Below are positions 1 to 64,000 of a DNA stretch of 64,000 bases, piece by piece. This stretch comes from Citrifermentans bemidjiense Bem (lineage in GTDB: Bacteria; Desulfobacterota; Desulfuromonadia; Geobacterales; Geobacteraceae), in assembly GCF_000020725.1 (NCBI RefSeq), contig NC_011146.1, positions 3,781,501 through 3,845,500 on the forward strand, written 5' to 3'. The position numbers and the translations under genes were made by a program. Below the pieces are notes generated by a model. It had not been told where the DNA came from. It saw only the letters and a program-made list of their open reading frames with translations, and searched no databases. Position 1 is the first letter of the stretch. Every line of letters begins with the position of its first letter.

Positions 1-268
1 CGGCCGAAAGCATGCGCGCCACGGCGTTCCTCGTCTCGATGTAGCCCGCGTTGTTCATGTAACGGTGCATCCCAGGGACGGGCGACTTGGCGAGCTTCAG
101 GAACTCGTCGCGGAAAGGCTGCGGGGGCTCCACGTCTGGGTTGCCCAGGGTGAAGTCGTAGACCTTGTCGGCCCCGAACTGCGCGCGAAGCTTCTCCCCT
201 TCCTCAAACATCTTCCTGATCCACGATGATTTCGCAATGAAACCGGCTATCTTATCGGCGACGGGCAT
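1..268 (-). CDS. Class I/II aminotransferase, N-terminal part (runs off window start)
   Basis: The reverse strand encodes about 89 residues beginning MPVADKIAGFIAKSSWIRKM and continuing through YDFTLGNPDVEPP, which is the N-terminal region of PLP-dependent fold-type I aminotransferases (helix, then the substrate-loop LGNPD motif). The remaining two thirds, including the PLP lysine, lie outside the window, so substrate cannot be judged. Two ATGs are adjacent (271 and 268); the second is preferred because the AAGGAGG ribosome site then sits at a normal distance. It is divergent from the sulfhydrylase gene at 448. The family call is confident; the specific reaction is unknown. Confidence 0.75.
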   Translation of the reverse strand, partial: MPVADKIAGFIAKSSWIRKMFEEGEKLRAQFGADKVYDFTLGNPDVEPPQPFRDEFLKLAKSPVPGMHRYMNNAGYIETRNAVARMLSA

Positions 269-447
269 CATCCCCTCCTTGATTTTTGATCTCAGCCTTA
301 TTAGCACATTACGGAAACAGCGGCAAGGCGTATTCCCCGCCCGTGAGCCTCGGGCTGCGGCTGCCTGAATATTTCCCTGCAAATCGCGGGGCAATCTGCT
401 ATGATGCCGCCCTGCATTTGGGCATCCGATTTTGACAGGAGGGATAC

Positions 448-1731
448 ATGAAAAAGGATTGGCGCATCGAGACCCAGGCGATCCAGGAAGGCTTCGCCCC
501 CAAGGACGGAGATCCCCGGATCCTGCCGATCTACCAGAGCACGACCTTCAAGTTCTCCAGCGCGGAGCACGTGGCGAAACTGTTCGACCTCGAGGTGGGC
601 GGACACTTCTACACCCGGCTCAGCAACCCGACCGCCGAGGGTTTCGAGACCAAGATAGCGGCCATGGAAGGGGGCGTCGCCGCCATGGCCACCTCCAGCG
701 GACAGGCCGCGACCAGCATGGCCATCATGAACATCTGCCAGGCCGGCCAGCACGTGGTCGCCGCCAGCACCTTGTACGGCGGCACCTACTCGCTTTTCGC
801 CAACACCTTCCCGAAGATGGGCATCGAGGTGACCTTCGTCGATCCCGAGGCAGACGAGGCCGCCATCGAGGCCGCCTTCCGCCCCGAGACCCGCGCACTT
901 TTCGGCGAGACCATAGGGAATCCAGGCTTGAACGTGCTCGACTTCGAGAAGTTCTCCCGGATCGCCAAGAAGATGCAGGTGCCGCTCATCATCGACAACA
1001 CCTTCCCGACGCCGTACCTGTGCCGCCCCTTCGAGCACGGCGCGGACATAGTTATCCACTCGGCAACCAAGTACATCGACGGGCACGCCACCAGCGTGGG
1101 CGGGGTCATCATAGACAGCGGCAATTTCAACTGGGGCAACGGCAAGTACCCCGAGATGACGGAGCCGGACTCCAGCTACCACGGGCTCAAGTACCTGGAG
1201 ACCTTCGGCAAGCTCGCCTACATCGTCAAGGCGCGGGTGCAGCTCATGCGCGACCTGGGCTCCTGTCCTGCGCCGATGAACGCCTTCCTGTTCAACCTGG
1301 GGCTGGAGACGCTGCCGCTGCGCATGCAGCGCCACAGCGAGAACGCGCTCGCCATGGCCAAGTACCTGGAAAAGCACCCAGCGGTGAGCTGGGTGACCTA
1401 CCCGGGACTGGAGAGCCACAAAAGCTACGCCCGCAGCAAGAAGTACCTCCCCAAGGGAGCGAGCGGCGTCCTCACCTTCGGCATCAAGGGAGGGGCCGCG
1501 GCAGGAAAGAAATTCATGGAGAGCTGCCGGCTCGTGGCGCTGGTGGTGCACGTAGGGGACGCCAGGAGCTGCGTCCTGCACCCGGCGAGCACCACCCACC
1601 GCCAGCTGAACGAGGAGCAGCAGATAGCTTCCGGCGTCTCCCCCGACCTGATCAGGCTTTCGGTCGGCATCGAGCACATCGACGACCTGATCGCGGACGT
1701 GAACCAGGCGCTTTTGGCCAGCCAGAAGTAA
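448..1731 (+). CDS. O-acetylhomoserine sulfhydrylase / Cys-Met metabolism PLP enzyme
   Basis: A 427-residue member of the Cys/Met metabolism PLP family (trans-sulfuration enzymes), which make homocysteine or methionine precursors from O-acetylhomoserine and sulfide or methanethiol, or cleave methionine. Visible landmarks are YTRLSNPT near residue 58, SSGQAA near 88 and the PLP-binding motif SATKYIDGH with Lys208. The length matches O-acetylhomoserine aminocarboxypropyltransferases (about 425) better than cystathionine synthases (about 390). AGGAGG lies just upstream of the ATG. It is a single gene followed by a strong hairpin. A methionine gamma-lyase cannot be excluded from sequence alone. 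Confidence 0.85.
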   Translation: MKKDWRIETQAIQEGFAPKDGDPRILPIYQSTTFKFSSAEHVAKLFDLEVGGHFYTRLSNPTAEGFETKIAAMEGGVAAMATSSGQAATSMAIMNICQAGQHVVAASTLYGGTYSLFANTFPKMGIEVTFVDPEADEAAIEAAFRPETRALFGETIGNPGLNVLDFEKFSRIAKKMQVPLIIDNTFPTPYLCRPFEHGADIVIHSATKYIDGHATSVGGVIIDSGNFNWGNGKYPEMTEPDSSYHGLKYLETFGKLAYIVKARVQLMRDLGSCPAPMNAFLFNLGLETLPLRMQRHSENALAMAKYLEKHPAVSWVTYPGLESHKSYARSKKYLPKGASGVLTFGIKGGAAAGKKFMESCRLVALVVHVGDARSCVLHPASTTHRQLNEEQQIASGVSPDLIRLSVGIEHIDDLIADVNQALLASQK

Positions 1732-1772
1732 AAGCGCGACGCTACCGGCCTTTGGCCGCGCTGCCAACAAAG

Positions 1773-1800
1773 AAGGGGCGAGTGAATCCACTCGCCCCTT
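1773..1800. terminator. Bidirectional terminator hairpin
   Basis: Perfect 12-bp stem AAGGGGCGAGTG/CACTCGCCCCTT with a 4-base loop, between the convergent genes ending at 1731 (+) and 1825 (-). A T-rich stretch follows on the plus side, so it probably ends both transcripts. Confidence 0.75.
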
Positions 1801-1824
1801 CTCATTTTTAAAGCTTCCGCTACC

Positions 1825-2319
1825 CTACTTGCCGCAGCACTTCTTGTACTTCTGGCCGCTGCCACAGGTGCAGGGGTCGTTGCGCCCGATTTTAGGCCCC
1901 CTGACTATCGGCTGCTGGGGCGCCGGGTTCACCGCCATACCGTCGGTAAAGAACCAGCAGGACTTCTCCTTCTTGAAGAGAGCGCGCTCGTGATGCACCC
2001 TCTCCTCCCCATTCTCTTTCCAGCGTGCGATGAACTCGACCTCGCCTGTTTTGTCGTCCTTGCCGCCGTCCTTGGTCGAGACGATCTCAAGCCCCAGCCA
2101 TTCCGAGTTCGCGGCCCAGGCGCGGGTTCCGTCATGGTCATAACCCTCGCGGTGCTGGGCGTGGGTGGTTTCAAAGATAAAATCGGTCTCCACGTTGACA
2201 TACGCCGCGTAACGCGCGCGCATCAGTGCCTCTGCCGTCTCCGCGGGGCGCTGGCCCTTGATGATGGGCTGGCAACATTCAGCGTAGGCAAGACCGGTTC
2301 CACAGGCACATTGCTCCAT
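1825..2319 (-). CDS. YchJ family protein with SEC-C metal-binding motifs
   Basis: A 164-residue protein of the UPF0225/YchJ family. It starts with a SEC-C-like motif ([13 protein letters not shown], residues 4-16) and ends with a second one ([18 protein letters not shown]), flanking an NTF2-like middle domain with RARYAAYV. The SEC-C motif is the zinc-binding tail also found in SecA; the molecular role of YchJ is not established. AGGAGGAG precedes the ATG at 2319. It is 43 bases upstream (in transcription order, downstream) of the small gene at 2363-2653, so the two may be cotranscribed. Confidence 0.88.
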
Positions 2320-2362
2320 TGGTACTCCTCCTCGTTTCTATTTGGTTACTCAGTTGCTTGGT

Positions 2363-2653
2363 CTAGCAGTGATAATCGGCAGCTACCACTGAAGAGCATA
2401 CGCTTCTCATGTAGGCGGCCACTGTATCGGCGTGGTATGGGTGCACCTGGTAGGCCTGGAGATCTTCCAGCGAATCGAACCTGGTATAGAGTGCGATGTC
2501 CGCGGACCTGGGAGAGCGAATCACATCCACCCCCACCTCAAGCTGGCGCAGCATCTCGACCTTGCCGTCCATACTCAAAAGGAGCTGCTTTGCCTTTTCG
2601 ATCCCTTCAGGAGTCGACTCCTTCAGCGTGAATAACACTATGTGCGCAATCAT
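2363..2653 (-). CDS. Dabb (stress-responsive A/B barrel) domain protein
   Basis: A 96-residue single-domain protein starting MIAHIVLFTLKE and containing the ferredoxin-like Dabb fold pattern (DIALYTRFDSLEDLQAYQVH). Dabb proteins form dimeric alpha-beta barrels; most bacterial members have no assigned reaction. GGGAGA precedes the ATG. It lies directly upstream of ychJ in the same direction and is divergent from the exported protein gene at 2836. Confidence 0.85.
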   Translation of the reverse strand: MIAHIVLFTLKESTPEGIEKAKQLLLSMDGKVEMLRQLEVGVDVIRSPRSADIALYTRFDSLEDLQAYQVHPYHADTVAAYMRSVCSSVVAADYHC

Positions 2654-2835
2654 TTCTATCTCCCGTAACTTAATGGTGTTGCCTCGGATACCATGTAATA
2701 CATCGGCGCCAGCCTCCCTGTCAACGGTGGCAGTCTCTGTAACGAAAAAAAAGGTTGCACGTCGGGGGCAATGCTGCTATAAGGACCAACAAGACCGTTA
2801 TGGTCCTCTTTGAAATTTTCTGCTGGGGGGATGTG

Positions 2836-3591
2836 ATGACTGGCATTTTGAAATTAATGAGTATACTTGTACTGGCCTCCTTAATCTACACCGCACCGGG
2901 CGAAGCGGCCGAGAAGGTCCTCTTCGACACCGGGCATGGAGAGCGTTTCCAGGTGAGCGACACCGGGCCTTTGCAGCTTTCGGGGCTGGCCGGGATAATG
3001 AAGTCGGCGGGCGCGCAGGTCGAGACCACCGATCAGCCCTTCAGCGACGCGACGCTCGCCGGTGCCCACGCCGTGGTGATCAGCGGCGCCTTCAACGCGC
3101 TGCACCCAGCCGAGATCGAAGCTCTGCTCCGCTTCATGCAGCAGGGGGGCAAGCTCGCCGTGATGCTGCACATCGCCCCTCCGATGGCCACTCTCCTTGA
3201 GCGGCTGCAGGTGACCTACACCAATGGCGTGATCCAGGAACGGCAGAACGTGATCGATAACGACCCCTTGAGGTTCCGCGTGGAGCAGATAGCCCCGCAT
3301 CCGGCACTCTCCGGAGTGACCCGGTTCAGCGTGCATGGTGCCTGGGGGCTCTTGAACCTGACCCACACCGCCCGCATCGTCGCCTCTACCAGTCCGCAGG
3401 CATGGGTCGACGTCAACAGGGACCAGGTCCAAGCCAAGGAAGAGACGGCAAGCTTCGGCATAGCCGTTGCCGGCGACGTGGGCAAGGGAGGCTTCATCGC
3501 CTTCGGCGACGACGCCCTGTTCCAGAACAAGTTTCTTGACGACGACAACAGATACCTGGCCAGGAGTCTGGCCGGCTGGCTGAATAACTAA
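2836..3591 (+). CDS. Exported DUF4350-like protein
   Basis: About 251 residues from the ATG at 2836, which follows a GGGGGG ribosome site; an upstream in-frame start at 2755 has no such site. An N-terminal signal peptide (MTGILKLMSILVLASLIYTA, cleavage near AAEK) directs export. The body (VLFDTGHGERFQV, AHAVVISGAF, EALLRFMQQGGKLAVMLH) is like the DUF4350 / ThuA-type glutamine-amidotransferase-like fold, where a short-lived open surface binds an unknown ligand. No catalytic residue can be named. Superoxide reductase follows after 24 bases, suggesting one transcript. Confidence 0.65.
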   Translation: MTGILKLMSILVLASLIYTAPGEAAEKVLFDTGHGERFQVSDTGPLQLSGLAGIMKSAGAQVETTDQPFSDATLAGAHAVVISGAFNALHPAEIEALLRFMQQGGKLAVMLHIAPPMATLLERLQVTYTNGVIQERQNVIDNDPLRFRVEQIAPHPALSGVTRFSVHGAWGLLNLTHTARIVASTSPQAWVDVNRDQVQAKEETASFGIAVAGDVGKGGFIAFGDDALFQNKFLDDDNRYLARSLAGWLNN

Positions 3592-3615
3592 TCAACCAAC
3601 AGGAGGGAATTGAGC

Positions 3616-3990
3616 ATGGCAGAGGCATTGGGAATCTACAAATGTGGGAGCTGCGGCAACATCGTCGAGGTATTTCATGCAGGCGGGGGCGAACTGGTCT
3701 GCTGCGGAGCGCCGATGACGCTGCAAAAGGAGAACACGGTCGACGCTTCCAAAGAGAAGCACGTGCCGGTGATCGAGAGGGGCCAGGGGAGCATCACCGT
3801 TAAGGTCGGGAGCATACCGCACCCTATGGAGAGCGCCCACTACATCGAGTGGATCGAGGTGATAGCCGACGGCAAGGTCTACCGCGCCCAGTTGCAGCCG
3901 GGGCAGGCCCCCGAGGCGACCTTCCCGGTCACCGCCAAGGAAATCAAAGTGCGCGAGTACTGCAACATGCACGGACAGTGGTCTGCGTAA
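3616..3990 (+). CDS. dfx: Desulfoferrodoxin (2Fe superoxide reductase)
   Basis: A 124-residue cytoplasmic iron protein that reduces superoxide to hydrogen peroxide without producing oxygen, suited to anaerobes. The N-terminal desulforedoxin-like centre shows CGSCG near residue 12 and LVCCGAPM near 29, giving the Fe(Cys)4 site. The catalytic neelaredoxin domain shows [22 protein letters not shown] and the C-terminal CNMHGQW, which hold the Cys and His ligands of the second iron. The ATG at 3616 is chosen over TTG at 3610 because AGGAGGGAATTGAGC sits at normal spacing. It probably works with the rubrerythrin at 39.8 kb. Confidence 0.93.
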
Positions 3991-3995
3991 CGTAG

Positions 3996-4044
3996 AAAAG
4001 GGGACAGGCTACTTTTTTATTTGTAAAAGTAGCCTGTCCCCCTT
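3996..4044. repeat. GGGGACAGGCTAC palindrome, copy 1
   Basis: Inverted repeat with arms AAAGGGGACAGGCTACTTTT and its complement, loop about 7 bases, directly after the superoxide reductase stop codon. It may end transcription as well. The same palindrome recurs at 4134, 40277 and 51049. Confidence 0.9.
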
Positions 4045-4133
4045 TCAAACTAGTGACTTTACCGGTTCACACCCAAAGAGATAAAGGCGCGATTGTACTG
4101 CAACATCGACGGGCGCTGTTCAGCATCAAAATA

Positions 4134-4183
4134 AAAGGGGACAGGCTACTTTTCGTTTTGAAAAAGTAGCCTGTCCCCTTTTT
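4134..4183. repeat. GGGGACAGGCTAC palindrome, copy 2
   Basis: Second copy of the palindrome, 90 bases from copy 1, placed just after the stop codon of the convergent RhlE gene. The two copies bracket a unique 90-base spacer. Confidence 0.9.
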
Positions 4184-4199
4184 CCTTCTTTTTACTTTC

Positions 4200-5615
4200 C
4201 TACCTGCCGCTGCGGCGGGCGGCGTGGTTCGCGGGGCGGTTGCCGCCGGGGTGCTGCCGGTGCTTTCCAGCAGGCCCGGAAGCATGGCCGCCATCTGCCG
4301 AGCCGTCTTTGCTGCCGTGAGCGGCAGGACGGCCGGAAGCGGCTGCGTTACCTTTCGCGCCCACTGCGGAAGCCGGTTTGGCCCCGGCGGGTCCGGCTGC
4401 GGCGGGTCTCCCGGCGCCGGGCTTGGCTCCGTCTCTCCGGCGCTGAGGTTCGCGGGGCGGCCGGGCGAACTCGGTGTCCTTTTGCGGAGCGGGGACCGCG
4501 TAGTCGAACCCCTCGATGCGGCGGCGCTCGATCTTCGTTCCCAACACTTTCTCGATGCTGCGCACCGTGTAGTCGTCTTCCGAGGTCACCATGGTGAAGG
4601 CGTCGCCGGTCTTGGCGGCACGGCCGGTCCGGCCGATGCGGTGGGTGTAGGCCTCGGGGGTATCCGGGATGTCGTAGTTGATGACGTGGGAGATGAGCGA
4701 GACGTCGATGCCGCGCGCGGCGATGTCGGTGGCGACCATGATCTGGAAGGTGCCATCCCTGAAGCCGTCGAGTGCCGCCTGCCTTCTGTTCTGGGAAAGG
4801 TTCCCCTGCAGCGAGGTCGCCTTGTAGCCGGCCTTCTCCAGTTGCTCCCCTACCCTCTTGGCGCGGTGCTTGGTCTTGGTGAAGATCAGCACGCTCTCGG
4901 TGTCGGTGTGCTTAAGCATCTCGAAGAGAAGCGGGGTTTTCAGGTGCTGCCCCACGGGGTAGAGCGCATGCGACACGGTAGCGGCGGGAGCCGTGCGGCT
5001 CACCTGCACCGTGACCGGGTTGCGCAGGATCTCATGAGCCAGCCTGCGGATATCGTCGGGCATGGTGGCGGAGAACATGAGGTTCTGCCTCTTGCCGGGG
5101 AGCGCCCTCAAGATCTTCCTCACGTCGGGGAGAAAGCCCATGTCGAACATCTGGTCCGCCTCGTCCAGCACCAGGATCTCGACCCTGGAGAGGTCGATGG
5201 TCCCCTGGGAGATGTGGTCCAAAAGGCGCCCCGGGCAGGCGACCACGATTTCGGCACCTTCTTTGAGCTTCTTGATCTGGGTGTTGATGTTGACCCCGCC
5301 ATATACCGTGACGCTTCTCAGGCGGGTCTGCTTCCCCATGCCGTTCAGGGCATCGTTGATCTGCTCTGCAAGCTCACGGGTGGGGGCGAGGACCAGACCG
5401 CGGACATGCCCGCGCTCTTCCTGCACCAGGCGGTGCAGCATGGGAAGGCCGAAAGCGGCAGTCTTGCCGGTGCCGGTCTGGGCCAGGCCGAGTACGTCCT
5501 GCCCGGAGATGACCGAGGGAATCGCCTGCAACTGGATGGGGGTCGGGGTGACGTACCCCATGGCCTCGATGCCTGCCTGGACCTTGGGGTGCAAATTAAA
5601 CTGTTTGAAATCCAC
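4200..5615 (-). CDS. rhlE: DEAD-box RNA helicase, RhlE type
   Basis: About 471 residues. The helicase core has the Q motif (TPIQLQAIP), Walker A AQTGTGKT, PTRELAEQ, the DEAD box (DEADQMFDMGF), SAT and HRIGRTGRA, i.e. a complete ATP-dependent RNA unwinding engine for rRNA or mRNA remodelling. After residue 380 comes a low-complexity tail rich in Ala, Gly, Pro, Arg and His, typical of RhlE proteins and likely an RNA-binding extension. The GTG at 5615 is preferred: ACAGGAG lies seven bases upstream and translation then begins VDFKQFNLHP, matching the family. A hairpin plus T-run lies about 30 bases upstream of this start. Confidence 0.9.
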   Translation of the reverse strand: MDFKQFNLHPKVQAGIEAMGYVTPTPIQLQAIPSVISGQDVLGLAQTGTGKTAAFGLPMLHRLVQEERGHVRGLVLAPTRELAEQINDALNGMGKQTRLRSVTVYGGVNINTQIKKLKEGAEIVVACPGRLLDHISQGTIDLSRVEILVLDEADQMFDMGFLPDVRKILRALPGKRQNLMFSATMPDDIRRLAHEILRNPVTVQVSRTAPAATVSHALYPVGQHLKTPLLFEMLKHTDTESVLIFTKTKHRAKRVGEQLEKAGYKATSLQGNLSQNRRQAALDGFRDGTFQIMVATDIAARGIDVSLISHVINYDIPDTPEAYTHRIGRTGRAAKTGDAFTMVTSEDDYTVRSIEKVLGTKIERRRIEGFDYAVPAPQKDTEFARPPREPQRRRDGAKPGAGRPAAAGPAGAKPASAVGAKGNAAASGRPAAHGSKDGSADGGHASGPAGKHRQHPGGNRPANHAARRSGR

Positions 5616-5646
5616 TATTACTCCTGTCAATCGATGTACATGCCAC

Positions 5647-5680
5647 AAAAAACCCCAGAAGCTTAGAAGGCCTTGGGGTC
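5647..5680 (-). terminator. Hairpin with T-run upstream of rhlE
   Basis: On the minus strand ACCCCAAGG pairs with CTTCTGGGGT and is followed by TTTTTT. It may terminate the upstream exported-protein gene or act as a leader attenuator for rhlE, as it ends only about 30 bases before the rhlE start. Confidence 0.55.
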
Positions 5681-5785
5681 TTTGCTAATTAGAACTGGAC
5701 TATAGCATGAAAGTATCGGAAGTAGGGATATTTTATTTTTCTCCCTCAGAGAGATTTCATTCGATGTGCCGGAAATCTCCTTGCG

Positions 5786-6397
5786 CTAGCGACGGTCCCT
5801 CCCCTCCCGACGGTCGTCGCTGCGGTCATCATGCCGGGCGTACTCCCTGTCGCGGTAGCTATCGCGGTCGCGGTCCCGATGCTCGCCCCAGCGGCCGTCG
5901 CCGCGGTCGTGGTCGTGCATGGAGACCGGGCGATACCAGCGCCCCCGGTAATGATCGCGGTCGCTCAGGTAGGCGCGGTACTCCCGGTCACGGTAATAGC
6001 GTATCTGTCTGTAGTCGTGGCGGTGCAACCGGTACGGGAGTCTTTCCCTGGTGACGTAGGCCCAGGGGCCGCCGTAGCTGCGGGACATGAACCAGCGGCC
6101 GCCCCGATTCTGGTAGTAGCAGTCGTCAAGGTAGACCACGTCGTATGGGGCGCCGACAGAGACGTAGAAGCCAAGGTTAGGAGAATAGATGAAACCCGCA
6201 GGCTCGGCGTAGACGGGTTCGCCATAGGCGACCGGCTGAGGATAACTTGGATAACTCGGATAGGTCACCACCGCCGCTGGGGGTGGCGGCGCGACCACCA
6301 CCGGCACGCCGATGTTAACGCTTACGTCCATCCTTGCCTGAGCGCTCGCCGCACCGGCTAGCACGATGAGTATTGCTGCTGCGAGATGCTTTTTCAT
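5786..6397 (-). CDS. Exported Arg/Asp/Tyr-rich protein
   Basis: About 203 residues from ATG 6397 (GGAGAAGGAC just upstream). A clear signal peptide (MKKHLAAAILIVLAGAASAQA) is followed by a Pro/Tyr-rich segment (PYPSYPQP-like), a central part with VGAPYDVVYLDDCYYQNRGGRWF, and a strongly charged C-terminal third made of Arg, Asp, His and Tyr. Proteins of this kind are common and poorly characterised in Geobacter-like genomes and are probably periplasmic. No enzyme motif is visible. It is monocistronic and divergent from the sensor kinase gene at 6613. Confidence 0.7.
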   Translation of the reverse strand: MKKHLAAAILIVLAGAASAQARMDVSVNIGVPVVVAPPPPAAVVTYPSYPSYPQPVAYGEPVYAEPAGFIYSPNLGFYVSVGAPYDVVYLDDCYYQNRGGRWFMSRSYGGPWAYVTRERLPYRLHRHDYRQIRYYRDREYRAYLSDRDHYRGRWYRPVSMHDHDRGDGRWGEHRDRDRDSYRDREYARHDDRSDDRREGRDRR

Positions 6398-6612
6398 GTC
6401 CTTCTCCTTGGCGGCCTGAAGCCGCGCTGTCCTTTTCGGTAGTTTGCCTGTTGCAGCATCAACTCTTGCTTTGATTTTCACAATAGCCGCTCAATGTGGA
6501 GAAAATATGCAGCAATTGTGGAATTTCTGCTCCATCGGAAGATGCGATGGCGCATTGCCGGCATCTGTGTTAATAAAAAAGCAGCGTTACCAATTCTAAT
6601 AGTGGGCTACCC

Positions 6613-8063
6613 ATGAAGATAATGATCAAATACAGGCTGTTGATCGCCATGCTCGCCGCAACCGGGGCCGTGGTGGTCTCGATGTTCCTCATCATGCAGT
6701 GGAGCATCGGGCGCGGCTTCCTGGCCTACGTCAACACCATGGAAGAGGACCGGCTCGGACGGCTCGCCCAGGTGCTGGAGCGGGCCTACCAGGCGAACGG
6801 GAGCTGGGACTTCGTCAAGGACGACAACGCCACCTGGTCGAAACTCGTTGCCGCCAGCAGGGAGACAAGCGACCTGGACCGGACCGAGCACGGCGAGCGA
6901 AGAATGACGCCGCCCCCCCGCCGTTTCCCAACCTCTCCGGGCATCCCTTGCCGCCGCGCTTCCAATACCGTTTCGAGGGAAGGGTGCTGCTGCTCGATGC
7001 GCAGAAGGTGAAAGTGATCGGTATGCCGAGCGCCCAAGAGGCGGCGCAACTGCACAAAATTACGAGCTCCGGCAGCATCGTCGGCTACGTCGGGCTGCGC
7101 CCCAGGCAGCGCCTCACCGACAACTATCAGCTCCTTTTCGTCAAGCAGCAGAAACTCACCATGGGTCTCGTGGCGGTGGTTATGTTCCTCGTTTCCGCCG
7201 CGATCTCGCTACCTTTGGCCCACCGCCTGGTGCTCCCCATCAAGCGGCTCGCCGCCTCCATGCACCGCCTCGCCTCCGGCGAGTACAGCACCAGGGTCGC
7301 CGTCGGCCCCGAAGACGAACTGGGGCAACTGGCGCGCGACTTCAACACGCTTGCGCTGACGCTGGAGAACAACGAGCGGGCGCGCCGGCGCTGGGTGGCG
7401 GACGTCTCGCACGAGCTGCGCACGCCGCTTGCCATCCTGCGCGGCGAGATCGAGGCGATCCAGGACGGCGTGCGCCAGGCAGGCCCGGAGTCGATGCGCT
7501 CCCTGCACGGCGAGGTCATGCACCTAAGTCGCCTGGTCGACGACCTCTACCAGATCTCCCTCTACGACATAGGGGCCCTGACCTACCGCAAAGAGAGTAT
7601 CGATTTGAAGGAGGTGCTGGAGGATGCGCTGGCCATGCTGGGGCAGGAATTCGTCCAGAAGGGGATCAACCTCTCCATCGAGCTGCCGCGAGACGACGGC
7701 TGCTCCGTCTTCGCGGATCCTGACCGGTTGGGCCAGCTTTTCTCGAACCTTTTGGACAACTCGCTCAAGTACACCGATGCCGGGGGCAAACTGTCGGTCA
7801 GGCTTAGCTGCCGGGAAAATTTAGCCCTGGTGGAATTTGCCGACAGCGCCCCGGGAGTGGCCCCGGACCAGTTGGAGCGCCTTTTCGACAGGCTCTACCG
7901 GGTAGAGAGCTCGCGCAACCGCGCCAAAGGGGGCGCGGGGCTGGGCCTTGCCATCTGCAAGAACATCGTGGAGGCCCACGAAGGAACCATATCCGCCCTC
8001 CCTTCCCCGCACGGCGGGGTGCTGATCAGGGTGGAACTGCCGCTTACCGGGAGCAGGACATGA
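6613..8063 (+). pseudogene. BaeS-like sensor histidine kinase, frameshifted
   Basis: The reading frame opened at ATG 6613 carries the first transmembrane segment (RLLIAMLAATGAVVVSMFLI) and about 100 residues, then runs out of register at a C7 tract (6913-6919). The rest continues in the -1 frame: RFEGRVLLLDA, second transmembrane segment (LTMGLVAVVMFLVSAAISL), HAMP, HisKA with VADVSHELRTPLA, and ATPase boxes FSNLLDNSLKY and GGAGLGLAICKNIVEAH. One extra C would restore a single protein of about 483 residues. It overlaps the response regulator by four bases (ATGA). Causes could be a real null mutation, slippage-based switching, -1 frameshifting or a sequencing error. Confidence 0.8.
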
Positions 8064-8731
8064 CACAAAGAGTGATGATCGTAGAGGACGAGGAGAAGCT
8101 GGCGAGCCTTTTGGGCGACTACCTGAAGCAGTCGGGTTTCGAGACCATCTGGATAGCCGACGGCAACGAGGTGCTGCCGCGGGTGAGGGAACAACAACCC
8201 GACCTGATGCTGCTCGACCTGATGCTCCCCGGGCGTGACGGCCTGGAAATCTGCAAGGAGATAAGAACCTTCTCGCAGCTCCCCATCATCATGATCACGG
8301 CGCGGGTGGAAGAGATCGACCGCCTGCTCGGCCTGGAGCTTGGCGCCGACGACTACATCTGCAAGCCCTTCAGCCCCCGCGAGGTGGTGGCCAGGGTAAA
8401 GACGGTGCTGCGGCGGACGGGCGAGCAGGCCCCGGCGCAGACACACGGCCTCACCCTCGACGCCGACCGCTATTTGGCGCTCTTCCATGGTCATGATCTA
8501 GAACTCACCGTGGTCGAGTTCAAGCTCTTGCACTTCCTCTACCAGAACCCGGGCCGGATCTACTCCCGGAGCCAGTTGATGGACCGCATCTATTCGGACC
8601 AGCGCATCGTCAGCGACCGCACCATCGACAGCCATATCAAGAAGCTGCGCAAAAAGATCGCCGCAGTAGCCCCCGACCAGGAGATCATCTATTCCATATA
8701 TGGTGCAGGGTACAAGTACGAGCCGGCGTAA
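8060..8731 (+). CDS. BaeR-like response regulator (OmpR/PhoB family)
   Basis: A 223-residue two-component regulator. The receiver domain has the acidic pair in MIVEDEEKLASLLGDYL, the phospho-accepting Asp in DLMLLDLMLPG, the conserved Thr in MITAR and Lys in ICKPFSP. The C-terminal winged helix has LTVVEFKLLHFL and SDRTIDSHIKKLRKKI for DNA binding. The opening resembles BaeR, which in enterobacteria controls envelope-stress and efflux genes. It overlaps the kinase gene by four bases, so translation would depend on the frameshifted upstream reading. Confidence 0.88.
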   Translation: MTQRVMIVEDEEKLASLLGDYLKQSGFETIWIADGNEVLPRVREQQPDLMLLDLMLPGRDGLEICKEIRTFSQLPIIMITARVEEIDRLLGLELGADDYICKPFSPREVVARVKTVLRRTGEQAPAQTHGLTLDADRYLALFHGHDLELTVVEFKLLHFLYQNPGRIYSRSQLMDRIYSDQRIVSDRTIDSHIKKLRKKIAAVAPDQEIIYSIYGAGYKYEPA

Positions 8732-8842
8732 CCCTCCCCTGCTCTTCATTTACCTTCGACTACTCCCCCTCCGGCCTTTACAGCCTTGCCTCACGCCCCC
8801 CACTCAGGATAATCGAAATTCCACCTTCGAAAACTCCTATTG

Positions 8843-8865
8843 TTTAATGAATTCGTCGACCGATA
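8843..8865 (+). promoter_or_regulatory. Possible chemoreceptor promoter (TTTAAT-N12-CGATA)
   Basis: TTTAAT at 8843-8848 and CGATA at 8861-8865, 12 bases apart, upstream of the first chemoreceptor. The same pair with the same spacing, in a similar 40-base context, lies before the second one (10980-11002). CGATA fits the -10 core of sigma-28-type promoters; the -35 match is weak. The rest of the 8732-9035 spacer shows only a small hairpin (8938-8959). Confidence 0.4.
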
Positions 8866-9035
8866 TCTACTTAACAGCGACTTGGTTTCGAAATCAGCTT
8901 TAACTTCGGAGCCGGAGCGAAAACGAGGTAGTGATGTTAAACAGCCTGGAGGCGGCTGTTGAGTCCTGTAGCTAGAATTTCCTCAACCACCCCCACCTGC
9001 AGAGGTCATCGAGATTTGGAAAAGGGAGGCAATTA

Positions 9036-10682
9036 ATGAAGTGGTTCATGAACATGAAGATAAAGACAAAAATGGGCCTTGGGTTCACAATCGTCCTCGC
9101 CCTTTTCACCTGCGCGATAGCGGTGACGTGCTTCAACATGGAGCAGGCGAGGAAAGATTCCGAACAGGTTGCCAGCGAATCTGTCCCTTTCCTCATGCGC
9201 GCATACGACATGAATATCGCCGCAATAAAGTTATCGGAAACCCTTACGGATGTTGCCGCGACCCATAACAACGAAGGGTTCAAGGAAGCCGAACTGGCGG
9301 CGGTGAGGTTCCGGCAAGAACTGGCAAAGTACAGGGAAATGTACATGAGAGAGAACGACGAAAAATCTCTCCGAGAAATGGACGAGCTGGGGAAAAGCTT
9401 CGACAAGTTCTACGACACAGGTAAAAAGATGGCTCTCACCTATGTCTCATCGGGCCTGGTGCAGGGCAATACGATGATGGACGGTTTTGACAAAGATCGC
9501 GCGCTCCTCTCGGCGGAAATCGAAAAGCTGCAAAAATCCCAGTCAGACGAAGCCAAGGCGAACACAAAGGGGATTGTCACGACACTTAACAAAGTTTTTC
9601 TATTGCTCGTCGCAGCGTGCGGGGTAGCGATCACCTTGGGGATTCTGATTGCCGTCTTCGTAACCCGCAGCATAACAGTTCCGCTCCAGAGTGCTGTAGA
9701 GGTCTCCAACAAGCTGGCGGAGGGGGACCTGACTGTCGTTGTAACGTCTGAGAATACTGACGAAACTGGCCATCTTTTGGCTGCCATGGGGAACATGGTC
9801 TACAAGCTGAGGGAGATCGTGGGAGAGGTGCAGGCCGCGACCAAGAACGTAGCGTCGGGAAGTCAGGAGCTCTCCTCCAGTTCCGAGCAGATGTCGCAGG
9901 GTGCCAGCGAGCAGGCAGCGGCGGCTGAAGAAGCTTCCGCCAGCATGGAGCAGATGACCTCCAACATCCGTCAGAACGCGGACAACGCGTTGCAGACCGA
10001 GAAGATAGCAGTCAAGTCCGCGGAAAACGCCAAAGAAGGGGGGCAGGCTGTCCAGGAAACGGTGCACGCGATGAAGGACATCGCCGGAAAGATCAACATC
10101 ATCGAGGAAATCGCGCGTCAGACGAACCTTTTAGCCCTGAACGCCGCCATAGAGGCGGCCCGGGCCGGCGAGCACGGCAAGGGTTTCGCCGTCGTCGCCA
10201 GCGAGGTGAGAAAGCTCGCCGAGCGGAGCCAGAAGGCTGCCGCCGAGATCTCGCAGCTTTCCAGTACCAGCGTCGATGTCGCGGTAAAGGCCGGCGACCT
10301 CCTGTCCAAGATGGTGCCCGACATCCAGAAGACGGCCGAACTGGTCCAGGAGATCAGCGCCTCCAGCAGGGAGCAGGACACCGGGGCGGAGCAGATCAAC
10401 AAGGCGATCCAGCAACTCGACACAGTCATCCAACAAAACGCCGGCGCTTCCGAGGAGATGTCCTCGACAGCAGAGGAACTTGCTTCGCAGGCGGAACTGC
10501 TGACAAGCTCCATCGCCTTCTTCAATATCGGTGAAGAAGGAAGGTCGAAGCCCCTGGTAAGACATTCCAAGACGACGATGAAGCCGATGAGCTTTAGCAA
10601 GCACCCCGCAAAAAGCGCACCTATCGCCAACGTCGCGGGCACGGATCTCCAATTGAACGACGACCATTTCGAGCACTTCTAA
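9036..10682 (+). CDS. Methyl-accepting chemotaxis protein
   Basis: A 548-residue chemoreceptor. Order: transmembrane segment (about 10-30), four-helix-bundle type periplasmic sensor to about 180, second transmembrane segment ([20 protein letters not shown]), HAMP, then the cytoplasmic signalling coiled coil with hairpin tip [20 protein letters not shown]. Ligand is unknown; the sensor domain has no recognisable binding motif. The extreme C-terminus [10 protein letters not shown] ends in an aromatic residue after a flexible linker and could tether adaptation enzymes. GGGAGG precedes the ATG. The signalling half is nearly identical at DNA level to the next gene. Confidence 0.93.
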
Positions 10683-10703
10683 CGGCACCTGCTTCTGAAT
10701 GGC

Positions 10704-10756
10704 AAAAGCCGGGTTCCGCCCTGCGACCGCACGGTCCGACGAAACCCGGCTTTTTT
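10704..10756 (+). terminator. Terminator of first chemoreceptor
   Basis: AAAAGCCGGGTT pairs with AACCCGGCTTTTTT around a 25-base loop. Stem, loop and position closely match the terminator after the second chemoreceptor, so the duplication included the 3' region. Confidence 0.8.
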
Positions 10757-10820
10757 GTTTCCGACCTTCGATCTAGTTGATCCCGTGCCCAAGGTCAATC
10801 TTGAGCCGCGCGAACCTTGC

Positions 10821-10850
10821 TTCCCCTGGGGCAAGCTGGAGCTTGGGAAC
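10821..10850. repeat. GTTCCCAAGCTGGAGCTTGG-type repeat, copy 1
   Basis: Contains CAAGCTGGAGCTTGGGAAC preceded by TTCCCCTGGGG. The same motif is present in 17655-17730 and 23109-23207, always in spacers. It lies in the 380-base spacer between the two chemoreceptor genes, which otherwise holds the shared promoter-like motif. Confidence 0.8.
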
Positions 10851-10979
10851 TGAAAGTGGCTCATTCGATACCGAGTCGCAATAGATATTCGTTGCCGCAA
10901 AAAGCCTATACATGCAAGCGGCACATCGGCGCAACGGCATAAAGTGGAATCGACACCACACTTTCCGAAACTCCCATAA

Positions 10980-11002
10980 TTTAATCAAGCAGTGTGTCGA
11001 TA
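10980..11002 (+). promoter_or_regulatory. Possible chemoreceptor promoter, second copy
   Basis: TTTAAT (10980-10985), 12 bases, CGATA (10998-11002). The preceding bases (TCCGAAACTCCCATAA) resemble those before the first copy (TTCGAAAACTCCTATTG), supporting a shared regulatory element rather than chance. Confidence 0.4.
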
Positions 11003-11062
11003 GTTAGAAAGCAGGGTGAAAGAGCGCCAAGCTTAAGAGATAACTAAATGGGGGGATCAGCG

Positions 11063-12724
11063 ATGTTAAGCAATTTTAAAATTGGTACAAGATTACTGCT
11101 GTGCTTCGGCGTAGTCCTGCTCCTGCTTGTCGCCGTGGCGGGCACCGGTTACTGGGGCATCAAGCAAGTTGAAGCCACCACAGACACCATGCTAGCTACC
11201 GAGGGACGCATCGCAGAGCACTCAGCCAGGGCCCGGGCCAACATTCTGGGCATGAGGCGCTATGAGAAGGACATGCTCCTGAATATGGGCGAAGCTAAAA
11301 AGGTCGAGGAATACCTCCAGAAATGGAACGCCGAGGCCGCCAAGATGACCGAGCGCGTCGCCGACCTGGAAAAATGCGCCGTCGACAAAGAGGACAAGGA
11401 CAAAACCAAGGAAATCAAGGAAAATTTCGATGGTTACAAGGCAGGTTTTGCGAAGGTAGCAGCCGCTATTCAGAACGGAAAGCTGAAGACTGCACAAGAA
11501 GCAAACAGCGCTATAGCAGAGTACAAGGACAAGTCTCACCTGATGGAAGCGACGGCGGTCAGCCTGGCACAGGATGGCGTCAAGTCAATGCATGAAGCAG
11601 GGGCGAACATTGATAAAAAGGCTAAGGAAATTGTTAATTACCTGCTCGCTATATCGTTGACAGCCGCAATTATGGCTGTCGCACTGAGTTTCCTGGTGAC
11701 GCGCAGCATCAGGCGTCCGCTGGAGGTCGGGGTTCAAACTGCGAACCGACTTGCTGCCGGAGATCTTACCATGGACATCGGCGCGACCGGCAAGGACGAG
11801 ACCGGTCAACTGCTGGCGGCGATGGGCAATATGGTGTCCAAGCTGAGGGAGATCGTAGGAGAGGTGCAGGCCGCGACCAAGAACGTCGCCGCCGGAAGCC
11901 AGGAGCTCTCGTCCAGTTCAGAGGAGATGTCGCAGGGGGCCAGCGAGCAGGCAGCGGCGGCTGAGGAAGCTTCCGCCAGCATGGAGCAGATGACCTCCAA
12001 CATCCGCCAGAACGCGGACAACGCGCTGCAGACCGAGAAGATAGCGGTCAAGTCCGCTGACAACGCCAAGGAAGGTGGACAGGCTGTCCAGGAAACCGTA
12101 CAGGCCATGAAGGATATCGCCGGCAAGATCAACATCATCGAGGAGATCGCGCGGCAGACGAACCTATTGGCCCTGAACGCCGCCATAGAGGCGGCCCGGG
12201 CCGGCGAGCACGGCAAGGGATTCGCCGTCGTCGCCAGCGAGGTGAGAAAACTGGCCGAGCGGAGCCAGAAGGCTGCCGCCGAGATCTCGCAGCTCTCCAG
12301 CAACAGCGTAGATATCGCGGTAAAGGCAGGCGAGCTGTTATCCAAGATGGTGCCAGACATCCAGAAGACGGCCGAACTGGTCCAGGAGATCAGCGCCTCC
12401 AGCAAAGAGCAGGACACGGGTGCGGAGCAGATCAACAAGGCGATCCAGCAACTCGACACGGTCATCCAGCAAAACGCCAGCGCGTCGGAGGAAATGTCCT
12501 CGACCGCTGAGGAACTCGCCTCGCAGGCGGAACTGCTGTCAAGCTCCATCGCCTTCTTCAAGATCGAAGAGGGAAGGTCGAAGTCCTTCGTTACTTCCAC
12601 GAAGAACCCCGGCACAGTGAAGGCGATGAGCTTTAGCAAACACGCGGCCGCTCCTCGCGCAGCGGCCGCAAACGTCGTGGGCACCGACCTGCAGCTGAAC
12701 GACGAAGAGTTCGAACACTTCTAA
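11063..12724 (+). CDS. Methyl-accepting chemotaxis protein (paralogue)
   Basis: About 553 residues from ATG 11063, which has GGGGG seven bases upstream; the in-frame ATG at 11048 has no ribosome site. N-terminal transmembrane segment, periplasmic four-helix-bundle sensor rich in Lys, Glu and Asp ([17 protein letters not shown]), second transmembrane segment ([20 protein letters not shown]), HAMP and signalling domain with the same hairpin tip as the first receptor. The sensor halves are unrelated in detail while the signalling halves are almost identical, so the pair probably feeds the same kinase complex with different inputs. The C-terminus [10 protein letters not shown] matches the neighbour. 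Confidence 0.93.
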
Positions 12725-12741
12725 GAGCGCCGTTTAGAAAG

Positions 12742-12795
12742 AAAAAGCCGGGTTTCGCCTGCGACCACAAGGTCCGGCGAAACCCGGCTTTTTTT
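12742..12795 (+). terminator. Terminator of second chemoreceptor
   Basis: GAAAAAGCCGGGTTTCG and CGAAACCCGGCTTTTTTT form a long stem with a T-run, near-duplicate of the hairpin at 10704. A fragment of the GGAGCTTGG-type repeat (CTCCAGCTTCCCCTGGGAAG) follows at about 12803. Confidence 0.82.
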
Positions 12796-12825
12796 GTTTC
12801 CTCCAGCTTCCCCTGGGAAGGGACT

Positions 12826-13134
12826 CTACAGCAGCTCTATCTCGCTGCTCCGGACGATCAGTATGTCCTGGCGGAAGTCGGCGGCGAGTTGCTGGCGGTA
12901 CCTTTTCCACCAGGCCCGGTCCAGTTCCGCCGCCATCACCTCGTAAATCACGATGTCGTCGTGCACCGTCGTTTCCCGGGTCTCCTTCCACAGCCCGCGC
13001 GCCGGCGAGCGCATGTAGGTGGTGATGCCGCCGAAGCGCTCGGAGAGCTGGTCACGCACCTTGAGGAACTCGTCCTGGGTGAAGGGTACCCCCTCGTTGT
13101 CGTAAAGCGGCAGCAGAATCTGGATCAGGTACAT
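12826..13134 (-). CDS. Conserved hypothetical protein, about 102 aa
   Basis: Begins MYLIQILLPLYDNEGVPF and carries FLKVRDQLSERFGGITTYMRSPARGLW, with no signal peptide or membrane segment. I do not assign a function; the pattern is that of a small cytoplasmic alpha/beta protein found beside regulatory or stress genes. It begins 14 bases after the stop of the CBS/ACT gene, so the two form an operon. AAAGGA lies about eight bases before the ATG. Confidence 0.7.
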   Translation of the reverse strand: MYLIQILLPLYDNEGVPFTQDEFLKVRDQLSERFGGITTYMRSPARGLWKETRETTVHDDIVIYEVMAAELDRAWWKRYRQQLAADFRQDILIVRSSEIELL

Positions 13135-13148
13135 GTGGACCGTCCTTT

Positions 13149-13799
<651 letters not shown>

Positions 13800-13889
13800 G
13801 GTGCAACCTCCTGTTTATTTGTTGTCCTGCCGCATCCGGCTAAGGCGCCGGTTGCATTGTGTGATTTATCTGCCCGAAGGCCGCTGAGG

Positions 13890-14480
13890 TCAGCGCTGCG
13901 CGGGGAGCCCTCCCTCCTCAAGCGCGGGAAGCTCCCGGTTCGTTGACTTCTTCATGATGGTCACTGCGTTCTCTTTGATCTTGGCGGTACTGGCAACCAT
14001 ATATTCTGCGTATGCCTTGTAAAGGAAGACAAAGACTCCGAAGAAAAAAGAGATGTAGATGAGTTTGGAAAGCATGGGGGATGCAAGCATGGAGGCCACC
14101 TGGATCACCCCGACGAAGAGAGCAAGGCCGCCCATGACATACAGGAGCGGCTTCAGCCAGACAAAGCGCCCGCAAAGCCGGGAGAATGCAGTGTCGGGTT
14201 TTCGCTCCGGTTCGGGAACCGCCTGCTGCTCCAACGCAGGGACCGCCTGCTGCTCAGCCCCCGTGCTCTGCTGTTCGGCTGCCGGCGCTTTCTTTTTTTC
14301 CTCGCGCACCACCTTCATGGTGGAGCGGTACCTGGCGGGAACGGATTCCAACTTGTTGGTGATGTTAACGGTGCCGCGGTTGTCGGTGTACTTGTAGTAA
14401 TCTGCACTCGAATGGGCAGGCAAAAACCAGGTCATTCCGACCATGGCGAGCAGTATAAAATAAAATAGAAAGTGCTTCAT
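13890..14480 (-). CDS. Membrane protein with N-terminal DUF4124 domain
   Basis: 196 residues. A signal peptide (FLFYFILLAMVGMTWFLPAHS) is followed by a DUF4124-type segment (YYKYTDNRGTVNITNKLESVP, about 30-50), which is usually periplasmic and linked to peptidoglycan or envelope proteins. A linker rich in Gln/Ala/Pro with imperfect repeats (AEQQSTGAEQQAVPALEQQAVPE) leads to two membrane helices (LLYVMGGLALFVGVIQVASML; LIYISFFFGVFVFLYKAYAEY). Function is unknown. It is monocistronic, with a repeat element immediately upstream. Confidence 0.7.
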   Translation of the reverse strand: MKHFLFYFILLAMVGMTWFLPAHSSADYYKYTDNRGTVNITNKLESVPARYRSTMKVVREEKKKAPAAEQQSTGAEQQAVPALEQQAVPEPERKPDTAFSRLCGRFVWLKPLLYVMGGLALFVGVIQVASMLASPMLSKLIYISFFFGVFVFLYKAYAEYMVASTAKIKENAVTIMKKSTNRELPALEEGGLPAQR

Positions 14481-14509
14481 CGATAATTCCCCTGCAGAAA
14501 AGGTCAGCG

Positions 14510-14622
14510 TTGTCCCCCTCCCCTCGCGGGAGGGGGTTAGGGGGTGGGGGTAGGTGCCACATTTTCCCTGCTGGCGAGTTCACCCACCCCCCTGCCCCCT
14601 CCCGTCAAGGGAGGGGGACAAC
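14510..14622. repeat. Paired C-rich inverted repeat (about 113 bp)
   Basis: TTGTCCCCCTCCC at the left end and GGGAGGGGGACAA at the right end are perfect inverted ends. Inside, each end carries its own small hairpin (CCCCTCGCGGGAGGGG; CCCTCCCGTCAAGGGAGGG) and complementary GGGGGTGGGGG/CCCACCCCCC tracts. It fills the spacer between metF and the DUF4124 gene and looks like a non-coding mobile or REP-type unit. Confidence 0.75.
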
Positions 14623-14638
14623 TGAGGCGCTTTATTTG

Positions 14639-15514
14639 CTACGACGGCAGCAGCCCGTCTACAAGCTCCAGCACGGCCTGGTCGCGGTTCAGGGTGTAGA
14701 TGTGAACGCCCGGGACCCCGGCGTCCAAAAGCTCCTGCGCCTGCCGCCTGGCGTAGGCGATACCGGCTTTTTGCACCGCGGCCGCACCGCCGCTGCGGTC
14801 GGCCTCTTCGAGTTCGGCAAGGTATGCGGGGGGGAGCGTCGCGCCACACATGGAGATGATGCGCTGGATCACCTTGAGACTGACGACCGGGATAATACCG
14901 GGGATGATAGGCTTGTCAACGCCAGCTGCACGCGCCTTCGCGACAAAATCGAAGTAGAGCTGGTTGTCAAAAAACAGCTGGGTGATGACGAAATCGCCCC
15001 CTTGGTCCAGTTTGAGCTTGAGGTATTCCAGATCGCTTTCCGGGTCCGTCGCCTCGGGGTGCGTTTCCGGGTAGCCGGCGACCCCGACTCCCATCTCGGG
15101 ATGGGACTCCCTGATGAAGGCGGCGAGATCGGAGGCGTGTAAAAGCGTGCGGCAGGCGGAGAACTCGGGCGGCGTGTCTTTGGGGAGGTCGCCGCGCAGG
15201 GCCAGGACGTTCTTGACCCCGGCGAGCGCTAGCTCGTCCAGGAAGAGCTGCAGGTCGCCTCGATAGGCGCCGACGCAGGTCAGGTGCGCCATGGTGTCCA
15301 GGCCGTTGCCGCCTTGAAGCCTCTTCACTATTTCCAGCGTGTCCCCCTTGGTGCTGCCGCCGGCTCCATAGGTTACCGAGGCGAAAAGGGGATTTATCTG
15401 CGACAACCGGTCCACCGTGTTGAAGAAGGCCGGCCACTCGTTCCTATCTTTCGGGGGAAAGAACTCAAGCGAAACGAACTGCTGCGCCTGGTTCATCTTT
15501 TCCACTATTCTCAC
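14639..15514 (-). CDS. metF: Methylenetetrahydrofolate reductase
   Basis: 291 residues, the usual length. It reduces 5,10-methylene-THF to 5-methyl-THF, the methyl donor for methionine synthesis, or works in the reverse direction in acetyl-CoA pathways. Conserved features include FVSLEFFPPK, VTYGAGGS, MAHLTCVG (the usual His/Cys region), LALRGDLPKD and a FVITQLFFDN segment that helps bind folate and FAD. The start is taken at GTG 15514, with GGAG seven bases upstream; an in-frame ATG at 15553 lacks a ribosome site. The divergent neighbour is the ABC-F gene. Confidence 0.95.
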   Translation of the reverse strand: MRIVEKMNQAQQFVSLEFFPPKDRNEWPAFFNTVDRLSQINPLFASVTYGAGGSTKGDTLEIVKRLQGGNGLDTMAHLTCVGAYRGDLQLFLDELALAGVKNVLALRGDLPKDTPPEFSACRTLLHASDLAAFIRESHPEMGVGVAGYPETHPEATDPESDLEYLKLKLDQGGDFVITQLFFDNQLYFDFVAKARAAGVDKPIIPGIIPVVSLKVIQRIISMCGATLPPAYLAELEEADRSGGAAAVQKAGIAYARRQAQELLDAGVPGVHIYTLNRDQAVLELVDGLLPS

Positions 15515-15714
15515 TGCAATCTCCAGCGCTTCTATTAGGCTCCCAAAGCCCACACATTGCCATATCGGCCGATGAAAATAAACTTTTTTGTCATGTCGAC
15601 AGGCAGGAGCTGCAACTTTAATTATTTTTTATAAGAAGCCGTGTGGCTGCAACAGGAAGAGCGCTGCTCCAGATAGTATAAGTGCAAAAATACGTTGCTT
15701 GCCACCTATAGGAA

Positions 15715-15738
15715 ATGATATACATGCAAGGTTCATGA
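15715..15738 (+). CDS. Candidate 7-residue leader peptide before the ABC-F gene
   Basis: ATG at 15715 reads MIYMQGS then TGA; the internal ATG at 15724 (MQGS) has AGGAAA upstream. Its stop codon overlaps the base of a terminator hairpin (15738-15766), the arrangement seen in ribosome-dependent attenuators of ABC-F resistance genes. Too short to judge by coding statistics. Confidence 0.35.
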   Translation: MIYMQGS

Positions 15739-15766
15739 CCACGGGGACGCTCCTTGTGGTTTTTTT
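15738..15766 (+). terminator. Leader terminator (attenuator) before the ABC-F gene
   Basis: ACCAC-GGGG pairs with CTCC-TT-GTGGT (nine base pairs with a two-base bulge, three-base loop) followed by seven Ts. It lies 26 bases before the ABC-F start codon with no gene upstream on this strand, so it can only act on that gene. A possible -10 (TATAAG, 15677-15682) lies upstream. Confidence 0.6.
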
Positions 15767-15791
15767 CATTTTTCCAAAGGGAGCAGTTCAC

Positions 15792-17426
15792 ATGATCACC
15801 GCATCAAACGTCACCCTCTCGTACGGCAAGAGGGTCCTGTTCAAGGACGTAAATATAAAATTCACCCCCGGCAACTGCTACGGCCTCATCGGGGCCAACG
15901 GGGCGGGGAAATCGACCTTCCTGAAAATCCTCTCCGGCGAGATCGAAGCCGACAAGGGAGACATCTCCGTCGGCAAAGGACGCATCGCCGTCTTGAAGCA
16001 GGACCAGTTCGCCTACGACGAGCACACGGTGCTGAACACCGTCATCATGGGGCACAAGAAGCTGTTCGACATCATGGCGGAGCGCGAGGCGATCTACTCC
16101 AAGCCGGAGTTCAGCGAAGAGGACGGCATCCGCTCGGCGGAACTGGAAGCGGATTTCGCCGAGATGAACGGCTACGAGGCGGAGAGCGAGGCGGCGGTAC
16201 TGCTGAACGGTCTCGGCATCCCCGAGGAGATGCGCGGCAAGCAGATGAAGGAGCTTGAAGGCGGCGAGAAGGTCCGGGTGCTCCTGGCGCAGGCGCTCTT
16301 CGGCAACCCCGACGTGCTCCTCTTGGACGAGCCTACCAACCACCTGGACCTGAAGTCGATCTCGTGGCTGGAGGAGTTCCTGTTCCGCTTCCAGAACACC
16401 GTGATCGTGGTCTCCCACGACCGTCACTTCCTGAACCAGGTCTGCACCCACATAGCCGACATCGACTTCAGCCGACTCCAGGTCTACGTCGGCAACTACG
16501 ATTTCTGGTACCAGGCAAGCCAGTTGCACCTGAAGCAGCGCCAGGACGACGTCAAGAAGACACAGGACAAGGCGACCGAGCTGAAGGAATTCATCCAGCG
16601 CTTCTCCTCCAACGCTTCCAAGGCGAAGCAGGCGACCTCCAGGAAAAAGCTTTTGGAGAAGCTGACCATCGAGGACATGCCGGTTTCCTCCAGGAAATAC
16701 CCCTGGGTGGTTTTCAAACCGGAGCGTCCCTGCGGCGACATCATCCTTGAGGTGAAGGGGCTTTCCAAGGCGGTGGACGGGGTCCAGATCTTCAAGGATC
16801 TCGACCTGATCGTCAGGAAAAACGACAAGATCGCCTTCGTGGGGGGCAACTCGCTGGCGAAGACCACCTTGTTCCAGATCCTTGCCGGCGAGCTAGAGCC
16901 GGACGAAGGTACCTTCCGCTGGGGCGTCACCATCACCAACGCCTACTTCCCCAAGGAGAACGGCGACTATTTCAAGAGCGACCTGAACCTGATCGAGTGG
17001 CTGGGGCAGTATTCCCCTCCCACCGAAGGCGAAAGCTTCGCCCGCGGCTTCCTGGGCCGCATGCTCTTCTCCGGCGACGAAGCCCTGAAAAAGACCAGCG
17101 TCCTCTCCGGTGGCGAGCGGGTGCGCTGCATGCTCTCCAGGATGATGCTGGCCGGCGCCAACGTGCTGATGCTGGACGAGCCGACCAACCACCTCGACCT
17201 CGAGTCCATCACCGCGCTCAACAACGGGCTCATCTCCTACACCGAGGTGGTGCTCTTCGCCTCCCACGACCACGAGTTCGTCTCCACCGTCGCCAACAGG
17301 ATCATCGAGATTCTCCCGAACGGCTGCATCGACCGCGACATGAACTTCGACGACTACCTGGAAGACGCGGACGTCATAGCGGAGCGCGACAGGCTTTGCA
17401 ACGGCCACGCGGAGCTGAGCCTGTAG
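15792..17426 (+). CDS. ABC-F family ATPase (YbiT/YkpA-like)
   Basis: About 544 residues with two ATPase domains and no membrane part. Domain 1: GANGAGKST, signature LEGGEKVRVLLAQALF, LLLDEPTNHLDL. A charged linker (about 240-310) is the P-site tRNA interaction motif region of ABC-F proteins. Domain 2: VGGNSLAKTTLF, LSGGERVRCMLS, LMLDEPTNHLDL. In the second Walker A the usual glycine before the Lys is replaced (SLAKTT), as in a subgroup of ABC-F proteins. They act on ribosomes to rescue translation or protect from antibiotics. GGGAG precedes ATG 15792. Confidence 0.9.
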   Translation: MITASNVTLSYGKRVLFKDVNIKFTPGNCYGLIGANGAGKSTFLKILSGEIEADKGDISVGKGRIAVLKQDQFAYDEHTVLNTVIMGHKKLFDIMAEREAIYSKPEFSEEDGIRSAELEADFAEMNGYEAESEAAVLLNGLGIPEEMRGKQMKELEGGEKVRVLLAQALFGNPDVLLLDEPTNHLDLKSISWLEEFLFRFQNTVIVVSHDRHFLNQVCTHIADIDFSRLQVYVGNYDFWYQASQLHLKQRQDDVKKTQDKATELKEFIQRFSSNASKAKQATSRKKLLEKLTIEDMPVSSRKYPWVVFKPERPCGDIILEVKGLSKAVDGVQIFKDLDLIVRKNDKIAFVGGNSLAKTTLFQILAGELEPDEGTFRWGVTITNAYFPKENGDYFKSDLNLIEWLGQYSPPTEGESFARGFLGRMLFSGDEALKKTSVLSGGERVRCMLSRMMLAGANVLMLDEPTNHLDLESITALNNGLISYTEVVLFASHDHEFVSTVANRIIEILPNGCIDRDMNFDDYLEDADVIAERDRLCNGHAELSL

Positions 17427-17456
17427 CACTTGTAGGAGCACCAGTCATGTTAAAAA

Positions 17457-17493
17457 GAAAGGGCCTTTCCCATGGGGGAGGCCCTTTCTTTTT
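17457..17493 (+). terminator. Terminator of the ABC-F gene
   Basis: GAAAGGGCCT and AGGCCCTTTC form a 10-bp stem around a 12-base loop, followed by TTTTT; it starts about 30 bases after the stop codon. Confidence 0.9.
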
Positions 17494-17526
17494 GCGCTGA
17501 TGTTCCGGCTTGCCCTCCGTAAAAGG

Positions 17527-17629
17527 CCCCCTCACCCCGCCCCTCTCCCAGAGGGCGAGGGGAGACAAGCCAAGCCCCGCACATACCCTCTCCCTCTGGG
17601 AGAGGGTGGCCGAAGGCCGGGTGAGGGAG
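17527..17629. repeat. CCCTCTCCC-type paired repeat
   Basis: Contains CCCTCACCCCGCCCCTCTCC at the left and its near inverse (GGGAGAGGGTGGCCGAAGGC followed by CGGGTGAGGGAG) at the right. A related half copy is at 23240-23280. Non-coding, between two convergent genes. Confidence 0.75.
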
Positions 17630-17654
17630 ATGCCACGAAGATGAAATGACCACC

Positions 17655-17730
17655 AGGAAGCTCCAGCTTCCCCTGGGTCCAAGCTGGAGCTTGCGTTTCC
17701 TTGGGTTCCCAAGCTGGAGCTTGGGAACCA
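17655..17730. repeat. GTTCCCAAGCTGGAGCTTGG-type repeat, copy 2
   Basis: Three units: GGAAGCTCCAGCTTCCCC, CAAGCTGGAGCTTGCG and the palindrome GTTCCCAAGCTGGAGCTTGG (extended by GAAC). Together with the preceding repeat it fills the 260-base spacer before the radical SAM gene stop codon. Confidence 0.85.
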
Positions 17731-17753
17731 GAAAACAAGCAAACCCCCTCGGC

Positions 17754-19217
17754 CTACATCTTCCCCGTGGCGTACCATTTGAGATAGGAGAGCCCGGCCC
17801 GGGTCCAGTAGCCAAGCTCCTCCCGCGACCGGATAGCAGCCAACTGCTCGAGGACGTACCGCGGGCGCAGGTAAAAGGAGCGGGTGAACGATCTCTGGCA
17901 CTCCAGTAGCTCCTCCGCGCTGAAGTTAGTGGTGCGCCAGCGCGGCTTCTTGCCGAAGATGACGTAATCCTCCCAGGGCACCCCCGGCTCGATCAGCCCC
18001 GCGGCGAGCATCTTCTCCCTAAGCGGCGTCCCCGGGTAGGGGACCACCACGGAAACGGAGACGAAGCTCCAGGGAAGCCCCCGGATCAGCCTCCGCGTCT
18101 GTTCCAGATCCTCCCGGGTTTCTGAAGGGTCGCACCCTATGATGAAGTTCCCTTCCACATGCCTGATCCCCGCCTCCCTGGCCCAGCGCACCGCATTTTC
18201 AACCTGCCCGACCGTGATCCCTTTCCCCATCAACTCCAAGAGGCGCGGACTGCCACTCTCGACGCCGAAGGCCACCTTCTCGCAGCCGCAGCGCCGCATC
18301 AGCCGCAACAGTTCCGGCGTCACCGTGTTTACCCTGGTGTCGCAGTTCCAGGAACGGATGCCGCTGCGCGTGAGGATCTCGCAGATGACTGCGGCGCGCT
18401 CGGGGTTGAGCGTGAAGGTGTCGTCGGCAATGACCACGTGGTTCACCTTCTGCTCGCGCACCATCCGGTCCAGCTCGTCGGCTATGAAGAGAGGGTCACG
18501 GAAACGGACGCTCCTGCCGAAGGTGGCCTGGATGGCGCAGAAGGAGCAGGCGACCGGGCAGCCGCGAGAAGTGAAGAGTTCGCCGGAGCGTAGCGCGTTG
18601 GAAAAACCGCGGCTGGAATGGCCGGCACGAAGGGAGTAGTCGAGTAGGTCGCGGGCAGGAAAAGGAAGGGAGTCGAGGTCGGAAACCAGCTCGCGGGACG
18701 AGTTCACCCTCACCCCGTCCTCGGACCGGTAGGCGATCCCCCGAATGTCTTGGCCGGCTCCGCCCTCGCGCAGCCTCAGGCAAAGTTCCGCAAGCGTCAG
18801 CTCCCCCTCTCCCCGGACCAGGTAGTCAAAGGAGGGGAACTCTTCCAGCGTCTCTTTGGGAAGGGCGCTCGCGTGGCTCCCCCCTATCACGGTGACCGTG
18901 TCGCCGCGCCGCCGCTTCACTGCACGGGCTAGCTCGGCCGCGCTCTCTATGGTGGGGGTAGTGGCGGAAAAGCCGACCACCGCCGGGGAAAGCCGCTGCA
19001 AAAGCGCCCCAAGGTGCTCTTCGCTGTAGGGGGTCGCCTCGTAGTCGGCGATGTCCACCTGCAGCCCTGCCAGGCGCAGGCTGGAGGCGAGGTAGGCGAG
19101 GTTCATCGGGCGGGTATGCGAGAGGAGCGCCGCCCCCTGGAAAGGATCGGGGGGGCGCACCAGCAGCACGCTTCCCGGTTCCACCTGCGCCGCTCCCCTT
19201 GTTGGGGCGCCGCTCAT
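17754..19217 (-). CDS. B12-binding domain radical SAM protein
   Basis: 487 residues. The N-terminal region (VLLVRPPDPFQGAALLSHTRP to about 140) is a cobalamin-binding-like fold without the DxHxxG motif being evident; the radical SAM core starts with SRGCPVACSFCAIQATFG, giving CxxxCxxC for the [4Fe-4S] cluster. Such enzymes usually methylate or rearrange unreactive carbons in lipids, sugars or natural products. Its start overlaps the stop of the glycosyltransferase gene by four bases, so it is the last gene of the deoxysugar operon. The substrate could be a sugar or polyprenyl-linked intermediate; that is inference. Confidence 0.85.
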   Translation of the reverse strand: MSGAPTRGAAQVEPGSVLLVRPPDPFQGAALLSHTRPMNLAYLASSLRLAGLQVDIADYEATPYSEEHLGALLQRLSPAVVGFSATTPTIESAAELARAVKRRRGDTVTVIGGSHASALPKETLEEFPSFDYLVRGEGELTLAELCLRLREGGAGQDIRGIAYRSEDGVRVNSSRELVSDLDSLPFPARDLLDYSLRAGHSSRGFSNALRSGELFTSRGCPVACSFCAIQATFGRSVRFRDPLFIADELDRMVREQKVNHVVIADDTFTLNPERAAVICEILTRSGIRSWNCDTRVNTVTPELLRLMRRCGCEKVAFGVESGSPRLLELMGKGITVGQVENAVRWAREAGIRHVEGNFIIGCDPSETREDLEQTRRLIRGLPWSFVSVSVVVPYPGTPLREKMLAAGLIEPGVPWEDYVIFGKKPRWRTTNFSAEELLECQRSFTRSFYLRPRYVLEQLAAIRSREELGYWTRAGLSYLKWYATGKM

Positions 19218-21178
19218 CGCCCCTCCACCATGAATCTCAACTGCGCCATCTTCGGCTCCAGGTCGGGGCGGGGGGCAAGCCTATTAGCGATCTGGTACTC
19301 CTGCAGCGCCTCGGCGTGCTTTCCCTCTCGCAGGGAGAGAAGCGCCAGGAACAGATGCGGGAAGGGCTCCTGAGGGGTGAGAGAGATTGCCTGCTGGTAC
19401 TTGAGACGCGCAGCGGCAAGATCCCCCCGAGCCTCGCAGAGCTGCCCGATAAACGCGCGGGTCCTTGCGTCCTTCGGGTCGAGCGCGGCTGCGGTCGCCA
19501 ATGTGGCGGCAGCTTCGTCGAACTTCTTTTGCACCATCAGCGCCGCCCCCAGAAATGAATATCCGGGAGCAGATTTGGGGTCGAGTTTGGTCGAGATACG
19601 GAGTTCCCGGACCGCTTCGTCCAGTACCTGGTTCTGGGCGGGGTCCATGGGCTGGAGCATCACGTTGATGTCATCGGTGTGCCAGGGGGGGAGGGCACAG
19701 GCCAGCACGAACCCGAGTGAGAAGTGCGCCCTCCCCTTCCCCGGGCTCTTCTGCACCGTATCCCGCCACAGGGCCACCGGCGTCGTCCACACCTCGTTTC
19801 GCAGGTAGCAGGCGACGGAGCTGGCGAGAACCAGGAAGGCGACCACGGCGACCGCGGGACGCGAGGTGCAAAGCGGTGTCCCGCTGAACCGGGGGGGAAG
19901 GGAGAACGCGGCGGCGAGCAAGGCGATGAAGAAACCGACCGACGGCAGGTAGGCCCGATGCTCGAAGATGACGTCGTCGATCGGCACCACGCTCGACTCG
20001 ACGCTGAGGGTGATGAAAAACCACCAGATGCCGAAGCCGGCCAGCGCGCGCATGCCGGCCCGGTCGTCTCCCCTGCGCGAGGTCGCCAGGAGATAAGTGC
20101 CGCCGGCTGCCAGCGCCAGCAGCAAAAGCAACGGCAGGACGACGGCCGGGGCGAGGAAAGCTTTCTGCAGCGGGTACTGATAGTCGAAGTTCTGGTTGAC
20201 CGGCAGGATGAGGAGCCGCAAGTAGGTCGTTATCACCCCGAACTGCGTCATCAGGTATTCCCAGGGGGAGGTGTGGTTGAAATTGACCAGGTTCACCGCA
20301 CCGGCCACCTTGCCCCCCTTGGCAGCCATGGCCGAGAGTGACATCAGCTTGAGCGGGATGATCGCCATGGTGAAGAGGAACGGGACCAGCCGCACGAGCC
20401 GGGCGGCGGTGACGGCGCCCCGGAAGAAGACGAACTCGTACAACGCGATCACCGCCGGGAGGGTGAAGGCGTTTTCCTTGCTCTTCATGGCTAGGACGCA
20501 GGCGAAAAGCGAGCCGAGGTAGCAGGCGACCCTCATCGGCTTCGTCTTTGCGAGCCTTCCCGCGGCGCACAGCGCCAACGACCCCAGGAAGAAAAAGGCG
20601 ACCAGCGGGACGAAGCGCTGCACCACGTAGGTGACCGCCTGCGTCTGCAGCGGGTGGCAGACGAACAAAAGGCTCGCCAGAAACGGGAGGTAGAAGTATC
20701 TCTCCGCCGGGGGTGCCGCCCCTTCACCGTGCTCCGGCTGCAGCGCCGGCGTCCTCAGGGTGAGCCACAAGACGAGGTACACCAGCAGGGCGTCGGCCAT
20801 GTGCAGCAGGAGGTTGACGACGTGGTACCCCCGCACGTCCAGCCCGTGCAAGGCGTGGTTGAGCGCAAAGGTGAAGTAAGCCACCGGGCGCAGGATGAAG
20901 TTGTTCTTCAGGTCCGGGTTGACCGGGAGCGCGAACACCTTTTGCGGATCGGCGAAGAAGGAGAAGTCCTTGATGGCCGGGTTGTTGACCAGGCAAGGGA
21001 GATCGTCGAAGACAAACGGCGCGGCTACGATGTTCGAATAGACCGCGAAGCCCAGCGCCAGCACCAGCAGGATATGAACCAGCGGATCGCGCCAGAGGCT
21101 CAGCTCTTCCTCCACCGCGGGCAAGGCCTGTGGCCCGGCTTGCGGCTCAAGCTTTGCTAACTTGCGTCTCTTTTTCAT
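19214..21178 (-). CDS. Polytopic membrane glycosyltransferase-like protein with TPR tail
   Basis: 654 residues. A charged N-terminus precedes about ten or more membrane helices (from about 33 to 450) with FVFDDLPCLVNNPAI in the first loop, the acidic DD position expected of GT-C transferases, and LRPVAYFTFALNHALHG. The last 170 residues are TPR units (APGYSFLGAALMVQKKFDEA, ARTRAFIGQLCEARGDLAAA). This architecture is that of TMTC/DUF1736-type enzymes, which in eukaryotes O-mannosylate proteins. Function here is inferred: transfer of a polyprenyl-linked sugar to protein or lipid in the periplasm. It lies 15 bases after the methyltransferase gene. Confidence 0.8.
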   Translation of the reverse strand: MKKRRKLAKLEPQAGPQALPAVEEELSLWRDPLVHILLVLALGFAVYSNIVAAPFVFDDLPCLVNNPAIKDFSFFADPQKVFALPVNPDLKNNFILRPVAYFTFALNHALHGLDVRGYHVVNLLLHMADALLVYLVLWLTLRTPALQPEHGEGAAPPAERYFYLPFLASLLFVCHPLQTQAVTYVVQRFVPLVAFFFLGSLALCAAGRLAKTKPMRVACYLGSLFACVLAMKSKENAFTLPAVIALYEFVFFRGAVTAARLVRLVPFLFTMAIIPLKLMSLSAMAAKGGKVAGAVNLVNFNHTSPWEYLMTQFGVITTYLRLLILPVNQNFDYQYPLQKAFLAPAVVLPLLLLLALAAGGTYLLATSRRGDDRAGMRALAGFGIWWFFITLSVESSVVPIDDVIFEHRAYLPSVGFFIALLAAAFSLPPRFSGTPLCTSRPAVAVVAFLVLASSVACYLRNEVWTTPVALWRDTVQKSPGKGRAHFSLGFVLACALPPWHTDDINVMLQPMDPAQNQVLDEAVRELRISTKLDPKSAPGYSFLGAALMVQKKFDEAAATLATAAALDPKDARTRAFIGQLCEARGDLAAARLKYQQAISLTPQEPFPHLFLALLSLREGKHAEALQEYQIANRLAPRPDLEPKMAQLRFMVEGR

Positions 21179-21193
21179 GTTTTCTCCAAGCCG

Positions 21194-21943
21194 TCAGCCT
21201 TTTCTGGCCACGGCGAACAGGGAGGAGCCGATCGGCAGCCGCAGGCGCCGCAGCAGGGAATTCTCCATCCGCATCACATTCAGAAGAACCCGGTTCACCA
21301 GTGGCGAAGGGAGCACCACGTCCGAGGCCCCAGCTTTGGCGGCACGGGCGGAGCGCAACCGTCCGCGCAGCAGCCGGCACCCCGCGACGAGCGGGAAAAG
21401 CAGGCTTACCCGGAAGCTCAAAAGCGCGACGCGAAACCCCGCCGCGGCCAGCCTGTCACGAAGGGTGCGCTCGTCGTAGCGCTCGCGGGTGTGGACCGCC
21501 ACGTCGTGGGAACTTCTGAGCCACTCCAGGGCCACCAGGTTGAGGATCAGCATCCCCCCCGGCCGGAGCGCCGCGAGGAACGACTTCAGCACCTCTACGT
21601 CGTCCCGGACCCCCTGGTGGTACAGGACGTCGATGGAGGTGATCAGGTCGTAGCGCTCCGGCTCCAGCTCCAGACCGTTCAGGTCGCCGATTTCGGCGGC
21701 GACGCCGCGCCTGCGGCAGAAGCGGATCGCCTCCCGCGAAGCGTCGACCCCCTCCACCTCGCCGTAGGGTGCCAGCAACTGGCAGAGCCTTCCGGTGCCG
21801 CACCCCGCATCGAGGATGCGCAAGGGGCGCTTAAGGCGCGCGGCCTCCCGCGCCACGTGGGAGAGGATCAGCTCGTGCAGCCCCACGTACCACCAGTGGG
21901 AATCCTCCGCCTGGAACATGCGGGCGTATTCCGCCGGGTTCAT
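21194..21943 (-). CDS. Class I SAM-dependent methyltransferase
   Basis: 249 residues with motif I LDAGCGTGRLCQLL (about 44), an acidic loop VEGVDASREAI, and motif IV-like ITSIDVLYHQGV. The N-terminus SHWWYVGLHELI is characteristic of small-molecule methyltransferases next to polysaccharide genes. Probable target is the deoxyamino sugar made by the neighbours (N- or O-methylation), or a glycolipid. Its start overlaps the aminotransferase stop codon by four bases, and the TPR gene follows after 15 bases, so it is inside the operon. Confidence 0.85.
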   Translation of the reverse strand: MNPAEYARMFQAEDSHWWYVGLHELILSHVAREAARLKRPLRILDAGCGTGRLCQLLAPYGEVEGVDASREAIRFCRRRGVAAEIGDLNGLELEPERYDLITSIDVLYHQGVRDDVEVLKSFLAALRPGGMLILNLVALEWLRSSHDVAVHTRERYDERTLRDRLAAAGFRVALLSFRVSLLFPLVAGCRLLRGRLRSARAAKAGASDVVLPSPLVNRVLLNVMRMENSLLRRLRLPIGSSLFAVARKG

Positions 21944-23064
21944 CGGCTCCCCCGGAAAAACGCCCGCACCGCCTCGACCACCTTTTCGGCGTGGCGCCGG
22001 GGGAGCTCCGGGTACATGGGGAGCGAGAGGATGCTGCGAGCCAGGCGCTCGGTCACCGGCAGGTCCCCTTCCCGATAACCCAGGAAGGCATAGCCGCGCA
22101 TCAGGTGCACCGGGTGGGGGTAGTTGATGCGGGTCTCTATCCCTTCGCCGCGCAGATATTCCTGCAGCTCATCGCGCCGGCCGGTCCTCACTGTGTAGAG
22201 GTAGAACTGGTGCCGGCACCCCTCCCGGACAGCAGGAAGCGCGAGGTCCCCGACCCCTGCGAGCCCCTGGTCGTAAAGCTCCGCCAGCTCGCGGCGCTTT
22301 TCGACCGCCCTCTCGACCCCGGGCAGCGCAAGGCTCAACAGGGCCGCCTGCACCTCGTCCAGCCGAGAGTTGAACCCCTCCTCTTCGGCATAGTAGCTTC
22401 CCTCCATGCCGTAAAAGCGCAGCCGCCTCAACCGTGCCGCAAGCTCCGGGTCGGCCGTTGTCATCACGCCCGCGTCGCCGAAAGCCCCCAGCACCTTGGT
22501 GGGATAGAAGGAGAAGGCGCCGATATCCCCGAGGCTCCCCGCCCGGTTCCCCCGGTAGCTGGCGCCGCAGGCCTGGGCGCAGTCCTCGACGATGCGCACC
22601 CCCCGTCGCTTGGCGATCTCGACAAGAGGCGCCATGTCCGCCATCTGGCCGCACAGGTGCACCGGAAGGATGCAGCGGGTGCGCCCGTTCATGGCTCCCT
22701 CCACCTGAGAGACGTCGATCAGGAAGGTGTCCTCTTCGACGTCGACAAAGACAGGGGTCGCGCCGGCGGCGCGTATCGCTGCCACGGTGGGGACGGCGGT
22801 ATTGGAGACGGTGATCACCTCGTGCCCCGCCCCTACCCCCAGCGCCTTCAGGGCCAGCGTCAGGGCGTCCGTCCCGGAATTGACCCCGACCGCGTAGCCG
22901 GTCCCGCAGTAGGCGGCGATCGCCTCCTCGAATGCCGCCACCTCCTGTCCCATCACGAGCCGGCCCGAGGAAAAGACACGATCCACTGCGCGCAGGTACT
23001 CGTCGCGCCGCGGCTCATAGGCGGCAAGATAATCCCAGTAACGGACCGGTTCTGCGCTCGACAT
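21940..23064 (-). CDS. DegT/DnrJ/EryC1/StrS sugar aminotransferase
   Basis: 374 residues, a PLP enzyme that aminates a keto group on a nucleotide-activated sugar. Visible: VNSGTDALTLAL (about 62), VEDCAQACGASY (159-170) and the PLP-lysine motif SFYPTKVLGAFGDAG with Lys190. It resembles the 3-amino-forming branch (FdtB/QdtB, TylB-like) but C3 versus C4 specificity cannot be fixed here. GAGGGAG precedes the ATG. The preceding gene, a 2,3-dehydratase, makes it likely that the product is a 2,3,6-trideoxy-3-amino (or 4-amino) hexose. Confidence 0.88.
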   Translation of the reverse strand: MSSAEPVRYWDYLAAYEPRRDEYLRAVDRVFSSGRLVMGQEVAAFEEAIAAYCGTGYAVGVNSGTDALTLALKALGVGAGHEVITVSNTAVPTVAAIRAAGATPVFVDVEEDTFLIDVSQVEGAMNGRTRCILPVHLCGQMADMAPLVEIAKRRGVRIVEDCAQACGASYRGNRAGSLGDIGAFSFYPTKVLGAFGDAGVMTTADPELAARLRRLRFYGMEGSYYAEEEGFNSRLDEVQAALLSLALPGVERAVEKRRELAELYDQGLAGVGDLALPAVREGCRHQFYLYTVRTGRRDELQEYLRGEGIETRINYPHPVHLMRGYAFLGYREGDLPVTERLARSILSLPMYPELPRRHAEKVVEAVRAFFRGSR

Positions 23065-23108
23065 AAGTTCTCCCTCAGTTCGTTCCAGGTTCCCCGGAAT
23101 TCGATCTC

Positions 23109-23207
23109 GTTCCCAAGGTCCACCTTAGGAACGCAAGGCGCGTGGCCATCGTGCAAAGCTGGAGCTTTGGGTTGCATTTGGTTCCCAAGCTGGAGCTTGG
23201 GAACCAG
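23109..23207. repeat. GTTCCCAAGCTGGAGCTTGG-type repeat, copy 3
   Basis: Left unit GTTCCCAAGGTCCACCTTAGGAAC (degenerate), middle CAAAGCTGGAGCTTTGGG, right palindrome GTTCCCAAGCTGGAGCTTGG extended by GAAC. Lies in the 245-base spacer between the 2,3-dehydratase and aminotransferase genes, inside the operon. Confidence 0.85.
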
Positions 23208-23239
23208 AAGATGGGCAGAATATCGATGCTGCCGTCCAT

Positions 23240-23280
23240 TCTCCCTCTCCCCCTAGGAGAGGGTCGGGGTGAGGGCGAGG
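23240..23280. repeat. CCCTCTCCC-type half repeat
   Basis: TTCTCCCTCTCCCCCTAGGA followed by GAGGGTCGGGGTGAGGG, a half unit of the 17527-17629 family, placed next to repeat copy 3. The combination of the two families occurs at both sites. Confidence 0.7.
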
Positions 23281-23309
23281 GGATGGACTCTGTCCCTCCC
23301 CCGCTTCCC

Positions 23310-24704
23310 CTACAGCAAGCAGGAGAGGATGCTGCGGGCGCACGAGTTCACCTGCTCCCCCAGCTGCACCAGGAAAGCGATTTCGCTAAGCGGGATCCAG
23401 CGGTAGTCCGGGGGAAGCTCCAGAGTCTCCCCCTCGGGGAGCACCAGGACCCGGTGCAGGTTGTACTCCTGGTAAAACCGCGCCCCCTCCTCGGTCTGCC
23501 GGCTCTCGTGGAGCACGGGAAAGCGCCCCGGGGCGGAGAACTCCTCGAACAGAAACGGCTTCGTCAGCTTCAGGCTCCCTTCGTAATTTTCCCTGGCGAA
23601 CTGCGCCGTCGGGCCCAGCTGGACGGTGAGGCGGTTTCCGACCTCGGCTTTGGCCTGCATCAGGAGCTCCATGCCGCGCCCCCCCTTGCGGACCAGGAGG
23701 CCGATGATCCCGGGAGCGGGGTTCTCGAGGATGGGCTGCCCCCAAGAACCTACCTCGCGCGTTTCGGAGGAGATCCGCAGCCCCACGATGCGGAAAAAAC
23801 CGCGCGACAGGTGCGAGAAGAACCCCTTTTCGTCCAGCGCCCATTCCTGCAGATCGGTCAACCCGATGCGCCTGGTAAGGATGTGGGTACAGGCCCTGCG
23901 ATCGTCCAGCCACTGGAGCGTTTCCCGCAGCCCATCATCTTCATGCCATACGCCCGCGCCTGCTTCGCCAACGGGGACCAGCGCGGAGAGGATGCTGCGC
24001 GTGCAGGCGTTCACCATGTTGTCGCTGCGGATCAGCGCGGCGATCTGGCGCAGGGTAAGCCAGATGAATCCCTTGGGCAGCTCCACCGGGAAATCGTCCC
24101 CCGCCACGACCACCATGTTGCGGTTCGACTTGTACAGGAACCGCCCGCCGTCCTCGGTCTGCAGGCGGGCAAACAGCAGCCGGGACGGGTGCGGATCCAT
24201 GAAGTGCTCCAGAAAGAGCGGTATGCCGCCGCCATGGGCGCAGGTGTAGTTGCTGTAGGTAGCCTGCACCGTCGGGGAAAGCTGGATCCCTCCAAGGTTC
24301 CCCGGCTCCTCCTTGGCCTGGAGGCAGAAGTGCAGGGTGCCGGCGATGGACTTGGCCAGGATGCCCAGGATGCCGATCTCGGGCTGCTCGATGATGGGCT
24401 GGTCCCATTCCAGCTCGTGGCGCCCCAACCTGTGCCTCGCGTGCACGCCTATGACGCTGAAGAAGCGGCCGGTTTGGTGGCGGATGTTGCCGGTTATCGG
24501 GTCGCGGTGCCACCCCTGCACCGTGTCGAGCGGAACCAGGCTCTTGTTCAGCGAACAGGCCTCGCGCGCCTGCCCGATCCAGCCTTCGACGCAGGCGTCG
24601 TCATGCAGGGACAGTCCGCAGTCAAGTGAGCGGGCGACCCCTCTGGCATGTTCAGGGGCAATGGCCAGGGAGGCTGGAAGCGGAAAACTCAACTCAGGCG
24701 CCAT
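23310..24704 (-). CDS. NDP-4-keto-6-deoxyhexose 2,3-dehydratase (EvaA/TylX3-like)
   Basis: 464 residues made of two related halves: GNIRHQTGRFFSVIGV with QLSPTVQATYSNYT in the first, HLSRGFFRIVGLRI with QLGPTAQFARENYE in the second. This tandem layout is that of the NDP-hexose 2,3-dehydratase family, known from antibiotic deoxysugar pathways, where it removes the C2 hydroxyl from dTDP-4-keto-6-deoxyglucose. RmlB for that substrate is at 61.3 kb. The start overlaps the GT2 stop by 11 bases. Its presence in a surface-glycan type cluster points to a 2,3,6-trideoxy sugar. Confidence 0.88.
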   Translation of the reverse strand: MAPELSFPLPASLAIAPEHARGVARSLDCGLSLHDDACVEGWIGQAREACSLNKSLVPLDTVQGWHRDPITGNIRHQTGRFFSVIGVHARHRLGRHELEWDQPIIEQPEIGILGILAKSIAGTLHFCLQAKEEPGNLGGIQLSPTVQATYSNYTCAHGGGIPLFLEHFMDPHPSRLLFARLQTEDGGRFLYKSNRNMVVVAGDDFPVELPKGFIWLTLRQIAALIRSDNMVNACTRSILSALVPVGEAGAGVWHEDDGLRETLQWLDDRRACTHILTRRIGLTDLQEWALDEKGFFSHLSRGFFRIVGLRISSETREVGSWGQPILENPAPGIIGLLVRKGGRGMELLMQAKAEVGNRLTVQLGPTAQFARENYEGSLKLTKPFLFEEFSAPGRFPVLHESRQTEEGARFYQEYNLHRVLVLPEGETLELPPDYRWIPLSEIAFLVQLGEQVNSCARSILSCLL

Positions 24705-25647
24705 GACGCTCCCCCCCCGTTTTCGCCAGCAGCTTATCCCTCACGATGAACTGCGGCTCCTGGTTCAGCTTCAAATAGATCCGTCCCACGTACTCGCCCA
24801 CGATGCCGGTCGCCAGCAGCTGGACCCCTCTGAAAAACATGGTGATGGAGCTCAACTCTTCGATGTCGCTCGGGTCGTTCAGCATGGGAAGCCATCCCCT
24901 GATCAGCATGGCGCAGACGGAATAGATGCCGAGACAGGTCAACACCGCCCCGGCCGCGGCTAGTAACCGCAGCGGGATCAACGAGTAGCTTACGAAGACG
25001 TTGCCCCAGAGATCGGCGAGCTTCTTCATGGTATAACCGGACCGCCCCTCCCGCCGCACGTCGTGCCGTACCTGGACCGTACCTATGTTCCGTGTGGTGC
25101 GCAGGATGAGGGCATCGAGGTAGACGTTGGGGCTTCTGTGCACGACGAGATGGTCCACCAGGAAGCGGTTCATCGCCTTGAAACTGGATAGGTAGAGGTT
25201 CGCCGGCTTGTCGAGCGTCACGCGTGCCAAGGTGCCGTTCAGGTAGCTCCCGAGGTTGCGATACCAGCTGTCGCTCTTGGTTGCATACTGGCAGTAAACG
25301 ACGTCGTACCCCTTCTTTATCTCGGTCAAAAGCTTGGGCACTTCTTCCGGCGGGTTTTGGAAATCGTCGTCCATGACGACGACGTAATCGCCGCAGGTAT
25401 GGTTCAATCCAGCCATCACCGCGTTGTGCTCGCTGAAGTTGCGAGACAAGGCGAGATAGGTGACGGTCTGGGGAAACTCGTCGCAGAGAGTGCGGCAGAT
25501 GCGGTCACTTTCGTCGCGGCTGTAATCGTTGACCAGTACGATGTCGAGCCGGTAATCGCCCGACAGCTCCGAAATGAGGGCGCGGCAGAGCGGGCCGATG
25601 GTTTTCTCGGCGTTATAGACAGGAATTACGATGGAAATGGGAATCAT
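24694..25647 (-). CDS. Polyprenyl-phosphate type family 2 glycosyltransferase
   Basis: 317 residues with a GT-A fold: ISIVIPVYNAEKTI at the start, nucleotide/metal motif VMDDDFQNPP (Asp93-95), then two C-terminal membrane helices (LIPLRLLAAAGAVLTCLGIY; FFRGVQLLATGIVGEYVGRIY). This is the ArnC/GtrB/DPM1 layout: transfer of a sugar from its nucleotide form to undecaprenyl phosphate at the inner membrane. It is the first gene of the deoxysugar operon and could supply the donor for the TPR membrane glycosyltransferase. Confidence 0.9.
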   Translation of the reverse strand: MIPISIVIPVYNAEKTIGPLCRALISELSGDYRLDIVLVNDYSRDESDRICRTLCDEFPQTVTYLALSRNFSEHNAVMAGLNHTCGDYVVVMDDDFQNPPEEVPKLLTEIKKGYDVVYCQYATKSDSWYRNLGSYLNGTLARVTLDKPANLYLSSFKAMNRFLVDHLVVHRSPNVYLDALILRTTRNIGTVQVRHDVRREGRSGYTMKKLADLWGNVFVSYSLIPLRLLAAAGAVLTCLGIYSVCAMLIRGWLPMLNDPSDIEELSSITMFFRGVQLLATGIVGEYVGRIYLKLNQEPQFIVRDKLLAKTGGERHGA

Positions 25648-25919
25648 TTATCCTATTTTGCGCAATTTTCCGTGCGCTGACGGGTGTACGCGAAGCGGCG
25701 CTGACGCAGGTTCTTCGGCTTGCCGAGGCAGAGAGGCCGGCGAAAGACGTCGCCTGCTCGCGGCACGGCTGCTGAGAATGACTGCGGATGCGACGGAGAT
25801 GCGCCCCGCTCGGCTGCAAGCGGGCCGGAGACACCTGGGACAAACCATCTTCGCGCCGCTATGCGTATTGGTAACGCGGGTGACGGCGGTAGCATGGCCG
25901 GTCGGAACAGGTCAGGGGA

Positions 25920-26276
25920 TCAGCAAGAAGGTGGGGAGCGCCCGTGGAGGGAATGCAGTTCAGGATCTACGAGATGGGGAGCCAGGAAGCAGGCGGAGGC
26001 AACCGTCGTGTTCCAGACGGTTTTGCAGCACCCAAAGGAGAGGAATTCGGCGTCGATGACGTGGACGGGAACAGTTTCGCTGCAGTGGGCAGAGCTTGGC
26101 GCTTTCTTGCCGCACAGGTTGAGGACGGCCCGCGGCTTGGGCTTGGGCCCGGGGCCATGTTCGAGAAGCGCAATCCTCATTCCGGCGAAAGCCAGGAAGA
26201 ACATCACTGCGCATGCCGCCGCAGTTTTTACCATTCTGCTGTTGACCATGAACGTTAAGCCTGACTCCCGGGACAT
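25920..26276 (-). CDS. Small exported protein of unknown function
   Basis: 118 residues with a signal-like helix (VKTAAACAVMFFLAFAGMRIAL, with Arg/Lys before it) and four or five Cys in the mature part (LCGKKAP, AHCSET, SFGCCKTVW). No family recognised. A fair promoter lies about 35 bases upstream (26316-26345). The region is poorly conserved-looking, and overlapping open frames on the other strand exist, so this is tentative. The 270 bases between it and the glycosyltransferase gene hold nothing I can identify. Confidence 0.4.
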   Translation of the reverse strand: MSRESGLTFMVNSRMVKTAAACAVMFFLAFAGMRIALLEHGPGPKPKPRAVLNLCGKKAPSSAHCSETVPVHVIDAEFLSFGCCKTVWNTTVASACFLAPHLVDPELHSLHGRSPPSC

Positions 26277-26315
26277 CTACTCTCAAAAAGCGCAAAGGAC
26301 AGCTAAGGCGACCGC

Positions 26316-26345
26316 AACATAGCGTAAAACGGATAAAAAAGTCAA
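26316..26345 (-). promoter_or_regulatory. Candidate sigma-70 promoter
   Basis: On the minus strand TTGACT (26345-26340), 18 bases, TATGTT (26321-26316), in a locally AT-rich stretch. It points at the small exported protein gene. Confidence 0.45.
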
Positions 26346-26398
26346 CATTAATTCACTAAAGTACATTTTTCGACAGGAGACATAGGGAGATTCCCTCC

Positions 26399-27007
26399 TC
26401 ATTTGACCTGCAGAAAATTTCTGACTCCCGTGAATACGATTTGGGCTGCGAGGGCCGCGACGAATAGGCCGGTGAGCTTGCTGAGGATGGTGATCCCCTT
26501 TTTGCCGACGATGTGTTCGATGAAGGAGGCGCAGACAAGGAGGATGCCGACGCAAAGAACCGCCGCCGCGAGTGCCGCAAGGCCTACGAACACCTGCCAG
26601 TTGTGCTGCACCTCGGCCCCCATGACCAGGAGCGCACCGGTGGTGCCGGGGCCTACGGTCACCGGTATGGCGAGAGGTACCACGGAGATGGCGCCGCGCT
26701 TCTCGCTGGGAGGCGCGCTGTCGTCGCCGTGCACCATGTGCACCGCCGACAGGAACAAGAGGCTACCGGCGCCGATCCTGAAGGAGTCGAGCGTGATGCC
26801 GAAGAGCGAGAAGAGGGTGTTGCCGAAGGAGTAGAGGACGAAGCAGGCGACCAAGACGGCGAGGGTGACCCGAAGCGCGGTGGCGCGTCGTTCCGAGGCC
26901 GAGAGTTCAGGCGTCATGGCGAGGAAAGTGGAGAGGACGAAGAAGGGAGTCAGCAGGAAGAAAAACCTGATCCACACGGTGAAGAAAAACTCTGAATACG
27001 TTTCCAT
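26399..27007 (-). CDS. MarC family integral membrane protein
   Basis: About 202 residues, six predicted membrane helices (for example FFLLTPFFVLSTFLAM, ALRVTLAVLVACFVLYSFG, WQVFVGLAALAAAVLCVGILL), with the family features SSVHM-like FLSAVHMVHG and PLAIPVTVGPGTTGALLV. MarC/YhgN proteins were once linked to antibiotic resistance; transport substrate is unknown. ATG 27007 (METYSEFFF) is chosen over an upstream ATG in a repeat. It is monocistronic. Confidence 0.88.
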   Translation of the reverse strand: METYSEFFFTVWIRFFFLLTPFFVLSTFLAMTPELSASERRATALRVTLAVLVACFVLYSFGNTLFSLFGITLDSFRIGAGSLLFLSAVHMVHGDDSAPPSEKRGAISVVPLAIPVTVGPGTTGALLVMGAEVQHNWQVFVGLAALAAAVLCVGILLVCASFIEHIVGKKGITILSKLTGLFVAALAAQIVFTGVRNFLQVK

Positions 27008-27030
27008 CCTGAGACTGGCTCTCCTGTTAA

Positions 27031-27162
27031 AAGCTTTCACCACAGAGGTACACAGAGGTACACAGAGGAAGGCAGAAACAAGGAAACAAGGCGGGTTTAA
27101 ACCTTTTAAAAGATTTTGGTTTTACCCTGTGCTCCTCTGTGTACCTCTGTGGTGATGCTTTT
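27031..27162. repeat. CACAGAGGTA paired inverted repeat
   Basis: Left end CACCACAGAGGTACACAGAG (10-base period, about three units), right end CCTCTGTGTACCTCTGTGGT, enclosing about 65 bases. Lies between MarC and the quinone oxidoreductase and touches both ends of the spacer. Confidence 0.85.
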
Positions 27163-27167
27163 GTTTT

Positions 27168-28157
27168 TTATTCAGCTACTTTCAGAACTATCTTTCCGAA
27201 GTGCTTGTCTTGTTCCATCATCCGGTGCGCTTCGACCACCTGATCGATGGGGAACGCCTTCTCGATGATCGGCACGATGGTGCGGTCGGCGAACTTCGGC
27301 ATGGCGCGGCGCACGAACTCGGCCGCGATCTCCCCCTTCTCGGAAACCGGACGCGAACGGAGCACGCTGCCAATGATCTGCTGGCGCTTCACCATCATGA
27401 GGGCCAGGTTCAGCTCGGCCTTGATGCCAGAGATGACCCCGATGATGACGAGCCTCCCCTTGTACCCCAAGGAGTTCATGTTGGGTGCCAGGTACTTGGC
27501 GCCAACGTGGTCCAGGATGACGTCGACACCCTTTTTGTTGGTGAACTCCTTGACCGCCTCGGAGAAGTCCGGGGTCTCCTTGAAGTTGATCACCAGGTCG
27601 GCCCCCAACTGCTTCACGCGCTCCAGCTTCTCGGGCGAGGCGGTGACGATCAGCTTGGACTTCGGCGCCAGGGCCTTGCAGAGCTGGATGGCAGCGGTGT
27701 TAACCCCGCCGCCGCCGCCATGCAGGATCGCCGTCTCGCCGTCCTTAAGCCCGCCTATCATGAAGACGTTGAGGAAAGCGGTGATGTAGGACTCGCAGAT
27801 GCAGGCCGCCTCCTCGAAGCTCACCGTCTCGGGGACTGGCATCAGGTGGCAGGCGTAGGCGACTGCGTACTCGGCATAACCGCCGCCCCCCACAAGCGAC
27901 ACCACGCGGTCGCCTTTCTTCCAGCCGGTTACGCCCGGTCCAAGCTCCTCGATGATGCCCGCGACCTCTAACCCGAGGATTTCGGAATCGCCCGGCGGGG
28001 GGGGATATTTCCCTTCGCGCTGCACCAGGTCGGGGCGGTTGATGGAGGTTGCATAGACCTTGACCAGCACCTCTCCTTCTTTGGGGACCGGCCTGTCCAC
28101 TTCACCCAGCTTCAGAACCTCGACACCGCCAAAACCCTCCATCAGCACAGCTTTCAT
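27168..28157 (-). CDS. NAD(P)H quinone oxidoreductase, PIG3 type
   Basis: 329 residues of the medium-chain dehydrogenase/reductase superfamily without zinc ligands. GroES-like N-terminal domain (SINRPDLVQREGKYPPPPG), then the Rossmann domain with AILHGGGGGVNTAAIQ and ADLVINFKE. PIG3-like members reduce quinones with NADPH by one electron. Glu- and Gly-rich GLEVAGIIEELGPGV marks the family. GGAGG precedes the ATG. It stands alone, divergent from nothing and followed by the paired repeat. Confidence 0.9.
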   Translation of the reverse strand: MKAVLMEGFGGVEVLKLGEVDRPVPKEGEVLVKVYATSINRPDLVQREGKYPPPPGDSEILGLEVAGIIEELGPGVTGWKKGDRVVSLVGGGGYAEYAVAYACHLMPVPETVSFEEAACICESYITAFLNVFMIGGLKDGETAILHGGGGGVNTAAIQLCKALAPKSKLIVTASPEKLERVKQLGADLVINFKETPDFSEAVKEFTNKKGVDVILDHVGAKYLAPNMNSLGYKGRLVIIGVISGIKAELNLALMMVKRQQIIGSVLRSRPVSEKGEIAAEFVRRAMPKFADRTIVPIIEKAFPIDQVVEAHRMMEQDKHFGKIVLKVAE

Positions 28158-28260
28158 GGTTTCCCTCCAGAAAAATTAAATTGATAGCGTATACAGGCGC
28201 ACACTATCTCAAAAACAGGCGCAATTGATCAACCTGAATTTTGTCGATGGAGGGAAAAAA

Positions 28261-28620
28261 TCAGCGGAATTTGACTGCGACGCCCTTGGCCTTCATCTCG
28301 CTGACCGGGTAGAAGATGTAGGTGTCCATCTCCACGGTTACCTCGGGGAGGATGACGGCGTCGGCCCCGATCTTTTGGGCCTCGGCGCGCAGGGCATCGT
28401 AAGCCCAGCTGTAGTCGGCGGGGGTCAGGTCGGCATGAGAGCCGTAGCGGGAGCGGCGTACCTGGATGTTGCCGACCTTGTAGTAGGGGCGCAAGAGTTC
28501 GTCCTGGGTGAGCACCGGCGGGGCGTTGACCACGTTGAGTCTCGCAGTCGCGCATCCGCCGAAAACGACGGCGCACAGAAGCAGAAATACCGGCAACACT
28601 CTTTGCAAACAACCTCCCAT
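28261..28620 (-). CDS. Small lipoprotein of unknown function
   Basis: About 119 residues from ATG 28620, which has GAGGTGA upstream; the in-frame GTG at 28629 lies inside that ribosome site. A lipobox ends in FGGC (about Cys22), so the mature protein is lipid-anchored. The body (YKVGNIQVRRSRYGSHADLT, EAQKIGADAVILPEVTVEMD) suggests a small heavy-metal-binding-like or YbjQ-like fold, but no function is assigned. Divergent from yebC. Confidence 0.75.
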   Translation of the reverse strand: MGGCLQRVLPVFLLLCAVVFGGCATARLNVVNAPPVLTQDELLRPYYKVGNIQVRRSRYGSHADLTPADYSWAYDALRAEAQKIGADAVILPEVTVEMDTYIFYPVSEMKAKGVAVKFR

Positions 28621-28700
28621 ATTCTTCACCTCTTTCGGCAGTCAGCGCTGCACCCTGTACGGTCATAAATCCGGTGACAGTTTAACTGTCATTTTCCCAC

Positions 28701-28730
28701 TTTACAACCGTCTTTTGGCCATGATAGTAT
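28701..28730 (+). promoter_or_regulatory. Candidate promoter of yebC
   Basis: TTTACA (28701-28706), 18 bases, TAGTAT (28725-28730), 43 bases before the yebC start codon. Confidence 0.4.
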
Positions 28731-28773
28731 TTCGCGTTTCAATCACCAAACTGATTCGGAAAGGAAGCAGCTT

Positions 28774-29517
28774 ATGTCAGGACATAATAAATGGAGCACC
28801 ATCAAACACAAGAAAGGCGCCGCCGATGCCAAGCGGGGCAAAGTATTCACCAAGATAATCAAGGAAATCACCGTTGCCGCGAAACTCGGCGGCGGGGATC
28901 CGGACGGCAACCCGCGCCTTAGAACCGCTATAGATAAGGCAAAAGGCGAGAACATGCCGAAGGACAACGTCGAGCGCGCGATCAAAAAGGGCGTCGGCGG
29001 CCTGGAAGGGACCACCTACGAAGAGACCACCTACGAGGGTTACGGCCCCGGCGGCACCGCGGTTCTGGTCGAGGTCATGACCGACAACCGCAACCGCACC
29101 GTCTCCGATGTGAGGAGCATATTCACCAAGTGCAACGGCAACATGGGTGAGTCCGGCTGTGTTTCCTGGCTTTTCGACAAGAAGGGATTGCTGGTTTTCC
29201 CGAAGAGCATCGACTTCGACAAGCTGTTCGAAGCCTCCATCGAGGCGGGCGCCGACGACGTGACCGATGAAGACGAGCAGTACGAAGTGCTGACCGACCC
29301 GGCCGCGTTCCACCAGGTGAAGACTGCCCTGGAGGGAGCAGGCTTCAAGGCCGAGTCCGCCGAGATCACCATGATTCCGCAGACCATGGTGAAGCTTGAA
29401 GGAAAGAACGCAGAGAACATGCTGAAGCTGATGGACCGTATGGAAGACAACGACGACGTCCAGAACGTCTACGCGAACTTCGACATCTCCGAAGAAGAGA
29501 TGGAAAAGATGATGTAG
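28774..29517 (+). CDS. yebC: YebC/PmpR family protein
   Basis: 247 residues, the full family length, beginning [20 protein letters not shown] and containing [20 protein letters not shown] and [20 protein letters not shown]. YebC proteins were described as DNA-binding regulators (PmpR) and more recently as translation factors helping ribosomes through proline stretches. It is directly upstream of ruvC, as in many bacteria, but a terminator separates them. GGAAAGGAAG precedes the ATG. Confidence 0.95.
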
Positions 29518-29545
29518 CAAAGGCAGGGTCTTTTGTGGTACTAAG

Positions 29546-29575
29546 AGCGCGGGCTTGTCCCCGCGCTTTTTTTTT
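29546..29575 (+). terminator. Terminator of yebC
   Basis: AGCGCGGG and CCCCGCGCT form an 8-9 bp stem with a short loop, followed by nine Ts, about 20 bases before the ruvC start. Confidence 0.88.
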
Positions 29576-29593
29576 AACTTTCAGGATTCAAAC

Positions 29594-30088
29594 ATGATCA
29601 TTCTCGGCATCGACCCAGGCTCCCGCAAGACCGGCTACGGCATCATCTCCAAACAGGGAAACCGCCTGATCCACGTCGACAACGGCGCCATCTTCACCCA
29701 GAGCGCCAAAGACTTCCCCGAGAGGCTGGAGAAGATCTTCACCGGGCTCTCCGAGATCATCGCGCAGTACCGCCCCGAGGTGGTCGCGGTGGAGGACGTG
29801 TTCCTGGCGAAGAACGCCCAGAGCGCCTTGAAGCTCGGGCAGGCGCGCGGCGCGGCCATCGTCGCCGCGGTGAACGTCGGCCTCCCGGTCCACGAGTACA
29901 CGGCGATGCAGGTGAAGCAGGCGGTGGTCGGCACCGGTCGCGCAGAAAAGGCGCAGGTGCAGCAGATGATCAAGGCGCTTTTGAACCTGCCGGAGGTGGC
30001 GCAGGAAGACGCCTCCGACGCCCTGGCGGTCGCCATCTGCCACGCCCACTCCGCAGGCATCAATGCCCTTTTTAAAAACGTCAGGTAG
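29594..30088 (+). CDS. ruvC: Crossover junction endodeoxyribonuclease RuvC
   Basis: 164 residues. It cuts Holliday junctions as a dimer with two metal ions. Catalytic acidic residues sit in [13 protein letters not shown] (first Asp), [11 protein letters not shown] (Glu) and [13 protein letters not shown] (last Asps). ATG 29594 is chosen because AGGATTCAAAC lies upstream and the protein then begins MIILGIDPG as in relatives. It heads a ruvC-ruvA-ruvB series with repeat-bearing spacers. Confidence 0.95.
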
Positions 30089-30106
30089 CCACTAATGTTT
30101 CTTCAC

Positions 30107-30137
30107 CGTCAATTGTCAATTGTCCATTGCCAATTGG
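30107..30137. repeat. TGACAAT heptamer repeat, solo end
   Basis: CGTCAATTGTCAATTGTCCA then TTGCCAATTGG, four to five units of the 7-base motif TCAATTG, between ruvC and ruvA. The paired versions are at 31873-32072 and 32801-32971. Confidence 0.9.
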
Positions 30138-30153
30138 TTCAGGAGAGTTTTTT

Positions 30154-30753
30154 ATGATCGCGCTCCTTACCGGAAAGCTCGCCTACAAATCCCCCGAGTT
30201 CATCATCCTGGACGTCAACGGCGTGGGATACCAGGTGCACATCCCCTTCTCCACCTACTACACCCTCCCCGTCGAAGGGGGCGCGCTGTCGCTGCAGATC
30301 CACACCTCGGTGAAGGAAGACGCCATCAACCTGTACGGCTTCCGAACCCAGCAGGAGAAGGAACTGTTCCAGCTCCTGATCGGCGTCTCAGGCGTGGGGC
30401 CGAAGCTCGCCACCGGCATACTTTCCAACAGCGAGCCTTCCGAGCTTGCCGATTCGCTCGTCAACGGCAACCTGGCCCGGCTCTCCGCCATTCCCGGCAT
30501 CGGCAAGAAAACAGCGGAGCGCCTGGTGCTGGAACTTAAGGAAAAGATGAAGAAGCTGGGCCTCGCGCAGCCGCAGGCAGGCGGCACCACCGCTCCGGCC
30601 AAACAGGAGATCAGGGACGACGTGCTCTCCGCGCTCATCAACCTGGGGTACAAGGAAGCCGTGGTGCAAAAGGCACTGGCAGAGTTGAAGGTCACGGAAG
30701 ACGCGACCGTCGAACTCGTGCTCAAGCAGGCGCTGAAGATACTGATGAAGTAG
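30154..30753 (+). CDS. ruvA: Holliday junction branch migration protein RuvA
   Basis: 199 residues. OB-fold N-terminal domain (MIALLTGKLAYKSPEFIILD), two helix-hairpin-helix motifs (GVSGVGPKLATGIL, IPGIGKKTAERLVLEL) and a C-terminal RuvB-contacting domain (DDVLSALINLGYKEAVVQKA). RuvA binds four-way junctions and loads RuvB. ATG 30154 has AGGAGAG at normal spacing; an upstream ATG in the repeat is rejected. Confidence 0.95.
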   Translation: MIALLTGKLAYKSPEFIILDVNGVGYQVHIPFSTYYTLPVEGGALSLQIHTSVKEDAINLYGFRTQQEKELFQLLIGVSGVGPKLATGILSNSEPSELADSLVNGNLARLSAIPGIGKKTAERLVLELKEKMKKLGLAQPQAGGTTAPAKQEIRDDVLSALINLGYKEAVVQKALAELKVTEDATVELVLKQALKILMK

Positions 30754-30787
30754 GCGACGCAGCAGGCGTATCCCTCCGGCATGCCCC

Positions 30788-30814
30788 TTGACCTTTATCT
30801 CCAACTGTTATAAT
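30788..30814 (+). promoter_or_regulatory. Candidate internal promoter before ruvB
   Basis: TTGACC (30788-30793), 15 bases, TATAAT (30809-30814): a perfect -10 with a short spacer, in the 100-base gap between ruvA and ruvB. Confidence 0.4.
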
Positions 30815-30857
30815 TTGGCCCCTTGCATTTTGCAGGATTGCCGCAGCAAGGAGAGCC

Positions 30858-31871
30858 ATGACCCGCCTTATCAGCGCAGATAAATCAGAAGACGACCTCC
30901 TTGAGGCGTCGCTGCGCCCGCGGGCGCTCTCCGACTACGTAGGGCAGGAAAAGGCCAAAGGAAACCTGGGACTTTTCATCGACGCCGCCCGCGGCAGAAG
31001 CGAGGCGCTCGACCACGTGCTCCTGTACGGCCCGCCGGGACTCGGCAAGACCACGCTGGCCAACATCATCGCCTGCGAGATGGGGGTCAATATCAAGTCC
31101 ACCTCCGGCCCGGTGATCGAGCGTCCCGGCGACCTGGCGGCCATCCTCACCAACCTGGAAGCGCACGACGTCCTTTTCATCGACGAGATCCACCGCCTCT
31201 CGCACGTGGTGGAGGAGATCCTCTACCCGGCCATGGAGGACTTTCAGCTCGACATCATCATCGGCCAGGGGCCGAGCGCCCGTACCATCAAGCTCGACCT
31301 CCCGAAGTTCACCCTGGTCGGCGCCACCACCCGGGCCGGGCTCCTTTCCTCACCCTTGAGAGACCGCTTCGGCGTCATCTCCCGCCTGGAGTTCTACACC
31401 CACGAAGAACTCGCCTTCATCATCACCCGTTCCGCCCGCATCTTCGGGATGGCCATAGCGCCCGAAGGGGCCATGGAGCTTGCGCGCCGCAGCCGCGGGA
31501 CCCCGAGGATCGCGAACCGCCTACTGCGCCGCGTGCGCGATTTCGCCCAGGTCCGCGCCGACGGCGTTATCACCCGCGAGGTAGCCGACCAGGCGCTGGC
31601 GCTTTTAGAGATAGACGACATGGGGTTCGACATGATGGACCGCGCCATCCTGCTCACCATCATCGACAAGTTCGGTGGCGGTCCGGTAGGGCTCGACACC
31701 ATAGCCGCCGCCATCAGCGAGGAAAGCGACACCATCGAGGACGTGTACGAGCCGTTCCTGATCCAGAACGGTTTCCTGAACCGCACCCCCAGGGGGCGTG
31801 TTGCGACCGCCGCGGCCTACCGGCATTTCGGCAGAATCGCGCCCGAGCCGCCGCAGGGCAAACTCTTCTAA
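30858..31871 (+). CDS. ruvB: Holliday junction DNA helicase RuvB
   Basis: 337 residues, AAA+ motor driving branch migration with RuvA. Walker [13 protein letters not shown], Walker [13 protein letters not shown], sensor 1 [11 protein letters not shown], arginine-finger region LRDRFGVI and a C-terminal winged helix ([19 protein letters not shown]). AAGGAGAGCC precedes the ATG. Confidence 0.96.
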
Positions 31872-31872
31872 G

Positions 31873-32072
31873 CCAATTGACAATTGATAATTGACAATTG
31901 ACAATGGCAGAGCTTTGTTTGCTTTTCTACTCATTACATCAATACCGGCACTGCTTGACCTGACAGCGGGTCACGGCCTGTTCTACTTCATTGCAGAAAT
32001 ACTGGCACAGCACTTGACCTGACAGCGGGTTCGCTTTTCGTTGTCAATTGTCAATTGTCAATTGTCAATTGG
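31873..32072. repeat. TGACAAT heptamer inverted pair, unit A
   Basis: Left end CAATTGACAATTGATAATTG onward, right end TTGTCAATTGTCAATTGTCA onward, enclosing about 133 bases that contain a direct repeat (CTTGACCTGACAGCGGGT at 31954 and 32013). Fills the ruvB to Hda-like spacer. A second unit is at 32801-32971. Confidence 0.85.
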
Positions 32073-32082
32073 TGTTAGCCTT

Positions 32083-32787
32083 ATGCAGCTTATCTTTGAT
32101 TTCCCGGTGGTGCCGCGTTTCGGCTTTGAGAACTTCGTGGTCTGCGGCGGCAACAAGACTGCCTACCAGTTCGCGAAGAAGCTGGTCGAGGACCCGACGG
32201 AGAACCTTCTCTACATCTACGGCCCGGAAGGCTCGGGCAAAACCCACCTTTTGACCGCCCTCTCCAATTCCATCGACGGCAGGTACTTTTCCTTCCGGGA
32301 CGCAGGCTCGCTATACGGCTCCAGCGTCGGCAGCGAAGGCCCTTCCCGGCTGGCCGAGCACTTCCAGGGCGCGGCCGCGCTGGTACTGGACGACCTGCAT
32401 CTCCTCCCCAACCTGCACGAAGTGCGGGTCGAGCTTTGGGAACTCTTCAACGCCTTTTACAGTTCCGGCCGCAAAATCGCCATCTCCGGCCTTATGCCCC
32501 CCAAAGAGCTGCCGCACCTGGACGGGCACCTGACCAGCCGCCTGCTCTGGGGCCTTGTGGCGCGGATGGACGTCTCCGACGACGAGTCCAGGAGGATGAT
32601 CCTGAAGAAGCTGGCCGAGGACCGACAGATGGCGCTTCCTGACGACGTCATAGACGAGATGCTCTTGAGGGTGAGGCGGGACATTCCGTCGCTCGTGTAC
32701 GCCCTGGAGAACATCAACCGCTACGCCATCTCGACCAAGAGAAAGGTGAGCCTTAGGCTGGCGAAAGAAGCTTTTAGAGGCAATTGA
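32083..32787 (+). CDS. DnaA-like AAA+ ATPase (Hda-type)
   Basis: 234 residues containing only the DnaA-type ATPase core: MQLIFDFPVVPRFGFENFVV at the start, Walker A YGPEGSGKTHLL, Walker B LVLDDLHLLP, box VII-like SRLLWGLVARM and a C-terminal lid (DIPSLVYALENINRYA). DnaA's helix-turn-helix is absent, so it fits Hda/DnaA-homologue proteins that control initiator activity or load replication proteins. The N-terminal QLIFDF resembles the beta-clamp-binding motif of Hda (QLxLxF). ATG 32083 is chosen as the upstream frame is repeat sequence. Confidence 0.82.
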   Translation: MQLIFDFPVVPRFGFENFVVCGGNKTAYQFAKKLVEDPTENLLYIYGPEGSGKTHLLTALSNSIDGRYFSFRDAGSLYGSSVGSEGPSRLAEHFQGAAALVLDDLHLLPNLHEVRVELWELFNAFYSSGRKIAISGLMPPKELPHLDGHLTSRLLWGLVARMDVSDDESRRMILKKLAEDRQMALPDDVIDEMLLRVRRDIPSLVYALENINRYAISTKRKVSLRLAKEAFRGN

Positions 32788-32800
32788 GAAGCAATTCAGA

Positions 32801-32971
32801 GTCAATTGACAATTGACAATTGACAATGCAACCCTTACTCACTACTGCGGCAGCACCAATACAAAAAAGGCTTCTGAACTTCCTCTACCAGAGGTTGTCT
32901 CAGAAGCCTTCTTTCGTCCGTCTATCGCCTTGCTTTTCGTTGTCAATTGTCAATTGTCAATCGTCAATTGG
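32801..32971. repeat. TGACAAT heptamer inverted pair, unit B
   Basis: Left end TCAATTGACAATTGACAATT onward (32801-32828), right end TTGTCAATTGTCAATTGTCA onward (32940-32971), about 111 bases inside, containing a bidirectional terminator. Fills the spacer between the convergent Hda-like and Uup genes. Confidence 0.88.
32863..32914. terminator. Bidirectional terminator inside repeat unit B
   Basis: AAGGCTTCTGA pairs with TCAGAAGCCTT, with an inner CCTCT/AGAGG stem; A-run on one side, T-rich on the other. It serves the convergent Hda-like and Uup genes. Confidence 0.8.
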
Positions 32972-32974
32972 TTT

Positions 32975-34873
32975 TCAATTGCCTTTCTTCGTCTCCAACT
33001 CCTCCCACCGCTCGAAGGCCGCGGCAAGTTCGGCTTCCAGCCTGCCGTAGTTCGCAGTGATGGCGGCGATGCCCCCTTCGACGCTGCCGTAGCAGGAAGG
33101 ATCCCCCAGCTGCGCCTCGACCTCGGCGAACTCCTGCTCCAGTTCTGCAATCCTAAGCTCCAGCTTCTCCAGCTCGATACGCTCGGCGTAGGTGAGCCCC
33201 TTCTTCTTCTCGGCCCTGGCGGCCTGGATCGTATCCTTCTTCTCGACGCGCTGCGCTACTGCCGCCACGCGCGCCTCTTCCTTGCGCTCCCTGTAGTTGC
33301 TGTAGTTCCCCTCGTAGAAGGTGACATCCCCCTCTCCCTCGAAGGAAAGGATGCCGGTGGCGACCTTGTCCAAGAAGAAGCGGTCGTGGGTGACCATCAG
33401 CACGCAACCCGGAAAGGCGGCGATGGAGGCGTCGAGAAGCTGCAGGGTAGGTATGTCCAGGTCGTTCGTCGGCTCGTCGAGCACCAGGAGGTTCGAGTCC
33501 TGCAGCATGAGTCTGGCGAGGATGAGCCTGCTCTTCTCTCCGCCGGAGAGGCTTCCCACCGGGCGCCGCCTGTCCTCGGGCGAGAACAGGAACTCCTCCA
33601 GATAGCCGATCTTGTGCCGCTTGTCCCCGGTCGGCGTGGCGACGTAATCCCCCTCGCCAAAGAAGTCGTAGACGGTCTCATTCGGATCGATCACCTCGCG
33701 CAACTGGTCGAAGTAGGAGATCTTCGTTTTCTTGCCGACCACGACCTTCCCCTGGTCCGGCTCCTCCTCCCCCATGATCATGCGGATCAGGGTGGTCTTG
33801 CCGCAGCCGTTGGGCCCGATCACGCCGACGCGGTCGCCGCGCTTCATCCCGAAGGTGAGCTTCTTGAGCAGCTTCTTCTCGCCGAACCCCTTGCTCACAC
33901 AGTCCAGCTCCAGGATGGTCCCCCCGAGCCCCTCTTCGGTGTTAAAGCCGATCTTCAGCTCCTTGCGCGCCGGCCCCGCCAGGCTCTCCTCAAGGGCGTA
34001 ATAACGGTCGATGCGCGCTTTTTGCTTGGTGGAGCGCGCAGGGGGGCCGCGCCTGATCCAGTCGGTCTCGGTGCGCAGCAGGTTCAAAAGGCGCGAGCGC
34101 CTGGTCGCCTCGTTCAGGAGCCGCTCTTCCCGCTGCTCCAGGTACCTGGAATACCCCCCCTGGTAGGAAATGACGGCCCCGCGCTCCAGCTCCAGCATCC
34201 GGGTCACCACCTCGTCGAGAAAGTAGCGGTCGTGGGTGATCAGCATCACGGCGCCTGGGTAGGCCTTAAGGTGATCCTGCAGCCACTGGGTGGTGTCGGC
34301 GTCCAGATGGTTGGTCGGCTCGTCGAGGAGCAACAGTTCCGGGGCCTGTAGCAAGAGCTTCGCCAGCGCCACCCGGCGCTTGGTCCCCCCGGAAAGCGTG
34401 CCGATCTTCTGGTCGCGATCGGGCAACTGCAGGTGGGTCATCATTTCGGAGACACGGTGGTCGGTATTCCAGCCGCCGTGGTGCTCGATCCAGTCGGAGA
34501 GCTCCCCCTGGCGCGAGAGGAGCCGGTCCATGTCGGGAGGGTTCGACGCCATGCGCTCGGAGAGTTCGTTGAAGGAGGCCATGGCGGCGCGGATCTCCTT
34601 CAAGCCCCCTTCTATCTCGGCGGCCACGGTGGAGCTTTCGTCCAGCACCGGTTCCTGGCTCAGGTAGCCGACGGATGCCCCGCGCTTCATGGCGATGGAA
34701 CCGCCGTCGTGGTCCTCGATGCCGGCAAGGATGGTGAGCAGCGTCGATTTCCCGGCGCCGTTGGCTCCGATCAGGCCGACCCTCTCCTCCTCTCCCACCG
34801 CGAACCCGACCTGGTCCAGAAGCTCCCTGGAACCAAAGCTTTTACAAAGCCCAGTTACGTCTATTACGTTCAT
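32975..34873 (-). CDS. uup: ABC-F ATPase Uup
   Basis: 632 residues. Domain 1: GANGAGKSTLL, LSGGTKRRVALA, LLLDEPTNHLDAD. Domain 2: GPNGCGKTTLIR, LSGGEKSRLILA, LVLDEPTNDLDI. A C-terminal coiled coil (ERIELEKLELRIAELEQEFAEVEAQLG) identifies Uup, which binds branched DNA and ribosomes and limits transposon excision and tandem-repeat deletion in E. coli. The neighbours (ruvCAB, Hda-like) fit a branched-DNA role. GGAGTTTGC precedes the ATG. Unlike the ABC-F protein at 15.8 kb both Walker A motifs are canonical. Confidence 0.92.
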   Translation of the reverse strand: MNVIDVTGLCKSFGSRELLDQVGFAVGEEERVGLIGANGAGKSTLLTILAGIEDHDGGSIAMKRGASVGYLSQEPVLDESSTVAAEIEGGLKEIRAAMASFNELSERMASNPPDMDRLLSRQGELSDWIEHHGGWNTDHRVSEMMTHLQLPDRDQKIGTLSGGTKRRVALAKLLLQAPELLLLDEPTNHLDADTTQWLQDHLKAYPGAVMLITHDRYFLDEVVTRMLELERGAVISYQGGYSRYLEQREERLLNEATRRSRLLNLLRTETDWIRRGPPARSTKQKARIDRYYALEESLAGPARKELKIGFNTEEGLGGTILELDCVSKGFGEKKLLKKLTFGMKRGDRVGVIGPNGCGKTTLIRMIMGEEEPDQGKVVVGKKTKISYFDQLREVIDPNETVYDFFGEGDYVATPTGDKRHKIGYLEEFLFSPEDRRRPVGSLSGGEKSRLILARLMLQDSNLLVLDEPTNDLDIPTLQLLDASIAAFPGCVLMVTHDRFFLDKVATGILSFEGEGDVTFYEGNYSNYRERKEEARVAAVAQRVEKKDTIQAARAEKKKGLTYAERIELEKLELRIAELEQEFAEVEAQLGDPSCYGSVEGGIAAITANYGRLEAELAAAFERWEELETKKGN

Positions 34874-35014
34874 GCAAACTCCAAAACCGGGGGCAGATGT
34901 GGCTATCTGAACCCTCGGGAAATAATCGGCGCACCGAAAGCGTCGCAGCCGCGGCTGCGAAGCGCCCTAGTATTGCATGTCCCCTGCCTATCAGGGAAGT
35001 CCGAAATTAAAAAT

Positions 35015-35046
35015 AAAAAGGCAGCGGACCCTTTCGGCCCACTGCC
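35015..35046 (-). terminator. Terminator of the LEA-type lipoprotein gene
   Basis: Minus strand GGCAGTGGGCC GAAA GGGTCCGCTGCC then TTTTTA: a long G-U-containing stem with tetraloop. It sits 90 bases after the stop codon at 35136. Confidence 0.75.
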
Positions 35047-35135
35047 AGTAACGCTTTTCCCTGGGGGAATCCGGGAGAGATCTACGGCAGCATGAACACT
35101 CCCCTGGCGCCCGCCTCGCCTGGGCGCGGCCTTTC

Positions 35136-35633
35136 TTACTGGCCCTTGAAGAAGTCGCTGATCCTGCCAAAGAGCGCCGACGGGCGGTACTGCTTGGGAA
35201 TAGCATAGGTGCCGGTTCTATTGACGGGAACCGTCATCTCCCCCACCGGGGTCTCCAGTTCGAGCCCGGCGGCAAGCTGGTACGGTATCCGGTCCGGGTC
35301 TGGCCTGCGTTTCAGGATCTCGATCAGGTCCTGGTAGCTGATCCTGATCGGGATGCGGAAGTCGGCCTCCCCTTGGGCGGGGAACTTCACCTCCTCGCGC
35401 GCCCCACCCTTGGCCAGCGGCAGCGCCATCACCCTCAGATCGTAACTGAACCCTTGAAGCTTCAGGTCGAAGCTGTTGGGGTTCTTCACCTTCAGGTACA
35501 ACTCCATGCCGGCGCCGGTGGGATCGAGCGAGACCACGCTCAGGTCCTCAACGGTCACCATCGGATGAGTGACGAAGCTGGTGCAGCCGGAGAGCGCGAC
35601 GACAGCCAATAAAACGAACAGTATCTTTTTCAA
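35136..35633 (-). CDS. LEA14-type lipoprotein
   Basis: 165 residues with a lipobox LSGC (about Cys17) and a single LEA_2/WHy-like beta domain (ELYLKVKNPNSFDLKLQGFSYDLRV), as in Geobacter relatives. The domain is common in desiccation-protection proteins, but the role in bacteria is unclear; it is probably periplasmic and lipid-anchored. Translation starts at a TTG with GGAGGAG nine bases upstream; there is no ATG in the right place. A separate transcript, given hairpins on both sides. Confidence 0.82.
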   Translation of the reverse strand: MKKILFVLLAVVALSGCTSFVTHPMVTVEDLSVVSLDPTGAGMELYLKVKNPNSFDLKLQGFSYDLRVMALPLAKGGAREEVKFPAQGEADFRIPIRISYQDLIEILKRRPDPDRIPYQLAAGLELETPVGEMTVPVNRTGTYAIPKQYRPSALFGRISDFFKGQ

Positions 35634-35684
35634 ACCGGGACTCCTCCTTGTTCAGCGGCCCTCGACAAGCCCGCCAGGGGAATG

Positions 35685-35716
35685 AAAACGGGCGGGCCCC
35701 CGAAAGAGCCCGCCCA
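35685..35716 (-). terminator. Terminator of the lytic-transglycosylase gene
   Basis: Minus strand GGGCGGGCTC TTTC GGGGGCCCGCCC followed by GTTTTC; 36 bases after the stop codon at 35751. Confidence 0.75.
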
Positions 35717-35750
35717 CTATAACACAACCGAACTTCAAACCGCAAAAGGA

Positions 35751-36440
35751 CTAGCTGTTGCTGGCTACTTGCTGCAGCATCCCTTTTCGCATCTCGTGCA
35801 GAATCTCCGCACGGAAACGCTTGCGGACTTTATCGTAGGCCCTGGCCGCGGGCCCCGTTCCGCAATAGAGCCTCTTGGCCCTTGCCTTGTTTCCTTTCGC
35901 CATGTCGAGCTTCTCCCTGAGCTCTTTCACCGCAGCGTCCGCGCACTTCTCGTCGTCCCACATCTCCTGCGGCGTGTATCCATGGCTTGCGGCCCTCTCC
36001 GGCATCAACTGCCAGACACCCAAGGCTCCCTTGTGTGAGACCGCTCTCGATGACAGCTTGTGGCCGCCTGTTTCCGCCAGGGCTATTTCAGCCAGATCCA
36101 GCGGTGTAAATAGGGTTCCCTCGGTCTTCTCGTAGCAGATTTCCGCGAGCCATTTGGCCCTGGCGGGTGTGGTCCTGCGTGCAAAAGCCGTGTAAATGGC
36201 GGGAACCAGTTTCTTCCTTCCGTCAAGTACCGCCTCCTTGGGCAGCTCCGTCTGCGTGGCAGGGGTGGAAGCAGGTGCGTTTTCCACCAACTTCTCGCTC
36301 CCTTCCGCCCAGGCAAGCAGCGCCCGGTCCTGCTCCGAAACACCCGGAGTGACCGGTACCTGCGCCTGTTGCAGGTGGGACTGGTCGCACGATGCCGTCA
36401 ACATGAGCATCGCGACCAGCAACAAACATTTTCTTTTCAT
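35751..36440 (-). CDS. Lipoprotein lytic transglycosylase-like protein
   Basis: About 229 residues. A lipoprotein signal (LLLVAMLMLTASC) leads to a C-terminal lysozyme-like/SLT domain: ALAETGGHKLSSRAVSHKGA, GVWQLMPERAASHGY and the end-region YCGTGPAARAY. This fold cleaves the glycan strand of murein; the family Glu is in LAEIALAETGG. ATG 36440 (MKRKCLLLV) gives the best signal peptide; longer in-frame starts exist and lack a clear ribosome site. Nothing is cotranscribed with it. Confidence 0.78.
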   Translation of the reverse strand: MKRKCLLLVAMLMLTASCDQSHLQQAQVPVTPGVSEQDRALLAWAEGSEKLVENAPASTPATQTELPKEAVLDGRKKLVPAIYTAFARRTTPARAKWLAEICYEKTEGTLFTPLDLAEIALAETGGHKLSSRAVSHKGALGVWQLMPERAASHGYTPQEMWDDEKCADAAVKELREKLDMAKGNKARAKRLYCGTGPAARAYDKVRKRFRAEILHEMRKGMLQQVASNS

Positions 36441-36621
36441 AGATCGCTTTTGAATGGCTTGTGCCGGCTTTAGTAGCTTTAAATAAATGTCGGTAGTGAA
36501 GCCTGCGCCAATCTCTCCTTTCATTATAATGCAAGTGGCTCGTCGCCAACCTGAGGGCTCTAGTGTAGCCAAAACCGACAACATTGCAAGAAGCACATTA
36601 ATTTCTTGTAACTATGGTCGA

Positions 36622-36654
36622 TAAAAAGGGAGGCCCGCGTTAGCGGCCCTCCCC
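36622..36654 (-). terminator. Terminator of trpB
   Basis: Minus strand GGGAGGGCCGC TAAC GCGGGCCTCCC followed by TTTTTAT, about 25 bases after the trpB stop codon. Confidence 0.85.
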
Positions 36655-36679
36655 CACTAAAACCTCAGGAATTCATATA

Positions 36680-37870
36680 TTAAAGCTGTACCCCCATAAC
36701 CTCGGCCACGGTATGGATGTCCTTATCGCCTCTGCCGGAAAGGCAGACCACGATGCTCTCATTGGACGATAGTGTCGGTGCCAGACGCAGTACGTGCGCC
36801 ACTGCGTGCGACGATTCCAGCGCCGGAATGATACCCTCCTCTCGGGTCAGCACCTGGAACGCGTCCAGTGCCTCCTGGTCGGTGACGGAGACGTAGCTGG
36901 CGCGCCCGCTCTCCTTCAGGAAGGCGTGCTCGGGTCCCACGCCTGGATAGTCGAGCCCCGCCGAAATGGAGTGGGCGTGGGCGATCTGCCCGAAACCGTC
37001 CTGCAACAGGTAGGTCTTGTTGCCGTGCAAGACACCGACAGTCCCGGCGCAAAGCGGTGCTGCGTGCTTGCCGGACTCGATGCCGTAGCCGGCCGCCTCG
37101 ACCCCGACCATCTTCACGCTCGCGTCGTCGCTGAAAGCGTGGAAGAGGCCGATGGCGTTACTCCCCCCTCCGACCGCCGCCACCAGGTAGTCAGGGAGTT
37201 TTCCTTCCGCCTCCAGGTGCTGCGCCCTCGCCTCGTCGCCGATGATGGCCTGGAAGTCGCGCACCATCGCCGGGTACGGGTGAGGTCCCGCCACGGTGCC
37301 GATGATGTAGAAGGTGTCGGTGACATAGGTGACCCAGTGGCGCATGGCCTCGTTCATGGCGTCCTTGAGGGTCGCCGTGCCGGAGGTGACCGGGGTCACT
37401 TTCGCCCCCAGGAGTTTCATCCTGAACACGTTGAGGGACTGGCGCCGGATGTCCTCCTCCCCCATGAACACTTCGCACTCCATGCCGAACAAAGCCGCCA
37501 CCGTCGCGGTCGCCACGCCGTGCTGCCCGGCGCCCGTCTCGGCGATCACTCTCTTTTTCCCCATCTTCCTGGCGAGCAGCGCCTGGCCGATGGCGTTGTT
37601 CACCTTGTGGGCGCCGGTGTGGTTCAGGTCCTCGCGCTTCAGGTAGACCTTGGCGCCCCCAAGCTTCCGGGTCAGTTTCTCGGCAAAGTAGAGCGGGTTG
37701 GGGCGTCCGACGTACTGCCGCATGTAGTACGCGTACTCCTCCTTGAACCCCTTGTCGGTCCGGTAATGGTTGTACGCTTCCTCAAGTTCGAGGAGCGCCG
37801 GCATCAGGGTTTCGGAGACGTATCTGCCGCCGAAACGGCCGAAATGTCCACTAGTGTCAGGCGTGCTCAA
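36680..37870 (-). CDS. trpB: Tryptophan synthase beta chain
   Basis: 396 residues, the TrpB1 type. It condenses indole with serine in the last step of tryptophan synthesis. PLP lysine Lys89 lies in [13 protein letters not shown], and the glycine-rich phosphate site [10 protein letters not shown] and the [16 protein letters not shown] region are intact. A TTG start follows GGAGGCCAAC; no ATG fits. No trpA is adjacent in this window and a terminator follows, so it is transcribed alone; the alpha subunit must be elsewhere or this is a second beta chain. Confidence 0.94.
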
Positions 37871-38137
37871 GTTGGCCTCCAGTAGGTGTTTGGAGGGGGC
37901 ACTATAGACTATCTGTCGATAAATTGCAAGCTTACAGAATCGGACCCTCTGTCAAGCCCCCGGGGTTACTGGCTTTTAGCCGTTTATCTTTGCCTTATTT
38001 TACGCTTTGAGATACATATATCCATCGCTTTCGAAGCTCTCATTCCGTCTCCAAATTGGGCAATATTTGCTGTTGAGTTTGCCCCTGGTTTCGTCTGCTG
38101 AGAAAGCGATGAACTGCACTGTCATAGAGGGAGCGTG

Positions 38138-38614
38138 ATGTCAGAGATGAAACCTTTTCACATAGTGCTCGTCGAGCCGGAGATACCGCCTAACACTGGC
38201 AACATCGCCAGGCTCTGCGGAGCAACCGGTACCGTACTGCACCTGGTGGGAAAACTTGGTTTCTCGACGGACGACCGCTACCTCAAAAGGGCGGGGCTCG
38301 ATTACTGGAGCGAAGTGGAGATTCATTACTGGCCCGACCTCCCGGCACTAAAGCAGGCCTATCCCGGCTCAAGGTTCGTCTATACCAGCAAGAAGGCGGA
38401 GAAAAGCTACCTGGCCTTCACTTTCCTTTACGGCGACTTCATCGTCTTCGGCAAAGAGACCAAGGGGCTTCCCGAAGAACTGATCGAGGCGAACGCGCAG
38501 ACGTCGGTCCGCATCCCCATTCCCGGCAAGGTCCGCAGCCTCAACCTCTCCACCTCGGCCGGGATCGTTCTTTACGAGGCCTTGCGTCAGACCGGTGCAG
38601 TCGAAGGTGCATGA
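38138..38614 (+). CDS. trmL: tRNA (cytidine34-2'-O)-methyltransferase
   Basis: 158 residues of the SPOUT class: EIPPNTGNIARLCGATG, FGKETKGLPEELIEAN and the trefoil-knot end RSLNLSTSAGIVLYEALRQ. It methylates the wobble base of leucine tRNAs with SAM. The ATG at 38138 has GAGGGAG at normal spacing; a GTG three bases earlier is less likely. A small cupin gene follows after 12 bases and is probably cotranscribed. Confidence 0.93.
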   Translation: MSEMKPFHIVLVEPEIPPNTGNIARLCGATGTVLHLVGKLGFSTDDRYLKRAGLDYWSEVEIHYWPDLPALKQAYPGSRFVYTSKKAEKSYLAFTFLYGDFIVFGKETKGLPEELIEANAQTSVRIPIPGKVRSLNLSTSAGIVLYEALRQTGAVEGA

Positions 38615-38626
38615 AAAGGAGTCCGC

Positions 38627-38950
38627 ATGTTTGCAAACGGCAGCGAAGAAGGTTACCTGGAAGTGCTTGAAGGTATCCGGCGCAAGACGCTGGTCTACGG
38701 CGATGAAACCCTGATGGTGGAGTTCCTGCTGAGCGGGGGGGCGCGTCTTCCGCTGCACTCCCACCCGCATGAACAGACGGGCTACCTGGTGAAAGGGAGG
38801 ATGAGGCTTACCATAGGCGGGAATACACGCGAGTTGCTGCCGGGCGACAGCTGGTGCGTGGCGAAGTGGGAGGAGCATGGCGCTGAGGTTGTCGAGGACT
38901 CGGTTGCGGTCGAGGTCTTCTCTCCGGTGCGCGAGGATTACCTCCCCTGA
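38627..38950 (+). CDS. Cupin-domain protein
   Basis: 107 residues, a single cupin barrel: LPLHSHPHEQTGYLVKGRMR gives the HxHxxxxxxG motif and GDSWCVAKWEEHGAEV the second metal-ligand region. Metal-binding beta-barrel; substrate is unknown. AAAAGGAGT precedes the ATG. It overlaps nothing and ends in a convergent arrangement with the ExoD gene (11 bases apart), so transcription of the two probably meets head to head. Confidence 0.85.
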   Translation: MFANGSEEGYLEVLEGIRRKTLVYGDETLMVEFLLSGGARLPLHSHPHEQTGYLVKGRMRLTIGGNTRELLPGDSWCVAKWEEHGAEVVEDSVAVEVFSPVREDYLP

Positions 38951-38960
38951 CCGCTTTCTT

Positions 38961-39545
38961 TCAGATCATGTTGTAGGCGAACATGGCGAAGCTTAACCCG
39001 ATTACCAGGAAGGAGATCAAGGCAAGGAGCCCATCCCGGGCGATCAAGGCCAGACCGAAAGCGGTAAGAGCCAGTCCTGCGGCATGCGCCGAAAAAGGGA
39101 CTACTTCCATGATCGGCATCACGGCCCCGATGGCGACGCAGAAAAAGGAAATGAGGTGGATCCTCCACCCCTTGATGAAAGCGGGAAGCCGCGGCCTGAG
39201 CCAGCGGTCGACGAATCGCGCCGGCGGCCGCAGCCAGTCGATCGCCTTGCAGATCTTTTGCTGTTCCAAAGAGCGCTTAAGCACCCAGCGCGGCAGCCAG
39301 AAATGGTCCTTGCCGAAGAGGAGCTGCCCCGCGATCAGCACCACCAATATCCCCATCGTCGTCGGGATACCCGGCATGCCGCTCAAAGGCGAGGTCATGA
39401 TGACCCCGACCAGGAGCAGCAGGGGCCCGAACGACCTTCCCCCTACCGACTCCACGATGCTCCCCAAGGTGACACGCCCCTCGTCATCGGAGGACTCCCC
39501 GATGCGATCCAGCATCTCCTCCAAGGTGTTGATCTCCTGGGTCAT
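38961..39545 (-). CDS. ExoD family membrane protein
   Basis: 194 residues with an N-terminal soluble helix and four or five membrane helices (SFGPLLLLVGVIMTSPL, IPTTMGILVVLIAGQLL, ISFFCVAIGAVMPIMEV, LLALISFLVIGLSFAMF). Matches the exopolysaccharide-synthesis protein ExoD family, required for polysaccharide production and alkali tolerance in rhizobia; biochemical role unknown. Upstream is an AT-rich region that carries the rubrerythrin promoter. Confidence 0.85.
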   Translation of the reverse strand: MTQEINTLEEMLDRIGESSDDEGRVTLGSIVESVGGRSFGPLLLLVGVIMTSPLSGMPGIPTTMGILVVLIAGQLLFGKDHFWLPRWVLKRSLEQQKICKAIDWLRPPARFVDRWLRPRLPAFIKGWRIHLISFFCVAIGAVMPIMEVVPFSAHAAGLALTAFGLALIARDGLLALISFLVIGLSFAMFAYNMI

Positions 39546-39707
39546 TGGTGGCCTCTAGGACATCTGCGTTTGCTTCGTCTCGCCGCCGGCAGCACCACGG
39601 AAGGGTACATTAGAACCTATTCAAGTCAAGACTCATCGCTCTCCGAAACGTCCCCTCCCGATACAAAAAACGTATACATATCAAATAAATATAATATGAA
39701 AGCAGGC

Positions 39708-39735
39708 TTGACTGGTACGGCCCAGCCGTTATATT
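39708..39735 (+). promoter_or_regulatory. Promoter of rubrerythrin
   Basis: TTGACT (39708-39713), 16 bases, TATATT (39730-39735), 37 bases before the start codon. An AT-rich stretch (39672-39697) just upstream could act as an UP element, which fits a highly expressed stress protein. Confidence 0.6.
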
Positions 39736-39771
39736 CAAGCATCAAAAAAAAATCGTCCTAGGAGGAATCAG

Positions 39772-40272
39772 ATGCCTACGAAAGAGAATCTCGCCGAGGC
39801 GTTCGCAGGGGAAAGCCAGGCCAACCGCAAATATCTGGCCTTTGCCAAAAAGGCGGAGGCCGACGGCCTGCCGCAGGTGGCAAAGCTGTTCCGCGCCGCG
39901 GCGCACGCCGAGACGGTGCACGCCCACGCCCACCTGCGCGCTATGGGGGGGATCAAGAGCACGGCCGATAACCTCAAGGAGGCCGTCGAAGGGGAAGGGT
40001 TCGAATTCCAGAAGATGTATCCCCCGTTCCTGGAGCAGGCGAAGGCGGAGGGGGACCGCGCCGCGGAAAACTCCTTCAAGTTCGCCCTGGCAGTGGAGGA
40101 GGTGCACCACGGCCTGTACCAGCAGGCGCTCGCCGCAGTTGAGGGGGGAAAGGATCTGGCCGACCGCCCCATCTACGTCTGCGAGGTGTGCGGCAACACG
40201 GTGTACGACGCCGCGCCGGAGAAATGCGAGGTCTGCCTGGTGCCGAAGGAGCGCTTCACGCTGATCGGCTAA
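39772..40272 (+). CDS. Rubrerythrin
   Basis: 166 residues that reduce hydrogen peroxide in the cytoplasm. The N-terminal four-helix bundle carries the di-iron ligands in ENLAEAFAGESQANRKY, AHAETVHAHAHLRAM and ALAVEEVHHGLY; the C-terminal rubredoxin-like site shows YVCEVCGNTVY and EKCEVCLVP, i.e. two CxxC pairs. AGGAGG precedes the ATG. It complements the superoxide reductase at 3.6 kb, although the two are not neighbours. Confidence 0.96.
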   Translation: MPTKENLAEAFAGESQANRKYLAFAKKAEADGLPQVAKLFRAAAHAETVHAHAHLRAMGGIKSTADNLKEAVEGEGFEFQKMYPPFLEQAKAEGDRAAENSFKFALAVEEVHHGLYQQALAAVEGGKDLADRPIYVCEVCGNTVYDAAPEKCEVCLVPKERFTLIG

Positions 40273-40276
40273 AACT

Positions 40277-40323
40277 AGGGGACAGGCTACTTTTTCGTTC
40301 GAAAAAGTAGCCTGTCCCCTTTT
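40277..40323. repeat. GGGGACAGGCTAC palindrome, copy 3
   Basis: AGGGGACAGGCTACTTTTTC and its complement with a 4-base centre, between the convergent rubrerythrin and hydrolase stop codons. Probably also terminates both. Confidence 0.92.
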
Positions 40324-40328
40324 GCTCC

Positions 40329-41066
40329 TTAGGGGTTCCTGATCGCCACTTCCCCCCCTGCAGCCCAGTCGTTGTGCCCCCCCTCGATCTCACGGAAGAG
40401 CGCGCCCTGCTTGCTATCCGCCAGGGCCTTGGCGAACCTGTCCGGAATCACCTCGTCGTCGCGCATCCCGAAGATCTCCACCCTTCCCCCATATCCCCGC
40501 AGTGACTGGACGTTGTCCCAGTCGTCGGACAGCAGCAGGCGCACCGGCAGAAACGGGTAGTGGTAAGCAGCGACCCGGTGCAGCTGATCGAACGGCGCCA
40601 CCAGTACGATCTTGTCCGGAGGCGGATGTTCGCCGGAAAGGACCGAGGCCGGCCCGCTCCCTAGCGACTCCCCGAGGACACAGACCGGCGTGCGCGGGAA
40701 CCTCTCCCTGAGCAGACGGTAAGCCTGCCTGGCCGCGGCATCCAGGCTGGCACGGGACGGTTCCCCCGGCCGCGCGCCGTAGCCTGGGTACTCGAGGATG
40801 AAGACGGAATCGTTGCGCGAAAAGGAAGGGAGGGCATAGGCACGGTCGCTCGCCTGGCCGCCGTTTCCGTGCAGCATGAGCCAGACGTTTAGGGGCGCGG
40901 GGACCTCGCGGGCAAACCCGATCAGCTCCTGGCCGTGACGCCATTCGGAGAGGCCGTTGTTGCCGCTTTCATGGGTGGGGAAAAAGAGCAGCCGCCGCTG
41001 CCAGGTAGCCGCGACGAGTATCAGGGCCAAAAGTGCGACCAGCAGCAATACCGCTATGCGTAGCAT
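40329..41066 (-). CDS. Alpha/beta hydrolase, membrane-anchored
   Basis: About 245 residues. One membrane helix at the N-terminus (VLLLVALLALILVAATW), then the alpha/beta-hydrolase fold: WLMLHGNGGQASDRAY as oxyanion loop, nucleophile elbow LGESLGSGPAS with Ser, acid in a DDEVIP segment, and catalytic His in EGGHNDW. Resembles FrsA/abhydrolase-like BEM46 enzymes; substrate unknown. ATG 41066 (GAGAGACGG before it) is chosen over an upstream in-frame ATG inside the kinase gene. It begins seven bases after the kinase stop codon. Confidence 0.85.
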   Translation of the reverse strand: MLRIAVLLLVALLALILVAATWQRRLLFFPTHESGNNGLSEWRHGQELIGFAREVPAPLNVWLMLHGNGGQASDRAYALPSFSRNDSVFILEYPGYGARPGEPSRASLDAAARQAYRLLRERFPRTPVCVLGESLGSGPASVLSGEHPPPDKIVLVAPFDQLHRVAAYHYPFLPVRLLLSDDWDNVQSLRGYGGRVEIFGMRDDEVIPDRFAKALADSKQGALFREIEGGHNDWAAGGEVAIRNP

Positions 41067-41073
41067 CCGTCTC

Positions 41074-42843
41074 TCAGGAGAGGGTGAAGTAGATGGTGGC
41101 CCCGGCATCGACCTCCCCCTGCGCCCAGACAGTTCCGCCATGACGCTCCACGATCCGCTTCACGGTGGCGAGGCCGATCCCGGTCCCCTCGAACTCCGAG
41201 CCGTGCAGGCGCTGGAAGGCCCCGAACAGCTTGTCCTGGTAGGTCATGTCGAACCCCACCCCGTTGTCGCGGACGAAGAACGCGTTTTGCTCCCCCCAGT
41301 TCGATTTCCCGACTTCGATATGGGCGCATCCCCTGTCCCGGGAATATTTCCAGGCGTTGTCGAGCAGGTTCTCCAAAAGCTGCCTCAAAAGCACCCGGTC
41401 CCCATGCGCCTGAAGGCCAGGCTCGATCACCAGCTCGGCCTGGCGCGCCGGGTCGCTCTCCAGCAGTTCGCGCCCGATGCACCCGGCAAGCTCGCTCAGG
41501 CTGACAGGGACCTTATTCAATTCCAACCTGCCGATCCGGGAGAGCTCCAGCAAGTCGTCGATCAGATCCCCCATGATCCGGCTGGAATTCCGGATGCGGT
41601 CCATGTACCTTTTCGCCTCCGCCGGCAGTTCGGCGCCGAATTCCTCCTCGATGATCGCCGTGTAACTGTTTATGTGGCGCAACGGACCGCGCAGGTCGTG
41701 GGACACCGAATAGCTGAAGCTCTCCTGCTCCCGCATGGCGGTCTCCAATCGTGCCGTCCGCTCGACCACGCGCAGCTCCAGTTCCTCGTTCAGCATCCTG
41801 AGTTCCTGCGCCATGCGGCGCCTGTCGGTGACGTCCCTGGAGATCCCGAAGACGCCTATCAAATTACCCTTGCCGTCTTGCAGCGGGCCCTTGATCGCCT
41901 CGAAGATCCTCTCTTCCCCATCGGGGGCGAGGGTATGGAGCTCGAGAGTCTGGGGCTCGCGCGTATCCAGGACGAGCCGGTCCTTCGCCATCGCATTGCG
42001 CGCCACATCCGGAGAGAAAACGGCGAGATCGTCGTGTCCCAGGGCCGTGCCCGCGCTTACCCCGGTCATGACCTCGGCGGCACGGTTGAAGAGGAGGTAC
42101 TGCCCCTGCAGGTTCTTCACGAAAACCGCGTCCGTCGTCCCATCGATCACCGCGTGCAGCAGCTCGCGATCTTGCAGCATCGAGCTCTCGACGCAGGCCC
42201 GGTCGTCCATGCTCATGCGCAGCTCCTGGTTCAGCGACAAAAGCCGCTGCTGCTCGCGGTCGTGCTGCTCCAAGAGCAGCCACAACATCATGGAACAGCA
42301 AAACGCGCTCATCACCAGCCCGACGGCCAGATCCTCACTCCTTTCATATGCGACTCCGTAGTAGGTGACAGAGCCCGGGAAAGCGATCTCCGCCGCCAAA
42401 AGGACCAGCGCGTCGGCAACGGCAAGAACAAGGAGCAGCCAGCGTGTCTTTCCCCGGTAAAAAATGGGAGCGTAGAGGAAGAGGCAGTAAAAGAAGTAGC
42501 CAGAGCTCCCGCTGGTGCCGCCGCTTGGGAACCAGACCAGGTTCAGCAGGAAAAGCAGCAGGAAGAAGAAGGTCTTAAGGTGGTGCTTTCCCAGGCAGGC
42601 CCGGCGGAAGAGCCAGAGCGTGCCGAGGCCAAAGCAGAAGACGGCGGCGTTTATCTCGGCGGGGCGGTGATGCAGGTAGTTGGTCGGGATGATGACCAGA
42701 AAACAGATGGCGGTCGCAAGCAGACAGAGCAGCCGGAAGAGGGGCATTTCCATGCCCTGGTCGTCTATCCTCCAGATACAGCTTTTGAGCCTAACAGCTA
42801 GAGAACCCATGGTGGTCGGTGTGGCCTCACTCGAGCGGAACAT
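41074..42843 (-). CDS. PAS sensor histidine kinase
   Basis: Up to 589 residues. N-terminal block of about six membrane helices (for example LLCLLATAICFLVIIP, FFFLLLFLLNLVWFP, WLLLVLAVADALVLLA), a coiled region, one PAS domain (ELLHAVIDGTTDAVFVKNLQ), HisKA with SYSVSHDLRGPLRHINSY, and ATPase motifs LLENLLDNAWKYS and GTGIGLATVKRIVE. It is an orphan kinase without an adjacent regulator. The true start is uncertain (candidates at 42843, 42810 and 42753); none has a perfect ribosome site. Confidence 0.87.
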   Translation of the reverse strand: MFRSSEATPTTMGSLAVRLKSCIWRIDDQGMEMPLFRLLCLLATAICFLVIIPTNYLHHRPAEINAAVFCFGLGTLWLFRRACLGKHHLKTFFFLLLFLLNLVWFPSGGTSGSSGYFFYCLFLYAPIFYRGKTRWLLLVLAVADALVLLAAEIAFPGSVTYYGVAYERSEDLAVGLVMSAFCCSMMLWLLLEQHDREQQRLLSLNQELRMSMDDRACVESSMLQDRELLHAVIDGTTDAVFVKNLQGQYLLFNRAAEVMTGVSAGTALGHDDLAVFSPDVARNAMAKDRLVLDTREPQTLELHTLAPDGEERIFEAIKGPLQDGKGNLIGVFGISRDVTDRRRMAQELRMLNEELELRVVERTARLETAMREQESFSYSVSHDLRGPLRHINSYTAIIEEEFGAELPAEAKRYMDRIRNSSRIMGDLIDDLLELSRIGRLELNKVPVSLSELAGCIGRELLESDPARQAELVIEPGLQAHGDRVLLRQLLENLLDNAWKYSRDRGCAHIEVGKSNWGEQNAFFVRDNGVGFDMTYQDKLFGAFQRLHGSEFEGTGIGLATVKRIVERHGGTVWAQGEVDAGATIYFTLS

Positions 42844-42938
42844 GGTCGAGGAACATCAGAAGGCGACACCTTAGCACATGAACGGTTCTTTACAAAGAAA
42901 AATTTTAATGGGACCAACTTCAATAAAAAACGAACATG

Positions 42939-43832
42939 CTAGCGCAGGGTGACCAGGTTCCGGCCGCCAGCCTTGCTCCGATACATCTGCGCGTCCGCCC
43001 TGCTGATGATGCTTTCGGCGTTATCCCCCGTCTCGGCTATGGTCCCGCCGATGGAGAGGGTGACGCCGACCCTTTGGCCGTCCTCCATCAGGAAGGAGCC
43101 GGCGACCGCACTTCTGATTCGTTCAGCTATGGAGGCGAGCGCAGGGAGCCTCATGGCGGGAAGAATGGCCACGAATTCCTCCCCACCCCAGCGCGCCACG
43201 GTATCCACTTTCCTGAACGTGTTGGATATGGTCTTGCCTAACATGCGCAACACCTCGTCGCCGGTCTTATGCCCGTAGCGGTCGTTGACGCTTTTAAAAT
43301 GGTCGACATCCATGAAGAGCACGCCGAAGGGCCTGCGGTGCGTCTGCCAGTCATGCAGCCTCGACTCCAGCGACATGTCCGCGAGCCTCCGGTTCCCCAC
43401 CCCGGTGAGCGGATCGACCAGCACGTCCTGCTTCAGTTGCTCCAGCGCCGCGAGGATCTGCACCGAATTGGAGTTGTCGGTGAATATTTCGACGGCGCCG
43501 ACTATGGCGCCCTCTTCGTTTCTCACCGGAGAGGTGCGCACCTGCACCGGGAGTCGGTAGCCGTGCTTGTGGTGCACCAGCACGTTAGCCTCCCGTACCT
43601 TGCCGTCTGCAATGGTCGCCGCCAGCGGGCACTTCACCTCGCATTCGTAGCCGTCGACCTCGACACGGCGCAGGATGGAGTCGTGGCAGTTGGAGCCGAG
43701 CACTTCCTCGGCGCTGTACCCTGTTATCCTCTGAGCGGCACTGTTCCAAAAGGAGATGCGCCGGTCCAGATCGACGCAGTAAAGACCGTCGAAAAGGCTG
43801 TTCAGCAACTTGTCGGAAGACATCCCTAGCAT
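42939..43832 (-). CDS. PAS-GGDEF diguanylate cyclase
   Basis: 297 residues. PAS domain (LLNSLFDGLYCVDLDRRISF), then a GGDEF domain with DPLTGVGNRRL, DVDHFKSVNDRYGH and active-site RWGGEEF. RKVD five residues before GGEEF is a complete product-inhibition I-site. It makes cyclic di-GMP, and the PAS domain (with CEVKCPLAATIADGK, cysteines nearby) probably senses a ligand or cofactor. AAGGAG precedes the ATG. Its position beside the orphan histidine kinase is suggestive but they are separate transcripts. Confidence 0.93.
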   Translation of the reverse strand: MLGMSSDKLLNSLFDGLYCVDLDRRISFWNSAAQRITGYSAEEVLGSNCHDSILRRVEVDGYECEVKCPLAATIADGKVREANVLVHHKHGYRLPVQVRTSPVRNEEGAIVGAVEIFTDNSNSVQILAALEQLKQDVLVDPLTGVGNRRLADMSLESRLHDWQTHRRPFGVLFMDVDHFKSVNDRYGHKTGDEVLRMLGKTISNTFRKVDTVARWGGEEFVAILPAMRLPALASIAERIRSAVAGSFLMEDGQRVGVTLSIGGTIAETGDNAESIISRADAQMYRSKAGGRNLVTLR

Positions 43833-43969
43833 AAGCCACGCTCCTTGAACCGGCGCTCACTCATAGCGCCTGGATATTGTCTGCTCCATGACAACAATTA
43901 TCGGTGCTTATGCAAGTTACTTTAACGCTTTTATTCTAAGGGAATGCTGCAGCGAGACTTTATTGCATG

Positions 43970-44374
43970 TTATTGCTCTGGAGGAGATGGAGAAGAACCA
44001 GCCGGAGAGGATGCCGCGGACGGCGAAGATGCATCGTTTTGCCTTGACGACCGGCTGCGCCGCCCGTCCACCTTCAGATGCACGTACCAATAGGCGAAGG
44101 CCACGAAGAGCACGCCTCCCAGGATGTTTCCCAAGGTAACCGGGAGCAGGTTGTCGCGAAAGCAGGCGGTCCAGGTGAGCCCCGGCACCTCCCGCCCCTG
44201 GGCTCTCGCCAGGAGCAAACCGGTCGGTATGAAGTACATGTTGGCGATGGAGTGTTCGAAGCCGCTGGCCACAAAGGCCATGATGGGGAGGTAGCAGGCC
44301 AGGAGCTTCCCGGTGACGTCCCGTGCCGCGGTGGCCATGAAGACGGCGAGGCAGACCAGCCAGTTGCAAAGCAT
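43970..44374 (-). pseudogene. Formate/nitrite transporter, C-terminal fragment
   Basis: The frame opens with MLCNWLVCLAVFMATAARDV and GFEHSIANMYFIPTG, the second signature of the formate/nitrite channel family, and includes the last three membrane helices. The family is about 260-285 residues, and the first half is missing, with no further homologous sequence upstream. The end carries a Ser/Pro-rich tail. A GGGTCAGGTACTGCTTTTCC motif at about 44381-44400 sits exactly at the break, resembling known repeat elements. Confidence 0.75.
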
Positions 44375-44421
44375 CCCCCGCTGGGGTCAGGTACTGCTTT
44401 TCCATTGAGGCTCCCGGCGGG

Positions 44422-44724
44422 TCAGCGCCCCCTTCGGTTCATCATCTTGCGGACGATGAGGAGTTGTGCCGCGACGTCGACGACGAGGACGGCCGAGGTG
44501 AAGTAGAGAAGCCACCATCTCTGGCCGAAGAAGGCCAGGCAGTTGAAAAACATGTAAAGGGCGACCACCCAGGCCAGAAGCCTGCGCACGCCGCGCACCG
44601 CCCCCTCGCCGGCCTGCTCTCCCCCGCCGGCCAGCATGGTGATCGAGGGAGCCGCATGGTAGCCGACGGTGGCGTCTATGAAAATGAGGAAGATGTTGGC
44701 GACGAAGATGTAGGTGAAGATCAT
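44422..44724 (-). CDS. Small membrane protein of unknown function
   Basis: 100 residues: MIFTYIFVANIFLIFIDATVG, then a soluble loop with GGGEQAGEGAVRGVRRLL, then VVALYMFFNCLAFFGQRWW and LLYFTSAVLVVDVAAQLLI, i.e. three membrane helices and a basic tail (RKMMNRRGR). No family is recognised. It lies 47 bases before the transporter remnant in the same direction and may once have been cotranscribed with it. Confidence 0.65.
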   Translation of the reverse strand: MIFTYIFVANIFLIFIDATVGYHAAPSITMLAGGGEQAGEGAVRGVRRLLAWVVALYMFFNCLAFFGQRWWLLYFTSAVLVVDVAAQLLIVRKMMNRRGR

Positions 44725-44869
44725 CCTTTAGGCTCCTGTTGGTCCAGTGCGGAATCTAAAGGAAATGGCAGCGCGAATCAAGGAGAATGGTTACCCCTAC
44801 CCTTCCCCATACGACAGCGGGCGGAAGGTTTCCCTCCCGCCCGCTGCCAAACGCGTCATTACCATGCGG

Positions 44870-45667
44870 CTAGAACTTAACCGGGTTCGCCTTCTCCTGC
44901 CTGATGATCGCCTGCCCTTCCGCGGAGCGGACGAACTGGATGAACCTCAGGTCCGCCGGGGAAGGGTTCTTGTTGAGCACGAACTGGTAGTGGTGCTGGA
45001 TCGGGCCGGTGATGGAGGAGGTGATGTCCTTGCCGTCGAGCTTCAGCGCGATGAATTTACCCGCGGCGTCGGCATAGTTCACGGCGTCGACCATGCCGAT
45101 GGCGTCAGGGGTGCCGGCGAGGGAGGTCATCATGTCCTTGGCGCGGAGCTTCGACTGCACCGTCGGGGGCTCCTCGACCTTGGCGAAGCCGGGGACCTGC
45201 TGGCGCATCACGATCTTGGTGGAATCCTTCTCCGGCCGGGTCAGGACCACGATCCTGGCGTCCTTGCCGCCGACCTGCTTCCAGTTGGTGGTCTTGCCCG
45301 AGTAGATGTCGCAGATCTCGTGGCTGGTGAGGTTGCGCACGGGGACGGAGGGGTGCACTGCGAAAAAGGCCGCCACGGTAGCGACTTCATACGGCTTTAC
45401 CTGAAGCCTTCTCTCTTCCTCCCCCAGCCTGCGCGCCGAGGTGGCGATGTCGATGTACCCCTCGCTCACTGCCTCGACGCCGTTTTTCTGCCCCAGCGAT
45501 TTCGGGTTCACTTCCACCACGTCGCCCGGGTGCTTCTTCATGTATCCCTTTCCCAGTGCGGTCGCCAGCGGGAGCATCTGACCGGAACCTGCGATCTTGA
45601 TGGTATCCGCGTTGGCGTTGAGGAAGGAGCAAAGGACGACGGCTACGGCTAGCAAGACACGTTTCAT
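44870..45667 (-). CDS. PstS-like periplasmic substrate-binding protein
   Basis: 265 residues from ATG 45667 (AAGGAGA upstream). Signal peptide (MKRVLLAVAVVLCSFLNANA), then the phosphate-binding-protein fold: IKIAGSGQMLPLATALGKG, SARRLGEEER, YSGKTTNWKQVGG and PEKDSTKIVMRQQV. No ABC transporter genes are adjacent, so it is a stand-alone member of this fold, common in Geobacter. Ligand could be phosphate or another oxyanion. Confidence 0.85.
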   Translation of the reverse strand: MKRVLLAVAVVLCSFLNANADTIKIAGSGQMLPLATALGKGYMKKHPGDVVEVNPKSLGQKNGVEAVSEGYIDIATSARRLGEEERRLQVKPYEVATVAAFFAVHPSVPVRNLTSHEICDIYSGKTTNWKQVGGKDARIVVLTRPEKDSTKIVMRQQVPGFAKVEEPPTVQSKLRAKDMMTSLAGTPDAIGMVDAVNYADAAGKFIALKLDGKDITSSITGPIQHHYQFVLNKNPSPADLRFIQFVRSAEGQAIIRQEKANPVKF

Positions 45668-45735
45668 GGATGCTTTTCTCCTTTCGGCTTTCCGGGAAAT
45701 CCCGGGTGGCAGTTGAAGCTGACGCGCCATAAGAA

Positions 45736-45775
45736 CAAAAAAGGGGCGAGAGGTTACCCTCCCGCCCCTGCTTTT
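45736..45775 (-). terminator. Terminator of the sdh operon
   Basis: Minus strand AGGGGCGGGAGGGT AACC TCTCGCCCCT followed by TTTTTTG, about 25 bases after the sdhB stop codon. Confidence 0.85.
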
Positions 45776-45797
45776 ATTTATCGGCGCTTAGGTCCGA

Positions 45798-48451
<2,654 letters not shown>

Positions 48452-48460
48452 TTGAACCCC

Positions 48461-49126
48461 CTAAAGTTTCAATAAGCCAGCTAAGATGACGGCAGGAATC
48501 GAGATGTATGCGAGCATGAGAACGGTCGAGATTACCTTCCCCCCGGTAGCGAAGGCGGGAATGGTTTTCTCGTTGTTCCACCCCATGGTCTGCAGGAAGC
48601 TCGGGATGCCGTGGGAGAGATGGAGGAACAACATCACCATGGCGGCCATGTAGACCAGCGAGATCAGCGCGTTGCCGAAGCTGGTGACCACCATCTTGAA
48701 GACGTCGGGGCGGTTGAGGGAGTCAAGCCCGATCACGATGTCAGGGGTCCCTTTGATGGTGAACTGGATCAGGTGATACACGATGAAGGTGGCCAGAAGC
48801 AGGCCGGTCCAGATCATGTTCTCGGAAGCGAAGCTCTTTTTCAGGTTCTTTTTCACTGCGTAGGCGCCGGGGTTGGCGGCCTTGTTCTCCAGTGTGAGCA
48901 TAACGCCGTAGCAGATGTGGACTGCGACAGCGGCAAGCATGAAGAGGCGGAAGCCCCAGACCAAAGGCGGCAGGCTATGCAGGTGTTCCGCATAGGCGTT
49001 GATGCCGTTGGGTCCGAAGAATATGGTGGAGTTTCCGATCAGGTGGATGAGCACGAAGATGATCAGGAGCTGACCCGTGATGGACATCAGGATCTTTCTT
49101 CCCACAGAGCTAGTTAAGATTCGCAT
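48461..49126 (-). CDS. sdhC: Succinate dehydrogenase cytochrome b subunit
   Basis: 221 residues with five membrane helices and His ligands expected of a di-heme type B subunit: QLLIIFVLIHLIGNSTIFFG, HSLPPLVWGFRLFMLAAVAVHI, TGLLLATFIVYHLIQF and MLFLHLSHGIPS. It anchors SdhAB and passes electrons to the quinone pool. First gene of the operon, with a leader peptide candidate and a good promoter upstream (49246-49416). Confidence 0.93.
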   Translation of the reverse strand: MRILTSSVGRKILMSITGQLLIIFVLIHLIGNSTIFFGPNGINAYAEHLHSLPPLVWGFRLFMLAAVAVHICYGVMLTLENKAANPGAYAVKKNLKKSFASENMIWTGLLLATFIVYHLIQFTIKGTPDIVIGLDSLNRPDVFKMVVTSFGNALISLVYMAAMVMLFLHLSHGIPSFLQTMGWNNEKTIPAFATGGKVISTVLMLAYISIPAVILAGLLKL

Positions 49127-49245
49127 GTTTTTTGTCCCTTTTGCGTTTTTTTCGATGATCGATGGTTTGAGTGCTTGCGTACGCCGGAGGGGCTACAAGT
49201 CCCGGGAACCCAATCGGGGATGGACTCGCGGTTTCCGCTGGAAAG

Positions 49246-49281
49246 TTAAGGGGGACCACGCCACGTGCTAAGTGTCTGCAT
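49246..49281 (-). CDS. Candidate 11-residue leader peptide of the sdh operon
   Basis: ATG 49281 with AAAGGAG seven bases upstream reads MQTLSTWRGPP then TAA, 120 bases before sdhC and downstream of its promoter. Such a strong ribosome site before so short a frame suggests translation-linked control. Not longer than chance would allow by itself, so tentative. Confidence 0.4.
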   Translation of the reverse strand: MQTLSTWRGPP

Positions 49282-49363
49282 TTGATCTCTCCTTTATTAA
49301 TCGTGGTTTATCTGCAAGCGGATGCGAGATAGAACATATAAATGGGAGGATGCTTCGAGGCGC

Positions 49364-49392
49364 ATATTAAATGCCGTTATACCAAAATGCAA
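49364..49392 (-). promoter_or_regulatory. Promoter of the sdh operon
   Basis: Minus strand TTGCAT (49392-49387), 17 bases, TAATAT (49369-49364). The 5' leader to sdhC is then about 230 bases. Confidence 0.6.
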
Positions 49393-49399
49393 CTGTTTT

Positions 49400-49416
49400 T
49401 TGTATACAGCATACAA
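49400..49416. promoter_or_regulatory. Palindromic operator-like site upstream of the sdh promoter
   Basis: TTGTATACAGCATACAA: perfect 6-base inverted arms (TTGTAT/ATACAA) five bases apart, seven bases upstream of the -35 box. The shape is like GntR-family operators; it lies between the divergent sdh and tgt genes and could control either. Confidence 0.5.
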
Positions 49417-49567
49417 TTAATATATCGGCAACCTTAGCCCCCTCCCAAGCGAAGTAACCATGTTTTGAAATTCCGCTTACGCCCCCTTGCTGTTGCTTTT
49501 TCCCACCCGCTCTGCTAATTAGGATAGTTACCGCAAGGAAAAATTCAGAAAATAGAACGGAAGGTCG

Positions 49568-50674
49568 ATGATTTTCAAACTGCTTAAGAAAGATCCCAAG
49601 TCGGGAGCGCGCCGCGGCGTGGTGACCACCGCCCACGGAGAGATCCAGACCCCGATTTTCATGCCTGTTGCGACCCACGCCGCCATGAAGGCCATGACCC
49701 CCGCGCAGGTGCACGACACCGGCGCGCAGATCATCCTCTCCAACACCTACCATCTGCACCTGCACCCCGGCGAGGCCCTGGTGCAAAAAGCAGGCGGGCT
49801 GCACCAGTTCATGGGGTGGGACGGCCCCATCCTCACCGACTCCGGCGGATTCCAGGTCTTCTCGCTCCCCAAGAAGCGGATCACCGAGGAGGGGGTTTTC
49901 TTCCGCCACGAGGACACCGGCGAAGAGGTCTTCCTCGACCCGGCCAAGGCGGTCGCCATCCAGGAGGCCTTGGGCGCCGACATCATCATGAACTTCGACG
50001 AGTGCATCCCGTATCCCTGCGAGAAATCCTACGCCGAGCGCTCCACCGAGAAGACCATCCGCTGGGCCAAGCAGTGCCGGGAGGCGCACAAAAGGGAGAA
50101 GCAGTATCTCTTCGGCATCGTGCAGGGGAGCGTGTTCGAGGACCTGAGGAAGCGCTGCGCCAAGGAGCTGGTGAAGATGGACTTCCCCGGCTACGCCATC
50201 GGCGGCGTTTCGGTAGGCGAGGGGCTTGAGCTTTTGAAGCAGGTGGTGGGGTACACCGCACCGCACCTTCCCGAGGACAAGCCGCGCTACCTGATGGGGG
50301 TCGGCCTTCCCGAGGACATACTGGAGAGCGTCGAGCGCGGCATCGACATGTTCGACTGCGTGATACCGACCCGCTACGCCAGGAGCGCCACGCTCTTCAC
50401 CAATCGCGGCCGTATCCGGCTCACCAACAAGAACTACCGGCGCGACTTCTACCCTATCGAGCCCAACTGCACCTGCTACACCTGCCGCAACTTCACCCGC
50501 GCCTACCTGCACCACCTCTTCACGGCGAACGAGGTGCTCTCGGCGATACTGGCAAGCATCCACAACGTGCATTTCTACCTGAACATGATGGCCGAGATCC
50601 GCAACTCCATCGAGGAGGGGCGCTTCAAGGAGTACAAAGAAACGTTCCTGGCGTCCTATCTCAAGGGGAAATAG
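49568..50674 (+). CDS. tgt: tRNA-guanine transglycosylase
   Basis: 368 residues. It exchanges the wobble guanine of GUN-anticodon tRNAs for the queuosine precursor. Catalytic Asp-region LTDSGGFQVFSL, GGVSVGEG, and the zinc site CTCYTCRNFTRAYLHHL are intact, and the active-site Asp in FDCVIPTRYARSA is present. GGAAGGTCG precedes the ATG. It heads tgt-cytochrome-mazG in the same direction, with five bases to the cytochrome gene. Confidence 0.96.
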   Translation: MIFKLLKKDPKSGARRGVVTTAHGEIQTPIFMPVATHAAMKAMTPAQVHDTGAQIILSNTYHLHLHPGEALVQKAGGLHQFMGWDGPILTDSGGFQVFSLPKKRITEEGVFFRHEDTGEEVFLDPAKAVAIQEALGADIIMNFDECIPYPCEKSYAERSTEKTIRWAKQCREAHKREKQYLFGIVQGSVFEDLRKRCAKELVKMDFPGYAIGGVSVGEGLELLKQVVGYTAPHLPEDKPRYLMGVGLPEDILESVERGIDMFDCVIPTRYARSATLFTNRGRIRLTNKNYRRDFYPIEPNCTCYTCRNFTRAYLHHLFTANEVLSAILASIHNVHFYLNMMAEIRNSIEEGRFKEYKETFLASYLKGK

Positions 50675-50679
50675 CCGTT

Positions 50680-51033
50680 ATGAACCGAAACCTGCACCTG
50701 ATACTGCTCCTGCTTCTCGCCCTTCTTGCCTCCTCCTGCTCCAAGGGGAAACAACAACCCCCTGAAGGGAGAAAGAGCATCCCTTTTCCTGAGGAGTTGA
50801 CCGGGGAACCGCTCTTCAACGAGCGCTGCCTGACCTGCCACAAGGTCGGCGAAAAAGGGGGAACTGTGGGGCCGGACCTTTCCCTTGTGGGCGCCAAGCG
50901 CGACGCCCGCTTTTTTAAGCAGGTGATACGGGAGCCGTCGAAGGTTTTTCCCGGCACCGTCATGCCCGCGTTCGACAGCTTCTCGGAAAAGCAGGTCGAT
51001 TCGCTGGTCGACTACCTGGGCACGCTTAAGTAA
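50680..51033 (+). CDS. Monoheme c-type cytochrome lipoprotein
   Basis: 117 residues. A lipobox (LLLLALLASSC) anchors the protein in a membrane; the mature part has a single heme site, CLTCHKVG, and a distal Met candidate in VMPAFDSFS. Class I cytochrome c fold ending in a helix with VDSLVDYLGTLK. Probably an electron carrier on the periplasmic side. It starts five bases after tgt with no strong ribosome site of its own, so translation may be coupled. Confidence 0.92.
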   Translation: MNRNLHLILLLLLALLASSCSKGKQQPPEGRKSIPFPEELTGEPLFNERCLTCHKVGEKGGTVGPDLSLVGAKRDARFFKQVIREPSKVFPGTVMPAFDSFSEKQVDSLVDYLGTLK

Positions 51034-51048
51034 CAGCCGTCACACAAG

Positions 51049-51115
51049 AAAAGGGGACAGGCTAAAAAAGGGGGACAGGCTACTTTTTCAAACGAAAAAG
51101 TAGCCTGTCCCCTTT
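51049..51115. repeat. GGGGACAGGCTAC palindrome with nested partial copy
   Basis: The palindrome (51070-51115) is preceded by a truncated left arm (GGGGACAGGCTAAAAAAG), so the unit reads left arm, left arm, right arm. This looks like one copy inserted in, or recombined with, another. Confidence 0.88.
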
Positions 51116-51142
51116 ACTACACCCCGCTCGGAGAACCAACAC

Positions 51143-51937
51143 ATGGAAAAAGCCAACCAGCAAGACCGTTTCGGACGCCTCATGGAGATCATGCGCAAGC
51201 TGCGCGCCCCCGGCGGCTGCCCCTGGGACGCGGAACAAAGCCACGAGTCCCTCAAGCGCTACCTTCTCGAAGAGGCGTACGAGGTCATCGAGGCCATCGA
51301 TGCCAAGAACAGCGCCCTGCTCAAGGAGGAGTTGGGCGACCTCCTTTTGCAGCCGGTCTTCCATGCCGCCATTGCCGAGGAAAACGGCGATTTCACCATG
51401 GACGAGGTGCTGGACGCCATCAACGAGAAGCTGGTACGCCGCCACCCGCACGTCTTCGGGGACCTGGTGATCGAGAGCAGCGAGGCCCAGGTGCAAAACT
51501 GGGAGAAGATCAAGAGCCAGGAAAAGGGCGTGGAGAGAAAATCGGCGCTCTCCGGGATCCCCCCCCATCTGCCGGCCCTGATGCAGGCGCACAAGATCAC
51601 CGAGAAGGCGGCACGGGTCGGCTTCGACTGGGAGCACACGGACCAGGTTTTCGCCAAGGTGTTGGAGGAGTTGCACGAATTCGAGGAGGCGATGGTAGCC
51701 GGCGACCAGAAGGAGATGGAGGCGGAACTAGGCGACCTGCTCTTCGCCATCGTCAACCTGGGGCGCTTTCTCTCCATCGATCCGGAGGACGCACTCAGAA
51801 AGACGATCCAGCGCTTCACCAAGCGCTTCAGCCACGTCGAGGAGACGCTGCATGCCCGGGGCAAGACGCTGCCGAATTCGACTCTCGAAGAGATGGACCA
51901 GCTCTGGGAAGAAGCGAAGAAACTGGAAAAACGCTAA
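51143..51937 (+). CDS. mazG: Nucleoside triphosphate pyrophosphohydrolase MazG
   Basis: 264 residues with two MazG domains. The first has GCPWDAEQSHESLKRYLLEE and the acidic metal site EEAYEVIEAID, with ELGDLLLQPVFH; the second has ELHEFEEAMVAG, MEAELGDLLFAIVNLGR. It hydrolyses abnormal or excess NTPs (and lowers ppGpp signalling in E. coli). The last gene of this plus-strand group, 110 bases after the cytochrome gene with the repeat between. Confidence 0.93.
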   Translation: MEKANQQDRFGRLMEIMRKLRAPGGCPWDAEQSHESLKRYLLEEAYEVIEAIDAKNSALLKEELGDLLLQPVFHAAIAEENGDFTMDEVLDAINEKLVRRHPHVFGDLVIESSEAQVQNWEKIKSQEKGVERKSALSGIPPHLPALMQAHKITEKAARVGFDWEHTDQVFAKVLEELHEFEEAMVAGDQKEMEAELGDLLFAIVNLGRFLSIDPEDALRKTIQRFTKRFSHVEETLHARGKTLPNSTLEEMDQLWEEAKKLEKR

Positions 51938-51966
51938 TCTAATTGATATTTTTTCGATACCACATG

Positions 51967-51991
51967 CTTATCCACATTTTTTGTGGATAAG
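51967..51991. promoter_or_regulatory. Two inverted consensus DnaA boxes
   Basis: TTATCCACA (51968-51976) and TGTGGATAA (51982-51990), both perfect consensus, in inverted orientation five Ts apart, forming an 11-bp hairpin. Another near-box (TGTGGAAAA) follows at 51993. Sits in a 220-base AT-rich convergent spacer (mazG and ogt stop codons), with TTGACA at 52008 and repeated TAATTAG further on. Confidence 0.6.
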
Positions 51992-52158
51992 CTGTGGAAA
52001 ACGATGTTGACAAATAAATAAACCCACGCGTTTTAAGCACTTTCCGCGTTCTGCATAAATATTGGCCATGGCCATATGTATTGTTAAATCAACAACTTAG
52101 GCGCTCACATTAAATACTACGCGTTTACGCTCTAATTAGATGAGCCGGACCTAATTAG

Positions 52159-52755
52159 TCAATCGCCCCCGTGGAAAGCCTGTGCAAAACCCCCGCCGCA
52201 ACGCCCCTGCAACACCCCTGTGTCGCTCAAAACCGCACCTTCCATCGCAAGGAGTTCGCGCTTGGATGCGACTCCCCCCGGAGCGGTAAATCCGGTCATC
52301 ACACCGGATGCTCCCACCACCCGATGGCAGGGTATCAGGATCGGGAGTGCGTTCCTCGCCATGGCGCCTCCGACGGCCCGCGCCCCCTTAGGCGAACCGC
52401 AGGCGGCTGCAACTTCCAGATAGCTCAGGACCTTGCCGTAGGGGATCTTCGCGACGAACCGGTACACCGCCACCTGGAACGGGGTGAACCCCTCAAGTTC
52501 CAGGGGGAAGTCGAAAGAGACTTTTTCCCCGGCGAAATAACGTGCCATAAGCGCCGCCGCGTCGCGGGTCAGGGCGCTCTCTTTAGTCGCCTCGGGATGC
52601 AGTGCGGCGGCAAGCTCAAGGGCGTCGCCGGCGCAGGCGGAGCCGAAGGGGAGATGATGGGCCACTAGCCCGTTTTCGTTCGCCGCCAGCACCCCGAAGC
52701 CGCAGGGGGCCTGGTAGATGGAGCGGGCGATTGCCGTTACATGGTTCTTTTTCAT
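52159..52755 (-). CDS. ogt: Methylated-DNA-protein cysteine methyltransferase
   Basis: 198 residues. It removes O6-alkyl groups from guanine by irreversible transfer to a cysteine. Active site IPCHRVVG (Cys143), helix-turn-helix region FQVAVYRFVAKIPYGKVLSY with AVGGAMARN. The N-terminal half fits Ogt-type enzymes rather than the Ada N-domain. The C-terminus is extended by about 25 residues (DTGVLQGRCGGGFAQAF). Start overlaps the murJ stop codon by four bases, so it is the last gene of the AOR operon. Confidence 0.93.
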   Translation of the reverse strand: MKKNHVTAIARSIYQAPCGFGVLAANENGLVAHHLPFGSACAGDALELAAALHPEATKESALTRDAAALMARYFAGEKVSFDFPLELEGFTPFQVAVYRFVAKIPYGKVLSYLEVAAACGSPKGARAVGGAMARNALPILIPCHRVVGASGVMTGFTAPGGVASKRELLAMEGAVLSDTGVLQGRCGGGFAQAFHGGD

Positions 52756-54320
52756 TTTCTCAGTACCTTTTTCCTGATCAGTCCCACGATGTCTGTCGCC
52801 TCCTCGCAGCGCAACGCATGCGCGGTTACGAGGAAGACGGCCATTCCTGCCGCGACGGCGGCCCCGAGTACCCCTCCTTTCAAAAGCCGCCCTCCAACCG
52901 GCGACCAGTCTATCAGGTGCACGATCCAGTAGGACACGACCGCCATGGGGACCGAGGCGAGGACCCCCTTGATGCCAGCGGCCAGAATCGCGCGCCCGCC
53001 GAAGGGACCTATCTTCTTCCTCAAGAACCAGAGCAATAGAAGCATGTTCCCTAGCGCGGAGAGGGAAGAGGCGAGTGCAAGCCCTCCATGCTTCAGCGGC
53101 CCCATGAGGAGTAGGCTGAAGAGAAGGTTGAGCAGGAAAGCGCAGAATGCGGTGTAAACCGGCGTCTTCGTGTCCTTCAGGGCATAGAAGGCAGGGACCA
53201 GCACCCGCACCAGCGCCACGAAGGCAAGGCCGAGGGAGTAGTAAAGAAGCGCGATGCCGCAGTTGACCGCCTTGGCGTAGTCGAAGGCGCCCCCCATGAA
53301 GAGCAGAGAGAAAATCGGTGTGGCGCAGATCATCAGCCCGACCATGGCGGGGATGGTGATGAAAAGGGTGAGCCTCACCCCGTAGGAGAGCGACTCTTTG
53401 AGCGCATCCATGTCCCCCGCCGCAGCCTGCCTGCTCATGGAGGGGAGCACGGCCTGCGCCACCGAGACCGTGAAGATCCCCTGGGGGAACTCGAAGAGAC
53501 GCTGCGCGTAGTAGAGATAAGAGACGCTCCCCTCGGGAAGGAGCGAGGCGAGTATCGAGCCGACCGCTATGTTGAGGTAGTAGACCCCGACGCCGAAGAT
53601 CGACGGGCCCATGAGGAGTGTGATCCTTTTGAGCGCCGGATGGGAGAAGTTGAAGTTGGGCCGGATGGAGAATCCCATCCGGTAGAGTACTGGGAGTTGC
53701 AGCACCAGTTGCAGCACGCCGCCGATGAGCACACCTATGGCGAGCGCCACGATGGGGACATGGAACTGGTTATGCAGCAGCACCGCCGACAGGATCATGG
53801 CGATGTTCAGGAACACCGTAGAGATTGCCGGGGTGAAGAAGTGGCGCAGCGTGTTCAGTATTCCCATGCAGAGGGCGACTATGCTCACGAAGAAGATGTA
53901 GGGGAACATGAGCCGGTTCAGCAGGATGGTCATCGAAAGTTTTTCGGGGTTGGAGGCGAAGCCCGGGAACATCAGCTTAACGAGCTGCGGAGAGAAGATG
54001 ATCCCCACGACGGTTATGGCCGCCATCACCATGGTAAGGGCTGTGAAGCAGACGTTGGCCAGGGCGCGCGTCTCTTCTTCCCCTTTGGTCGAGTGCCACT
54101 CGGAGAAGGTAGGCACGAACGCGGAGGTGAGCGCCCCCTCTGCGAAGAAGCGGCGCAGCATGTTGGGAATCTGGAACGCGGCGAAGAAAGCGTCCGTGTA
54201 CATCCCCGCGCCGAAGAGGCGGGATACCACCATGTCGCGGACCATTCCCATGATGCGCGAAAGCATGGTCGCGGCGCCCAGTACGCCGGCGGCGCGGGCT
54301 ATGTTCTTCTTTTCCGACAA
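52752..54320 (-). CDS. murJ: Lipid II flippase MurJ
   Basis: About 522 residues with 13 or 14 membrane helices and the MVF-family N-terminus (RAAGVLGAATMLSRIMGMVRD, VSRLFGAGMYTDAFFAAFQI) that carries the essential Arg and Asp of the central cavity. It moves lipid II across the inner membrane for peptidoglycan synthesis. The start is a TTG at 54320 with GGAGG six bases upstream; a TTG at 54332 lies over that ribosome site and is rejected. Downstream gene overlaps by four bases; upstream gene ends 22 bases away. Confidence 0.93.
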   Translation of the reverse strand: MSEKKNIARAAGVLGAATMLSRIMGMVRDMVVSRLFGAGMYTDAFFAAFQIPNMLRRFFAEGALTSAFVPTFSEWHSTKGEEETRALANVCFTALTMVMAAITVVGIIFSPQLVKLMFPGFASNPEKLSMTILLNRLMFPYIFFVSIVALCMGILNTLRHFFTPAISTVFLNIAMILSAVLLHNQFHVPIVALAIGVLIGGVLQLVLQLPVLYRMGFSIRPNFNFSHPALKRITLLMGPSIFGVGVYYLNIAVGSILASLLPEGSVSYLYYAQRLFEFPQGIFTVSVAQAVLPSMSRQAAAGDMDALKESLSYGVRLTLFITIPAMVGLMICATPIFSLLFMGGAFDYAKAVNCGIALLYYSLGLAFVALVRVLVPAFYALKDTKTPVYTAFCAFLLNLLFSLLLMGPLKHGGLALASSLSALGNMLLLLWFLRKKIGPFGGRAILAAGIKGVLASVPMAVVSYWIVHLIDWSPVGGRLLKGGVLGAAVAAGMAVFLVTAHALRCEEATDIVGLIRKKVLRK

Positions 54321-54342
54321 AAAAACCTCCAAAAAACGCGGT

Positions 54343-55503
54343 TTACGCCTTTAACAGCCTAAAGTATTCTTCGCGGCAGAAGTTCTCCACCTCGACCATG
54401 GTCCTGAAGGCTTCCCCGAACCCGTCGCGCCCGAGCGTGAAGACGCCGTGGCCGTAGACGATGGCGGAACCGCTGGCGCCGATCACGGGGGGAACGCGCT
54501 TGGCTAACCCTCCCGCGCCGATCTCGCCCGCCACCACCGGCGTGCCGCCCAGGTCCCGCACGTGGGGACACTCCTTCCAGCAGTCCTTGATGGCGCACTC
54601 CTTCTTCTTGTCGCAGAGCATGCTCATGATGACGGCGAACTTCGGGTGCCCGTGCAGGATGACCCGCGCCCCGGTTTCTTCGAAGATCTTTCTGTGGGCC
54701 AAGAGTTCGCTGGAGGCGGTGATCCCGGTCGTGGAGGAGTTGTCGGTCGGCACCGGGTCGATGCACCCCTTCAGCTCGTCCAGGCTCGCGGCGGTCTGGG
54801 AGATGTAGATGAGATCCCCGGCGCAGGCGGAGATGTTGCCGAAGAAGGAATCGACCAGCCCCCGCTCGACCGTGTAGCGCCCCACCCGCTCGATCTCGAG
54901 GAGGATCTCTTCCTTATCCAGGGAGATGGCATCGACGAACTCCAGCCCCTCGGCCGAAAGCGGCTTAAGCCACTGCTTGCGGAAACTCTCGAACGCCTCG
55001 CGCTCGCCGGGGAGCTTAAAGCCGTCGGTAAGCAAATCCTGCAGGTATTTGACGAAGGTGGAATGGAACACGGAGGAGTAGTTGATGAAGGCCTGCTCCA
55101 CGGTGATGGCGCCGACAGCTATGATGCCCACCCCCTCGACGATGACACCCTTGCGACTACCCAGAAGCCGCGCGAGTTCCGGCGCCGGGTCCCCGGCTAG
55201 ATCCTCGCGGCGCAGAAACGGGATGTCGTGCAGGAAGGTACGGGTCTCGGTGTCCTGGGGCAGGATGAAGGTTTCCCCCTTCCCCGCCCGCGCGATCAGG
55301 AACTCCGCAAAGGGAAGCGAGGGGCGCGCGGCTACGAGCGCCAAGGAGTTGAGGCGCGACAGCGTGTCGCCGGCAAGCTTGGCAAGCTCCGGGCTCCCCT
55401 GCGCGATCAGCACGTCGTCCTGCGCCGCGATGGCGATGGCGCCGGGAATAGCGGAGCGGTCCGCCAAAAGCTTCCCTATGTATTTATCGATCTGGTCTCT
55501 CAT
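54343..55503 (-). CDS. Class II aldolase/adducin protein with doubled domain
   Basis: 386 residues. The C-terminal half (about 175-386) is a class II aldolase domain with ISQTAASLDELKGCI, TNSS-type loop PTDNSSTTGITASS, zinc His in VILHGHPKFAVIMS and IVYGHGVFTLG. The N-terminal half has the same outline (RKGVIVEGVGIIAVGAITVE, EQAFINYSSVFHSTFVKYL) but no HxH, so it looks like a degenerate duplicate domain. Related enzymes split sugar phosphates or decarboxylate sugar acids. It stands between AOR and murJ, 33 bases from the former. Confidence 0.82.
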   Translation of the reverse strand: MRDQIDKYIGKLLADRSAIPGAIAIAAQDDVLIAQGSPELAKLAGDTLSRLNSLALVAARPSLPFAEFLIARAGKGETFILPQDTETRTFLHDIPFLRREDLAGDPAPELARLLGSRKGVIVEGVGIIAVGAITVEQAFINYSSVFHSTFVKYLQDLLTDGFKLPGEREAFESFRKQWLKPLSAEGLEFVDAISLDKEEILLEIERVGRYTVERGLVDSFFGNISACAGDLIYISQTAASLDELKGCIDPVPTDNSSTTGITASSELLAHRKIFEETGARVILHGHPKFAVIMSMLCDKKKECAIKDCWKECPHVRDLGGTPVVAGEIGAGGLAKRVPPVIGASGSAIVYGHGVFTLGRDGFGEAFRTMVEVENFCREEYFRLLKA

Positions 55504-55536
55504 GGTTGGGCCTTAGGTCTCTTGGTTTCCCGCGGT

Positions 55537-57276
55537 TCAGGGGAGCTTTTCGAGCAAAGAAGCATCGTCAAAGGTGCCGTCAGGGGAGAGCCCGCGGATA
55601 CGGTAATACTTCTGCAGCTCTTCCTGGAAACGCGCGCGGTCAAGGGGCGGAATCTCGATCCCCTCCCCTGCCGAACCGGGCTCACTGTAAAACCGCTCCG
55701 GCAAGAGATCGTCCTTCATGCTGAAGCCGTTGGCGCAGTTGTAGAAGCGCTCGGTGAGGTAGATCCGCTCGCCTATCGCCTTGAGCGACTCCGGGCCGTA
55801 CTCGACCCCGGTCACCGCGGAGAGGAGTTCGCCGTACTCCTCCAGGGTAGCCCCGAAAAAGGCGAACTTGCAGGCGACCAACGAGTCGACCGCGGCGTTC
55901 ACGTCCTCGGCGATCTTGATGATGCGGGCCTTCCCGGAGAAGGAGAAGCGGTCGGTCGGGACCGGCTTTCTCAGGATCTCGTGGGAGATCGGGTAGGCGC
56001 GCAGGTGGCACCCCCCTCGGTTGGAGGTGACGTAGGCGAGCGCCATGCCGTAGGCGCCACGCGGGTCGTAGGCGGGAAGCTCCAGCGACTTGACGCTCAT
56101 GGAAAGCCCGGGCTTGCCCAAGGCCTCGGCCACCCTGCGGGACCCCTGGCAAAGGAGTTCGCCGTCGCCGCGCCTGAAGGCCATGTCCGTGAGGAGCCGG
56201 TCCACCTCGACGGGGTCGGGGAAGCGCCCCCTCGCCTCGCCAAAGGCGGAGAGGGTCGCTGCGGCCGAGATGGTATCGAGCCCCAGCTCGTTGCAAAGGG
56301 TATTTGCTCTTACGATGGCGTGGAGATCCGAGATGCCGTTCAGCGCGCCGAAGTGGTTCACCGTCTCGTACTCGGGGAGCGGCTCCCCCTTGGCGCTCGC
56401 TTTCTTGCACTGGATCGGGCAGCCGTAGCACCCTTCCTTTTTGGCGCCGCACTCCTTGCGGATGGCGGGGCCGGAGTAGTTCGCCGACTGGGCAAAGAAG
56501 GTCGATTTGAAGTTTTCCGTCGGCGCCATGCGGCGTTGGGCCATCAGGTCGACGAGTGCCGGGGTGCCGTACTCGGCGATACCCAGCTCTCCAAAGATGA
56601 CGGGCGAAGCGCGGAACAGGCGCATGACGTCGGCGCGGGCGGCGTCGAAGCGCTCCCGGTCCGCTACCCCGGTCACACCCTCCCCTTGCACCGTGACGGC
56701 CTTGAGAAGTTTCCCCCCCATGACGGCACCGAGCCCCCCCCGGCCGATGGAGTTCCCCTCCCCCATCATGATGTTGGCGAAAAGGACGCCGTTTTCCCCG
56801 GCAGGGCCGATGGCGGTCACGCTGCCGCGCCCTTTAAGCGCCGCTACCGTTTCCTTCACACCCTTGCCCCAGAGCTCACCCGCGGCCAGGATCTCGGCGC
56901 GGTCGCCGTCGATGGCGAGGACGACCGGGGTTGCGCTCTTGCCGGTGACGAAGACGACGTCCAGCCCCGCCCCCTTCAGACGCCAGGCAAAGCGCCCGCC
57001 GGCTGAGCAGTCGTAGATGGTGCCGGTGAGCGGCGAGCGGGAGACGCAGGCAAGCCGGGCCGCGGTGGGCGAATTGGTGCCGCAGAGCGGGCCGACGGCG
57101 AAGATGAGCGGCATCTGGGGGTCGAAGGGGTCGAGGCGGAAGTAGTCCCGCATCAGCCGGACCCCGAGACCGCGTCCGCCCAGGTAGGCGTGCAGGATCT
57201 CGGTCGGGATTTCCCTGCGCTCGCAGGTGCCGCTGGTTAAATCGACATGCAGTAATTTTCCGGTCCAGCCGTACAT
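55537..57276 (-). CDS. Aldehyde:ferredoxin oxidoreductase (tungsten-type)
   Basis: 579 residues. It oxidises aldehydes to carboxylic acids and reduces ferredoxin, with a tungstopterin and a [4Fe-4S] cluster. AOR signature GGRGLGVRLM, pterin-binding GPAGENGVLFANIMM and GRGGLGAVMGGK, cluster cysteines in CYGCPIQCKK and a later Cys in LVACKFAFFG. Glu and His of the active site cannot be separated from homologues by eye. GAGGTTTTT precedes the ATG. First gene of the operon with the aldolase, murJ and ogt; tandem repeat cassettes lie just upstream. Confidence 0.93.
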   Translation of the reverse strand: MYGWTGKLLHVDLTSGTCERREIPTEILHAYLGGRGLGVRLMRDYFRLDPFDPQMPLIFAVGPLCGTNSPTAARLACVSRSPLTGTIYDCSAGGRFAWRLKGAGLDVVFVTGKSATPVVLAIDGDRAEILAAGELWGKGVKETVAALKGRGSVTAIGPAGENGVLFANIMMGEGNSIGRGGLGAVMGGKLLKAVTVQGEGVTGVADRERFDAARADVMRLFRASPVIFGELGIAEYGTPALVDLMAQRRMAPTENFKSTFFAQSANYSGPAIRKECGAKKEGCYGCPIQCKKASAKGEPLPEYETVNHFGALNGISDLHAIVRANTLCNELGLDTISAAATLSAFGEARGRFPDPVEVDRLLTDMAFRRGDGELLCQGSRRVAEALGKPGLSMSVKSLELPAYDPRGAYGMALAYVTSNRGGCHLRAYPISHEILRKPVPTDRFSFSGKARIIKIAEDVNAAVDSLVACKFAFFGATLEEYGELLSAVTGVEYGPESLKAIGERIYLTERFYNCANGFSMKDDLLPERFYSEPGSAGEGIEIPPLDRARFQEELQKYYRIRGLSPDGTFDDASLLEKLP

Positions 57277-57292
57277 AAAAACCTCAAAGTCC

Positions 57293-57614
57293 GTTCAACG
57301 TTCTACGTTCAATGTTCGATGCGTCCCCACACCAGGGTCAACCGTCATGTGGCTGCACAGACCTTCCGGAGCACGGTGACCGTAGCAACGACTCTGCCCG
57401 TAGGGAAGAAAATGTCGAACCTTGAACCTTGAACGTTGAACAGGGGTTCAAGTCCGTTCAACGTTCAACGTTCTACGTTCGATACGTCCGCACACCGGGG
57501 CCAACCGCCATGTGGCGGCACGTACAGCTTGAGACCTTCCCGAGCACGGTGACCGTAGCAACGGCTCTGCCCGTAGGGAAGAAAATGTCGAACCTTGAAC
57601 CTTGAACGTTGAAC
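57293..57614. repeat. Two tandem cassettes with TTGAACG-type heptamer ends
   Basis: Cassette A (57293-57441) and B (57456-57614) are about 85-90% identical. Each begins GTTCAACGTTC(A/T)ACGTTCGA and ends CGAACCTTGAACCTTGAACG-TTGAAC, so heptamer-based inverted ends enclose about 110 bases that contain GCACGGTGACCGTAGCAACG. They occupy the whole 350-base spacer before the AOR gene. Confidence 0.9.
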
Positions 57615-57627
57615 GGGGTTCCTAGGG

Positions 57628-58701
57628 TTAAAGCAGTTCCGTCTTGCCCCTGCGCTCCAGCTCCTCTACCACCTTCTTCACGTCCTGGGCCGCAGACTTG
57701 GCGCAGACCAGGAGCGCATCGGGCGTGTCCACGACGATCAGGTCCTGAACGCCCACCAAGGCTACCATTTTGCCGTTGCCGTAGGCAAGACACTCATTGG
57801 AGCCGACGGACACGGACCCTTCGGCGGCGATGACGACATGCCCGTCCGCGCCTGCCTCCATCACCTCCGGAAGCGCGCTCCAGGACCCCACGTCGCTCCA
57901 GCCGAAGGACGTGGGTATCACCTGCACGCTTTCGGCCTTTTCCATCACGCCGAAGTCGATGGACTCACCCTTGATTGAACCGTAGATCTCGGCTATCTGC
58001 GGCTTCAGGTCGGCGAGTTCCCATACGTCCGAGTCGAAGCTGAGTTTGGCCAAGGCATTCGAGAGTTCCGGCATGTGGCTCGCGATCCGGTCCAGGATGG
58101 TGCAGGCACCCCAGACGAACATCCCGGAGTTCCAATAGAAACGGCCGGTGGCGAGAAACTCCAGGGCCCGCTCCAGGTTCGGCTTTTCCACGAAGCGCTG
58201 CACGTCTACCACACCGCTGCCCCCTGCGGCGGCCGCCTCTATGTAGCCGTAACCGGTCTCGGGCCTCGTCGGCGCGATCCCCAGCGTCACCAGGCTTCCC
58301 GCCTGGGCAACGCCCCTTGCCTCTACCAGGGTGGCGCGGAAGGTATCCTCGTCCAGGATGTAATGGTCGGCAGGAAGGACAGCCATGACCCCATCGGGAT
58401 CGAAGCGGGCGATGATGGAAGCGGCAAGGCCGATGGCGGGTGCGGTGTTGCGTCCCACCGGCTCCTCGATCACGTCGACCGCCACCTCCTTGATGTATGC
58501 GAGCTGGCTCCTGGTCTCGGCCGCCTGCAGCGCGTTGGTCACCACCAGTATCCGTTTCGGTTTCAGCGGCAGGACCCGCTCCACCGTCCTTTGCAGCATC
58601 GATTTGCCACCGAAGACGGACATGAGCTGCTTCGGCGTGCTCTTGCGGGAAAGGGGCCAGAACCTGGTGCCGGAACCGCCGGCAAGTACCACTATGTACA
58701 T
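57628..58701 (-). CDS. manC: Mannose-1-phosphate guanylyltransferase
   Basis: 357 residues, nucleotidyltransferase part only: VVLAGGSGTRFWPLSRKSTPKQ signature, ADHYILDE, FVEKPNLERALEFL and GYGYIEA. It makes GDP-mannose from mannose-1-phosphate and GTP. The usual C-terminal mannose-6-phosphate isomerase domain of bifunctional ManC is missing and seems to be supplied by the separate cupin gene at 60008. AGGAGGAG precedes the ATG. Last gene of the sugar-nucleotide operon. Confidence 0.93.
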   Translation of the reverse strand: MYIVVLAGGSGTRFWPLSRKSTPKQLMSVFGGKSMLQRTVERVLPLKPKRILVVTNALQAAETRSQLAYIKEVAVDVIEEPVGRNTAPAIGLAASIIARFDPDGVMAVLPADHYILDEDTFRATLVEARGVAQAGSLVTLGIAPTRPETGYGYIEAAAAGGSGVVDVQRFVEKPNLERALEFLATGRFYWNSGMFVWGACTILDRIASHMPELSNALAKLSFDSDVWELADLKPQIAEIYGSIKGESIDFGVMEKAESVQVIPTSFGWSDVGSWSALPEVMEAGADGHVVIAAEGSVSVGSNECLAYGNGKMVALVGVQDLIVVDTPDALLVCAKSAAQDVKKVVEELERRGKTELL

Positions 58702-58762
58702 GCTCTCCTCCTGTAGCTTTAACTTAACCTACTTATGTCTTCCGGCTGGGCGCAACGAAGGC

Positions 58763-58823
58763 CAGTCAGACCTGTCAGACCAGTCAGGCCTGTCAGACCT
58801 GTCAGACTGGTCCGACTGGTCCG
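58763..58823. repeat. Nine-base tandem repeat (CTGTCAGAC)
   Basis: Seven units of a 9-base motif, CAGTCAGAC, CTGTCAGAC, CAGTCAGGC, CTGTCAGAC, CTGTCAGAC, TGGTCCGAC and TGGTCCG, in the 148-base spacer between nhaA and manC. Confidence 0.9.
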
Positions 58824-58849
58824 CCCCCTCCGGGGGGAGGAGCAAGGCT

Positions 58850-60007
58850 TTAGCGCCGGCCGGCCTTGCCGAACCGGCGGCCTATCCTCTCGACCGCGGC
58901 AGCCGGCACAAATGCGAAGAGGCTCAGCATCGCCCCCATCTTGGCGGCGCCGCTCAGCTTCGGGTCGGAAAACGCCTCGCCTGCCACGAAGAGGGCAACG
59001 GTAAACCCTATCCCTGCCATTAGGCCGGTGGCGACGAGTTCGCGCAGCCCCATGCCGACCGGCAGCGGAAAGCCGATGCCGCGCCCAGCCAGCGCGAACG
59101 ACACGATCCCCACCGCCTTGCCGCCTAACAACGCCGCGAGGACGAGCCAGGTGGCGGGACCGACCGAGCCGAAGGAAACGCCGGCGTTCACCAGCCCGAA
59201 GACGAACAGCCCCAGGTCGACGAACAGCTTCCAGTCGTGCTCGAAGCGGGAGAGCGGGGTGTGGTCCTCCGGGTCGAGCTCGAAGAGGTGCGCCGTCTCA
59301 CTGGAGGGATGCGGCAGGAAAGGGATGACGAAGACCAGCGCCAGGGCCGGGTGCAGATGGGCGAGGAACAGGCCGGACCAGCTCAGCACCCCGCCTGCGA
59401 CGAGGTAGGGCCAGTAGTTGGTCACCCGCCGGGAACGGAACCAGTAGCAGGCGGCCATCCCCGCCAGGGTGAGCAAGAGCCAGGCCGGTGCGGCTGGAGT
59501 GTTCGGGTCCCCGTAGAAAACGGCGATGATGGCAAGCCCCACCGCGTCGTCGGCGATGGCCAGAAGCAACAGAAAGGATATGGCGGGGTGCCCCTTGCCG
59601 AAGATGAAGCGGGCGGCAAGCCAGGCAAGCGCGATGTCGGTGGCGGTGGGAATGCCCCACCCACGGGCAAGCTCGGGGGCGCCGAACCAGCCGTTCAGAA
59701 GCAGGTAGACGGCGACCGGGCCGAGCACCCCTCCCGCCGTCGCCAGAAGCGGGTTCACCGCGCGTTTCAGCGGATGCAGGTCGCCGCCGGGAAGGCAGCT
59801 CTGGGTAATCTCGACCGCGGCCATGCCGAAGAAGAAGGTCATGAACAGGTCGTTGGTGATGAAGTGGAGGGAAAGACCGGCGAGGACCGGGTCGTGCAGG
59901 AGATGGTGGTACTGCTCCGGCGCCAGGTTGGCCCAGGCGAGGGCAAGGATGACGCCGGCCACCAAAGGAATCGAGAATTCCTGCAACAGGCTTAGTTGTT
60001 TCTTCAT
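58850..60007 (-). CDS. nhaA: Na+/H+ antiporter NhaA
   Basis: 385 residues, 11-12 membrane helices, including the family region PTATDIALAWLAARFIFGKG and ALAIADDAVGLAIIAVFYG-type helix with the two transport Asp (ADDA). It exports sodium against protons for pH and salt homeostasis. Begins one base after the cupin stop codon, without an independent ribosome site, so it is translated within the sugar-nucleotide operon, an unexpected location. Confidence 0.94.
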   Translation of the reverse strand: MKKQLSLLQEFSIPLVAGVILALAWANLAPEQYHHLLHDPVLAGLSLHFITNDLFMTFFFGMAAVEITQSCLPGGDLHPLKRAVNPLLATAGGVLGPVAVYLLLNGWFGAPELARGWGIPTATDIALAWLAARFIFGKGHPAISFLLLLAIADDAVGLAIIAVFYGDPNTPAAPAWLLLTLAGMAACYWFRSRRVTNYWPYLVAGGVLSWSGLFLAHLHPALALVFVIPFLPHPSSETAHLFELDPEDHTPLSRFEHDWKLFVDLGLFVFGLVNAGVSFGSVGPATWLVLAALLGGKAVGIVSFALAGRGIGFPLPVGMGLRELVATGLMAGIGFTVALFVAGEAFSDPKLSGAAKMGAMLSLFAFVPAAAVERIGRRFGKAGRR

Positions 60008-60385
60008 TTAAAGGGCCGGGTCCACGCTCGGATCGACGGTCGTTTCGACGCGCTGGTAGTCGTCCTGGAACCGGACGATATCGTCCTCGCCCAGGTACTC
60101 GCCGCTTTGCACTTCGATGATGATCAGCGGAATCACCCCCGGGTTTTCCAGGCGGTGGCTGGCCCCGATGGGGATGAAGGTGGACTCGTTGATGTTGACT
60201 ACACGGATCTTGTCGCCGCAGGTGACCTTGGCGGTGCCGGAAACGACGATCCAGTGCTCGCTTCTGTGGTGGTGCTTCTGCAGCGACAGGCGCTGGCCCG
60301 GCAAGACCTCGATGCGCTTGATCTTGTAGCCGCTGTTCTCGTCCAGTACCGTGTATGTTCCCCAGGGACGCTCTCCGCGCTCCAT
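60008..60385 (-). CDS. Stand-alone type II mannose-6-phosphate isomerase cupin domain
   Basis: 125 residues equal to the C-terminal domain of bifunctional ManC/AlgA enzymes: [50 protein letters not shown]. The HHHRSEHW metal site is complete, so it should be active as fructose-6-P/mannose-6-P isomerase, or act with ManC as a split enzyme. GGAGGAAAT precedes the ATG. nhaA separates it from manC. Confidence 0.9.
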
Positions 60386-60407
60386 ATTTCCTCCAGTGTT
60401 GTTTCTG

Positions 60408-61244
60408 CTATCGTGCCGGCCGCAGTTCCAGGTACCGCTCCAGGGCCTGCTGCCAGGGCTGCAGCGCGAACCCGGTATCCTGGGCGAGCTTGCTGCAATC
60501 GAGCGTCGAGTAGAGCGGGCGCGGCGCCGGGCGGTTCAGCTCCGCCGTGCTCATCGGATTGACCTTGATGTCGGCAATCCCCGCCAGGCGGAAGATCTCC
60601 TTAGCGAAACCGTTCCAAGAGACGAAACCGGCGTTCGCGGCATGGTAGGTGCCACCGCACCCCTTGTCCAAGAGCGCCTTGATGGCCAGGGCGAGATCGT
60701 AGGCCCAGGTGGGGGAGCCGGTCTGGTCGTCCACCACGGAGAGTTCGCTCCTCTCCCCCGCCAGCTTCAGCATCGTCTCGACGAAGTTCTTGCCGCCGTG
60801 GCCGTAAAGCCACTGGGTCCGGACGATCAGGTGGTCGGGGTTGAACCAGGCGTTCATCTCGCCGGCCAGCTTCGACTCGCCGTAGATGGAAAGCGGAGAC
60901 GCCAGGTCGTCCTCTACGTAGGGCGACCCCTTCTTGCCGTCGAAGATGTAGTCGGTGCTGACCTGCACCAGCTTGGCGCCGATCTCCTTGGTGGTCAGGG
61001 CCAGGTAGGCGACCCCTTCGCCGTTGACCTGCATCGCCTTTTCCACCTCTGCCTGGCAGCCGTCCACGTCGGTGTAGGCTGCGGCGTTGATGACGATGCG
61101 GGGTTTGAGGGTCAAAAGGACCCGCTGCACCGAAGCGAGGTCGGTGATGTCGATGTCGTCGAGGTCCACCCCGCGGGCGGCGTCGCCGAACACCTGCATC
61201 AGTTCCTGCCCCAGCATCCCTTTGCTCCCCACCACTAATATCAT
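60408..61244 (-). CDS. rmlD: dTDP-4-dehydrorhamnose reductase
   Basis: About 278 residues from ATG 61244. Short-chain dehydrogenase fold: [42 protein letters not shown] and the catalytic YVEDD-region with [11 protein letters not shown] (Tyr, Lys). It makes dTDP-L-rhamnose. An upstream in-frame ATG (61355) lies across the spacer repeat and is rejected. Follows rmlB by 58 bases containing a palindrome. Confidence 0.93.
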
Positions 61245-61262
61245 CGCTTCCCCCGCCCCTTT

Positions 61263-61297
61263 AAAGGGGACTGGCTCCGCCAGGTGCCTGTCCCCTT
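61263..61297. repeat. GGGGACTGGC/GCCTGTCCCC palindrome
   Basis: AAAGGGGACTGGCTCCGCCA followed by GGTGCCTGTCCCCTT: inverted arms with a small centre. Related in outline (GGGGAC..GTCCCC) to the four GGGGACAGGCTAC palindromes, but a different subfamily; common as REP-type elements in this group. Confidence 0.8.
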
Positions 61298-61302
61298 CGG
61301 TT

Positions 61303-62370
61303 TTAGTGCTGCCCGTACTGCTTCTCGTAGTATTCGCGGTAGGCGCCGGAAACAACTTCCTCGACCCACCCCTGGTTAGCCAGGTACCAGTCGATGGTCT
61401 CGGCGATGCCGCGCTCGAAGGTGTAGCTCGGTTCCCAGGAAAGCTCCCGCTTCAGCTTGGAGGCGTCTATGGCGTAGCGGCGGTCGTGACCCTTGCGGTC
61501 CTTGACGAAGGCGATCAGTCCCCTGCTCTCGCCGGGGCGCCGCCCGAGCCTTTCGTCCATCAGGTCGCAGACCAGGTTCACGATGTCTATGTTCTTCCAC
61601 TCGTTGTTGCCGCCGACGTTGAAGATCTCCCCCGGCTTTCCAAGCTTTAGCACCCGCTCGATGGCGACGGAGTGATCCTTCACGTGCAGCCAGTCCCGCA
61701 CGTTCAGTCCGTCTCCGTACACCGGCAGCGGCTTCTTCTTGAGGATGTTGTGGATCATGAGCGGAATCAGCTTCTCCGGGAAGTGGTACGGGCCGTAGTT
61801 GTTGGAGCAGCGGGTGTTCAGGGTGGCGAGGCCGAAGGTCTCGGAGTAGGCGCGCACCAGGAGGTCCGCCCCCGCCTTGCTGGCCGAGTAGGGGGAGTTG
61901 GGCGCCAGCGGCGTCTCTTCGGTGAAGTACCCTTGGGCGCCGAGGCTGCCGTACACCTCGTCTGTTGAGACCTGCAGGAACCGGAAACCGGCAACGCGCT
62001 CTGCGTGCAGCCGGCTTGCTTCGAGCAGCGTCTGGGTCCCGAGGACGTTGGTCCTCACGAAGATGTCGGGGCCGGTGATGGAACGGTCCACGTGGGATTC
62101 GGCGGCGAAATGCACCACGGCGTCCACCTCTCCCTCGGCGAGGAGTCCGGCCACGAGGCCGGCGTCGCAGATGTCCCCTTTCACGAAGCGGTAGTCGGGG
62201 TTTTCCTCCACGGCAGCCAGGTTCTTCAGGTTCCCGGCGTAGGTCAAAAGGTCCAGGTTGATGACCCGGCAGCCGGGGTTACCGGCCATGAAGTGGTTGA
62301 TGAAATTGGAACCGATGAACCCGGCACCTCCTGTCACCAGAAGCGAGGTCGGGGTGAATGCGTCCTGCAT
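61303..62370 (-). CDS. rmlB: dTDP-glucose 4,6-dehydratase
   Basis: 355 residues. LLVTGGAGFIGSNFINHF (NAD site), HFAAESHVDRSITG and the catalytic YSASKAGADLLVRAY with Tyr and Lys. It makes dTDP-4-keto-6-deoxyglucose, the entry point both for dTDP-rhamnose (RmlD next to it) and for the 2,3-dehydratase pathway at 23 kb. RmlA and RmlC are not in the window. TGGAGG precedes the ATG; promoter at 62437-62466. Confidence 0.96.
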   Translation of the reverse strand: MQDAFTPTSLLVTGGAGFIGSNFINHFMAGNPGCRVINLDLLTYAGNLKNLAAVEENPDYRFVKGDICDAGLVAGLLAEGEVDAVVHFAAESHVDRSITGPDIFVRTNVLGTQTLLEASRLHAERVAGFRFLQVSTDEVYGSLGAQGYFTEETPLAPNSPYSASKAGADLLVRAYSETFGLATLNTRCSNNYGPYHFPEKLIPLMIHNILKKKPLPVYGDGLNVRDWLHVKDHSVAIERVLKLGKPGEIFNVGGNNEWKNIDIVNLVCDLMDERLGRRPGESRGLIAFVKDRKGHDRRYAIDASKLKRELSWEPSYTFERGIAETIDWYLANQGWVEEVVSGAYREYYEKQYGQH

Positions 62371-62436
62371 GTAGCCTCCAGATCGTAACCGTTTGCCGCG
62401 TCAGCCTGTACTGCCGCAATATTCAAATCGCCTTCC

Positions 62437-62466
62437 TTGATACACCGGAAAACACAATCGTGTCAA
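62437..62466 (-). promoter_or_regulatory. Promoter of the sugar-nucleotide operon
   Basis: Minus strand TTGACA (62466-62461), 18 bases, TATCAA (62442-62437), about 70 bases before rmlB. The spacer to lptD is 141 bases. Confidence 0.6.
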
Positions 62467-62511
62467 CTTCCTAGCATTTCCCAACCGGCACGGGCCAATT
62501 GGGGGAAAAAG

Positions 62512-64000
62512 CTAAAATGCCCGCAGCGGACCCAGCGAACCGAGCCCTGCCAGGGTGAAGTTGACGCTGAACTGCTGCTCGCCGGCGACGTTGCGGCTCC
62601 CTACCCGATCGGAGTAGGAGAAGACAACGCTCCAGCACTGGCGCCGGTACTCGACGGCGTAGCGGGATTCCAGAAACTCCCCGCTATCCGCGGAAAAACG
62701 CCCCAAGAGGTCGGCGGTGATGTCCTTGGTGACCGGGAAGGTGAAGCCCCCCTCGACGTAGTCGACTTCCCCACGGCTGTGGCGGTACCCTAGCTTCGCC
62801 TTGTCGCGCCCCTCTCCCTTCAACTCCACCCCGACGTTCGCGGTGGAAAACTGGCTGTCGCTCATGTTGTAGCGTGTATCGAACGCCACGGAGAGCCGTT
62901 GTACCGGGGTGAGCACCCCCTCCAGCATCAGGTCCGTGAGCCGGTGTCCCTCATCCACCAGGGTGAGGAGGTCGCGGCGCTGCCCCGAAAGCCAGTACCC
63001 CTGGGAGAGCTTCAGGTAGAGGAGGTCGCGGTACTCGGGAATTCCGTCCGCTTCGGCGAACTTCCGGGTCACCACGTTGCTGAGCGACCAGCGGACGGCA
63101 TTTTGCCCCAGCACGCGGTCGTCGTAATCGAAAAACGGGAGGTCGTCGTCGCGCCGTTGCTGTACGAAGCTGTACTCGACAGCCGGGATCATCAGATGCC
63201 GCAACCGGCCGTCGTACACGCGCTCCAGCGGCAAAGAGAGCGATCCGCCTGCGTCCGCCTGCCCCAGTTGCCGCCATCCGCTCTCGCTGCTCTTCCCTTG
63301 GGCGCTGTACATCCGCTGCTGGTACCCGCCGTAAAGGGAAAGGTCCAAAAGGCCAGCGGGTTTGCCGTACCAGGCGAGCCGGGGATGCAGTTGCAGGCGC
63401 TGCCCGGTGGCTCCCGCCTCGCGCTGGAAGTTGGTGAAGCGGCTATCCATGGAGAAAAATGCGGGCCCCACCTTCTCGCCTGCGGCGATGAAACCGATAG
63501 TGGGCAGCCGCTGCAAGGTGGCGTCGTTGTTGGGGGCCTCCAGGTCGTCGGTGTAGCGCAGCTCGCCGAACAGGCCGCTGCGCTCCCAGCGCTGGTCAAA
63601 GGAGACCGTCGACTCCAGGTACTGCCGGTTGTAGTCGCCAGAGAACTCGCCGTAATCAAGGAAGTAGCGGCGGTCGGTGATGAGATGGATATTGGAGGCA
63701 AGGGTGAGCCTGGGGGTGAGGAGTTCCAGGTGCTGCTGGTCCACCTCGCCGCGGAACTCCGACTTCTGGGTGTCGTAGATGCCGAAGGCCTGCAGCCTTC
63801 CAGAGCTGCCGTGTGGACGCAGGTAGCGGTAGTCCACCCCGCCCCCGGCTCCCCGGGAACTCTCTAGGTCGAGGTCGAAGGTCGCCTCCTGGCTGGGGTT
63901 GATGGCCCAGTAGTAAGGCTGGTCGTAGTAGAACCCTTTCTTGGAAGAGTAGCCGAGCTTTGGGAGCAGCAGCCCCGACTGTCTTTCGATGTTGGCGGGG
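62512..64000 (-). CDS. lptD: LptD (LPS-assembly outer membrane protein), C-terminal part
   Basis: The frame is open from the right window edge to the stop at 62512, about 496 residues. It begins ERQSGLLLPKLGYSSKKGFY and DQPYYWAINPSQEATFDL, the classic start of the LptD beta-barrel region, and is rich in alternating aromatic/charged strands (for example RWERSGLFGELRYTDDLE), ending FTLAGLGSLG. LptD inserts LPS into the outer membrane with LptE. The N-terminal OstA-like domain is beyond the window. Confidence 0.88.
   Translation of the reverse strand, partial: PANIERQSGLLLPKLGYSSKKGFYYDQPYYWAINPSQEATFDLDLESSRGAGGGVDYRYLRPHGSSGRLQAFGIYDTQKSEFRGEVDQQHLELLTPRLTLASNIHLITDRRYFLDYGEFSGDYNRQYLESTVSFDQRWERSGLFGELRYTDDLEAPNNDATLQRLPTIGFIAAGEKVGPAFFSMDSRFTNFQREAGATGQRLQLHPRLAWYGKPAGLLDLSLYGGYQQRMYSAQGKSSESGWRQLGQADAGGSLSLPLERVYDGRLRHLMIPAVEYSFVQQRRDDDLPFFDYDDRVLGQNAVRWSLSNVVTRKFAEADGIPEYRDLLYLKLSQGYWLSGQRRDLLTLVDEGHRLTDLMLEGVLTPVQRLSVAFDTRYNMSDSQFSTANVGVELKGEGRDKAKLGYRHSRGEVDYVEGGFTFPVTKDITADLLGRFSADSGEFLESRYAVEYRRQCWSVVFSYSDRVGSRNVAGEQQFSVNFTLAGLGSLGPLRAF

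Follow-up and report, generated by a model that had tools for sequence, protein, structure and literature searches.

Here, we report that six adjacent genes of the soil bacterium Citrifermentans bemidjiense Bem, a metal reducer, probably encode an arn-like multi-component transmembrane glycosylation system, which has its own sugar pathway and would transfer the sugar in the periplasm (we put the probability of this reading at about 0.6). It is based on gene content, gene conservation, the catalytic residues of an EvaA-type enzyme and the GT-C fold of a structure model.

Organization of the gene cassette

The cassette was found in a stretch of 64,000 nucleotides (the window), which belongs to one contig of 4,615,150 bases. 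A preliminary description of this region had proposed six genes of named families in one direction. All six ORFs are present on the minus strand between positions 17754 and 25647, with their ends as described, and their families were matched by Pfam (Table 1). That they are joined by overlaps or short gaps holds for four of the five junctions, as calculated from ORF coordinates: GT2 and EvaA overlap by 11 bp, DegT and the methyltransferase (MT) gene by 4 bp, and the TPR and radical SAM genes by 4 bp, while 15 bp separate MT from the TPR gene. It does not hold for EvaA and DegT, which lie 245 bp apart. The palindrome within this gap was considered as a cassette border and rejected, because it is a genome-wide element whose 22-bp core occurs at 21 places.

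Table 1. Features of the cassette and its surroundings (positions within the window)
Feature	Position	Strand	Remarks
Left border gene, ABC-F ATPase	15588..17426	+	Name from sequence reading, without family search
B12-binding radical SAM enzyme, optional member	17754..19217	-	487 aa; PF04055 and PF02310
TMTC-like GT-C glycosyltransferase with C-terminal TPR domain	19214..21178	-	654 aa; Pfam: TPR families only
Class I SAM methyltransferase (MT)	21194..21943	-	249 aa; PF13489, E 5.9e-18
DegT sugar aminotransferase	21940..23064	-	374 aa; PF01041, E 2.2e-110; near 2oga and QdtB
EvaA-DegT gap	23065..23309		245 bp; position of the Gfo/Idh/MocA gene in many other cassettes
Palindrome inside this gap	23180..23205		Two copies in the window
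EvaA-type NDP-hexose 2,3-dehydratase	23310..24704	-	464 aa; two tandem domains; PF03559, E 2.8e-136
GT2, ArnC/GtrB-type polyprenyl-phosphate sugar transferase	24694..25647	-	317 aa; first gene of the cassette; PF00535, E 1.2e-28
Right border gene, MarC-like membrane protein	26399..27043	-	Name from sequence reading, without family search
Quinone-oxidoreductase-like gene, beyond the MarC-like gene	27168..28157		Name from sequence reading, without family search
RmlD, dTDP-4-dehydrorhamnose reductase, adjoins RmlB	60408..61355	-	305.3 bits (cut-off 224.05)
RmlB, dTDP-glucose 4,6-dehydratase	61303..62370	-	480.9 bits (cut-off 365.1)

Recurrence of the gene set

A neighbourhood search, suggested as a check by the preliminary description, recovered related cassettes in many genomes. 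We scanned contigs with two peptide patterns of this EvaA branch, which gave 36 named loci and is not a census of EvaA. Denominators are the loci reaching far enough (L072, L093 and L096 are too short for DegT and MT). In 35 of the 36 loci, EvaA is immediately preceded by a GT2 gene of the same orientation, the spacing ranging from a 158 bp overlap to a 4 bp gap; the lone locus without an adjoining GT2 is L098, which is actinobacterial and shows 31 % identity. DegT follows EvaA in 32/32 loci long enough (in L082 it is broken into two ORFs) and MT is present in 31/32, the exception being L066 (Geomonas propionica), in which about 140 bp separate DegT from the TPR gene. The radical SAM gene is found in only seven of 35 named cassettes, four of which are cut short. 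The nearest EvaA among named records, from which very near ones were possibly left out, is that of Citrifermentans bremense (96 %).

Within the order, 33 of 141 genomes have an EvaA relative, and the same GT2 is directly upstream in 32 of them: L011-L030 (20 loci), L041-L049 (nine), the genome of the window (G000), L107 and L108, with L109 as the exception. The same arrangement of genes is seen in genomes across the order and also in Nitrospirota, which indicates that it goes beyond chance. Pairwise identities of GT2, EvaA, DegT and MT also covary (r 0.75-0.86, calculated without a null model). The six genes belong to one module.

Among the 19 genomes listed for the genus, eight contain this module. 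In every carrier, EvaA is accompanied by GT2, DegT and the TPR gene; MT was not found in one of them (L044, genome G011), the radical SAM gene is present in three (the window, L041 and L042), and no Gfo/Idh/MocA gene was seen in the eight cassettes. In the window, the distance from the left border gene to the quinone-oxidoreductase-like gene is 9,741 bp, whereas matches to these two are about 0.1-1.1 kb apart in eight of the 11 non-carriers and about 2.7-2.8 kb apart in two others (G008 and G045); in the last, G047, their matches are on separate contigs. Thus, the block comes and goes at a single site. An orthologous TPR gene (67-100 % identity) is present in all eight carriers and in none of the five non-carriers searched (G001, G004, G008, G010 and G012), where matches reached at most 48 %. 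Matches of that level were also seen in carriers, as other copies.

Predicted sugar pathway

The EvaA-type protein matched PF03559 in two stretches, as expected for the two-domain family, and 4j7g (EvaA) was the sole solved sequence in the PDB that it matched (E 1.1e-86). Mutation of the catalytic residues E139 and E190 of EvaA is described in a previous report (PMC8987622). Their equivalents, counted along the 4j7g alignment, are E133 and E184, which are invariant in 12/12 aligned sequences. The protein is thus a predicted NDP-hexose 2,3-dehydratase that keeps both catalytic glutamates and would convert dTDP-4-keto-6-deoxyglucose into the 3,4-diketo-2,6-dideoxy sugar. Its substrate is likely supplied by RmlB; a gene for RmlA is located elsewhere in the genome, and a contribution of RmlD to the cassette is speculation.

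Compared with solved structures, the DegT of the window scored highest with 7b0d (349 bits), followed by 2oga (334 bits), which we take to be DesV, and QdtB (290 bits). Lower scores were obtained for perosamine synthase (233 bits), WbpE (227 bits), Ara4N aminotransferases (173 bits or less) and 2po3/DesI (152 bits). The DegT of L052, a cassette that contains a Gfo/Idh/MocA (Gfo) gene, has the same top three. DesV and QdtB are C3 enzymes. We lean slightly towards amination at C3 ahead of C4, with similarity ranks that suggest the position of amination rather than fix it. The amino-2,3,6-trideoxy sugar of the preliminary description agrees with an EvaA-type enzyme followed by a DesV/QdtB-like DegT; it agrees less well with the presence of Gfo in 23 of the 33 named cassettes that could be tested, which would favour a 4-amino-2,4,6-trideoxy sugar.

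It is possible, but rather unlikely, that the product is such a 4-amino-2,4,6-trideoxyhexose, made by EvaA, Gfo 3-ketoreduction (in trans in this genome), C4 amination and N-methylation, a forosamine-like route without a 3-dehydratase. The Gfo gene lies between EvaA (or EvaA and PMT_2) and DegT, is broken into two ORFs in L082 and is missing from 10/33 cassettes. In L052, the one member tested, its product matched the sugar 3-ketoreductase 3rbv (presumably KijD10) with 153.5 bits, compared with 109.5 bits for the next protein. A 3-ketoreductase would use up the C3 keto group that a C3 aminotransferase needs, which points to C4 amination in those cassettes. We also compared DegT sequences from 33 Gfo-bearing and 19 Gfo-free rows (hits above 550 bits, excluding L082 and cut loci; L041-L060 repeat in part the genomes of L063-L097), with agreement of 80 % in one set and 70 % in the other required for a column to be reported. 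A single column separated them (A versus G at residue 198), which suggests one DegT substrate and hence that one chemistry is likely common to all cassettes. On the other hand, DegT ranks DesV and QdtB above the C4 enzymes in both cassette types tested, and Gfo matches elsewhere in the genome are only two, both partial, with 28 and 30 % identity. Either amination occurs at C3 and Gfo acts elsewhere, e.g. at C4, or it occurs at C4 and Gfo works in trans where the cassette has none.

The MT proteins share a conserved start (EDxHWWYVGLHELI-like). A sugar N-methyltransferase function is possible, with several other methyltransferases scoring above the sugar N-methyltransferases.

Predicted lipid loading of the sugar

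GT2 aligned with the ArnC structure over residues 4-305, including the C-terminal part (E 5.5e-44), and also with GtrB sll0501 (E 1.2e-30) and DPMS (E 1.9e-14). This similarity runs along the chain and through the membrane part, as in ArnC/GtrB-type enzymes. Since GT2 reached only 170 of the 529 bits of the NCBIfam ArnC equivalog, it is not ArnC itself. Two C-terminal helices had been proposed for GT2; its C-terminal part does align to ArnC, although just one membrane helix, at 231, stood out in a simple scan of hydropathy. With ArnC/GtrB as its closest relatives and EvaA as its steady neighbour, the idea that deoxysugar synthesis is joined to polyprenyl sugar loading was supported. It is likely from these similarities that the donor half of the system makes an amino-trideoxyhexose on polyprenyl phosphate.

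Could the cassette instead belong to an ordinary cluster for O-antigen or capsule, as its deoxysugar branch? EvaA loci outside the GT2-linked branch are relevant here. A PF03559 search of the phylum matched seven of 297 genomes: that of the window, G015 from the same order and five others. Five of the outgroup EvaA loci can be read upstream (L102-L105 and L109; L106 is cut), and none of them has this GT2 type there, which contrasts with its near-constant place beside EvaA in the named loci. L103 and L106 are short contigs. L105 and L109 have EvaA with Gfo and a distant DegT near Wzx-type flippases, as an O-antigen cluster might, and lack this GT2. In L102 and L104, short GT2s (43 and 40 bits, versus 446-610 in named cassettes) occur one ORF further upstream; L102 has two short GT2s and one PMT_2 protein, and one scanned protein of L104 is a PMT_2, so that a related membrane system may be present at these two loci. 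The view that all outgroup EvaA loci are O-antigen clusters was rejected as an over-claim, considering these PMT_2 proteins and the shortness of the L103 and L106 contigs. Moreover, the borders in the window enclose only the six cassette genes and the MarC-like gene, and ArnC-type GT2s form phosphate-linked monosugar donors. On the neighbourhoods of EvaA loci we rejected an ordinary O-antigen branch, which is highly improbable, and the homologous O-antigen clusters that would have spoken against the preliminary description were not seen in the GT2-linked branch.

The TPR-bearing GT-C-type protein and its probable exchange

When the TPR protein was modelled, residues about 22-490 superimposed on STT3, PMT and ArnT and residues 481-654 on the TPR domain of OGT. 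The GT-C matches come from a separate structural comparison; the 50 matches listed by Foldseek were TPR proteins and similar only. The membrane domain of the model thus matches GT-C enzymes, in support of the TPR-bearing GT-C enzyme of the preliminary description, and the TPR tail is OGT-like. GT2 and TPR genes do co-occur, TMTC-like proteins being present in 13 of 31 testable cassettes. With regard to TMTC motifs, DD is present and invariant (D58 and D59), and KE(T/Q)xxT is matched by K234, E235 and T239, with N at the T/Q place. Only RP is kept of SHKSYRP, DW is absent from the sequence, the ERxxY spacing is not kept (E-H-R-A-Y instead), and Pfam DUF1736 gave no match at E 0.001. Neither the mannose-contact motif nor the DW motif, both known from animal TMTCs, is retained; identification as a true TMTC was rejected on these motifs, hence the name TMTC-like.

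A GT-C gene is adjacent to or inside 20 of the 31 testable named cassettes (13 TMTC-like and seven PMT_2-like), a count that excludes the early-ending loci L072, L087, L093 and L096. Here, PMT_2-like refers to a profile from two proteins (L049 and L058, the former checked by Pfam). The PMT_2 of L085 is spread over two ORFs, and two TMTC-like calls are weak (L071, 248 bits; L080, 139 bits). The two families occupy different places, the PMT_2-like gene lying between EvaA and Gfo. Five further cassettes (L089, L090, L091, L094 and L095) have a large multi-spanning protein of uncertain family directly after the MT or radical SAM gene. For the L095 protein, whose model has a mean pLDDT of 51.8, YfhO kinship is hinted at only by sub-threshold Pfam matches of two L089 proteins (E 0.0015 and 4.6e-6) and by 17-19 % identity; the proteins of L090, L091 and L094 had no Pfam match at 0.05. 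The remaining six (L070, L076, L081, L082, L088 and L092) have no recognised adjacent GT-C. A 650-aa protein with eight helices is encoded on the opposite strand in L088.

TMTC-like proteins are also the least alike members of the cassette, with a mean identity of 0.41 (TMTC-like hits below 300 bits excluded) versus 0.52-0.63 for GT2, EvaA, DegT and MT. Their identities correlate with those of the core genes (r 0.64-0.77, compared with the range given above for the core genes among themselves), which implies that transferase exchange is not total. Our interpretation is that the donor cassette stays constant and the transferase changes, and a change of acceptor might accompany the latter.

Proposed mechanism and acceptor

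In the mechanism that we propose, the sugar structure, the order of the steps, the carrier lipid, the flippase and the acceptor are inferred. RmlA and RmlB would provide dTDP-4-keto-6-deoxyglucose, from which the EvaA-type enzyme would strip the C2 oxygen. DegT would then aminate the product, with C3 as the favoured position, to give a 3-amino-2,3,6-trideoxyhexose, and MT would methylate it, probably on the nitrogen. On the cytoplasmic side of the membrane, GT2 would load polyprenyl phosphate with this sugar, and a flippase would turn the lipid-linked sugar over. Finally, the TMTC-like GT-C enzyme would pass the single sugar on in the periplasm, with its TPR tail assisting in acceptor binding. 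In cassettes that encode it, the B12 radical SAM enzyme may contribute an additional step.

Protein or lipid O-glycosylation had been suggested previously. The predicted donor-loading GT2 and the GT-C-type enzyme do occur in one unit, and the evidence leaves protein and lipid acceptors side by side, with protein slightly favoured over LPS. A tentative proposal is that a TPR GT-C enzyme resembling animal TMTCs O-glycosylates extracytoplasmic proteins of metal reducers with a single methylated 3-amino-2,3,6-trideoxyhexose. In this proposal, Geobacter relatives and Nitrospirota share an unchanged donor cassette and differ in the transferase, and so perhaps in the acceptor. Alternatively, the same donor pathway might serve LPS (lipid A or core), as a cousin of arnBCADTEF that places a cationic sugar on the outer membrane. 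We regard this as possible, although the TPR tail, best matched by that of OGT, has no known counterpart in ArnT, and the difference in GT-C type between species (PMT_2 and others) would be less expected if lipid A were always the acceptor.

A third possibility is glycolipid or hopanoid glycosylation, in which the sugar would go to a membrane lipid on which the HpnJ/BchE-like radical SAM enzyme acts. Indeed, the top-scoring models for the radical SAM protein are BchE and HpnJ, though far below their cut-offs. However, a gene found in so few of the named cassettes cannot make a common acceptor, and this explanation is very unlikely.

The trideoxy aminosugar class is known mainly from antibiotics. 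In the cassette, a rare-sugar pathway that has mostly been described in antibiotic producers would be linked with a glycosylation machine in the membrane of environmental bacteria. Its presence or absence at one chromosomal site in sister species offers a genetically clean test. If the acceptor is protein, bacterial TMTC-like GT-C enzymes would gain a function and a donor; if it is LPS, there would be another route to a cationic outer membrane.

Comparison with known systems

The preliminary description knew of no pathway with this set, and among the matches listed in our literature search (titles and abstract openings) no paper dealt with it. The machine type is known; its combination with an antibiotic-type aminosugar was not found described in the literature searched. 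EvaA and EvaB are part of the epivancosamine pathway of chloroeremomycin, which likewise uses a 2,3-dehydratase and then a DegT aminotransferase. In contrast, the neighbour in the cassette is a polyprenyl-phosphate GT2 and not an antibiotic glycosyltransferase, and there is no epimerase. The TMTC1-4 O-mannosyltransferases resemble the TPR protein in having, ahead of TPR repeats, a GT-C domain that carries DD in its first loop as well as KExxxT, and full-length prokaryotic homologues, one of them deltaproteobacterial, are noted in the report on these enzymes (PMC7801869). The cassette protein differs by the lack of SHKSY, DW and DUF1736 and by its predicted donor sugar.

In the multi-component systems CsbB-GtcA-YfhO and GtlA-GtcA-GtlB, a GT-A enzyme with membrane helices makes C55-P-sugar, and the GT-Cs are of low mutual similarity and of PMT-2 or YfhO types; the systems tabulated add Gal, Glc or GlcNAc (PMC8035078). 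The cassette also combines a GT-A with GT-Cs of varied type, but has a rare-sugar pathway. Another difference is the GtrA-family flippase, which was not found in the genome of the window.

By homology or fold, the cassette shares with arnBCADTEF a DegT aminotransferase, an ArnC-type GT2 that would load an amino sugar on undecaprenyl phosphate, and a GT-C enzyme as the final transferase. The arn genes form the Ara4N pathway of lipid A modification and proceed through UDP-glucuronate decarboxylation, whereas the cassette would use an EvaA-type dTDP-sugar route. ArnA, ArnD and ArnEF are not among its six genes, and it differs further by a methyltransferase and a TPR tail on the GT-C enzyme.

Variation of the cassette at related loci

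The EvaA-type 2,3-dehydratase is encoded by a single ORF at the Nitrospirota loci L081 and L089 and by two neighbouring ORFs, each comprising one domain, at the other nine of the 11 (L080 and L090-L097). In these nine split loci, both catalytic glutamate motifs are present in the first ORF and the QAKxE glutamate motif is missing from the second, which looks as if the inactive pocket had been turned into a subunit of its own. At L089, the radical SAM gene is immediately followed by a tandem pair of weakly YfhO-like membrane proteins. In Geomonas propionica, the methyltransferase (MT) gene seems to be absent from the interval between the DegT aminotransferase and TPR genes (L066, 10307-13640; L044, 5898-9231).

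Matches to the TMTC-like TPR protein were found in all 20 genomes searched, some of them covering only the TPR part, and the C. bemidjiense genome encodes four or more other TMTC-like GT-C proteins (27-43% identity). A perfect 26-bp palindrome is present in two copies within the window, both at the cassette; because the genome contains its 22-bp core in 21 places, we consider it a REP-like element.

Positions of additional membrane proteins and palindrome copies
Feature	Location	Positions
TMTC-like GT-C protein	C. bemidjiense, C1	1277997-1279349
TMTC-like GT-C protein	C. bemidjiense, C1	1284232-1285704
TMTC-like GT-C protein	C. bemidjiense, C1	3386632-3388254
TMTC-like GT-C protein	C. bemidjiense, C1	2995211-2996284
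Weakly YfhO-like membrane protein	L089 (Nitrospirota)	14787-17042
Weakly YfhO-like membrane protein	L089 (Nitrospirota)	16967-19357
26-bp palindrome, copy 1	Window, at cassette	17704-17729
26-bp palindrome, copy 2	Window, at cassette	23180-23205

Outgroup EvaA loci

Two of the outgroup loci used as controls share the gene order EvaA-Gfo/Idh/MocA-DegT-MT (L102, 6573-10924; L104, 6640-10959), with a recognisable MT in each (218 and 212 bits, respectively). No ArnC-type GT2 accompanies these genes at either locus, and PMT_2 proteins and short GT2s are located nearby. It is possible that L102 and L104 represent another membrane system using the same sugar as the cassette.
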